Assembly (NCBI GenBank): GCA_000310025.1
Contig: FN649731.1
Span: forward strand, 1,557,761-1,612,159
Direction of reading: 5' to 3'
DNA from: Ectocarpus siliculosus
Taxonomy: Eukaryota; Sar; Phaeophyceae; Ectocarpales; Ectocarpaceae
DNA: 54,399 nt
The stretch's first letter is position 1, and each line of letters starts with the position of its first letter. The translations under genes were made by a program, and so were the position numbers. Positions 1 to 54,399 of this stretch are shown in pieces. The notes beneath the pieces were generated by a model that did no database searches, was not told where the DNA came from, and saw only the letters and a list, made by a program, of their open reading frames with translations.

Positions 1-24
1 AAGACCGCCTAGGGCAAGACGCAG

Positions 25-358
25 GACGGTGAAGAGGAAGGCAGCGACCCCACACCCGGGGGGCGGGGACTCGGGGTGTGACGGGGGCGGGGGCGGGGGC
101 GGGCACCCGGAATCGGAGGCGGGCACCCGGAATCGGAGGCGGGCACCCGGAATCGGAGGCGGACTCCTCTGTATGTGCTACTCTAAGCAGGCTCACTAAG
201 GTTCGCAGAGACCGACGGACACGTTTCTCTCTGACCAACAAGGTGGGGCTGCAAGCACGCCTACGCCTTCCTTCGACCCTGACGCGGGATACTTCTGTGA
301 AGAGGATGGTGGTGGTGCCAACAACGACGCAGGCGCGCCGTCCCCTCCGCCGGCTTAG
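25..358 (+). CDS. possible last two exons of an unidentified gene (5' part outside window)
   Basis: I do not recognise this gene. A plausible final exon runs 209-358: it follows the acceptor 'gttcgcag' and encodes 49 residues, starting RPTDTFLSDQQGGAAS and ending GAPSPPPA before TAG. It is acidic and proline/glycine-rich, with no domain. A preceding exon, 25-75, would follow 'acgcag', encode DGEEEGSDPTPGG and end at GGG|gtgtga in phase 0, so the two join in frame. The intron would hold the GC-rich minisatellite at 101-160. The tail looks like a disordered C-terminus. The alternative is that this is chance reading frame in GC-rich intergenic DNA; no conserved motif decides it. Confidence 0.3.
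101..160. repeat. 20-bp minisatellite, three identical copies
   Basis: The unit gggcacccggaatcggaggc occurs three times without change at 101-120, 121-140 and 141-160. It is preceded by a short run of gggggc units (about 82-100). Confidence 0.9.
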
Positions 359-2140
359 GACTGATTGAGGCGTGTTGTGCATCGTTGAAAAAATATTTAG
401 TGGTTTGAGACGGCCCTTTTCCTATCATCCCGGCTTGCTTGCGGCGTATTGTAGCGCTTCGGATGAATCGCGGTGTGTGAACTTTAACTGCTCAATGCTG
501 TAAATCTTCGTTTGTCAGGGACTCCGCGGATAAGATGTAGGGGCCGGTTTTCCGCTACAGCCGAGAGTACGCTTGCGCAGCAGGCCCCCGAGACGGCATG
601 GCAGATGCTAATAATTTTCGTTTGTCAGGTACTCGCAGCGCACCGTCCAAGAGTTAAAAACGCAAACAGAGCGCACCTGGGTATGCATAGGTGACTCGCA
701 CTCCTACAATTTTTCTTGTGTTCACTCATTACTCTGTGGAAGGCAGATTGCGTGCGGACTGCGACCAAAAACACTTCCGAGAAACACGCAAAACAGGCCA
801 AAGGGTAGGCTACATATTATTAAGGAATAATAAAAACACACACAGAAAGACTACCCATTCGAGATATACCCACAGTCGAACATATTATCTACCTTTGTCA
901 TACATGGTGTGACTCACCTCCTAAAATTTCTGTTGCACTTGGAGCAGATGGACTGCTGGCCAGGGGGCGTCGACTTGCCGTCGCTCCCGATGGATGACAT
1001 CTAAACCCGCCCGTCCCGTCATCGCGTCGCGGGTGAACACCACATGCAGCACATAGTTCAACCACGACGCCAGCAAGTTGGACGAACAAAAAAAAAACGC
1101 ACGGGCATCAGCGGTGTGGTTTGGTGTGTGGGAATGATGCGCATCATCTATTGCGATTCTTCCTCCATTTTCTTTGGAAAGCTTTGCCAGCAACACAAGC
1201 AGGCTTCAACTGGCTTCGCGCCAAAGATGAGCGAGGGATCCAAATCCAAACTTTCAAACACAGCAGCATCTGGTTGGTGTTGAACATGGGCGGGGAGTTT
1301 CGAAAAGCAGTCTCTTCAGCAACAAAGTCAACTGATGTTAAAGTCCGGATGAAGGGGCGCGTGCATGTGGTAGGAGTTGAGACGGGCGCCAGTTTCAAAT
1401 CTGTGATCCCCAGCATGTTTCTAATCATGATGTCCGGTGCCCCATCTGCCGTTCGGCAAAAACGGCAAGAAACGCACACACACTACAAGTACATAATATG
1501 GCTCTCAAACCCCCGTTCAGAGCGCATGTCTGTGTGACGTTTGTTGGGACACGCCACTGCTGCAGCCTTTCCCACAACCATTCCCTGCGGCAGTATCCTT
1601 TGGGCGCCCGAGCAACGCGGGCAAGACTCACACACAACTACGTGCATCGCCCACATCCCGGGGCGCGCGCGAAGGTATCTCCACGTACAAAGCCGCGGAT
1701 ACAGCAGCTGCCGACGCGAGGAAGAGAAAAGTTGCGTTCCCCACCTCGTTCCTATGGCAATAGTTCCCCGTGCAGGCAGAAAAGAAGCCCTGCATACTGC
1801 CCGAGCTACCACCGACACGAGGGCCTCCGGGAGAGGACATGGCGCACACAGCTTCTTGTCTTGGCAGCGTCGTTGAGGAAGGGATCTATCTCGCGATCTT
1901 GTTGTTGTTGTTGCGACCTTGCGTGTGGGATGACGGAGGAAAATGCCAGCAACGAGCAAAGCAGGCGACGTGTGTGTGTTTGCTGCACCTGTCCGCTTCG
2001 CGTCTGTTTTTTTTTTTTTTTGTCCTCACGATTTTAACGCCAGAAGAGTTCACAACTCTCTTCCCTCTGTGTACACACGAACTCTCGCTATCCACTAGGC
2101 CAGAAGCGGAAGCGAGAGAAAAACTCACATTGCAAGAAAA
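359..2140. other. about 1.8 kb without a supported gene
   Basis: Many short frames overlap here on both strands and none carries a motif I recognise. The most protein-like stretch is on the minus strand around 1155-1290, with a frame reading FESLDLDPSLIFGAKPVEA and ending ...KKMEEESQ before a stop. It has no clear upstream exon, so it is not called. A T-rich run occurs near 2007-2021. Confidence 0.4.
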
Positions 2141-2144
2141 GCTC

Positions 2145-2219
2145 GCTTACGCCGGGATTCGAACCCCTGATCTGACCTCTAGAGGGTTTTGAGGTTACCA
2201 ACTAGACCACCGGGCTACC
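2145..2219 (-). tRNA. tRNA-like sequence with intact pol III A and B boxes (pseudo-tRNA or SINE head)
   Basis: On the minus strand TGGTCTAGTTGG (2209-2198) fits the internal A-box consensus and GGTTCGAATCC (2165-2155) is a perfect B box, at tRNA-like spacing. The cloverleaf is poor: the putative acceptor ends GGTAGCC and CGTAAGC pair badly, and the D and T stems have mismatches. A 7-nt loop CTCTAGA would give a CTA anticodon on a stem of only three pairs. I read it as a degenerate tRNA or tRNA-derived SINE promoter rather than a working tRNA. It lies about 190 bp upstream of the SBP2-like start codon, in the opposite orientation. Confidence 0.45.
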
Positions 2220-2408
2220 GGTCTGTCGATACATCTTGAAGAATATCAGGAAGCGGCGTAATTAAAGGGCTACGCATATATAGCATCACACCGGCGGGAT
2301 TTTGCTCCACAGCATTTCAGCTGAGCAGCAGTGCAGGTCGGTCAGGTGGGTGTTGCGTACGAGCCCTGTAGAGATTCCCATCCACTCACTACCCATCGCG
2401 AGGCGGAA

Positions 2409-5400
2409 ATGTCAGCAGCGTCGCGGAAAGGCAGCTCGACAGCAGCTGGTAACGGAAGGAGAAAACAACCCGGTAAAGCTAGTGCCACTGCCGCTGCTGC
2501 TGCTGTTGTTCCAGCAGGAGAAGCAGCAACAGCAACAGCAACATCAACATCCCCTGCCAGACGACGGGACGAGCCTCTTGATGCTCCAGGATGGCAGGAG
2601 GTCGGGAGTCGAAGAAAAACTAGCCAGCCCTCCAGTACGAGGGAGCAGTTTCAGGAGCAGCAGCAGCAGCAGCAGCAGCAGCAACGGAATCGAGGAGCAT
2701 CCAAAATGACCAAGCCACGCCGAAGCACCGCTACCGGCAAGAACAACAACACGGCGGTCACTGCTGGGCAGAAAGCGGGCGGCAACAACAACGGCGGTAC
2801 CGCCAGGCGCAACGGCCCACAGCAGGCAGCAGCGGTAGCTGGGAGGAACAAGCACACGCTCTTCGACCACCTCTCGACGAACAACAGCAGCATTGTTGCT
2901 GCTGCGGCGGCTGTTGCTTCTCGGCAACAACCGTTGGGCGGTATAAGTAGCTCAGCAGCGCACCGATTTCAACAACCAATGATACCACCGCCACGGCGGT
3001 CTGCCTCCTCGACCCCGAAAGACTACCGTAGTAGCCGGGATCTGCAGCCATGGCGGGGGGTCTCGTCCGGCGATGCCGCTGAAACCTCCCAGCAGTCACG
3101 ACATCGACGCGATGCTATAGCTGACGGCGGTGGGCGACTCAAGGGAGCGGCACAAAGCTCACCATCAAGTGGGACCAGACGAAGCGGCCCCTACGCGCAG
3201 GGTAGGGCGATGCCCAAGAACGAGAACATCCCGAAGCCGGGAAAGCAGCGCCTCGGTCCTCGCAAGAAGAAGCTATCCACGTTAAAGAAGAAGATTTTGT
3301 TAGATAGGTTGGAGAGATGGAGAGACAAGCAGCACGAGGGGGCCCTGTCGACCCCTTCTGCTACTGCTTCTTCCGAGGAAGCAAAGTGTAACAACCCTTT
3401 CCCTCTCTGTCCTCCGGGAGAGTTATCACCACCACCGTCGCCGCCGGCAACAATCTGTCCGGCTGTCGTCGACAAGTCCACGAGCTACGGTCAGGTTGGA
3501 GGTGCCAATGGCGAGAGAAGTGTGTGGGCAATCACGATCTACAACCTTGTGGACCAGGAGGATGTTGAGGACGACGACGACCACGCGGAGATAGAGCGAG
3601 ATTTATGGGACATGTCTTCGGCGTTCGGCGTCGTGCGCAGCGTACAGGTCCCGCGCGGCACCGCCGTACAGGTTAGCGACGCCGAGGTGTCTGCGGCAGC
3701 CGCAGCGGGGGAGCCGGCTGCAGTAGCGGCGAAGGTGGCATTTGCAACGAACGCCGAGGCCGAATGCGCGAGGGACGGGCTGAACGGCCGAATCGTAGGC
3801 GGGAAACCGTTGCTTGTCAGAATACACCGCTGTGATGGCCACTTCTGCGGCGGCGTTTGCCCTGGTGACCCCGACGGCAGCGGCTTGTGGCGGGTTGCCA
3901 TCGAAAATTTGATCGACGAGGAGGACGACCTAGACGACGAAGATGAGTACGCCGAGATCTCCGCCAACGTTTCGGCCATGATGGGGTGTTACGGAAAGCT
4001 CGTGGATGTCCAGGTACGGAGGAGCAGCCCAAGTAAAGGCGAAGTACAAGAAGATGTCGCAACAAGGGCGGCGACAACGGCAGGAGCTACACAGGCGGTC
4101 GTGGTTACGTTCGGGTCTCTAGCGGAGGCAGAGGCGTGCGTCCAGGGGATAAAAGGGTGCCGTGTGGGAGGAAAAGAGCTTGACGCCCACGTTGTTCTCG
4201 ATTCGGAGCGAGTCCTCCCTTCGAATCCAGCATTCAAGTGCGACCAAGAGCATGCCCACTCATCGGACGTTGCCGCAGCCGTAGCCGGCCAGGGCGACTC
4301 GATGATGAAACAAGAAGCCGGGACGGAACCGTCACCATGTGTTGACCAAGACACCGCCGCTGCAGTTGCAAGCAGCACCGAATGGCGCGTGGTCATCCGA
4401 GGACTGATCGACGAAGACGACCTGCAGGACGACGATGACGACTACGCCGAGGTGTGCTCAGATGTGACCGCCTTGGTGAGCAGTTATGGAGCAGTGGTCG
4501 GGCTTGACATTCCCCGGGGTCGAGAGACCGGCAGCTGCTGCTATGGAGCTGAGCCGGGAGAGGCCGTGGTCGTGTTTAGGTCCCTCCAGGAAGCTGAAGC
4601 ATGCGCACGGGGACTGAGCGGACGGAAGGTAGCTGGGAACATCCTCGACGCTCAAGTCTTGACGCAACCAGCACCGTCGCAACAGGGGCCGCTGCAAGGG
4701 GGGGCAAGTGGTACCGGCCCTCCTGTTGCCAACAGAGAACGGAAGCCGGCAAAGGAATGCCCGCTCCCACAACATCAGGCTTCAAGCCACCAATCATGTG
4801 GCAAGGTTCCAGAGCTTGATGGCTCTGGACCGGGAATGCTGCGAGGCTTCGGAAACAGGGTAGAGGACTGCTGTGGGCGCCCTAAGATCGCCTGTACTGA
4901 TTCGGATGAACCACAGGCAATTGCCGCAGCGGCGCCGCCGGGGCAGTCCATCGAAGGGCCGAAGACTACGGCTCTCGCCAAAGCGGGGAAGAGGATACAG
5001 ACAAAGTACCAGGAGGCAGCAGCGCTGCCGAAACCTCCAGGCGTACGTGGGGGTTTGCCCAACGCATACGTGAACCAGGTAACGTGTGTGTGAGTAGACC
5101 CGTGTGGTACATGATCCGAACGAATTTCGACGGACATCAGTGTATACCTTTCGTTTTCTGGAGGGTGCAGGGTGTCCAGGCCGGTTCAGAAGATCTTGCA
5201 TTTTGGTACGTTCTTCGTTACACCAAACACTTCCCGCCCCAAGCGCGTGTCTGTCGGCGCTGAGCCTTGGACTTTGTTTTCTGGTGTCTCTTGCCGCAGC
5301 CTCCAGACAAGGAGGTTAACGATCTGGTCTTCGAGATGCTGCAACTCCTGTTCAAGTTTCAGGTGTGATAATGAGGGCGGAGGTGACTTCCAATCGCAAC

Positions 5401-7253
5401 AAGTCGGACTGGGGCTTGATCAGGGAAAACGAAGTTCAATATGTTTTGGCCTGGACGGACCATCCCCTAGCGCTTGCTTCGTCTGGAGAGCTCGTGATCC
5501 CCCAGTCACTACATGTTGTCGCAACATGTGACCACCAGGAGCAAACTCGCCAGGCCGTAGTTGACATGCCACCACTCAATTTGACGGGTTGCCCCGCGTT
5601 CTTGTTGGGCGCTTCTGCTTGGACAGGAACGTGCCCGTCTTTCGGACCCGTCCAAGGCGAAGACCAGGCGACGACTAGTCATAGGGCTGCGAGAGGTGCT
5701 ACGAGGCGTGAAGGCGAAAAAGGTGCGGCGCCCCCGGTTCTGCCCGTGTCTGAAAGACAGCAACGTGTGCTCACGATTATATTTGGCGTGTGGCTACTTG
5801 TGCGCTGCCGGCGTTTTGTCCTTTGTCCGTGACAATTTTTCGACGGTTTTGGCAGTTTGTTATTGATCGACTTATTTTTTCGCTGTCACGGGTGTACGCA
5901 GATCATTCTTTCGTAGTGATGTACTGTGGTAGTGTGCCGGCCCCTAATCCGCTTCGTCTGTGAAGCACCAAGAGCCTCTATTTTGTATTCGATCCAATGC
6001 TTGTTTGAGAGATCGCTTCTTTTTGGATCGGGCATTTCTCATGTTTTAGGTGCGCCTTCTCATCGTCGCGCCCAACGTGGATGCCGTTGGGGGAGAAGGA
6101 GGGCTGGATGACAAGGTGGTCGAGATCATTGACAAGGCGCGGGAGGCAGAATATCCCGTCGTGTTCGCCCTGTCCAAGTGAGTCAGCCCGTTTCGAAGTG
6201 CATTATTTCTGTCCTTGCATTTCTCTCCCGTGTGCCTTGTTTTCAAGCGGAACCCCATGTGGCGGACTCTGGTTCAGGACCAGCCGGTGATGGGAAACAG
6301 CAGGGCAAAACACTGCCTTGGGTGTCGTAAGTGGTGCTCGTGCAGCCACCACGTAGGAACTGGTCCGTTGGGCTGAGGAACCGCGTCATGTATGCGGGCA
6401 AGGAGCAAAGGGTAGGCGTGGGCATCTTGTTCAACGCGATACGTTCGCTATTGGTGATAGGAACGCGTGACGAACGGTGGTGTACATGAATTGTCTTTCG
6501 TGTGGACCTGTCGTTAAAAGCTTGACCACCCGTACGGAAATTTTGTCCACGGAAATGCTCCCGCTGTGTACGACGAACTGCGGTGTCCCTCGCCTTATTT
6601 CTCTCACGGATATAATCAATCTCCCTGGTCTGCTCAGGCGTAAGATTGGCAAGGCGCTTGGGAAAACCATCAAGGTCAGCGCGGTAGGCGTTTACAGCTT
6701 CGACGGCGCCAATGAGCAGCAGAAGCAGGTAGGAGAGGGTTCGGCCGCGAACGATTGTTGCAGTCTATGTACCACTCGTCTGGACATCGTGCTTTGTATA
6801 TAGCAGTGCTTGAATGGATTTCAACATCTGCGGGTCGAGGATTGCCAGGACGGGAAGCGAGTGGAGAAACGACGAGATTTCAACGTAGTAGTTACGTCAA
6901 CGCAGAAGCGGTCCAATCGGTATTTTCGTGTCTGAGAGCAGATTGACCGGCGCCCTTGTGAAGCCATTCTTTTGGCTGAGTTTGCCCGTCATCTCCGCCA
7001 AAATTCCCTGACCCGCTAGTTTTTGTCCGTATTTCTTTTCCCTCGATCTGGTACTTGCCGATCTCCGTTTTCCTCATGCACCCTACCCCTCATGGTTCGA
7101 AAGCTGAAACGTCGAATGGAGACCATCAGCTCGCTACCGTCGCCATCCCCACGGCAAAGTGACCCGCCGACAGACGATGCGTTGGCGTCACCACCGAGTT
7201 CTTCCGCGTGTGGTGATTCACAGGACCCAGCAGGGAAAGGGTCGAGAGTCTGA
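2409..7253 (+). CDS. SECISBP2-like: SECIS-binding protein 2-like (L7Ae domain) with three tandem UHM/RRM-like domains
   Basis: Predicted exons: 2409-5078, 5300-5362, 5627-5722, 6050-6177, 6638-6728, 7104-7253 (1065 aa, in phase throughout). SBP2 binds the SECIS element of selenoprotein mRNAs so that UGA is read as selenocysteine. Exons 2-6 carry the family signature in order: KEVNDLVFEMLQLLFKFQ, then DPSKAKTRRRLVIGLREVL, LLIVAPNVDAVGGEGGLDD, YPVVFALSK, and RKIGKALGK followed by VSAVGVYSFDGA, which together form the L7Ae/L30e fold. Exon 1 ends ...AYVNQ, continuing the conserved SBP2 segment into exon 2, so the large exon belongs to this gene. Its product has a low-complexity N-terminus with a Gln run (about residues 82-91), a Lys-rich helix (about 283-307), and three RRM/UHM-like units (about 371-474, 492-597, 657-751). 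Start: first in-frame ATG. The last exon is the least certain; its acceptor 'cgaaag' is weak. Confidence 0.8.
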
Positions 7254-9157
7254 TGGTTCAATTTCCCTCACATCTGCTGTTATGCATTCCTGCGCATTCG
7301 CACGTTTGTGGTGCCTGGTAGCAGCATTATGCGTCGAGCCTCTTAGCGCTCCGACGCGAACTAACGGGAAACTCCCTAGGATGATGTTTCACCCTCATCT
7401 TTTCCGTTTTGCGTCTGTGACCAAATGACAGTTGCAGCTCGTCCTGGGTCTTTTTGGGTGAGCCTTTTTGTCTGGGGTAGCGGGAACCCTACATCGATTT
7501 GCTTATTTATGTACGAGAGCTGTACATGGTTTGTCACGTGATGTGCTATGGGAAGACCGATCGACCTTGGCCGATGCCCGTCTGTATGTTGTCGGTATGA
7601 CAATTTTTTGTGGCCATTTAGCTGGCATTTGCGTATCGGTACAGTAATACCCTTGTTGTCGACATAGAATGCAAAGGGTTCCAGTTGTAGCGCTGGTGGC
7701 TTAGGTTGCGATGCCACCCCGGACTGTTGCCGGGCAAGTTGCTGCAATGCCGGACTATTGCTGGTTGCTACGATTGTTGTTGTTGTTGTTGTTGTCTTTT
7801 CACTCGGTACACCGCTCTGACTACGTCTGACTGGTCAAGAAACGACTTTTCGTGGTCACAACGAGACCACCATAGATAGGTATGGCCAAGTTTGAGACCC
7901 AGAAGAATATCACCAGTCATGAGCAAGAATTCTAGCTCCTAGCGTAACCAAAACGAGACAGATGTCAGCGCGAGGTATGGAAACAAGCCTAGGGAGGTAT
8001 AGCCCGCCGTGCAGAATTGAAGCCTCAGTCAACAACCAACATAACAATTGCAAAGAGAGATAATGGTTGAGGGTCAGCGGTTGAGCTAAGTCGCCGAAGT
8101 CTGCCAGCGCAGCTCTACCTGCAACGAATGCATCAACGTGCTGAAAAGTGGCATGCATGCCACTGGTTGCGTTCAAAAACAGTCGCTGAACAAAAGAGGC
8201 CAAGGCTTGCGTGGCCAACCTCTCGCTCGCCCCTCGCTCCACTTTGCGTCTACCTCAGCCTGTGTGCCCCCTAGGGCTATTGGCTACAACGTCATCCCTG
8301 TTTTCGGCGTAGTCTAGCCCCACCCACGTTGAGCGCATGCGCTGCGAAGGTTGACTTCTTAGATCAGTACCCGTACAACGGGCGGATCATGGTTATTCGA
8401 GTCATTTTATTAGCAACATCAGCGCACACCCAAGGGCGGGAAAACTCCGCGTTGTCGGCACTCTGTGAAGTACGGTGATACAAGTGGGTGTAGCTGAGAA
8501 CGCCCCGGGGGACGCCAAAGTGTATTATGGGCAACCGACAGCAAATGGCATACTGGGAGGGTCTAACCCCCAAAACGGCACACCACGAAAGAGCTTGACT
8601 CGGGAAATGACCCCGAGGCGATACGCTGATTGTCTGAGACCACCGACTACCATTTTCTGGTGGCTTACGCGGAGGGTAGTACCAAAAATACTGCGATACT
8701 CTCTCAAAATACTTCTCTTTTTGGCCGTGTGCGGGAACAACATAACTCTTCTCCGCCAAAAAGAGCTACAGGGTTGTAATCCTGGAGACTATCGACGAGA
8801 TACTTAGGTGGCCTTTTTTGCAATGCCTGGATACATGTCTCAATGCCTGTTCACCCTTCTCACAATTCACCAACGAGTTTCGTATTGGAACTGGAAGATT
8901 TCGCCCACAAGCCACCCGCGCGCGATGTTCTTCCGACTCGAGCGCGTCCGCTCGATCTCGGTACAGATCGTACTGGCGGTTACAAAACCTGTCGCTCTCG
9001 TTCTGGATGTGGGTGACCTCTTCGGCACCACCCGATGTTGTCGCGTTTGAGGTCCGCGACTTCTTCCCGCAAACGTTGATGACCACGCCTCTCAGAATGC
9101 TAGGTTCACAAAATTACGGCGTCCAATCCGACAGCTAGACTCGTGTGTCCAAGGGAG
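7254..9157. other. intergenic region between two convergent genes
   Basis: This lies between the stop codons of the SBP2-like gene (+) and the TPR gene (-), so both 3' untranslated regions must be here. A short TTG microsatellite sits near 7773-7795. Antisense-overlapping frames at 8364-9138 have no recognisable motif or splice context. I see no RNA gene. Confidence 0.5.
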
Positions 9158-12100
9158 TTACCAACTGTGGAACAAGGCCGGAGGTTGTGTGAAGGGCTTT
9201 CCATCATCAACTACCACCAGCTCTGTGTCAAAGGCATTGCGATAGTTCACCGAGAGGTGCGGATTGAGTAGCCGGGCGGCTTCGAAGTCGGCCGCGGCTT
9301 CCTCCAGGTTCCCCATAGCCTTATTTGCCCAGCCTCTCCGGAAGAGCGTATGCGCCTGTAGGGACGATCCTGATCCAGACCCGATCGTAGCATGTACGCA
9401 ATTGTTTGTCTTGGATTCTGGCTTCCCCGGCAAACTCGCAAGACAAGCCGTGAAGTCAGACCTAACAGTATTGACGTTAACGGCGCTCATTGTTAATTTC
9501 TTTGTCGCCGAGGGCGAGGCTACGAGGGAATGAGTGCGGGGAAGGGGGTGAGAAATTGTCAGCGATTTACGTGGGAATGCCACCTGGTGATCGCACATCG
9601 CGTTCAGATCAATCTTGCTGACTTGTGTTAACGGTGAAGCTCACAACCATGGTCCTGTTATGGACGTGTACGAACGTGATAAGACAATGTACTCGATGGG
9701 AACAACCGAAGGTTGGGGCTGTGTGAAGATCCCGTAAATATCAAGGAGGAGGCCTCCTACATTTAGCTCAATCAACGAACGTGAGGACGATTCGAGAACG
9801 CATTGAAGCTTCTCCCCGCGTTAGTGCGCATGTACCTCAAAAACTGAAACCTATTGTACACGTACGTCGGCAAAATCAAGGGGGGGGCAACTCATCCAAG
9901 GATTTCGTTCCCCTTCCTTGCCTGGCACCGTCAAAGTCTCTCAAAAGCTGCCGAATCTTGCCCCGCTCGCGGTGATACGCGGAGCGTGCAACGTTCGCGC
10001 CATCCTCGACGCAGGACGAGCCCCACTCTTTCGACCTTCTTGGACCTCTGGGGTTTCGGCCTTCAATGGCCAAGGAGAACGCATCGTGCGCGTCGTCCAA
10101 CTCCCCAGCGTTCACCAGACACAGTCCCCTGCAAGGTGATGGGGACCAGTCTCCTTGATCAAGTACGGGACCATACTTTTGGAAGGCAGCGTGGATTTCT
10201 TCCTCTCCGGTTTGTGGGGCTTCAGAAAGTACACGTTTCTTGTTGTTCTCTTTGCGCGAGGACTGCCTCTGCAACTTTTTGAAACGAAGCCTTCCTAATA
10301 TGACTTCAGGGGGGGGGAGAGATAGTTGACGCGAAAAGCACACCACAAGCTAAAAATGGAGACCTGAGCCGTACGTAAGAAACAGCATACCGATGGTAGT
10401 GAAGCGATGCATCCTCGATTTGACCATCCACCGATACAACAGGGGACGGCTGACCAAGATCCGTTGGCCCCTCAGTCTTTGTGTCTCGTTGCTCTGGCAG
10501 CCGAACCTCCTCTTTCCAAGCTTGGTCGAAGAGCTCGAGGGCAAGCGCAAACCTTCCGAGTCTCAAGTACGCAAGACCAACTTGGAACAGGAAATTCCGC
10601 ATCTATTGTACATAAAAGGCCACCGACGGTGTGTACACAGGGGACGAACGGCGGACTGAAATGAAACCTCTGTGACAACCGTTGGATTATCCCGGAGTCT
10701 ACATGCATGCGGCGGTACCATCCTACACGACCACTGTACGAACAAGGAGTGGTCCAAAGTTGAGTGAAATAGAGACGATTCAGAGAAAGACAAGGAAAGA
10801 AATACGAACAAAGACCGTTCCGAGAAGCATTCAACAGGCAGTTCGCGAACTCCAACGAATGTTGGGCTGGTTCGTGGTCCCAAGGTGCATGGTTAGGGTC
10901 TACCACTCGCTGCCGTATTGCAGACGAAAATCCTACAACCCACGCATCCGTACCTCCGGTGGCGGCTCCCCTTTCTCCGCCATGGACATACAAGCTCGCA
11001 AGTCCCGTACCGCCGAGGCCCGGTAGGCTTCACCGAGTCCCACCAAACACGTAGCCCTGTGCCAAAAACGCTGCCAGCTGACGGGCCCTTCCGAGATGGC
11101 GACGTCGAAATCTGTGACGGCATCGGCATGACGCCCTAGCTGCTGAAGGGAGAGGGCCCTGTTTCATGGGGTTCGACATTTCACGTGTCGACTGCTCTTG
11201 ATGCTTGATTTGAAACTCGCATGGCGCGGTGTCGTGCGACGGCTCGGGAACAATAGCCTTGGCTGTATGCGCAAACCTACTGTAGCCTTCACGAAGACAA
11301 TCTCTGCACGTTAGTTTTTCCTATCTCGATTTCTCCGGTTCAAATATTTTCTTTCACGCTAACTACGTGCTTGCATGTAGTCGCGACACTCTTCCGCTTT
11401 CCAGCTTGAATTGCGGCCTGCCACACTTTCTCATGCCACCGATAACAGTGCAAAGTCTATGTAGACACACAAATCTTCGTTTGGTGTTCCGATGAAATTG
11501 TTTCTTATACGCAGGCAACAGTTCTTTCGGGGGCAGATGGACTACCTCACCTGGCATAGTGGCAAGCCCCGACGACTGACCCCCCCTCCCCCATTCCGTC
11601 TCCAACTTCACCGCTTCGCGAATCTCTGCGGCAACTGGCTTCTCGACTTTCCTCTAAATGACCCTCATCGCCGTGCGATTCTGGGTGCTTGGTTTCTGCG
11701 GGACTCGCTTCGTGCGGATCGGTGCCGGCGCGGTTGTATTCAACTCTTGGCGAGCAGGTTTCGGACAGCATAACTTCGGGGTTGGTGCGGTTGCCCTTGG
11801 TGTCGCCATCTTGCTCGGGTTTCGCATTTCTCGCATCGACTTCTTTCTCATCCCCTTTCGCCTCGTCTTTGCGTTGAGAGACAGAATCGTCTCGGCAGCA
11901 TCCGTCCGCGCCGCCAAGAAGGCTTGTCGTCCGAGAACTGCGTGCACTCTTGGATCCGAGAATGGAGAGGGCCGTTGTGAAATCCCTGATCGCTTGCTCG
12001 TGGCTGCTCAACCGGTAAAGGTGATCAGATTCAACAGCCAATAATTTCGTTTCGTAGTTGAAACGGCCCGCGAACAGGGTGTGTGGGTTGAGGCTGGGCG

Positions 12101-15100
12101 TCCAAGGAAAAAAAAAATCGTTTCTGTGTTTATGCAACGGCGCTGGTAGTTATGCTGGTGACCTATGGTGGTATTTTTTCTTCGGACCAGACCACTTTTC
12201 GATGGAAAAATCGACACACGAGGGTGTACTACCCGCGGTGTTAGCTTTTTGGGCGCGATCGCTGAGAGATTCGGGCAACCTTTGTATCGGAAACGGTTCG
12301 TTTTGGTCCCGCCAAGGGTGGGTAATCGCGTGATGGACAATGCGCATATTGCTAGACGACAGCGAGTGCCCCGATTTTGCCTCTATTTGTTCGATCTTCA
12401 GCTTGGATGCTTCTGACTTGATTCAAGTCTGACAGGAGTAGCCTTTTGGCGGGAAGCAACAACGTGTATCACAAGGTATTGATACACGGATGCATGAGCC
12501 ATGTAGACGCGCATAGTAGTGCAACCATTAAACAGATCCCACAATCGCGTGGTAAACACTAGACGTAGGCGTGAACCCAGCCTTGGTTTGGGTACTTGGG
12601 AGTGACCAGATTGAACCAGGACCAACGCATCGTAAAGACGTGTGCACGCTTGATCGCGTTGAAATTGCCCTTGCCTGGAAAGGCCCGCAAGACTTCGCCC
12701 ACGCAGCAAGAACCCTTCCGGCCGCTGGCCGTTAACGGCTATGGACGCGGTGAAATTCTGAAACGACGCGATCGACGAACGTGATGACCGGAGGGCAGAC
12801 AAGAGGTATAAATGATGTGATTGAGGTACCTTAGCTCAAGCACAGCTCGCTGAACAGAAACTGACACCCAATCGTTAGGCACGCAGAACAAAACTGCGCA
12901 AGGGGCAGCTGGGGTAGGATCGAAACTCGTGCTGGAAATTATGTGGAAGAACGGGGTGGGGTGTCAACAATATATTGCACATCGTTCATAGTCGAAAACG
13001 CGACCTCGAGGGTAGAGATGCTGTCGGCGCATCAATCAATCTCCCCTCTTCTGTGAGATTCTCACCGATCCACGATGAAAAAACACCAGTTTTCTTGGTC
13101 GCAGGCCACAACAACAACAAACGCGGTGGCGGTCAAGAGGTGACCAACAGGAAGCTGCAGGTGGGCCGAAGTACGCCTCACAAAGATAGGTACCTTTGTT
13201 GCCTCTTCAAAGCGCCTGAGATCGTGCAATATCAACCCTCGGAGCTGAAACCGCCGCGCATCCAGAGAGCAACTAGCCGTCACGGTAGAGTCGGCCAAAC
13301 TCAACGCATCCAACGGCCGTCCGAGTTTGAGAAGACAAAGAGCCGCCTGGAAATCGATCGATTGGTGACGGGGGGCAAAGGGTGCTGGTGGAAGAGTCGG
13401 CTTGGAATGTTGACTCATTGCCCGTTCGTCTGCTCTGCCTTTTCCTACGACCGTCACTTCTTCCTCATTCTGGGAAAAGCTGCATGTACTCATCATGCCT
13501 CTTTACGCACAGTGCAGCTCTCGACACTCCTTTCACGACAACCAAAATCCAATATTGGAGCGACCGTTCTCAGGACCCATCATCTTGGGGGTGGGAGAAC
13601 TGCTGCAAGTGAAGTTTACTGAGAGAGACACACCCGGGGTGAGTCATCAATCATCCGAAGAGAAGAAGGCAGGGACCGTACCTCAAATTCGCAGGCAGCT
13701 CGGCTTGCGACGTCTTTGTTGCCCGTTTCGGTTTTCTCCCTGTTATCAGGAAGACGCGGTGGCAACGAAAACAAAGAGGTACTGTAAAAGTTATCAAAAC
13801 CATGATCCCCAACATATTTCCAGTTTACCAAGTTGTGTGTCTGGAAACGGCCCTTTATCCCAAAAAACGGTAAAACCGCGGGGAGGGGGGGGAACAGACT
13901 GTATCCTTTTTTCGTTTGGTCCCTGTATACGAACCGAACATGGGAAGCAGCGACGAGAAGCGGTATTCTAATACTCCACCAGCCCAGCCTCAGAGTACCT
14001 GCGTATGTGAATCGTCCATACTGTGGATGCTGAGTCAAATAAATACCCGACATTTTTCTACTCTAGCGAGGAACGCTGACCATGATGGGGCGGAACTTAG
14101 TTCAAAATACTACGAGAGGGGGCAAGGCCTAGGAGCATGAATCATGCCTCCCTCCCTTTCACCTTCGGCGTTCCCATTACCTACCACCTCCGTCGCCGGT
14201 CACTTCCCCCCTGACGTATACTCTGACGAGAACGTCCAATACAATCCTCCTCTCTCGCGGACAAGGGCAACTCGCCCGTGCGACGAATCACCGCACCTGG
14301 TAGAAGCAGCTTCTTGCTTGTCGAAAGAACGAAGCAGGAGCTGGAGATGGCCCATCGCTCGCTCGTACTCCCCCATTCTGGAACACAGCACCCCCTGCGT
14401 TGCAGGATAAGCAAACAATGTGGACGACAACACCGTGCCCCTCTTTAGCCCTTTCGAGTCGAGACGATGGTTTGGGGTGTCTTCAATTCTGCGGCAGTTG
14501 GTTACGAGTCATGAGAGCATCTTCCCTTAGCGGGCGTTTGAGTTTCGATTGATGCCATATGCCATATGCCAAAAGGTTATGGATTCCCACGAGTCCACGC
14601 ACACATGAGAATGGGCACATTTCGAAAGGGGCCTTTGCAGGAGAGCGTGCGCAATACAAGACTGACTTTCACTCAACCTGGGCGCTGACGTGGACCATAC
14701 GACTACAGGACAACAAGAGTCATTGCCTCGTGATAACTAAGTACCTCCGACGAATCGGATTTTATCGCATCGTCCAGCATCATCAGCTCACTCACGCCCT
14801 TGTCATCAATTCTTGAGAACAAGGGCCCGGGCATTGGATAGGACCTAAATCAGTAGGAGTCTCGAACAATTCCGTTGCAATCAGGAACGCTAATAGTTGT
14901 TCATGGAAACACCATAGACAGACGTAAGTCCATGCGTGTGTGGGTGGAAACGCGTCAAGTAGACACTATTCAACGCGGTCGGGGGTGGCATATGCCCCAT
15001 CCATCGTCGTACAAGCAGAACATACGGAATTGCGTCCGTCCGTAAGCGAAACATGCTCTTGAGATCCTGTCAACCAATCTTGGGCCCTTACCGCCGTGAA

Positions 15101-18100
15101 GAGAAACTCCGGGTTGTTGCTCTCCAGTTCCATTGCCTTCTCGATATCCTGCATGCATGCATTCAACAAACAATGGAAGGTTGGTTTAGCAATGCATTGG
15201 CTGACCACACGTTTTGAATGTGTGCAACGCAAAATATTCTGCTTGTGACTACTCAAACGTTTGGACGATGGGGTGATGTGTCACATACGCGTTGTTTGAT
15301 TGAAGTAGGCTGTGCGCTTTCAAGGGGCTTGCTTAAGCTCGCGGTAACGTGCTGGTGAAGGATCCCACTTGGGGTCTCTCATACTAGGTCACGGGCATGA
15401 GGAATGGTGGTTTTCATGGGAATGACTCAAAACTACTATTATTCTGTATAGTACTACTATTGTATACTACTATTGTATTGTACTCAAGTTTCATGAGTAC
15501 CTCAACACCGGCCATGGCCTCCTCGCGGCCTTCGGATCTCATGGCCACCCTTGCTCTGGCTCGTGCACGCTGCACGAAATACTCCCCCCTGCCCCCGTTC
15601 GACAATTCCACGGCCTTGTTGAAATCCAACAGCGCACCTGCATCATCCCCGTGACCCAATCTGCCCCCCGCAGCCAGAACAAGACACACAAGTGAGGTCA
15701 AGCGATATTGTTCTTCCCACTTGAAATCAATCGATTACTGTCCTCACATTGATTGAGTGAAGAACATGTCTTCGAGTCTTCTCGTCGTGTTAAGCTCGGA
15801 GATGTGGCCAGTGCCTCATACTTTGTACTTCTAGAAGCCAAGCCACAACAACAGACGGTTTGTTTGGTGTACTATTAGGGCACGTGATGGCTTTGCTTGG
15901 TAGGGTACTGGTGCAAGTTACACGTTGGTGGCGGGCACGATGTGCTAGGCAAGCTTGAAGAAGGTGCTTTCTCTTTTCGTGCAACCTGTTGGCACATGTG
16001 TCCGATGGTTTCGACGACAAATAGCAAATCAAGTTGGGAACACTACCACTGACTGTAGCCCTCGATTCACCTTATCACACCCCTGTCGAAGAAAGCTTCG
16101 TGTCTGCCTGTGTTGTCGCTGCTGGGCCCTCCTCCGAGTTGTGCTGCCGGTGCCATGTGTTCCCACTTTTTGAGAGCCTCTCCGAGAACAGTCAGTGCAC
16201 GCTTCTCTTGCCCCACCGCCTGTTCAGTCATCAGACCATCGGTAGTTTCTGATACCTCACAGAACCTCTACAGAGGCTTAAGTCGAGGGCGTCGCCCGTT
16301 TCCTCACATTGTTCCTGGGAGACTTTACTCTCCACGTAGCTATCCCTCTACCACAATCATTCGCGATGGACGTGTTCTACGTGTGGAAAACGCACTTGCA
16401 CGCAGACAGGTACCGTACTCTCGCCATTTGTCGCGTGACCAATCACGGTCCTACACGTATCCCCGACTTCCAGCGCATCGTATCAAGAGAAATATGCTAA
16501 CCAAGGAAGAGATCCCACGGTGCGGTTCCTGTAGCCTGACGAAGGGAGTTCTCATGATTTCGCGACACCTGTCCAAAATCGAGGAATCAAGTTGTACTCT
16601 TTCCGCGCCATTGATGATGTGCTCCACACACCGAATACCTTTTTGGAGCTTTCGGTAGTCCTCGCACTCACTACCAGCGTATGAATCGTTAGAAATCTGT
16701 CTGTCTCCGTCTAACGAATACCTATGCCACACCATTGTGTCTTTGATGACCAATGATAGAGAAGGGCGAAGAAGGATTGAACCCTAAATCAAGACATCAA
16801 CACGGCTGGCGAGATGCCTACCTTGAGCGCTTTAGCCAGGTATTGCAGGGATGCCGGTGAGGGGTCAGACATCTCCACCGCGCGGGACAAGTCTGCCACT
16901 GCTTCCTCCGCGCGACCTTCCTGGAAACGTGAGAATGGCAGGTCAGGTGAAACAGCCATGGCCTCTTCACAGATACAGGATTACCTCTGTATCCTGAACG
17001 AACAAGGCTGTAGGCTTCACAAGCGTCCGGCAGGGCTTCGGTGAATCGTGGAGTTGGTTGCCTGGGGTAAGGTAGAGCCACCCCGTGATGTCGTTTAAAA
17101 TCTCCGCAAAACGATCGTTGGGTTCACAGTTGGCAACCTTCACAGAGTTCCCAGCGCAAGTACGTTGTCATGACAATACCCAATGGTGTCACTTCCTGCA
17201 CGCATGTCTACCTAGTTGTCCGCCTGCAACGTTGAGCTTTTGAACGGAGCCCTTGTGAATAGCCTGGCTCGCATGTATGAGATACTTGGTCGAGGAGCGC
17301 GGACCGTTTGGTGGTTCTGGCGGCATGTGGCACTTTGATGATACGGCTCGGCCCTTGCCAGTACGCCCAACAAACTTCAATACTTCTCGTGATCGTGTGC
17401 AACAACTTACCTCGAAGAGGCAAGCCCCCTTGGCGTGAAGGCACCGCAAAGTCATTGCCGAGTCAAACTCCCCCGTGTTTGCCAAGCACTCGCCGTACGA
17501 TATCACGGCCTGCCCGGGCCTGAGAACGATGAAGTTTCATGGGAAGCTCGTAAGAATAACGACTCAGGGTTGTTTCCAGTAGACATACTGCTGTAGTTCG
17601 TGTAGACACAGTTTGTGACCGACGACGCTATGCTGTTGTTTGTGCTACGGCGCTATATATGTACCTCGCCAATATATATGTACCTCGCCAAACGATGATG
17701 GAGGAGAGAGGCCCTCTGATAGTGGTGCACCGCTACGGTTGGCTCCAGCTCGCACGCTTTCGTGAAGTCGCCCAAAGCGGCGTCCAGCTTCCCCATCTTT
17801 ATCAGGCACAAGCCCCTGAATAAAGTGGGGGGGATGGTTGAGATTACCTATCTATGTATGTGTGCACATGTTGGAGCCCTCAAGACAGACGGAAGCGTCT
17901 GTGCAAGATGAAAGATGGAGCACGGCAACCTAGTATTCAGCATCCCGACGCCAAAACATGTATTTCTGGTCGTTTGCTGCTGCAGCGCCACAGGACCTAC
18001 CCGGGACGTGCGTTGTTCACCTAGGTGCTGGAAGATCTGCTTGTGCATGACAAGAATGTGCGATCCGTGTGCTTGAGGCGGAGGACACCAAGGATCTATG

Positions 18101-19532
18101 TACTGTAGTACCTGCAGGAGAAGTATGTGCACTTGCTGGCATTGAGCCGAATAGCTGAGACGTAATCGTGGTAGGCGTCCACGAATTTGCCCATGGCCTG
18201 CAAACACAAAGACACAAAGGCGCGTTAGTATTCGGCAGGATGAGTCAATGAACGGACTCATGGAGCGATAGGAAGAACCGTCTGCTATCCGCACCCCCCC
18301 CGCCCTCCGGGTGCCGTACATGCCTGTTGCAGTCTTTGTAATTTTCTGAAACAAGGGTGTAGCACAGTTTATTTTGTGTACCGAACAGAATCTCTCACCT
18401 GTTTCTACTCAGATGCTTTTTCTGTACTCTCAGAGCCAACGCAGGGCGGGTGTAGCGTGAACCCCTATCATACCAACTCTGGTTGATTTCATGACGATGA
18501 TGTTAATAATAACATGCCGTTTATAGAGGTCGTTCGTTTGGACATAAAACGCGCACAGCCTTTTTGAGAACGTCCTGCTCAGCGTGGGGCTAGGGGCTAG
18601 TCGATCTCCCCAAGCGGACAAGAGTACTACAGTATTGCCTCTTCTTTCTCGCTGCGTCTGATCTTCGGTCCCCCACGTTTAGGGTTAAATTGTTGCGGTT
18701 CTTGTCTTCTTGTGTCCACCAAGTCCCACCCCAAACAATGTGGCAGGTACAACAAGCAGCTTTGCAACGTGAATACGTCTTTCACAGAGCGTTCAAGGGC
18801 CGGTCCTCATTCGGAGACGCCGCGGTCGAAATTTCTAGTTCGTTGAATACGCGCTATTCACACCCTACGTTCAAGCCAGCGTCTTAGGGCTTAACGCATG
18901 GAGGTGTTGGTGTCGTGACCTGACCCGACTAAATGAGTAGGAGTATCATACATGCAACACGGACGCGACTTCGCCTTTCCAGATCGCGATACCTGCTTGC
19001 AGTTGGCCCTTGCCGCGAAGTAGTGTGAGCAGTCCACCCGGAAAGCTATCGCTCGATCAAATGACTGGGAGAGGGCAAACCATACGATGAGTGCACGCGG
19101 ACGAAACAAAAGTATGACGATGTGCAGTACAGCAGTAGTCTACTCACTGACGAAGAATTATTGAATATTTTCCATTCCAATGTTCACCCTCTGGCCGTGA
19201 CTTCAGATTTACACGCAAAGCTGTTTGCATTTAATATCAGGACGGCGTAGACTATGTACGTACTGGCAACATAGTCTACGCTGCTGCGGACGCCGCCCAC
19301 CAGTCACAATAAATACAGTAGTCCACATGTGTTTTCTTCGGACTCTGTGGTTGGTACGTAGCATGCACGCGCTATCTACTTCCAAGTACAAAGTATTAGT
19401 GGCAGGACTCACACAGAGCGCTTTTCCGTACGCCCCCTCTCCGCAGAGCTTTAGCCCCTGATTGTAAGCCGTTGCCGCATCTGTGGCACATACGCCCTCG
19501 GTTTTGCTAGCGCCTTGCTTCCCTTTGCCCAT
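9158..19532 (-). CDS. 19-exon tetratricopeptide-repeat (TPR) protein, 935 aa
   Basis: Exons (minus order): 19532-19413, 19064-18993, 18197-18112, 17815-17684, 17519-17411, 16920-16822, 16255-16071, 15660-15501, 15148-15092, 14394-14297, 13739-13682, 13346-13194, 12757-12675, 12003-11551, 11404-11367, 11135-10954, 10602-10391, 10128-9922, 9461-9158. All phases agree (2808 nt). About 17-18 TPR units span the chain, for example GLCLIKMGKLDAALGDFTKA, GVLCSRMGEYERAMGHL, GLAYLRLGRFALALELFDQA and GWANKAMGNLEEAAADFEAA, keeping the usual G8, G15, A20, F24, A27 spacing across splice junctions; that spacing was the main check on exon edges. Exon 14 adds a charged, probably disordered insert of about 130 residues. 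The C-terminus after NPHLSVNYRNAF is short. There is no catalytic domain, signal peptide or membrane segment, so a scaffold role is inferred. The partner is unknown. Confidence 0.8.
9462..9921 (-). other. GC-AG intron (last intron of the TPR gene)
   Basis: Exon 18 ends GGTGCCAG and the intron begins GCAAGG instead of GT. It ends in ...ctgttag. Joining ...FDGA to RSDFTACLASL restores the TPR pattern A20-x-x-x-F24. No GT donor nearby keeps both phase and repeat. Confidence 0.65.
12004..12674 (-). other. GC-AG intron (intron 13 of the TPR gene)
   Basis: Exon 13 ends CTTTCCAG and the intron begins GCAAGGG. The acceptor is ...ttgagcag. The junction gives RGRSLAGLS-SHEQAIRDFTTAL, an exact TPR. The nearest GT donor (12595) leaves a phase that does not match exon 14. 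The donor CCAG|GCAAGG is the same as in the last intron. Confidence 0.65.
17654..17691. repeat. 19-bp tandem duplication that copies the intron 4 donor site
   Basis: The unit tatatatgtacctcgccaa occurs twice in a row (17654-17672, 17673-17691). On the minus strand each copy holds GGCGAG|GTACAT, the 5' splice site of TPR exon 4. The exon-proximal copy (exon ending at 17684) keeps the reading frame with exon 5. Use of the distal copy would add 19 nt and shift the frame. Confidence 0.8.
19245..19281. repeat. perfect 13-bp inverted repeat with 11-nt loop in TPR intron 1
   Basis: gcgtagactatgt (19245-19257) and its exact complement acatagtctacgc (19269-19281) can form a hairpin. Related half-sites (gtctacatagtc near 19700, agtctatgacgta near 19794) occur nearby, upstream of the TPR start codon. 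Confidence 0.6.
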
Positions 19533-21639
19533 CACGACAACAAGCGACTGACTCTACACTCTGCTTGTACACGGACGGGTGATGTGATGTTGTATTCACC
19601 ACATGAAACCGTCACATCGGACGCGCGCATTGCAGCAGAGTGGAATCGATAAGAGTCGGGACAGGGACGATCGGACCTGGTTATTCGACGTTGGGGACTG
19701 GTCTACATAGTCTAACGATTCAACATAGACCTACTGTAGATGAGCCTCCTTTCATTGAGAATGTACAGACAAGGACGTCGACTAGACTCCTATAGTCTAT
19801 GACGTAGGATACTCGGTGGGCGGTTCTTCCGTCGATAACTTCATCTATCCGCTGACCGCTAATAACGCCCATCCACAAATGGTCTGTTGCCCCTCTAGAC
19901 TATTTGTTGGTTTAGCGCGATGGATTGACGTGTACATGCGTCTACACCAAGATGAAGATACCATCAGCATCCATCACAGTTATAATAATGCACGTCATGT
20001 GTTCTATCAGGAAGCAGCGCCGTAGGGACACCGGCTGCGAGTAGTCTCCAGCGGTATCCAGGGAACATCGAAAAGGCCAATCACACAGGTGCCCGCAGCT
20101 GGCTAGGTCAGGCTTCTCTCGGGTGCTGTCTCAGCGATGATGTATAAACCCTGTGCCCTGACAGAAGATGTACATACCATACGCGTATGTAGACACCAGA
20201 TGACCCTGAAGACACGCATCCATGACGCGGACCGTTCATGACGCGGACCATTCTGCAGAACGGACTTTGAAAAATGCGGCGGGATGTGTAGAGAAGAGGC
20301 AAGAATTGTTTTGTGAGGGATAGAACCGAAAATGTACACATCATCAGAGTCCACACCTTTGCTCTCTGCCTCTAGTAACTCACGACCCAGGCAACGCTTC
20401 AACGCACACACCACCAGGCCCAGAGGAACGCCAGCTTCGCTCGGTTTTTTTCCCGCTTCCACTTCGCAAGCTCTTCATCAAGGCACCGCCGCTTCCCTCT
20501 CGGCTTCAGAAAAAAAGCACCCTCTGATCAACAGAAGGAGGTAGGAAGACGCTGCTGTTGTGGGGAAAGGTGCTACACATTAGATTTCTTGTGGGGGGGT
20601 GTCGCGGCCGGCAAGTACCCACAGCCGTCCAAGCACCACGGCGGGGAGCGATTGCACCCACGCAGAGCGAGCTTTGTCTCTGGAGGCTTTCGCCGGTTGC
20701 ATGGGCGTCTCTCGGCGCCCCTTGCTCCGTTGTAAGTGTGGGGTGATGCGAAGCTGTGCTCTTTGTTCTCGGGAAGTTGCCACTTTGCCGCCCCCCCAGC
20801 CGGGGAAGGCAAGTCGGTCCAAAGGGGCATACAGATGGTGGTCTCACACGCATACGTGTACGTTGATTACGGCAAAGCTTGTTGTCGCCGATCGATTAGG
20901 AGGTTGTCGATAGCCTACTAGAATACTTTTTGGCATCGAGCTGAGCACACGGCACACACAACTGCTGTCCAGTACTGCTGTATGGTGAACCACGCCGACT
21001 TCAACAAGCTTCTCCCCATTCCCCACACGGCATGGAGGCAGTGTCAGCTGGATACCACGCGACCGAACTAGAGCTGCCTTTTTTTTGGTGTGGGAACGAG
21101 ACCATGGATCTAGGTTTTGCTGAGGCAGCAGGGCCCAGCGTGATCAGTGTTGGCGTTGTTCTTGTTGGTGCGGTTGACGCTTTCGAGCGAGGGCGCTGCT
21201 GCGACGAAATCCTCAACACCGGCTGGTGTTCAACGTCGTTTCGTCACCCCAGAGAAATTTCATTCTTTCGATTTGATTTTCTACGGGACGGGGAGGGGTA
21301 CCGTGAAGATTCGGAGAGATGCACGCCCGTGTTGTAGCGTTTTAGCGTATTATTCAACTACTGCTTGTAGGAGGGTGCGAACACCAACCGATACCTCTCA
21401 GGAAAGCCCTCAACGAGATGTCCAATGCTACCTTTTTTTTTTCGGCAGTGGTACAGCCGTACCCCCCTGGTTGTCTCAGCTTCAGTCTCCCACCTAAATT
21501 CATTTTGTTGCAAGACCGACCCTCTTATTCCGATCCCCCTTGTACACTTGCCCGACCGTGTCTCAAAAGCCGATTCTCGACCTATGGTATACTAGTGCAT
21601 CCGAAATCATGGCCAGTCGCCAAGTTTGGTTGACTTCCG

Positions 21640-22640
21640 TGTGCAGTAGCGTACGTCGCAAGTGTGCGGCCATGTGCGACCATGCGCGCTGTTTCTCTCT
21701 CGTCTTAACCGGTCCGCCGTCTTGCTTCCCTATTCTCTGTTGGGAAGATTCGAATCCCAATCCCATGGTCAGCTTGTGTGGCAGCAATCAACAGACCGAT
21801 GTCGACCTACAGCAGTACGGCGCACGTTTCGCGATTCTCGAGTATGTATGCCTCCCCTCGCAAAGTTTCGTCGACGTCCGCGCGCAGTAGCATACGCCAC
21901 AAGGTTGCGGCCATCTGCGACCATGCGCGCTGTTTGGTATCTCGTCTTCACCTCGATCGGTTCGCCGTCTCCCTGTCTTCATCGCTCTTCATCGCTTTTT
22001 TTGTCTAGTCGAGAAATTTCGGAAAAATCGAATCTCAGGGTCTGGTTGATATCGTAGCAACTAATAACCCTATCGATATGGTAGTTATCGCCCTACGGCG
22101 CACGCCTCGCGATTATCTTGAGGATGCCTCGGTAGGCATCATGGTGGTTCGTGGTCCCTCGCCTACATCGTTTCATCACCCTCCGAGCGCAGTAGCATAC
22201 ATGCGCCACAAGAGTGTGCGACCATATGCGACCATGTGCGCTGTTTCTTTCCTCTTCTTCATCGCCGTCTTTCTGTCTTGACCGCTCTTGGTTCTTGTCG
22301 ACGCATTAATCTATACAAACTCAAGTGAATTAGCACTTTCCGACTTTGGGCAGACGATACATGTCGGAAAGGATCGAATTTCAGTGTGCGCTTCAGCAAC
22401 CAACGACACCATACGTCCTTTCATTGCACCGGGGGTTGGTTTAGTTCGTGTGTGGGCTGAGTCGGTTGTCATCGCGACCTATTGCCAACAAGTCATGATA
22501 CGAGCAAAGCGCGCACGGTGGCGCCGATGTGCAAGCAATTCTGCATGAGCTCCAGCAGTGTGCGACCATGTGCATTCATGCGCTCTCTTCGTCGCTCGTT
22601 TTTGTGTACATTTTCGGGAAAAAATGGATCTCAAGGGTCC
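21640..22640. repeat. four degenerate copies of a roughly 240-330 bp unit
   Basis: A core close to gtgcgaccatgcgcgctgtt recurs at about 21675, 21916, 22227 and 22561. The first three copies are followed by t/c-rich runs (ctcgtctt..., ttcctcttcttcatcg), and several copies are preceded by gcgcagtagcatacg(c)cacaag-like sequence. Copies differ by many substitutions and indels, so this is an old array. No coding function is visible. Confidence 0.55.
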
Positions 22641-23492
22641 GCGCAGCGTCATCATCCTGCATCATCAGCAGAGATATTTCCGGTGTGCCATACGTAAACA
22701 AACTACAGCACGGGCAATGCTGCAGCAAAGATCGGATGAGATTCATTCGCATTCATTCCACGTGTCTCAGCAGTATGCGATATCACACCCCGTTGTACAC
22801 AAAACGAACACCTGTGTCAAGGGTAACGTTTGGACTCCACAAGAATGTCGTCACGCGCGGGTGTGGTATCTTGTGCAACATACCTCCAAAATTTCCGAAA
22901 ATTCAAGGCATGGTACAAAAGTGAATGTGGATTGTGCAGCACGGCGAGGGCCGAGAGAATCACGGCAGTGGTACTCTTTGTTTGCGCTGCTGCCTGTGTG
23001 GTGCGTGAGCGTGCCCACCTCTCTCTCTGTGAAACAGAGAGGCCGGCCGTTCTTCTCCCTAGCGCTACAAGTATCGCCCGAACTTCCATGTTTATTGTTT
23101 TCCCAGCGTCAGAAGCGGCGTCGATTCGCGGTTCTCAGATATTTCGTCGCTGACTCTCCATTCAACTATGACTGATTTTGAGGGGTTAATTGGCAAAACA
23201 GCATCCCGTTCCACTCATCATTTCCACTGGTGGTCAGAGACTACAAGGCCCTGCACTGCTGCGCTGACGGCGGCCCTAACAGCGCCCGCGACCAGTATGC
23301 CCAACGCACATCGGTGTGGCCGGGAACAGCAAAATATGTTTTTTCGTTTTTTTTTTCTTGTAAAAACGCTCACTTGGGCCTCTTTTTCGTTCCATGTGTT
23401 TTTCGTTGCTGGATCAACGTGGGTGTTTCGTCGCCCCCCCCTCGTGCAATGCATCATCACATCCTCTCCGTCTCTCTCTCTCTTAGCTCGTC

Positions 23493-23634
23493 TACCGTAA
23501 GGTCGCGAGTCAGCGCACGGTCCGGGGTCTCCGCACGGTCCGGAGTCATCGTGCAGGGGTGCGATGCAACTAAATGGCGAAAATGTTTAGAAAACGACCG
23601 CACGGGGGTGCGCTGACTCGCAGCCTTACGTTAC
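23493..23634. mobile_element. small inverted-repeat (MITE-like) element
   Basis: Left arm CCGTAAGGTCGCGAGTCAGCGCAC and the complement of the right arm ACGTAAGGCTGCGAGTCAGCGCAC match except for three bases. Both arms abut TA, the target duplication expected of Tc1/mariner-like elements. The centre of about 90 bp has no coding capacity but contains two copies of cgcacggtccgg. Only the arms and the TA are seen directly; the class is inferred. Confidence 0.5.
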
Positions 23635-23794
23635 TTTATCTTAAGCCCCATTGATCCCGAAGACGCTTTAGCCAAGGCTCCGTGCTGCTACTGTACAGGT
23701 GACTTATTAACCTTGTTTGTTTGTTTGTTTTTTTTGCCCTTCTGCCTGCCGTTCTTTTCCGTCTTGCCTCTCCCCTTCCTCACCTCGCAGCAAC

Positions 23795-26700
23795 ATGGCC
23801 TGCTGCTTCCAATGCGTCCCCAACGCGGAGATCGGCGTGATCGAAAGGCTCGGAAAGTATCAGGGCCTTGCCCAGCCGGGGTTTACCTGCATCTTGTGGC
23901 CGCTCGACAGCGTGAGTGATGGGTTGATGCGTTCTCGTCTTTCGGTCTGGCGGCCTTTTGGACTCTCACCAGGAATGGCAATTTTGGTTCATGCCAATCA
24001 GGACTGCATCACCGCAGGTGGGGGAAGGGAGGTCGTCCGGTCGCCGACAACAACAGGGCAAGAATAGCTATCAATGTGGCATATGTGTAGGTGCTCATCA
24101 TGCATCGTACAGCATCCAATCCCAAGTCGGCGGTAGAACAACATCAATATATCGGTGTAGGTATATCATTCTACATCCCAGGTACACCTCTTGTTCCTTT
24201 GCAGCTTTGACTAAAAGCTATCCGTGTTTTTGCTTGCGATCTGATTCTTACTGTTCGCTGCTGTGTGTTTTCGCAGATCGTGGCCAAGCTTTCCACGCGT
24301 GTGCAGCAGCTTGACGTCCGCATGGAGACCAAGGTGCTCGTGCATTGCATGTCCGACCGTCCTCCCACTCTCTCCGGCGTCCTGCTCCAGCACTCCTCAA
24401 ACTGCTGTCGCGTGTGCCCATCGCCAGTAGATGTCGTCGTCGTCCACTCTGAAAGCCAAGGGGATTTTTTTTTGTTTTTCCCCGATGGCCCTGCTGCCTA
24501 TCGTCGTGGTCGCGGTTTCCCCTCGTGGAGGGAGCAGTCATAGGGCGTGGTATGCATATATGTATTTATGGCCGAACATTAAACTCAAACTGGGACGATT
24601 GTCAGATGCAGCAGCAACGTCGCCTCGTACTGGGGGTAAGATAAACGATTTACCACAACGCTCTGCTGCTGTGCGCACGATGATGCTCGATCCCCCTTAC
24701 GTGTCCCTCCTTCCTTCCTTCCCTCCCTCCCTCCAAATTTCGTTCGTGTTCGATGCATCCGATCATTTTGTCTGTTGCTTTTAAACATGCCTCGTACGAG
24801 TTGTGTCCGTTGAATTTTGATTCCTCATGACGCCCACCGTTCTTTTCTTTTTTTTGTCGTCGTCGCCATTGTTCTCTCACTGTGGGGTGTGCTGTCTGTC
24901 TCCAGACCAAGGACAACGTGTTCGTAACGGCGGTCGTGTCCGTTCAGTACCAGCCCATCAAGTCAAAGGTGAGTGTAGTAGTTAGGTGTGTGGAGTTCGG
25001 CCTTGCGGTTCTTGTGGCCGTCCTGCGGTCTTTCCGTCCCGGTTTTGTAACGGGTGTACGGTAGTCAACAGCCGGGAATACGCAAGGCGTGTGGGTTGAT
25101 TCATGCCCTACTTTTCGCTTGTTATGTCGTCGTCCTACGGTACAAAGTAGACTTTGACACACTGGCAGGGGGTGATTCGTTTTTGTTTTTTTTCCATGCT
25201 CTCAATTTCCAGTTGTAAATTATCTCCCGAGGGCACGTGTTTCGGTTCTGAAGACCAGAGATGAGTGTCCTGTGTGGCAGCTGAAGATCCGGCGCCTCCC
25301 TTCCCACCGCACGGCCTTGTGCTCATCGCTCTTGAGATGCACGCACGTCACGGTGCCCCGTTATCGCCGCCGTTTGTGGTAATACCGATTAACATACTAT
25401 CACGGTGTAAATGGTGTAACCGTAGTCCCTGAACCGCTTTGTTCTGACTTTGCTTTTGTGCCGCGTGTGTCGTGTGTCCTGACTTTGCTTTTGTTGTGCA
25501 TCCTCTTGGCGTCTCTGCGACGTCGAAACGACACGTCGAAACGAAACGGCACGTTGAAACGAAACGACACACCAGATTTACGACGCGTTCTACAGGCTCA
25601 CCGACCCGCAGGCGCAGATCCGTTCCTACGTGTACGACGTGGTCAGAAGTGAGTGTGTGCTGCGCTCCTATTTTGATATCTTGCCAACAGTTTTTTTTGT
25701 TTTTGTTGCAATCCTTGTCTACGTGCAGCGATCGGCCGCGTTCGCTGTATACCCACAATAATCTGTTGTGTGTGCAGCGCTGGGGAGGTTGGGGGCGCGG
25801 CTTGACATCCAATTTTGCGTTGGCGGTGGTATTCCTACTGACTTTTCATGTCTTGTAGTTCTGGTGAAGGGCTGGGGGGCGCCCAAGGCACATACCATGA
25901 TCTCGTAGTGGCGTATTTGTGTCACCGGTCCTCGTCATGACGAAAGAAAAAGACCGGCTGATATCTGTTAGCCGGCCGCGTTGTATTGTGAAATAAGTGG
26001 CCTCTGTTGCGCGCGGGGGTCTGTCTTTAGCACGTGTGCCACAGGCTCCGCTTCCCGATCGAAGAGTGCCTGCAACGCGATGCGCGCTTTGAGGGTTGTC
26101 GTCAACAACGTTTATTCGTTGTATGCGCGCAGCAGGTGATCGTCGGTGTTACGAGTTTCTGAGAGATGCTTTCCCACAAGTAGGTCGGTGGTTCCGTACA
26201 CAGACTCACTAGGCAGTTTCGTTCCTCGTTCGTGTGGTGCTTGTTTTTTGTTCACGCACGCCCCCATCCAATTCTTCTGACGCCCGTGTTTTCGTCTGCC
26301 GTCGATTTCGGCAACAAACATTTCAACACTGCGCCAACGCAAACCCTCTCTTCCGCTTTGCTTTTTTGTTATTGTTTTTTTTGTTCCCGTCCGGCGAATC
26401 GTCATGTGGTGCGCCGCGTGTTCCTTGGCCACGCCGTGCCACCAGGTACCCTGCCTAAGTTGGACCTTGATCAGGCGTTCGACTCGAAAGAGGTATGTAC
26501 TTTCGCTGGCTTGGTGTATATCGCGGAGCCCCTAGAAATATTGGCAATATGGAGAGTACGGTGGTGTGTAGCAATAGCAATTGATGGAATCATATGACCC
26601 ATGTGTTTGAGGACTGGTGCTACTGTGGCCACGCCGTTCTTTGCTTTTTCCTTCCAAGCAGCGGTCTTTTATTAAAAGCGGGCGTCTTGACAGCTCTTGT

Positions 26701-29700
26701 GGCTGCTCGCCGCCATGCGCTTGAACAGGGCTAGACTTGTTTGTGCGTCGTCTCTCTTCCTTTTCCCCTTCATGTGTGTGTGTGTGTTTTCGTCCTATTT
26801 GTTCCGGCTTCTTGTAGTACAAACCATTTGTGCATGTGTACATACATGACTGCATAGTGCCTACATACACATCGAGTGGCAGCATTTTTTGCGACCTACG
26901 ACTACAATATACCGTGCTTGAAGGACCTGCTTGCTGGAAGAGGCCATGAGATCGCGCGCTCTTGCTTGCTTGCTTGCTTCATGACAGCGAAAACGATCAC
27001 GCGTGATGACGACGTACCACGCTTCATGCTTGCTTGATCATGGCAAATGAAACGAACCGATTTCTTCGGTGAAGACAATTTTGTTTCCCTCATACTGGTT
27101 CCTTTCAAAAACGCTTGGTGGTGCTAATGTTGGGACGGAACAGGACATCGCCATCGCGGTGAAGAACCAGCTTGAGGAGGTGATGCAGGAGTATGGTTAC
27201 CAGATCCTGCAGGCCCTGGTGACCGACATGGACCCGGATGCCCGCGTGAAGGGGGCCATGAACGAGATCAACGCCTCCAAGCGGCTGAGAGAGGCGGCCA
27301 CCAACAAGGCCGAGGCCGACAAGATCATGCAGGTGCTGTTTAGACGTTTGTTTTTTGGCTCGCTTACCACAAAGTACTGGACATGTGTTTGGTTGGGTCG
27401 TACATGGACGTTTGTTTTTTTGGGTCGCTTGCCTCAATGTGCTGGACAGCTTTTGTGGTTGAGTTCTGCTGATTACAAGCGCAACTAGTGGTTGTGGCGG
27501 ATACAACGGTTCGCTGATCCTGCCCGTTGGCTTGGATGGTTTCGATACGAGTGTTGACCGGCTGCATGCAGCATTGACACCGATTCCTTGCCTGTGATAT
27601 TTTCTAGTGGCGCTATACCTAGTAGCGGTCTTTGGATCGTTCATTTGACATCGTCGTGTGGCTTCTACCACTAATATATATATATATATATTTATTATTA
27701 TTTTTCCATCTGACCGGTGACGTCGATATTTCTGCGACGTTGCTCTCCCGGCACGTGTGCTTGCGATTCTCAGAAAATAACATGGTAATCAAAGACCGCA
27801 ACCCGTCAAAAGATAAAAAGATATATATATATATATACCCACAGCAGTCGTACTTTTTTTTCGTAGCGCTGACCCCCAAACGGCGGTGGCGTGTCCTTCC
27901 TTTCTGTCTTTCTTTCTTTCTTTCTTTCTTGTCGTTCTTTTTTTTTTTTACGCACGCAGGTTAAGGCGGCTGAGGCAGAGGCAGAGTCCAAGTACCTGTC
28001 CGGCGTGGGTGTGTCCAGGCAGCGCAAGGCCATCGTCGACGGCCTCCGCGACTCCGTGCAGACCTTCTCCGAAACCATCGACGGTGGGTTTTGAGTCACG
28101 TTGTTGGAGCACGCAAGATCCGACACACACACGCCGGCCAAAAATGTTGTGCTTGCAGGGTGTGGCGAGGGTGGTGTGGTAGTAGTGTAGCCGTTGCAAG
28201 CTTGCAAAGGAGCGGCGTTGCGACGGCGGTAATGTTGTGTTTCCACAATGCACGTATCGGAGTGTAGTCGCACAAGCCGAATCGCAGAGACGGCAGCGGC
28301 AAACGAAGGCAACACGATCATGATCGTGCACTCGGACAAAAGGACGAACACGGTCGCCGGTGTTGCTCTTTCATGGTATCTTAATCTTTTGTCATGTAAT
28401 CGTAATCTTTTGTCGACTCAGTTTTCGTTTGGGCTTGCTGTGTCGGTTTGCTGGACTTTCGGGTAGCCTTCCCCAGAGGCAGCCAAGCCGTACCGGTGCC
28501 CCCCGAGTCTGATCCTCCGCGTCACTGCCCGTAAGGTGGGGGCAGAGGAGGCGCGCCTAAACACGCGCCGTGGTGGTTGCGGAAAACGCACGCAAAACGC
28601 GTCTGCTTTCGAGTTCGTGGGCTCTTGCTGCACAGGTTAAAAAAACAATGCCTCGTTCACACTTTGCTTTCGATCGAAAAAGAGAACGACGTTCCGTTAT
28701 TCATCCTCCGCCTCCGTTGCCGTTGTATGGCAGGCAGCTGTTCTGTTGCCTCTCCTCTCTCCTCTGCTCTGGCTTCCTCTTTCCTTACGGAATTGTACGG
28801 TACGGGCGTTTGCTGATACTCTTCCGCCGTGATCATCCTGCTTGTCATTTGCTGCAGGGACTTCGCCGAAGGACGTGATGGACCTGCTCCTGCTGACCCA
28901 GTACTTCGACATGCTCCGCGACGTGGGCCAGTCCTCTCGCGCGGCGACGGTGTTCCTGCCGCACGCGCCGCAGTCCGTGGCCTCCTTGCAGGGCGCCATG
29001 CGCGACGGCTTCATGCAGGTGTGTATGCATACAATTTGAAGTATTTCAATATGTTTAAAATATACTGATATGAAAGACAACGAAACTATTAATCTGTTCT
29101 CAGCACGGCGCACGCCCTGCACATCTGAATGTGCGTAGCCCCCCCGGTTCGAATCGCGCTTCGGCGGGCAGGCAGGCGAAAATATTGTACGCGACGATGT
29201 AAACGGTGTGTAGGCTAGGCTGCTGTACGGCTCACACGCGCTGCCCAGTAAGCCTGCTCAGGTTTTTATTGTGATGTACATCTTGGATCAAGTATGGGAT
29301 CGGTGGAAACCCGGGGGTTAGTGTTCGGGTCCTCGCAACCCCTTCCTCTCTATTTCATAGATAAACACTTCATTTCTTCACGTACGCAGTCCTTGCTGTT
29401 CCTGTCGGGGGTCCCCGCGGACCGGTAAATGATGTGCCCCCCGGGTGAGACTGGCGGCGTGGCACCCTCTTAATCAGTCAACCGGCAAGCAGAAACAAGC
29501 AAGAGGTCGATGAGAAGGGAACTCCTGTAGTGTCTACTTGTAAGCTTTTGGCCCAACGTTTGGAGGGGTGTGTGCCCTTCCTCCCGCGGTTGCCCTGATC
29601 GCCCCGTTGCGCCCCGCCCCCCCCTACCTCCCCCCTCATGCTTTCTCGTTCTTCCCGCCCTTGTTCGCGTGCCCTCCTCTCTTGAAAATCGTCATCAGGG

Positions 29701-29749
29701 GCAAGCCGGCAGCGAGGGTCTCGCTTCTGCGCAGATGATGAACCGCTAA
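23795..29749 (+). CDS. HIR-type SPFH/band-7 (stomatin/prohibitin family) protein, paralogue 1
   Basis: Exons: 23795-23911, 24277-24333, 24906-24968, 25576-25648, 26446-26492, 27144-27332, 27960-28083, 28858-29018, 29699-29749 (293 aa, phases agree, usual HIR length). The SPFH domain begins at once ([16 protein letters not shown]) and contains the family landmarks [54 protein letters not shown] and [19 protein letters not shown], ending in a short coiled coil and the tail [19 protein letters not shown] proteins form oligomers in plasma-membrane microdomains and in plants act in defence-related cell death; the role in this organism is not known. The start MACCFQCV lacks the Gly2 used for myristoylation in plant HIRs but has three cysteines that could be acylated. 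Intron 8 holds a tRNA-like scrap near 29147. Confidence 0.9.
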
Positions 29750-32310
29750 GATTGAAACGCCCTGTTTCTTTCTTTTTTCCCCACACAATTAAGTGTAGAC
29801 ACCCCCCCCCTTGGTTTCGGTGGTACTGTAGGAGGAACGTAGTCGTTGGGGCGTTGGCGGCAGCGGGTGCGGTGCTTTTGACTTTCGGCTCCTCTTTTTT
29901 CAACCATGAAGAAATCACGAAGTAGTAGGATGTTTTGCGACTCGTTGTCGTTGGTTTTGGCCCTTTTTTTTCAACCAAGAAAAAACGTGTAGCATGTTTT
30001 GGGGCTCAGTTGTCGTTGGTTTGCCCATGTGGGAGTTTGGCTTTCAACATGACAACCGTTCGTTCGCTCTTCTTGTTGAAATTGCGCCGCTTTTGGAAGA
30101 GACACACAAATGAATACCTTTTAAGATCGTTTTGCCTTTACTTTTGTGCTTCGTGATAGTTTGTTATGTTCTGTGTGGATGGATGCATGGATCTATATTC
30201 TCACAGGAGGGCCAGAAACTTGTTGTATGATTCGGTCACCCGCCTGCTCGGCGGTGTTTTTTTTTTTGTTGTGCCCAACGCCAGGCCCCGTACGTGTTCA
30301 TTGGCAGCAATCGCCGGCAAGGACGCCCAGTAGGTGTATCGAATGGGTCGGGCAACCCCGCGGCTGTTTTTTTTGGGGTGGTGGTGTTGTACAGCTGAGG
30401 TCTCTGTTTCGTGCCGGTTGAATAGTGCCGGTTGAATAGTGCCCGGTACAGTGCCGGTGTTTTCGGCGGGCACACACTGAATTTCTGAGTCATTCTGAAA
30501 GTTTTCAGTGGCGCACACTAAGCAGGGCCTCTAACCTACTGCTGTACGGTATCTCCTTTGCCTCACCCGCCTCGCTTGTGTGTGTGTGCCGTTCTTTGGT
30601 GTGTCAGCTCTCGCCGCTTAAAACACTCAGCACTCCTTCGTGACGGACGCGCAGGGAGGGTTAGGCTTTGAGAGTGCTGCCGAGACCCCGACAGCTGACC
30701 AATAGGAGTAGAGCTTGCTGCCTGAGGTGTTTTTTTCGTTTCTCACAGTACTGTTAGAAACCCTCATTCTAGAAGCCACAGGTCGACCCTGTTACTCTTA
30801 CACGTTGTTGTTTCCGTTATTCCCATTAATAAGAAAAGCCGTTTCGGTCTCTGCTCAGAAGTACCTTCTGTGTACCGTGCTTAGTCCAACGGACGTCTTG
30901 CGTGGTTATTAACAGTAGTCTACATGCTGAAGGCTCTCCAAGGCAGTGGATACATGTCGATGAGAATAACGAGAACCCAGAAAATCAATCGTTGCAAAAT
31001 GACTACACCCAATCACAGGAAAGTGGACATTTTTGTGGTTGGGGAATGAAGGCCGGGGGTCTTCACGTTTTTTCCTACTCGAGATCGGCTTCTGGTCATG
31101 ATTTCGTTGTTGTTCCAGCAAGCAAGGGAAAGAAGGTGTGAGCGAGGGCCATGCATACAGCGTCCGAAACGCGACAAAGGTCTAGAGAACATGAATTTCT
31201 CCGTGAAACATTACCTCTCTCTTCTGCGCCCTCTGCTTATAGTGTCGTTATCCAGCAATTGGGTATTTTTGGATGAGGCAGGTGAACCTTGGCCCTCAGA
31301 AATCCGCTGTGCTGGTGATTATTGTCAGCGCGGCATTATACTTTAGCCAACCACGAAAACGATCCAACGGTTCAGTTACAACCATGGCAAGTGCATCTCT
31401 ACCTTTTCACGCCTTTGGGGGAAATGCTTGAAAGGTTTACGTGTCATCAGTAGATATTGTAGCTGGGCCGGAAGCTGGGTATGGCGTACTCGTGCCGAGT
31501 CGGTTCCTTACTACACTGCTGTGCTGTAGGCTCCGCGAACTACATACTGCTGTACACGTCCTGTAGATACCACACCCCATGGACACATTCTCGAAGCACC
31601 ATTGCTCGATGATGAAGAGGACGTGGCAATCAAATGCTTTGTTTTCGGAAGGCTTTCGACAGCACGGTGCTAGCACGGACATTTCCGACGACACACCATT
31701 GCTGTTTTTCTGCAAAACTATCGAGCTTTGAGAGTCGGTGCAGGGGGGAGTGGTATCTTACGTATCCCACCGGACTGTCATATTTTTTCCTGGATCTTTG
31801 GATCCTGGACTGGATATCCACGAATAACGGACGACGGACGACAGAACTTTTCGTGCCATTCTCAGGCGGCGCAAAATCTGGGAATTCCTCGTTGCTTTGC
31901 ACTGTGCACAGGCTACCCTACACAACCTCTCCATCGATCGACCCCTTGTTGCTGGTGCCCAAACAGCCGTGGGCCGCACGCGCAGCCTGTTTCTTCGTGG
32001 AAAGGTGTGTGCACTCGGCACAATCCAGGGCGGGGGGAAAGCAACGTATAGCAACCACGGCTCGCGTTCACGACACCGCTGGGTTTTCGAGGACGCCCCC
32101 CAGGTATGCCCCTAACTCTCGAAGTAAATAATACGGTGAATAAATAAGTCGAATGAAATGCCTCCAGGGGTCATTCATGTAGATTCGATGGGATGATGCC
32201 CAAAAGCTTGACGAGTCGACAGAACTCCGCTGCACTCAAGCGGATTTGATGGATAGCGGTCATTGATTGGAAGGAGCAGCTGGCGGTGGTTCCGTTTGCG
32301 AGAGGACACA
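29750..32310. other. intergenic region after the first HIR gene
   Basis: Apart from the repeat at 30411-30540, nothing is recognised. A frame at 31634-32131 (+) and opposing frames overlap without motifs. The sequence runs directly into the target duplication of the older copia element at 32311. Confidence 0.5.
30411..30540. repeat. dispersed repeat also found at 52.6 kb
   Basis: gtgccggttgaatagtgccggttgaatagtgcccgg (30411-30446) is followed by a stretch ending aagcagggcctctaacctact. Both parts match the array at 52611-52825 inside an EF-Tu intron (agtgccggttgaatagtgccggt ... aacagggacctcta). The family is non-coding. Confidence 0.65.
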
Positions 32311-32315
32311 TCGTT

Positions 32316-32572
32316 TGTTTGAGTGTTTGCGGCCTACGCCACATATTTATCGAGTGAGACTGTTTAGGTGATGTGTTTACTTCACGAGAGGTAGGCGACC
32401 GTCCTTCACACGGACGAAAGCGGGAGTGCTCCACACAGAGCAGCTCCAACAGGAAGGAGGGGCCCCGTGACTCATCACGGTGCCCCCTACCAAACGGCAA
32501 TCTTACCAATCTGCGTGACATCAAATCATACAGCACATGTATCCAACACCAATGTTCGCAGACCCACGAACA
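32316..32572 (-). repeat. LTR (3' LTR of the older copia element)
   Basis: A 257-bp direct repeat of 36109-36367. Boundaries are set by TG...CA ends and the flanking TCGTT duplication. The stretch just inside, on the minus strand, is ccagggaggg, a fitting polypurine tract. Confidence 0.88.
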
Positions 32573-32797
32573 CCCTCCCTGGTTCTTCACGCAAGTGACT
32601 AACCATCAATGGGGCAAGGACGCCCCTGGATACATCAGAAATACCAACGTGGTAATATGTGGAGGGGAAACCCGGCGTCCGGGCAAAACCCCTCGAAAAA
32701 AAAACTACCACCACAAAAAAAAAACGTCGCTATCACAGCGGATCACAACGGCCGCACTTATTAGAAAGTCCAATGCAAGTGCTAAAACCAGCTACAG

Positions 32798-34140
32798 CTA
32801 CAACTGCGGCAAATTCATCAACTTGCGCCGGTGGTACTGCAGACTGACCCTGCTAAGGGCCTTGGTTAGGAGGTCTGCGTGTTGCTCCGTTGTCGGAACG
32901 AACTTGACCGAAATATCCCCCGACCTAAACAATCCGCGGATAAAATGAAACCTCACGTCGATGTGTTTCGTGCGACCTGAGCAGAGGGAGTTCTGCACCA
33001 ACGCTATGGCCCCCTGGTTGTCCTCAAGGACCTGGATGCTGCTACCACTGGTCTCTGGGGCAACAAACGAAAGCACAGCACGCACAAACAACGCCTCCTT
33101 GACGCCCTCCCCAGCAGCAATGTACTCGGCTTCCGTCGAAGACAAATACACGATGCTCTGTGTCTTGCTACCATGGCTGACTACGGTACCTCCAACCGTC
33201 GCTGCCGACCCTGACACCGAACGCCTATCCTCCGTGTCGGCGTAGCTAGCGTCTACGTACACGGCCAGCCCTAACCCCGATCCCCGTTGGTAGGTGATGC
33301 CGAGATCCCTCGTCTGCTTTAGGTAGCCGAGGATCTTCTGTATTGCACCCCAGTGCCTCTTCGCCGGGGCGTGGGCGTGGCGCGCTACCGCACGCACGGC
33401 GAACGATACGTCTGGACGCGAGAACGTCGACACCAACATCGTGCTGCCGATGGCCTCCCTCACCGGCCACTCCCCTCCCTTCTCATCATCTCGCTTCGGT
33501 CCTAGGTCGGCACCGGGGGTAGCGGGGATGTGGGAGGTCGATTGCACATCAAAGCGTTTCACCATGCTGTCAATGTACGCGGTTTCGGAGATTCTAAGAG
33601 TCCCAGCCTCTACATCTCTCTCGATGGCAAACCCGTCAAACCATTCGCACTCTCCAAGGTTTTTGGTGGGAAATTTCTTGTTGAGAGAAGCAAGCAACTC
33701 CTCACAATCCTCGTCAGACCCAGCCACCAAAATGTCATCCACGTAGATCACGATAATCATCACCACGACTTCGTCTGCCATCGTGCGGAAAACACACGGG
33801 TCCGCCTTGCACTGTTCGAACCCGTTCTCCACCAGCGTATCAGCAGCGTGGTACCCCCACTGCCTACCGCTCTGCTTCAGACCGTAAATCGCACGCTCAG
33901 CCTTAACAATTTTATGCGATTTTTCCCCGCACCCAGCGGGGAGCCTCAGAAAAACCTCCTCGTCTAGCGTGGCGTGTGTGTGTACGCCTGCTTCACATCC
34001 CAGTGGTTGAGGTTCATGCCCTTCTCGTTTGCTACCGCAAGCATCAGCTTAATGGATGCGGATGAGGGGCAAGGGGAAGACGAATGGAAATAATCGACGT
34101 TCGGGATTTGCGAAAACCCCCTAGCAACCCTACGCGCTCG
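32798..34140 (-). pseudogene. copia reverse transcriptase (C-terminal part) and RNase H, broken
   Basis: An open frame of about 344 residues (33832-32798) contains the RT active-site box IYVDDILVAGS, then the copia RNase H run with ADTEDRRSVSGSA, LSSTEAEYIAAGEGVKEAL, EDNQGAIAL, KHIDVRFHFIR and EQHADLLTKAL. It extends upstream in other frames to AERAIYGLKQSGRQWGY and WDVKQAYTHT, and near 34100 to GGFSQIPNVDYF, with a stop and frameshift between. These are standard copia landmarks; the gene is not functional as it stands. Confidence 0.9.
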
Positions 34141-34170
34141 TGTGCGTGATTAACCAATATAATCAAACTA

Positions 34171-34480
34171 GTGGCGTCCCACGAGCTAAGTGAATCCCCC
34201 ATACGCAAGCGTCCGAGTGATGTAGACCCCCCCCCCATGACCGTAGCTGGCATTGCCAAGTCTGTGTACAGAGAGGGGTGGGAACAGGCCATGAGGGAAG
34301 AGTTTGAAGGGCACTTGGGCACGGGGACGTTTTCATTCGTAGATGGCACGCCAGAGGGGCGCAGGCCTGTGAGCTCAAAGTGGTGTTTTAGTTGGAAGAC
34401 GAAGACCAACAAGGAAGGGAAGATAGACAAGCTCAAAGCGCGTGTGGTTGCTAGGAGGTTTTCGCAAAGTCGAACATCTT
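34171..34480 (+). pseudogene. copia RT N-terminal segment in inverted orientation
   Basis: Inside an otherwise minus-strand element, this plus-strand stretch reads WEQAMREEFEGHLGTGTF and then SSKWCFSWKTKTNKEGKID and LKARVVARRFSQ, the start of copia RT. It stops exactly at the conserved FSQ, where the minus-strand RT resumes. It is bounded by inverted copies: 34171-34220 pairs with 34800-34849, and 34443-34480 pairs with 34093-34140. Confidence 0.82.
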
Positions 34481-34501
34481 CCGCATCAAGGCCTGTTTTT
34501 T

Positions 34502-36098
34502 TTACCCCTGTGACTCTGGATCGTAGACCTTTTCCAATTCCGCGAGGACCTCTTTCGCTGACGTACAGTTGCTGATGATTGCTTTGTCAGCTTCTTTTAC
34601 CATAGCAGTAGCGATAAAATGGAACGCCTGAAGCCCTCGTTGGACTTCTACTCTCGTGTGCCCCCTACGGAGCAGTTCGGAAGTCGACAAGTTTGGGTCG
34701 CCGACGGGGATACTGCTCTCTGCATCCCCTATAAACTGCCCGTCCAAGTCGATGGTCTTCGCAGCTTGGATGAACGATTTTCGCCACGAATCAAATCCGT
34801 AGCTACATCACTCGGACGCTTGCGTATGGGGGATTCACTTAGCTCGTGGGACGCCAGAGCCGTCTCGAAGGCGTCTGGCGAGTTGAGCTTGAGGTCCACC
34901 GCACCCAGCCGGAAGTCCTCTGCTTCTTGGCGCGCAGCGTGGGCCTCCTCCGCGCGCTCGACCAGCAACTCTCGCACCACCCTCGCCTCTAGCCCCTCCG
35001 CCACGTGGAGTACCGCCGAGAGCATCCAGCGGGTGAACTCCTCCGTGCTGCTGACGGGCAGGCTCGCCACCGAGGCGAGCAGGGCTTCGGCACTTATCGG
35101 GGACGGGGGCGACTCGTACCTCGGGTTTCTGCGAGGGTTTTCTCTGGTGCGGCGGCTGGTGAGTTCCGCCGGCTTGTCGAAGCGGGCGAGCCGCCGGGCC
35201 TCTGGCCCGCGGAGCGCCAGGAGATCCGTCTCGCTATCGCTGCCGCTGCCGCTGCCGCTGCCGCTGCCGCTGCCGCTGTTGATGCCGCTGTCGCTGCCGC
35301 TGCCACTGTTGCTGCCTCTGTCGCTGCCGCTGCCGCTGCCGCTGCCGCTACCGCTGCCGCCGTTACCGCGGCTGCTGCTGCTGCGGCGGTCGTCCTCGCC
35401 GCCGGCTCTACGCGCGCGGGCGGCCCCGCGACCCCCGGGGCTGCCGTCGTGCCAAGGTTGAAACCTGGTCCTCCATCCACAGGTTCTCCCTCCGCCCTCC
35501 CTCCACCTTGGCTCGATGCGCCCTCCCCAACCTCGTCCTCCTCAGTCGCGAATTCCTCTTCCTCCTCTGCGATGGGAGGCAGCGACTGGGGCAGGGCGGT
35601 GGGGGCGGCGGGTACGGATTGCCAGGTGAGGTTGCGAGTTGTTATCGCTTGGCTTTTTTCGTCCAGAAGCGGGGCATTGACCGTCACTCTTTTCTGGTGG
35701 CTACTGCTGTAGCCGTCGAGGTATTCTCAATTTCCTCGAATCACGGGTATCTCACCTGGGGGGTTTAATCCCCTCGCTTCCCCGTAGTCTGGTCCACTGC
35801 CCGGGCCCACTCCGGCTGGTCTCGCAGGGTTCGCTTCCAGCAGCTGCCGTGGTCCTTGCCCACCATCTCTCGCTTGCTGCTGGAGAAATGCCCCGCCTCC
35901 GCCGTGCGGCTGCAGGGGCTCCTTCTTCTTCATCGACTCCTCCACCAGGGCCGCCAATTGGGAAATCTGCAGTTGCAAACTTGCAAGCTCTGCATTGCGG
36001 CCCTCCTCCACCGGCGGGCGGATCTGTTCTCCGCTCGCAGCAGTGGGCACCTCATCTCCGGTAGAGCTCATCCCGATGTGGCTTCCCTCGAGGGCCAA
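34502..36098 (-). pseudogene. copia Gag remnants with alanine-coding hexanucleotide repeat
   Basis: Minus-strand frames: 36098-35727 starts MALEGSHIGMSSTGDEVP; 35687-35094 is acidic and then alanine-rich; 35070-34729; and 34747-34502 contains GLQAFHFIATAMVKEADKA, then a run ending EVLAELEKVYDPESQG, a UBN2-like copia Gag region. The pieces lie in different frames, so Gag is broken. The Ala run comes from repeated gctgcc/gcc units at about 35236-35372, whose antisense gives a spurious Leu-Pro frame. Confidence 0.72.
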
Positions 36099-36108
36099 AA
36101 CTCTAGAG

Positions 36109-36367
36109 TGTTTGAGTGTTTACGACCTACGCCACATATTTATCGAGTGAGACTGTTTAGGTGATGTGTTTACTTCACGAGAGGTAGGCGACCGTCCTTC
36201 ACACAGACGAAAGAGTGACAGTGCTCCACACAGAGCAGCTCCAACAGCAAGGAGGGGCCCCGTGACTCATCATCGTGCTCCCTACCAAACGGCAATCTTA
36301 CCAATCTGCGTGACACCAAATCATACAGCACATGTATCCAACACCAATGTTCGCAGACCCACGAACA
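36109..36367 (-). repeat. LTR (5' LTR of the older copia element)
   Basis: A 259-bp direct repeat of 32316-32572. The adjoining internal bases on the plus strand, CCAAAACTCTAGAG (36095-36108), mark the primer-binding position. Confidence 0.88.
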
Positions 36368-36879
36368 TCGTTTGGGACCACTGTATAAATGCATGTAGCC
36401 CCAATTTGCGATCGAGCTGTGCAGAGCGTTGGCAATAGAGCCGTTGTGGCAAATTTCAAATTTCCAACAACTGCACATCTCTCATACCAGGATACTCTCT
36501 CGACAGCGCAACTCGTACATTTATACATGCGCACGTGTCCCAAATCCTTTTCAAGCGGATTGAACCTGTAAAAGAGTAGACTAAGGTTGAACGAATCCAA
36601 CCCCTCACTGTGACCCTCGTTATCTAAGCGCGTCACAAGTAGCAGCGACAGAGAGATGCGAAGCCACGAAGCAAACGTGGCGGGAAGACTTAATTCTTAC
36701 GAACGCCGAAAATTATCATGCAAAACATTGCCGCCGTGTAACGACGAATGAATGTAGACTACTGCTGTAGTAGTGCTGTTTCGAACCTGCAGCACCATCA
36801 GCCCAAAAACAAGTTCTGTACATTCTCTGCGCTGATCTCCGCGATGGCGCAACTCTTTCTGGTTGTCCGCAGCGCGAAC

Positions 36880-39800
36880 ATGGCGTTCTGCTTCCAGTGT
36901 GTCTCAAACTCTGAGGTCGGCGTTGTCGAGCGGCTAGGGAAGTTCACCGGGCTGGCCGCGCCGGGGTTGAACTGCATCCTGTGGCCAATCGATGTCGTGA
37001 GTACGCGCTTGCCTTTGTTTCTGTTGGATGTGTCTACCGTTGTCATAAAATGTCCCCTCTGTAGCGCCCCGTGCGTCGTGAAAGAACTTGTTGGTTCTTG
37101 TCCGGTTTCACGACGACATCTGAGTCTCCGCCCCCCCTCCTACCCCGTGCGTTCTGTCCATCTACGTGCGTTCTGTCCATCTATTATCTGCAATAAATAA
37201 TACCACAAACTACAGATTGTTGCCAAAATATCTACGCGTGTTCAGCAGCTCGATGTCCGCATGGAGACCAAGGTGCGACGTGTAGCATAGCCACGAAGAA
37301 CAGTGACCCACCACGCAATGATTGGGCGTGTGCCTGGACGCGAGCTTGTTCAGCATTTATAGGTTTCGTGACGCGGGTTGTTTTGCGGACAACATGAAGA
37401 AAGTCGAAATATTTTTGGTCATCATTTGGTGAGAAGCGGACTTAGGTACGTAGTCCAAGAGAGGCTAGTGCCGGGGGAGAAACCGGATTTATTTTATGAC
37501 CCTTGGAGAAAGGTCCGTCGGGGTAGACACTCTTTAGATAACCTTGCTCGTGTCCACAAAACGCCCCGGTTCTCTCGTTTCGATTGACGTGCTGCTGTCG
37601 TATTGTCGCCAACAATGATAATGCCGTTTCACACCCCCACGTGCTCCCATGGAATGTATGTACGCCGCATGCATGTGGGCCACGTTCGCCAACCGAACAT
37701 CGACGACGTCGTCGCTATCACCGTCACCAGACGAAGGACAACGTGTTCGTGACGGCCGTCGTGTCCGTGCAGTACCAGCCCATCAAAGAAAAGGTCCGTA
37801 AAAAAACTACAATCACCTGCAACAAACTGTGAGTTTTTCCTTTCTCCGCGCAACGTTTCTCGAGGTCACGCGGGATGACAAATAAAGGACCTACGTACTT
37901 CCATATAGGCAGTGCTTCCTCAACCTCGCATGTATGTATTGTTAGGATGATCCGAACTGGGGGTAGCTTGTCGCAAGACGTGTGTTGAATAGGGTGTCGG
38001 CAACTCGGCGAACTCGCGCCAAGGAGGAAAGATGTGCTGGGCTTGTTGTATAGACTTCTTCTTCACATGAAAAACATGGACTCACATGAACACATGAACG
38101 AACATGGACACATGGACACATGGACAGACATGGACTGCACGCACGCGTGCACGCACCACCATGAGGGGGCGACGCAGTATACAACAGGGGTACCTTGCAC
38201 ACCCTGGAAATACATTCCACGTACCACACAATCCTACAACCACTTGGCATTGCTACAAGTATATCTATCAGCCCCCCTGCTTGTGACCATGCCATGTCTT
38301 TTTCGATCCTCAAGAACTCCAAAACACAAGAAAATAAACTCAGAAAGTCAACTCAACTCCAGAACAATAGCCTCACTGGCTAGACATCAATTCCCATCCC
38401 CGGTCATATCAGATATACTTCTTCGAGCTTCAGTGAACTAATTGCCCCCCAGCCTAGAACACCATCCATTGAGAAAATCCATAGGCAAAAATGCAAAATG
38501 TTGCCGCCTTAGTTGTTTGATCACACACAAAATAAACCCAAACATCAAAATATTAATCCATACTCATTACGAAGTTACGATGAAACTCGAAATTTCCCAC
38601 GTTAAGTGCCTTCGTGAGGAAGTCAGCATGTTGATACGCCGATTCCACGTGAAAAATCGAAATCTCCTTCCTGCATACCAAATCCCTGATAAAGTGGTGC
38701 CTTACGTCGATGTGCTTCGAGTTACTGTTGCTAATCGGGTTCTGCGCCAACTGAATAGCCCCCTGGTTATCCTCGAACACCGGAATACACGGCATATCGG
38801 CAACATGAAACGCCATACTTGCCTCAGAAACAACACTTCCTTCATCACATCCGCAAGAGAGACATACTCCGCCTCTGTCGTGCTTAACGTAACGCACTTC
38901 TGCGTCCTTGAAAACCAAGAAATACATCCCCCCCCACACATCACCAACCCTCCTGACACAGACCTCCTATCGGCAGCCTTACTTGCATAGTCTGCGTCTG
39001 CGAACACCTCCATGCTCAACCCTGCTACACTACCCCTCCTGAATGAAATACCCAAGTCACTAGTCCTTACCACATACCCCAAAATACCAAGACCTGCTCT
39101 CCAATGAATTTCTTTGGAAGAAGCACACTACCGTGCTACCGCTCTCACTGCGTTCGCGATATCTGGCCTCGTTTGCGTTGCCAGCCGCATCAATGATCCT
39201 ATCAGCTCACGAAAAGGCCTTGATACCACTTCTTCATCCTGGTCAAACTCTGAAAGCTTCAACCCTACAGGAAGAGGAATTTCCTTCCCGTACTCTACCC
39301 CAAACTCCATCCCCAACTCTTCAGCGTACGTCTGCTTCGAGGTCTTCAAAGTCCCTGCATCCCAATTTTCCAAGAATAAAATCTCCTCTACCACCTGCTC
39401 CCTCAGGTTGTGATCGCTGTTCACAACCAAACATCCTGTGAAAACCTCGAAAATAAAATCCTACTCGTTCAGGCTCGACCTCGTACTCAAAAAGACCAAA
39501 CACAAAGCCGAAGCAACACAAACCAAAGCCAAAACAATGAGAACACCAAATAAGAAAAGTCACACCATTGGTCACACGAAGTATTTTTGCCGGCCCATCA
39601 ACCCCAGCGCTTTCATCCATCCCTCCTGCCACTGCTTCTTCCCCGCGGTAGCCACCCTCGCCTCTGCCGCGGCCACCCTTTTCTGCTGGCATGGCCGCGG
39701 CTCAGGCTTCATCAGGTGCCACGTATCCGCCTGGGTGGGGTGGGTGCAGCTGTCTCTCCGGGGGGATTGACTCGGCAGTGCAGGGGAGATTGCGCATCCG

Positions 39801-42800
39801 AAAGGGAAAGGCACAGGCAAAATCAGTCACCCAAAGCGTCAATTTAGCACGTGGCACTGCTGGGGAGAATACCTTGCAATACGCCCCCTGTTCTGCGCAG
39901 CAGTGATCGTTGTCTTTCGCATTCTGTACGACATCATGGTTACCTATCAAATCGAACGCCAATCTACGACTGAGGTTAATTACTCCTCTTTCGTAAAAGT
40001 GACACAACGATTCTTGCGATTTGTCTGACAAGGTTAATTATTCCTCGGTCACGCAAACAACAATGTTGGATCCATGTTAGAGCTTACACAGCTGTGTTTC
40101 TGATCAACAACCCAACACATCTTCTTCTTACTGGTGTGCAACCACTGCGCTGCTTTCGTGCATACAGTGTTCTGGTACGAAATGGAGATCATTTCCATGT
40201 ATTCCTGTCGGTTACACAGACCCCTGACCAAATTTCCAAGTGTATCCCCCTACAACTCCTACCGCTAGACATGCAACAGACTCCTGTTCGTAACACGCAA
40301 CTCATTGTCGGTAGAGGGTACAAAGATTCATGACGTCTTCGCATTCCCGTTATCGACGTGAACGCAAAAATAATGAGTCGGAGATCAATCTCTGTATTTT
40401 AACACATACGGGACAAAATATTCCCATCAACTTCAAAGCACTCAAGAAGGTATATGCAGCAGCTTGGTTAGGATTCGCTGATAATCTCATCTAATCTTTC
40501 AGTTTCTGTGGGTGACTGGCAACCTTACGTGGCGTAGTAGCCATACAACCTCGCAGTTTTGTGTGGGTGACTGGCAACCTTACGTGACGCAATAACCATT
40601 TAACCTCGCAGTTTTGTGTGGGTGACTGGCAACCTTACGTGACGCAATATCAATTTAACCTCGCAGTTTTGTGTAGGTGACTGGCAACCTTACGTGAATC
40701 AATATCCATTTAACCTCGCAGTTTTGTGTGGATCACTGGCAACCTTATCAAGAATAGAACGCCCTTTGATGGGGTCTACTGCTGTACCTTTCAGGAAAAA
40801 CATGTGCATGATGATGACGCGTATGTATGCAGAACTCAACAAGGTGTGCTGTAGGTTTATCGGAGCACACCCAAACGAAATCGACGAAGACAAGCATGCA
40901 AGCATATACCAAAACCACTTCAGACGTAAAACGGTGAGCAGATCATCACGTGCCTGAGCGGATCTACGACCTTAGTAGGCGCATGCTGATGGTGTTGCTG
41001 CTCGGCATCTCCAGTGTTACAACAACATTCGAAATTGGCTCTCAAAAACCTGTACTCCAACCTGGACATCGCCAATAATAGAATCAAACACACCCGTAAA
41101 TGGGGCTACATGTATTACATACAGGACTGACACGGATGGTGTCCTTAGGGGGTAAGACTTCCCTGGTTTCTTCCCCCGGGGTGTTGGTCCTCCGCATTGC
41201 CCGCGCGAAGGACTCAACGAGACGGTCCTCCAACGATCGTGGCTGGTCTTCAGGTTGCGGGTCTAACGCTGTTCCAGCCGGCTGAGCATGCCGGGGATCG
41301 CCTCCATCGGGGGGCTTGTCCACGCTCTCTGATGCGGGACGCTTCTCTTCGGTAAACTTGATTTTTTCTTGTACTCCTCTCTCCACTTCCTCTTTGATGT
41401 GCGCCGATAATGCTTGGCGGTCCTCTTCAGTTAAGCTGCTGAGGTCGAGGGCTTCCATGATCTACTTCTCTAGCCGAACCCTTTTATAGCTAACCTCACC
41501 TCGGGATCCCGTGTGATATCACACGCTAGCGTGTTAGGATGATCCGAACTGGGGGTAGCTTGTCGCAAGACGTGTGTTGAATAGGGTGTCGGCAACTCGG
41601 CGAACTCGCGCCAAGGAGGAAAGATGTGCTGGGCTTGTTGTATAGACTTCTTCTTCACATGAAAAACATGGACTCACATGAACACATGAACGAACATGGA
41701 CACATGGACACATGGACAGACATGGACTGCACGCACGCGTGCACGCACCACCATGAGGGGGCGACGCAGTATACAACAGGGGTACCTTGCACACCCTGGA
41801 AATACATTCCACGTACCACACAATCCTACAACCACTTGGCATTGCTACAAGTATATCTATCATGTATGTGGACTAAATGGACTATGTATGTACTCACGAC
41901 ACCATCATCAGATGGAAAAAAAAAGTTCAGAGCCACCCTTGCATGGATGATGAGGGCGTCGAGTGCTGCTACAGATGATATCCATGAAGAATGCCGCGTC
42001 GGTCGTCCTTTTCCTCATTTCGACATCTTGCGAGAATACCGGAAGAAGACTCGTTTTTATCTCTCTTGTTTCTACGTTCTTCCGTGTCTTGGCTAATGCG
42101 CATCAACCCATCCGTCCTGCTGAACCAACACGCCAGATATACGACGCATTCTATCGACTCACGGACCCTCAGGCGCAGATCCGCTCTTATGTCTTCGACG
42201 TCGTCAGAAGTGAGTTGGGTCGTTACATACTTAGTTTCCTATCCTTAGAACGGTACATGACGAGTGACGGTAGGATACTACTCAAACTTTATGTCCTGCC
42301 GGACACGACGCGATGCGGGCTATGTAAAAATATTGTTTGGTGCGTGGGCTTGCGATGTGCAGCGGGAGGTCAGAGTACTGCCAGTCCATGCTACTATCGG
42401 AGGCGAGGAAAATCGTTTCTTAATCCAGTCAGTCAGGTTGTCGGCGTTTTCGTTGAACGCTATTATTTCATTTTTTCAATTCTGGCACCAGGTCATCCTA
42501 CATGCGTTTCCCGTGCCCTATCTCCGTCTGCCGTCCACCAAGTCGTTCACTCCGTGCATCTGCCCTTTACACACCTATGGTTTATTTCACGTCTACGTTC
42601 TGCGGCTTTTGCTCGGCGACGTGCCTCGATCCTGCGTCATCAGTGCCGCCGGTAGATGAATACACTATTATAACTAGCCTCGATGTCGGTTGTGTTGTGG
42701 CGTGTGACAGGTACACTTCCCAAACTCGATCTTGACCAGGCTTTCGATTCGAAAGAGGTATGTCCGTGCATATCGATGTGTTTCGATGCGTGTTCTAAGT

Positions 42801-44978
42801 TCTTTTCGTTGTTGTTGTTTTGGTTGGTAGAATCAAGATGTCACAATACGGCCGTCCGTCAAACACAAGTTCAATTTTCGCTTGTATGAATATATAGCAT
42901 AGTATATAGAGGAAACTTCACATGCACGCCGTCTTTTGGCCGGATCGTTCGACCGCCTTTCGAGACTTACAGGAATGACCTACCTTTCTTTGCTGATGGG
43001 AATGCCCGGGCTTAGTTTATTTCTCGTACGTTGGCGTCACATCTAGTGAGCTGTAGTCGCGTTCCACACCCGAAGAGGCGTTGTTGGTCATTTTCTCGAC
43101 CATACCTCGTTCGCGCCTAAAAACGTTCGCGCCTAAAAACAGGACATCGCCGTGGCGGTGAAGAACCAGCTTGAGGAGGTGATGAAGGAGTACGGTTACC
43201 AGATCCTGCAGGCCCTGGTGACCGACATGGACCCGGACCCCCGCGTGAAGGAAGCCATGAACGAGATCAACGCCTCCAAGCGGATGAGAGAGGCGGCCAC
43301 CAACAAGGCCGAGGCCGACAAGATCATGCAGGTAAACGGTATTCGTGTTTATTTCATGAATGTCGGGAGCTAGCAACATTTGGTGAAGCCATCCCCCGGT
43401 GTGAGGTGTCTTGTGAGGTTCCTCGACCCTGGTTGCCTGGTTTGGTGTGCCTCGCAAAATGGTTTGTGGATGCGAGACTTCAAGACTACATAAAACATGA
43501 ATAATGTGTACGCACTTCGCTCAGAACCTTGTCCCCCCACCCCTGTCCCCCTCTCAGCAGCTGTTGTCCCTCCCACCTCACTTCCCCCTGGTGAATCTCT
43601 ATTATCGCTCGCTGTCTTTGCTTACTGTACACACCCGGTCTTACCTGCGACCCGGAAAAAACATTTTACACGAAGTCTTCCCGTCTTCACTCCACTCTCT
43701 TGAACCTCCCCTCACCCACTTACTTCTGAAGTAGTTAATTGCAGTACTTTAGGTGAATGTTGTTTCGGTAGGCCAACCGTGCAGTCGCCGACGTTGGCGC
43801 TAACGGGATAAACTTCACCGTAGCACCGCCAACGACAACGCACCTGCAAATGATGGCGGTTGACACCCTGTGCATATGTTGAACAACTGGTGTTGTCGTA
43901 CGGAGGCCCTGACTACGTGGTCGCTCCTGGTTTCATCATCGAGCAATGCAGGTTAAGGCGGCTGAGGCAGAGGCAGAGTCCAAGTACCTGTCCGGCGTGG
44001 GTGTGTCCAGGCAGCGCAAGGCTATCGTCGACGGCCTCCGCGACTCCGTGCAGAACTTCGCCGAAGCCATCGACGGTGCGAAAAAGCAGGGGGGAAGCGC
44101 CAGCGATGCGCACGAGCCTGCCTCAATCTCAGCGGTTTCGTGACTCTTTTTCGCACCTCCCGAAACCGCCATGTCCTTATTCTCGAAGTCGAAAAGGATA
44201 CGTTCAAATTGTTTTTGTCTGAATCAGACCGAGCGCAGTGACGAATGGCCATCATCGCCCGAACCTTCAACCGTCTGTGGATGATGATGATGATGCAGGA
44301 TCCACTTTTCGCGAACCTAACCTACGACGACTCCCTCCCTGATATCCGCACCAGAGTAAATACCCCCAGGCGCACAACATCTCATGGTTTTATCTTGTCG
44401 TGCTGTTTTCTTGCAAATAAATTGTCATCGCCTTGCTGCAGGAACATCCCCGAAGGACGTGATGGATCTGCTTCTCCTGACCCAATATTTCGACATGCTC
44501 CGCGACGTGGGTCAGTCTTCCCGCGCGGCGACGGTGTTCCTGCCGCACGCGCCGCAGTCCGTGGCAGCCATCCAAGCCGCCATGCGCGACGGGTTTATGC
44601 AGGTAAAGAACGCCAAGAAATAAAATCCGAAGCGATCTTCATCGGAGACGGTGTTGGATATACCATCGCATTTGAGTCGCCGCCGCCATAATTGGGTGTG
44701 TTCGTGTTCGCCTCCTTTGCGCTACACCCCCCCCTGCCCCCACCGCTACCATCCACGTGTATTTCGCGTACGTTGCAAACTTTAGCCTTTTTGTCGCTTC
44801 GTCGTCGTGTCTCTTCAAAACCCTCGTGTGACCCCTTATTCTTATTTGTCTGCTTACGTTGCACGGCCACTCGTTCGGGCTTCTATCTTCCCCTGCCGTG
44901 CGACGGTGTCTACAGGGACAGGCGGGGAGCACCGAGACTCCCCCCCCAAACATGCAACAGCACAAGATGGTGCGCTGA
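36880..44978 (+). CDS. HIR-type SPFH/band-7 protein, paralogue 2
   Basis: Exons: 36880-36996, 37216-37272, 37731-37793, 42137-42209, 42711-42757, 43143-43331, 43952-44075, 44442-44602, 44916-44978 (297 aa). Exon lengths 1-8 and all phases equal those of paralogue 1; only the last exon differs (tail [20 protein letters not shown]). N-terminus MAFCFQCV, then [16 protein letters not shown]; the later landmarks [30 protein letters not shown] and [19 protein letters not shown] are shared. The two copies are nearly identical in exons 6-8 but clearly diverged in exon 1. Intron 3 is 4.3 kb because a copia-type element sits in it in the opposite orientation; the splice sites themselves are intact, so the gene may still be expressed. 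Family role as for paralogue 1: oligomeric membrane-microdomain protein, function here unknown. Confidence 0.9.
37940..38270 (-). repeat. LTR (3' LTR of the young copia element)
   Basis: 331 bp, matching 41532-41862 throughout. The adjacent internal stretch gccccccctgc is a polypurine tract when read on the minus strand. Confidence 0.92.
38553..39430 (-). pseudogene. copia RT tail and RNase H with frameshifts
   Basis: 39430-39128 reads [20 protein letters not shown] and ends [17 protein letters not shown], the end of copia RT. After a break, 39082-38702 gives [20 protein letters not shown] and [20 protein letters not shown]. Another frame, 38939-38553, gives [28 protein letters not shown] and [13 protein letters not shown] before the stop. 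At least two frame changes disable it. Confidence 0.88.
40502..40748. repeat. 55-bp tandem repeat, about 4.5 copies
   Basis: The unit has the core gtgactggcaaccttacgtg, ends acctcgcag, and repeats head to tail with few changes; the last copy is cut after ggcaaccttat. It lies within the young copia element. There are no spacers between units, so it is not a CRISPR array. Confidence 0.9.
41084..41458 (-). pseudogene. truncated Gag-like frame of the young copia element
   Basis: It starts with an ATG about 70 bp inside the 5' LTR ([20 protein letters not shown]) and runs 124 residues: a charged helical segment, a Pro-rich linker, then [20 protein letters not shown]. It lacks a zinc knuckle or UBN2 core, so only a Gag N-terminus is left. 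Assignment rests on position and composition. Confidence 0.6.
41532..41862 (-). repeat. LTR (5' LTR of the young copia element)
   Basis: 331 bp, same as 37940-38270. The segment between it and the Gag start includes the palindrome GTGTGATATCACAC. Confidence 0.92.
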
Positions 44979-46385
44979 GAGGACAAGCACCTCTTCACAC
45001 CCGCGGGAGAGAGAGAGAGAGAGACAAGAGAGGGTGTATCTAATGGTAGTTGTTACTACGCAGAGGTCACTGTTTTAGGTGTAAAAGGTCATAGGTCCTT
45101 CCTGTGGACACGACTCGCAACGCTTGGGCTTCTTTACGTAATAATTTGCTCGGCTCGCCGAGATGAAATCCTTTTTCAACCCATAGCCCCTCGATCAAGC
45201 GGCGTGCGCTCTCTGCGTAACTGCGACGCGTGCATGGGCAGATAGATGCGCTTGGACTCAGTTCCTTGTGTCGGGTCAGATCGGGGTCATACGGGTTTTG
45301 ATTGATACGCAGGCCAACGTTTGGATTCCCGGGTCAAGACCGGCCTCCATCCGGGGACTGGGGCTTTGACGGGATGGCGACTTTGTCACGTGCACGCAAG
45401 CGCCTTCGCGTTACAACGTTCAACGTTGTAAATAGCGCGAAGAGCAATGAAACGAGTGTTCTGGTGACAACACAAAGGACAGTTGAATTTCTGTGAGGCC
45501 TCCCAGGCCCACGGGAACGCAAAACAAAAACCCGCACCACGAGCTTCCCGCGACGCTCCGCCTCTACTGCTGTTGCCGAAAAATCAACAAGCGTGGACTG
45601 CAACAAACGACACAGCGGAGGACCATTTCCGTACACGTTGGAAGCTACCGCCTTGTTCTCCTTGCTACCATCATCGCGGACCAACTTTCCTCGACGTATA
45701 CATGGCGGCCAAGAGAACACACAGACAGCAGGTGCAACGCCCAAACAACCACACGAGGGTCCGTCTCTTGTTGCGTGCAGCATCTCGTCGCAGGAAAGCC
45801 TATACGCAACAACCACACCCGAGGCGATGGCGAACGACATCTGATCATATCGGGAATCAAGCCACGGCTCCATGTACCGGAAAACTTAACTTAGCGCCAC
45901 GCAAGCTGCACAACAGAACCGTGGACGAAAGGATTCAATCGCTCGGGCGATGCCACGACCGCTGAATTGCTCGGCGAACAGACACCCAACGCGCGGCGAG
46001 ATGCTTTGGCGACCGCACAAGAGCGGATACGACACATACATGCTGTGGGTGTATGGCACACGCGGTCACGACAAAATTACCGGCGACACCAGGGGGGACG
46101 GGTGGCTCCGACTCTAAATCAGCGGTGCCCCTTCCGCGTCATGTTACTCGCTGACAATCGCCTCTGCATCTGGTGTGCCCTTCCTCTCGATCCATCTACA
46201 TCGACGCCCCGGGGTAGAATAAAGAGTTTTAAGTATTCTACATCGTGGTGGGAAGACTACCCTCTGAGGTCGAAGCGCCTCCCTCATCCATAATAAACCC
46301 TCTTCCAGGCGCCGCTTGCTTTTCGAGTTTGTTGCCTCCTTGGTAACGGGGCAAACACGCACCCATACTCTACCGGTCGTTAGGT
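44979..46385. other. intergenic region between convergent HIR2 and EF-Tu genes
   Basis: It contains both 3' ends. Two long opposing frames (45483-45965 plus, 160 aa; 45334-45873 minus, 179 aa) overlap; neither has a motif or biased composition, so neither is called. A short GA run lies near 45008-45022. Confidence 0.45.
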
Positions 46386-49300
46386 CTACTGGACGATGGA
46401 AGACACCACTCCGGCACCCACTGTCCTGCCCCCCTCGCGGAGGGCGAACCGAAGCCCCTCTTGCATCACAACTGGACTGATCAGCTGAGCATTCCCATCC
46501 ATGACAGAGAGAGAGAGAGAGAGAGTGACCAGAGAAAGAGAGAGACACACATAGAGAGAGGGAGGCAGACAAGCAGAGACAGAGCAAAAACACGTGGAGA
46601 CAGGGAGGAGAGGGATGGTGGTCAACGACGTGGGCATCGTGTATTTCCAAAATACGTACCAAAGGAGAAAAGGAAACGCCCGCCCGGATAATATATACTT
46701 CTGTTTTATCTGTTGCATGCCCTGTCTGCATCAACACCTCTCTCGCACCAGAAAAACGCATCTCCCATGGCTCGTTTCGGGCTGTTCCACAGCCTCGTGC
46801 TCAGGACCGATACTGTTCCTTTCACAAGCATCGGCTACCACAGTGGAACCCGAAAATACAACGGAGCACAGCAATTCTACAAGTGGCAGCGTCTGCTGCT
46901 GCCCCGAGCCCCCCACGATGTTCGTAAAAGCACCACCCAAGACCAAGATGGCGCAACACACAAAACAACGGCAGCGGTCTTTGTCCTGCAGAGAACCAAG
47001 ACCGCCATTACGCCGCGGGCACAAACGAAAAAAGCACTGCAGCAGTGCGTCAAGCAAAACAGGACAGCCCCCCTTGTGAACGAACAACAAGGTCTTGTTC
47101 AAGCACCACGAAGCTCGACCCTCGAGAAAGGAACTCACGTCGATGGTGAGGCTAACGGTGTCGCCGGGCATGACCATCTCGGTCCCCTCCGGCAGCTGCA
47201 CGGAGCCGGTCACATCAGCCGTCCGCACGAAGAACTGCGGCCTAAGGTAGAGGTAGATAGGACGGGCCGTCATGCGAGGTCGTGTGAAAAAAAGAAAAAG
47301 AAACACACACATACACATCCTCACTCACTAGGCAGCGGGTTTGTAGGTTTGGTTGATGCTACTTAGAGAAACACACCCACGAACACGTAGCATGCCAGGA
47401 GGGGCGGCGGGGGCGGGCACGTTCAACAGCATGCACGTGCACAAGGGGGGGGGCGGGGGGGGCAGCCTGGGCACCTCGTACCGCCAGTTAATACGAGTAC
47501 AGCGCGCGGGGGCGTGTCAGACGACAGGCAAATAGCCCAGACGTTGCACATGGTCCCGTCACAGCGGCAGTTGGGCCTCTCGAACTCTCTCCCTCTCTCT
47601 CTCTGCCTTGTCTTGTCTCGCTGTCTGCCTGTCTGTCTCTCTCTGCGTGTGCCTCCGTCCCTCTCACCGGTAGTTGGAGAAGAAAGGTGTGTGCCTTCCG
47701 CCCTCGTCCTTGGTGAGCACGTAAACCTCCGCCTTGAACTTCTTGTGGACCGATACGCTGTTGGGCTTGTGGATGACCTGGAAAGACGACATACACACAC
47801 CAAGGGCGGGAGGGAATCCATCGCTGTCTGTCTCAACCGCAAAGGTTGCCGGTGGAAGCTGCCGACGCACAGCTCACCAAGAAAAGACCGACGAATTAGC
47901 GACGGCAGAGGCAGCTAGCTGAAACGGTTATTGCGAGAGGATCCCCAAGTCCAGCAAAACATCCGGTAAGAACGATACAGCGTTGCGAAAAGGTGAAATG
48001 ACGCGTAGGATCGACTGACGGACAACAAAAACAGCAACGTGCTATTGACCTGAATACTATGTTCCTCCGTAAATAACCGCTCGGCTCAACGCGCTCGAGG
48101 AGGCCTTCGAACAAAGGTGCCACATCTCAAACGTCTCTCGAAAACACGAGACAGTTCGCGCGAACGCAAAGGGCAACAAAGGCCAGCGTACCCGCGACAA
48201 CAACAGTCGGTCAGGGCAGGGTGGTGCAACTGCGTTCACCAAAGAAAAGCAAGAAGGAATTGAGATTTTTTCCTACGCCGAAGAACCTGCAAAAGACACC
48301 TGAGAAAACTGCAGCTCTCTGTAGGCAGACAATCCCAACACGGGAGCAACGCACTCCCCCCGACTCAGCTAATGGCTTTACTCCAAGCCCAACACAAGGC
48401 CAGAAGAAAATCTCCTAAAAGCTGTAAGAAAGAGAAGCAAGCGCTTGAGGACGCTGCCGCAGCTGCTAAGAAAACGCCCGCGTACACCCTGGCAGCGGCA
48501 GAGGTGCCTGCTGATGTCTCCACTCAGACCACCGGGGGAAATAATTCCGAGAACGATTCCGACTCCAAGAGAGTACCCGTCACGACAGCGACCACCAGGA
48601 CGGTAGCAGCGAGGAGGAGGGCCAACTAGACGACGACCACGGTGGGTCGCCGGGGATCACCCGGGACATGCTCGGGGTCCCACCGTTTGGACACGAGTGG
48701 CTCTTTTGGGAACAGCAAAACCTGCCTACAGGCAGCCGCCCCGAAAGGTTCGTCGTCCGGGAGTCGGAAAAGGCCGCCGCGCCTGGCACCAACCCGCGCC
48801 GGGTTACGTCGTACAGCTAAATAGCGCTCGGGACGACGGTCAAGGACCCCCCGCCATCGCTCAGCCCTCCGCGGCGAGTGCTCTCTCGACGGCTCGCGCC
48901 AACGCCCTAGAGGAACCTCTGGGGACGACCGCCCCATGTCTCTGGAGTGGCCGACTGGAGTCGCGAAAGGCGCGCCAAGGGCAATAGATTACCGTTCCAA
49001 ATCTCGGGACGGGCAGGGTCAGGCCAAACACACCCAAGAGGGAGGAAGCCTGATCGACGCAAGGAACCTGATGTCGTGAGAGTGCGAATACCTTGCGTGC
49101 GAATTTGGGCCCGGTCGTGTTAATACCCACCCTCGCAGTAGATGCAAAATTTCAGCGCGCCTTATCCGCTTCCTGAGTTCTGTCCACCAGAGGCGGGAGC
49201 ACACGATTTTGGGTGTCCTTGCTGCCCCTTGTTTATCTTGGTACGTTTCCACTTTGGTTGGGTGATGTCCGGGACAACACCGAACCAAAGTGGAAAAGGG

Positions 49301-52300
49301 CCGAGATAAACAAGGGCCAGCAAGTACACCCAAAATCGTATGCTCCCTCCTCTGGTGGAAACAACTCAGGAAGCAGATAAGGTGCACTGGGAAAAAGCAG
49401 CCGTACCACCAAGCAATAGGCAGTCGTGCGTGAATGGACAACAGAAGAGCATGGATGTCTAGCGAAGAGCGCTCACGTAGCTGCGAAGGTATATAGACAC
49501 CGTTGCCCCCAGTAGGAAGTAGCACGCAAACCACAAACGGCGCTGGTAGGACCGCACGCTCTAAACGTAGCTACAATAGCTGGAGGTCTCAAATCGAAGC
49601 ATAGGTCGAGACAATTGACTGCCGAAAATAATGAAGGGGAATCGTCTGCGTTCCACGTGTCAGCGCTTGCTGGATGCCCTACGTAAGAATCCATCTGCGT
49701 TGAATGCTGCGCCCAAACGAGTACGCATCTCTTGCGAGAATCAACAATTCATCGGTTAATGACATTACAATCGATGCAGCGTGTGATGCACCATGAATAT
49801 CTGCACAATTCATGCGCCATTACCAGACGCTGAAAAGCACAGAAATAATGCCCGTGCCTCGCGGAGCCATAAATCTGCGAAGCGCTAATGGCTCACTCTC
49901 AAGTTACGGAGGATACACTCGTTTTGAACTGAACATTGGGAGAAATAGCGATTCCTGATGAATCACCAGTGTTGCCGTCATTGGGACCCGATAACATGTT
50001 GCTAGACAGTAGCATCATGGGAGTATTCGATGTTGTACTGGATTGGCAAGCAGAACAACTGTCATAACAAAATTCAGCGGCAAAACAACTGCAACACACC
50101 GGAAAACGCAGTCACCCACGACCGCACAGGTAGATCAAATCAACAGCTCAAAATAGTGGCAGCTTTGGAGGGTGAGAAAACACCAGTACCTGTTACCTCA
50201 GCGAAAAATGCTGTATTCCTGCGAAACACGAAATAGCTGTGGAAGTGCATTCAGTCGAAGCTCCGGCAGAGACAACTCCGGCTTCGATAAAACCACGCAT
50301 TGTCACAGCAGAAGACATGCAGGTCAAGCCTACTACTCCACAAGCTATTCGAAAGAAATTAGTAGTCGCAAGAACAGTTTTGTCACTGTTCTGCGAACAC
50401 GAAAGGAGCGGCGGAACAAAGAGCCAGACTCCTCTAGCCGACAGATACCCGACAAGAGACAACACTCTTAGGGTATATTTCTCCTGTCGAAACAGCAGTG
50501 CTGCCGCAAACCGCGAGCAGAGTTTCAACCGAGAAAGGGAGAGACGGAAAAACACCGTCAAGACCTACAAAAGGCCAAAACTTTAAACAGTGCCACATTT
50601 ATCGCCTGGGCAATATGAAGAAATTATACGCAATACAACCGTGCACGAAATATCCCTCAGCCAAATCCTTGACTCCGGACGAATAGGGCAAACGCACTAT
50701 CAAGGAAGCTGAGGTCCTCCTTCAACCAGCACACCCTGTAATTACGGCTCCGTATCGCGCCAATCCACGCGTGCAGGAGGGAATCGACAAATGCGTTTAC
50801 GAAATGGACAAAGCGGGAATCGTTCGACAACGACCAAGCCCGTGGGGATCAGCGGCAACGTTGGTCGCAAAAGCCGACGATTCTCCCGGTTCTGTATAGA
50901 CTATCTACAGAGCCACCATCAATAGAAACTTGATTCGAAAATCTTGGCCAAATGCCGGAATTGGCTAGCCACACCGACACAGTAGCAGGTGCAGAATTTA
51001 TGAATTTATCACCACGAAAATTGGGGGAACTGTCGCCATAAGACGAAAAAAAACATGTGACGTACACAGCGCGTACCACCAAATACCAATCGCCGAAAGC
51101 ACAAAAAAACAAGAAGGCTTCTCAGGGTTAACCGGAACCCGACGGGCTGGCGGCGAGTCGATTCACGGGTTCGCTACGTCCGACACGTCACCTTGAGATT
51201 TCATGGCCAACGTCTCTGACACAAAGAAGGCACAAGATGGCCTACCCACCTGCAAGAACTGTCGTTTGGCGCGGCCTTCAAATGGGAATTTGTGTCAGAG
51301 ACGTTGGCCATGAAATCTCAAGGTGACGGGTCGGGACGTAGTGCGGACTAGTTGAAAATTCCCATCGATCAAGCAGTTTTTCCCACCAGCCTGCAGCAGC
51401 TATCGCTTGGGAACAGGTTCAATCAGCCGATCACAAACGTTGATTGGCCAGCCTCCCTGTTGCGGCGTAACCATGGGGCAATCAATTTAACCAGCGCGTT
51501 GTGGGCGCAAGATGGCCTACCCACCCTTACAAGTTCCACAAATTCAAAAATCTGTTTTTTGGTCCTCCCCCCCGCCATTATTTTCTAGTTTTCGGATCTA
51601 AAGCTGGCGGGTGGCGGCGAACCCGGTTTTTCTTCCACCAAAAGCAGACATCTCATCACAACGCCAATGTGAAAAAGAGATAATCGTCCTCGACGGACGT
51701 TGGGAAAATGTAGCCTTCATGAAGGTGAGCTCCACAGAAGCGCCGGATGAGACACCGCGACCCAAGCAGCTGCCCGACTTCTTGGCGAGCTTGGTGGGAG
51801 GGATTCTGCAAATAGCGTGCCGCCGTTTCGTGTCTTCTCATCATCGTGTACGGTGCGTACCCCTTCAGGTTCGAACCTCTTTCCTTCAGGTCTCTCTCTC
51901 GCCGGTGATGGTCGCACACAGCCCTCTCACACGCAAAAGATAGCGTCCAGATGGCTTTTTCCTCTACAGTAGCCAGGCCGTTCACCTCACCCCAACCCAC
52001 GCTTCAGCCTGTTGGCGCCAACTACACACCACTCTTAATCAAATCAGACGTGAATACGAACGAAAAAACTCAACACCTTACCTGCCCCCGCTGTACGTCT
52101 TCTCTCTTCAGCCCTCGCAGCAGCGCGCCGATGTTGTCCCCCGCCTGCCCCTGGTCCAACAACTTCTTGAACATCTCCACCCCCGTACAGGTAGTCTTCA
52201 CCACAGAGCCGATGCCGGAGATTTCCAGCTGTCGGTGGGTGGCGTTTTTGACGGCAGGGAGAGGGGGGGGGGGGCGTGGGCGTGTGTACGCGCGTGCGTT

Positions 52301-53712
52301 CTTCTTGCTTATCGACTGGTGTGAAAAGAGGGAATCGTCCTTGACAAATGTGGGGAAAGAGATTGTGCCCTTGGACAACGAGATCTCTCCACACCACTAC
52401 ACCAGTCTGTAGGCATCGGCAGAGCTGAGCGGCTGACCACGCGGCTGTAGGCTACTTGCTGCAAGTACCATGTTTGTGCACACCTTTGGTTCCTTACGCC
52501 CAACAGAAATGCCTGCCCAATAAATACCCCAAAAATGAAGTATTTGCGGTGGTGGGAGACAACACTGTACACATCAACCGCGGCATTCAGTAGAGGTCAC
52601 TGCCCGGTATAGTGCCGGTTGAATAGTGCCGGTCAGGGTATAGTGTCAGTGAATTTTCTGAACACATGACGACAATAAACAGGGACCTCTATTTACTACT
52701 GTCAGGGTAAAGTGTCAAAGTGAATCTCCTGGTCACATAACGACACCAAACAGGGACCTCTACCACTGTCAGGGATTAGTGTCAAGTGAATTTTTTGGGC
52801 ACATCACGGCACTAAACAGGGACCGGAAAGTAATACCATCCTACGCACCTCGTCGCCCACTTTGACGACCCCCTGCTCCACCCTCCCCGTCACCACGGTG
52901 CCTCTCCCCGCGATGGAGAACACGTCCTCAACGGGCATCAGGAACGGCTTGTCCAGGGCTGAAAAAAAAAGACACACACGTACAAACACAGCACAACACA
53001 TCAACCAACGTAAAACAACATGCACAGAAGAGATGATCCCGATGATGAAGCAGCCAAGACACCCATTACCGCAACCATCACAAGGACTGCAGTAAAAGCT
53101 GCTGCTAGTGCGCGCTTCCAACACAGCACAGCGCGACAGACCAACGAAAAAGAACGAGCAAAGACGACACAATGGTGATGATGAAGCGGCAGCCAAGACA
53201 CCCGTTATCACCACCATCAACAGGACTGTAGCTGCAGCTGCTGCTGCTGCTGGTGCGCGCTTCCAACACAGCACAGCGCGACAGACCAACGAAAAAGATC
53301 AAGAAAAGACGACACGATGGTGATGATGAACCGGCAGGCAAGACCCATCATCACTACTGGGCATCACCATTACCACCACCATAATCAACAGGACTGCACA
53401 ACAAGGAACGACGACACGATAGTGATGATGAGAAGCAGCCAATTCTCGCTACCACCACCACTGCCATCATCATCAAGAGGACTGCAGCAGCAGCAGCAGC
53501 TGCTGCTGCTGCTGCTGCTGCTGCGCGCTTCCAAGACGGCAACACACACCTCTGGTCGGGGTGGGGATGTGCTCGTCCACGGCCGCCATGAGCTCCATGA
53601 TGGCGTCCTCGCCGACCTCCTTGTCCCTACCCTCCACCGCGGCGAGCGCGGAGCCGGCCACCAATGGGATATCATCGCCGTCGAACTTGTAGAACGACAG
53701 CAGCTCTCGGAT
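46386..53712 (-). CDS. tufM-like: mitochondrial-type elongation factor Tu, 3' six exons (5' part beyond window)
   Basis: Exons (minus order): 53712-53550, 52958-52849, 52228-52082, 47777-47668, 47241-47139, 46484-46386, all in phase, 243 residues of the C-terminal two thirds. EF-Tu delivers aminoacyl-tRNA to the ribosome with GTP. Landmarks in order: [20 protein letters not shown] (end of the G domain), [20 protein letters not shown] and [14 protein letters not shown] (domain II), [40 protein letters not shown] (domain III), [12 protein letters not shown], and the C-terminus [19 protein letters not shown] then SSIVQ. In this lineage the plastid EF-Tu is usually plastid-encoded, so a nuclear intron-bearing copy is most likely mitochondrial. 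The GTP-binding exons are not in the window. Intron 52081-47778 is swollen to 4.3 kb by transposon debris. Confidence 0.92.
48440..48820 (+). pseudogene. possible Gag-like remnant
   Basis: A plus-strand frame reads [20 protein letters not shown] and [20 protein letters not shown] before a stop, following a frame with [18 protein letters not shown]. The acidic linker and composition suggest an ORF1/Gag remnant upstream of the gypsy pol debris on the same strand. No zinc knuckle is seen and no family can be named with certainty. Confidence 0.3.
49153..49389. repeat. 237-bp near-perfect palindrome (foldback/MITE-like)
   Basis: Arms 49153-49270 and 49272-49389 are reverse complements with about a dozen mismatches and essentially no loop (centre ggtgatgtccgggacaacacc). 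Conserved arm segments include CTTCCTGAGTT, CCACCAGAGG, ACGATTTTGGGTGT and CCACTTTGGTT. It lies in an EF-Tu intron and has no coding capacity. No clear target duplication was found. Confidence 0.85.
49940..51130 (+). pseudogene. degenerate Ty3/gypsy-like pol fragment (protease end, reverse transcriptase)
   Basis: Around 49980-50075 a frame reads [18 protein letters not shown], like the end of a retropepsin. At 50700-50900 a frame reads [20 protein letters not shown] and [18 protein letters not shown], the typical start of gypsy RT, followed in shifted frames by [30 protein letters not shown] and [18 protein letters not shown]. Stops and frameshifts break it, and it ends before the YVDD region. 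No LTRs were found. It is antisense to the EF-Tu intron that holds it. Confidence 0.75.
51186..51328. repeat. 40-bp perfect inverted repeat with 63-bp centre
   Basis: 51186-51225 (cgtcaccttgagatttcatg...) is the exact reverse complement of 51289-51328. Imperfect pairing continues outward (gctacgtccgaca against gggtcgggacgtagtgc). The centre carries caagatggcctacccacc, repeated exactly at 51508-51525. It resembles a small TIR element. Confidence 0.85.
51355..51468 (+). pseudogene. fragment of LRR coding sequence of the ROCO type
   Basis: The frame reads [18 protein letters not shown] then [14 protein letters not shown], about one and a half units of a 23-24 residue leucine-rich repeat with the F-N-Q-P-I and P-x-S-L-Q-Q-L signature that I know from brown-algal ROCO GTPase/LRR genes. 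No other unit of the array, no GTPase domain and no start codon context is present. It lies within an EF-Tu intron, antisense to that gene, between two copies of caagatggcctacccacc (51233-51250 and 51508-51525). It is a displaced fragment, not a gene. Confidence 0.7.
52608..52825. repeat. three tandem units of about 65 bp, same family as 30.4 kb
   Basis: After agtgccggttgaatagtgccggt (52611-52633), three units follow. Each begins gtcaggg(t/a)(a/t)(t/a)agtgtca and ends aaacaggga with cctcta or ccgg. It lies in the EF-Tu intron between exons ending at 52849 and 52228. Confidence 0.75.
53090..53525. repeat. imperfect tandem array with trinucleotide runs in an EF-Tu intron
   Basis: The block gcgcgcttccaacacagcacagcgcgacagaccaacgaaaaag occurs at about 53113 and 53256, and its start recurs at 53523. 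Units also share tggtgatgatga and caacaggactg. The array ends in a cag run followed at once by a ctg run (53484-53523), which is self-complementary. Confidence 0.75.
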
Positions 53713-54399
53713 CTGTGTCGGCCACATAAGGAAGCACGAGGCAGAAAACGTGGCACGCACACGCAAGATCAACAAAAAACGTCCATATCAGCGTGGTCAA
53801 ACTTGTGGAACGACAGCGGCGGCACCAGCATCTCGGACCTGTGTCGGCCGTACATGAAGCGAAGCGAGGCAGACACGTGGTATGCACGCAAGTTCAACAA
53901 CACGCCAGAGAGTGGTACAAGAACGACAGCAGCATCTCGGATCTGTTCGGCCGTACATGTAGCGAGCGACGTAGCAAGCACAAACGTTGGTCTGCGCGCA
54001 AGCTCCTACTACATTTCCCCCCGAAACGCACTAACTGCATTACCTCGGCTGCAAATCGTCTCCAATAGTGGTTTCGGTTCGGTTCAGGGAAGCAGAGGAG
54101 ACGCGAACTATGTAAATGAGCAGTGTTTGGTTGAAATTCCGTACCCCAACTATCGGTTTCCCTCCGCAAGGATATACTAAGACACGTTGTTTGATCGTAC
54201 TTCCCCCAAGCGTGACGTTGCTCCAGTCGGGCACACCATGCACTCCGCGACATCGACACACACTTCGAATCTATCCAGCCTTTTGTATGCCCAACCAAAC
54301 GGCTCTTTCACTGTCCGTTCAGCACTCGTTCGGAACCACAACAATCCCCCCCCCCCCCCCTAGGCGTAGCCATATTCTTCCCTCTACGTTTCTTTTCTC
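53713..54399. other. intron upstream of the first visible EF-Tu exon
   Basis: No earlier EF-Tu exon is found up to the window edge. Two partial copies of the 5' end of the EF-Tu exon (about 53780-53853 and 53910-53968) lie here, with the shared core gaacgacagc and ctcgga(t/c)ctgt(g)tcggcc. A run of 14 C lies near 54347-54360. Confidence 0.5.

Follow-up and report, generated by a model that had tools for sequence, protein, structure and literature searches.

A Probable SBP2-Family Protein of Ectocarpus siliculosus with Three UHM-Like Domains between Its SID and RNA-Binding Domain

Here, we report a gene of the brown alga Ectocarpus siliculosus and propose, with a probability of about 0.7 for the reading as a whole, that its product is a SECIS-binding protein of the family of SBP2, the specificity factor by which UGA is read as selenocysteine (Sec), and that an array derived from the U2AF homology motif (UHM), inserted and multiplied in the linker between its SID and its RNA-binding domain (RBD), serves as an acidic protein-docking tether. 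The domain content and order, the support for a single chain, and the residue losses described below appear in the sequence itself.

Gene model and SBP2 core

The window (the whole stretch of DNA that was analyzed, 54,399 nucleotides of contig FN649731.1) contains a gene model of five supported exons at 2409..6728 on the + strand, with a joined product of 1016 residues ending in GANEQQKQ. Exon 1 runs from a low-complexity N terminus through a SID core motif and three UHM-like domains to a linker. The features, all on the + strand, are as follows.

2409..5078, +, exon 1 (coding, 890 aa), uninterrupted by stops after the ATG at 2409
3234..3350, +, SID core motif, aa 276-314, inside the stretch aligned to SBP2 513-555
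3507..3830, +, UHM-like domain 1 (TIGR01642 406-492, E 6.6e-7; top PDB match U2AF65 UHM, E 6e-5)
3882..4211, +, UHM-like domain 2 (TIGR01642 415-493, E 8e-6; top Foldseek match Tat-SF1 UHM, E 6.5e-5)
4374..4673, +, UHM-like domain 3 (TIGR01642 416-494, E 2.8e-8; top PDB match U2AF65 UHM, E 4.6e-6)
5300..5362, +, exon 2, start of the RBD (PPDKEVND...FKFQ), where SBP2 similarity runs on from AYVNQ of exon 1
5627..5722, +, exon 3, ERARLSDPSKAKTRRRLVIGLREVLRGVKAKK (GT/AG borders; SBP2 PDB match of the exon 2-5 protein)
6050..6177, +, exon 4, L7Ae core (VRLLIVAPNV...FALSK; GT/AG borders; SBP2 PDB match of the exon 2-5 protein)
6638..6728, +, exon 5, recognizable end of L7Ae (RKIGKALGK...GANEQQKQ; GT/AG borders; SBP2 PDB match)
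7104..7253, +, last exon as originally predicted, a candidate only (AG acceptor and open frame to a stop)

GT/AG borders were found at all four of exons 2 to 5, and the exon 1 donor, gtaacg, directly follows AACCAG (5078/5079). The last exon, whose start we place at 7104, was not upheld by the C-terminal helix that SBP2 should have after L7Ae: a scan of 6729-7700 with the human SBP2 sequence gave nothing above chance (best score, 26; shuffle 95th percentile, 27). An alternative exon at about 6940-7015 was unsupported, as the PDB alignment of a query containing it stopped short of it.

The exon 2-5 protein (126 aa) had as its top PDB match human SBP2 residues 639-758 (7zjw_B, the SBP2 chain in a structure of the Sec-decoding ribosome; E 2.4e-31), followed by a ribosomal L7a-type protein (E 0.005). 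The joined protein matched Pfam Ribosomal_L7Ae with 36.4 bits (cut-off, 22.1). The original prediction of an SBP2-type L7Ae module in exons 2 to 6 thus stands for exons 2 to 5, including in the L7Ae profile search that it had proposed, and is unsupported for exon 6. An exon-by-exon search of the genome with the Pfam L7Ae profile gave 5 matches, none at the SBP2 locus, probably because the exons are short. The segment upstream of L7Ae is also of SBP2 type: human RFQDR reads KFQER here, spread over exons 2 and 3. RFQDR is reportedly needed for Sec insertion and dispensable for SECIS or ribosome binding (PMC2746813).

The SID core motif of exon 1 (human K517-R543) is present with the conserved pattern KxGKQRxxPxxKKxxxLKKxIL..RxER. 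A 63-aa query from exon 1 returned SBP2 513-555 as the first of three PDB matches, with a weak database E-value (0.072). The local score of aa 276-314 against the SBP2 segment was 72, equaled by none of 2000 shuffles (maximum, 59). Of the 929 stop-to-stop segments in the window that reach 40 aa, the SID frame ranked best (runner-up score, 42). The second SID block, which we take to be QLDL 449-452 of human SBP2, was not found (1755 of 2000 shuffles scored as high as the best alignment). In excerpts of PMC2746813, this second block is described as a mere mosaic in protostomes and unicellular eukaryotes, and the SID as a domain that the SBP family alone possesses. The SID had been missed in the original prediction. 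Since it sits N-terminal to the repeats, the UHM-like domains, previously placed ahead of the SBP2 core, lie instead in the SID-RBD linker; its presence is also a second line of evidence, separate from the junction, that joins exon 1 with the L7Ae exons.

That exon 1 and the L7Ae exons form one chain, as had been predicted, is supported by a phase-0 junction, by similarity across it, and by the SID in exon 1. When the query was extended with the end of exon 1, the alignment (SBP2 631-760, E 3.4e-32) crossed the exon 1/2 junction from AYVNQ, and Y-x-x-Q-x-x-x-K-E-V is retained over that junction. Together with the GT/AG borders at the exon junctions, this conservation makes it very improbable that two proteins act in trans, an unspliced exon 1 yielding a SID-UHM protein and a separate transcript yielding the RBD; moreover, the open stretch upstream of PPDKEV has no Met, the first in-frame Met falling within exon 2. 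In favor of two proteins, the frame of an unspliced exon 1 closes at 5091-5093, its stop starting 13 bases past the exon end, and excerpts of PMC2746813 state that SID and RBD are functional as separate pieces and are encoded at separate loci in the mosquito Aedes aegypti.

Sequence and predicted folds of the UHM-like repeats

The three repeats are mutually alike, with 34-40% pairwise identity and pairwise local scores of 146, 137, and 181; the highest scores among 1000 shuffles per pair were 60, 56, and 55. Exon 1 matched the U2AF large subunit profile (NCBIfam TIGR01642) in three stretches (E 2.2e-20, 72.6 bits), below the whole-protein cut-off of 310.3 bits, as is natural when a single domain type is shared. 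Each repeat alone matched solely within positions 406-494 of the 510 in the profile, which we take to be the C-terminal UHM of the U2AF large subunit. In phmmer searches of the PDB, the U2AF65 UHM ranked first for repeats 1 and 3. Pfam RRM_1 also matched exon 1 with 38.3 bits, above its cut-off of 20.7, as well as the isolated repeats 1 and 3, and the U2AF large subunit profile scored more bits than RRM_1 for all three repeats. Repeat 2 alone had no Pfam match and no UHM by PDB phmmer; its match was to TIGR01642. The three UHM/RRM-like repeats of the original prediction were therefore recovered both by comparison with each other and by the profile searches proposed for exon 1. Their described pattern, from (I/V)xNL through YAEI to GRxV, holds roughly, with departures in repeat 1 (DHAEI), repeat 2 (GCRV), and repeat 3 (IRGL, YAEV). 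A genome search with repeat 3 gave three matches, all inside the SBP2 gene, and a search of prokaryote genome contigs with the repeat alignment gave 593 pattern matches, none of which was confirmed.

AlphaFold (AF2) models of repeat 2 (pLDDT 74.0, pTM 0.63) and repeat 3 (pLDDT 79.8, pTM 0.70) were built on 3-row alignments. For repeat 3, Foldseek against the PDB placed the U2AF65 UHM at ranks 1 to 5 and the Tat-SF1 UHM at rank 11; for repeat 2, the Tat-SF1 UHM was at rank 1 and the U2AF65 UHM at rank 3, with ordinary RRMs interspersed. VIA-align matched repeat 3 to the U2AF65 UHM (Z 13.0, rmsd 2.5, 92 aligned). Its ranks 1 to 5, 9, and 10 were labeled as U2AF65 or Tat-SF1 UHM (the label at ranks 1 and 4 being an RNA binding domain of U2AF 2), and ranks 6 to 8, chains of the 17S U2 snRNP, are probably Tat-SF1, judging from their numbering. 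The top ten spanned Z 12.1-13.0 and other RRMs began at 11.7, a small lead of about 1 Z unit. The repeats are thus of U2AF65 UHM type in sequence (repeats 1 to 3) and in predicted fold (repeats 2 and 3), a structural likeness in models that would not establish function.

Pocket residues, RNP motifs, and acidity

UHMs are described as noncanonical RRMs in which the RNA-binding motifs have degenerated, helix B is followed by an Arg-X-Phe sequence, and helix A is more acidic, and the tryptophan pocket of SPF45 comprises Arg375, Glu329, and Phe377 (PMC7648758, in excerpt). The Arg-X-Phe site reads RIV, CRV, and RKV in repeats 1 to 3, so that Val replaces Phe in all three and Arg is retained in two; RKV of repeat 3 aligns with RKF of U2AF65. 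At the helix-A Glu site, the repeats have Met, Met, and Leu (no Glu in three), the E of DEC in U2AF65 being presumably the pocket Glu (Glu329 of SPF45). These substitutions make canonical binding of a ULM tryptophan doubtful and weaken the link to splicing that had been drawn from the repeats, although a ULM pocket could be rebuilt from other residues.

As an own-genome control, a TIGR01642 search gave 23 matches, of which 6 extend into the UHM region of that profile; 2 of these are the SBP2 gene itself, and the other 4 were read as controls. This search counts weak RRM matches, since 2 of 14 prokaryote control genomes also matched. In the other UHM segments, R-X-F was intact in all three that were readable (RQF, RTF, and RKF), and the helix-A Glu was present in both (EEC twice). 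Loss of the pocket residues thus appears specific to the SBP2 copies, on a small sample.

The acidity expected of a UHM is retained: the 40 residues from the (V/I)D(E/Q)(E/D)D motif, which cover helix A and the stretch preceding it, hold 12, 12, and 13 acidic residues (Asp/Glu) and 3, 3, and 2 basic ones (Lys/Arg). The RNA-contacting aromatics of a canonical RRM were found in none of the three repeats, judged by eye at the positions given by the RRM consensus. RNP2 position 2 is T, A, and V and RNP1 positions 3/5 are A/K, A/V, and E/V, all nonaromatic; RNP1 position 8 still has its Phe.

Selenocysteine machinery in the genome

The same genome yielded a tRNA-Sec, whose 69.6 bits exceed the gathering score of 47, as hits in 5 of 14 control genomes also do, and a gene of the SepSecS family with six exon matches on one contig (profile 18-388), a profile that also matched 3 of the 14 controls, including Bacillus subtilis, as related enzymes can. 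Together, tRNA-Sec and the SepSecS-family gene point to a Sec-using organism. Genome-wide, the RBD query gave four matches, all of them exons of the SBP2 gene, and it found no second SBP2. A search for SECp43/Trnau1ap had no match in this genome or in the controls and is therefore uninformative. Brown and yellow-green algae are reported to have merely 5-6 selenoprotein genes (PMC7539508, in excerpt).

Proposed role and comparison with known systems

By homology, we infer that this SBP2 binds SECIS elements and that its RBD and SID would recruit the Sec-tRNA elongation factor to the UGA codon, much as in animals. The three UHM-derived domains would have arisen by insertion into the SID-RBD linker and multiplication. 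In mammalian SBP2, that linker is reported to be degenerate and dispensable for activity, and the SID-RBD interaction to be essential (PMC2746813); the protein could therefore tolerate an insertion there, and the site would suit a regulator or a tether. As both the RNA-contacting aromatics and the UHM pocket residues are gone, RNA and standard ULM peptides are, in our proposal, not among the ligands of the array. The repeats are best taken as diverged, acidic, UHM-derived protein-docking modules, whose most economical mode of action would be docking through another surface or a remodeled pocket; the tandem acidic array may then be a tether by which the SECIS complex retains a further factor of the mRNP, the ribosome, or assembly.

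Other roles for the array can be weighed against this one. Were the repeats true UHMs, their ligands would be ULM tryptophan peptides from splicing factors such as SF1 or SF3B1, and assembly of the SECIS complex would be coupled through them to splicing or to the maturation of mRNPs in the nucleus. Their nearest relatives in sequence and fold, the U2AF65 and Tat-SF1 UHMs, speak for such a role, and nuclear assembly of selenoprotein mRNPs, suggested in mammals (PMC9496622, in excerpt), would be a possible setting for UHM-type docking; we nevertheless judge it unlikely, given that no repeat keeps the Phe of Arg-X-Phe or the helix-A Glu, that Arg remains in two of three, and that UHM segments elsewhere in the genome keep R-X-F (three of three readable) and the Glu (two of two). 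Action as RNA-binding RRMs that add SECIS or mRNA affinity seems quite improbable: the RRM_1 matches and the RRM fold, with ordinary RNA-binding RRMs close behind in the fold lists, favor it, and it is opposed by the nonaromatic RNP positions in all three repeats, by the acidic helix A and its approach, and by the higher bit scores of the U2AF large subunit profile for each repeat. Also doubtful is an array that regulates Sec insertion, its remodeled pockets binding, much as a UHM binds a ULM, a dedicated partner or W304, the Trp in the SID tail of the same protein (ILLDRLERWRDKQ); SID and RBD would then be kept apart or together, and Sec insertion would be switched by splicing or mRNP state. 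The docking tether is the reading that we prefer.

Animal SBP2/SECISBP2 and SBP2L share with the Ectocarpus protein the SID core, the KFQER (human RFQDR) segment, and a GLREV-containing L7Ae domain, and the order of these parts is unchanged. The linkers differ: three UHM-like domains, spanning about 390 aa from first to last, stand in Ectocarpus SBP2, whereas about 75 residues separate the aligned SID and RBD parts in human SBP2. The UHM of U2AF65 (U2AF2), the best sequence match of repeats 1 and 3 and the best fold match of repeat 3, has in common with the repeats an acidic approach to helix A and degenerate RNP motifs; unlike it, the repeats come in three tandem copies, with Val for the Phe of Arg-X-Phe and Met or Leu for the pocket Glu. 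Tat-SF1, whose UHM led the Foldseek list for repeat 2 and came eleventh for repeat 3, is a U2 snRNP factor with one UHM and an intact ligand pocket.

The SID-UHM-RBD architecture is seen here in one genome. Within the open-licence literature, the terms "SECIS-binding protein" and "U2AF homology motif" did not co-occur, and the architecture was undescribed in the titles and opening abstract text of the matches listed. The term RRM is absent from PMC2746813, as are stramenopile, Phytophthora, and Thalassiosira.

In our view, the field has yet to settle how SID and RBD communicate and what marks selenoprotein mRNAs ahead of translation. UHM-type domains have their best-known home in splicing proteins and, on the present evidence, occur beyond it. 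Three folded protein-docking domains between two essential parts of SBP2 would be a natural test of SID-RBD crosstalk and of mRNA marking, and the architecture could help to reveal ties between selenoprotein production and other RNA-handling steps.

The SID tail of Ectocarpus SBP2 contains RLERWR (window 3306-3323), upstream of the UHM array (the three UHM-like domains of exon 1). Its tryptophan is amino acid 304, with basic residues adjoining, whereas human SBP2 has RQERKQR at this position. RLERWR faintly resembles a ULM, the tryptophan peptide ligand bound by canonical UHMs.

The clear tRNA-Sec match of the source genome was located on contig C18; an additional tRNA-Sec-like match on contig C11 (locus L016, G000:C11:2542444-2542523) was sub-threshold (37.9 bits versus a gathering score of 47).

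On the minus strand at window 2130-2224, a sequence resembling tRNA by eye was observed, with the SBP2 start ∼185 bases downstream; ARAGORN and Rfam made no call there. This sequence belongs to a high-copy repeat with at least 40 matches (40/40 scored among 1040 candidates, including the query's own place), the other 39 copies being 93-96% identical across about the first 84-97 bases, and may be a tRNA-derived SINE.
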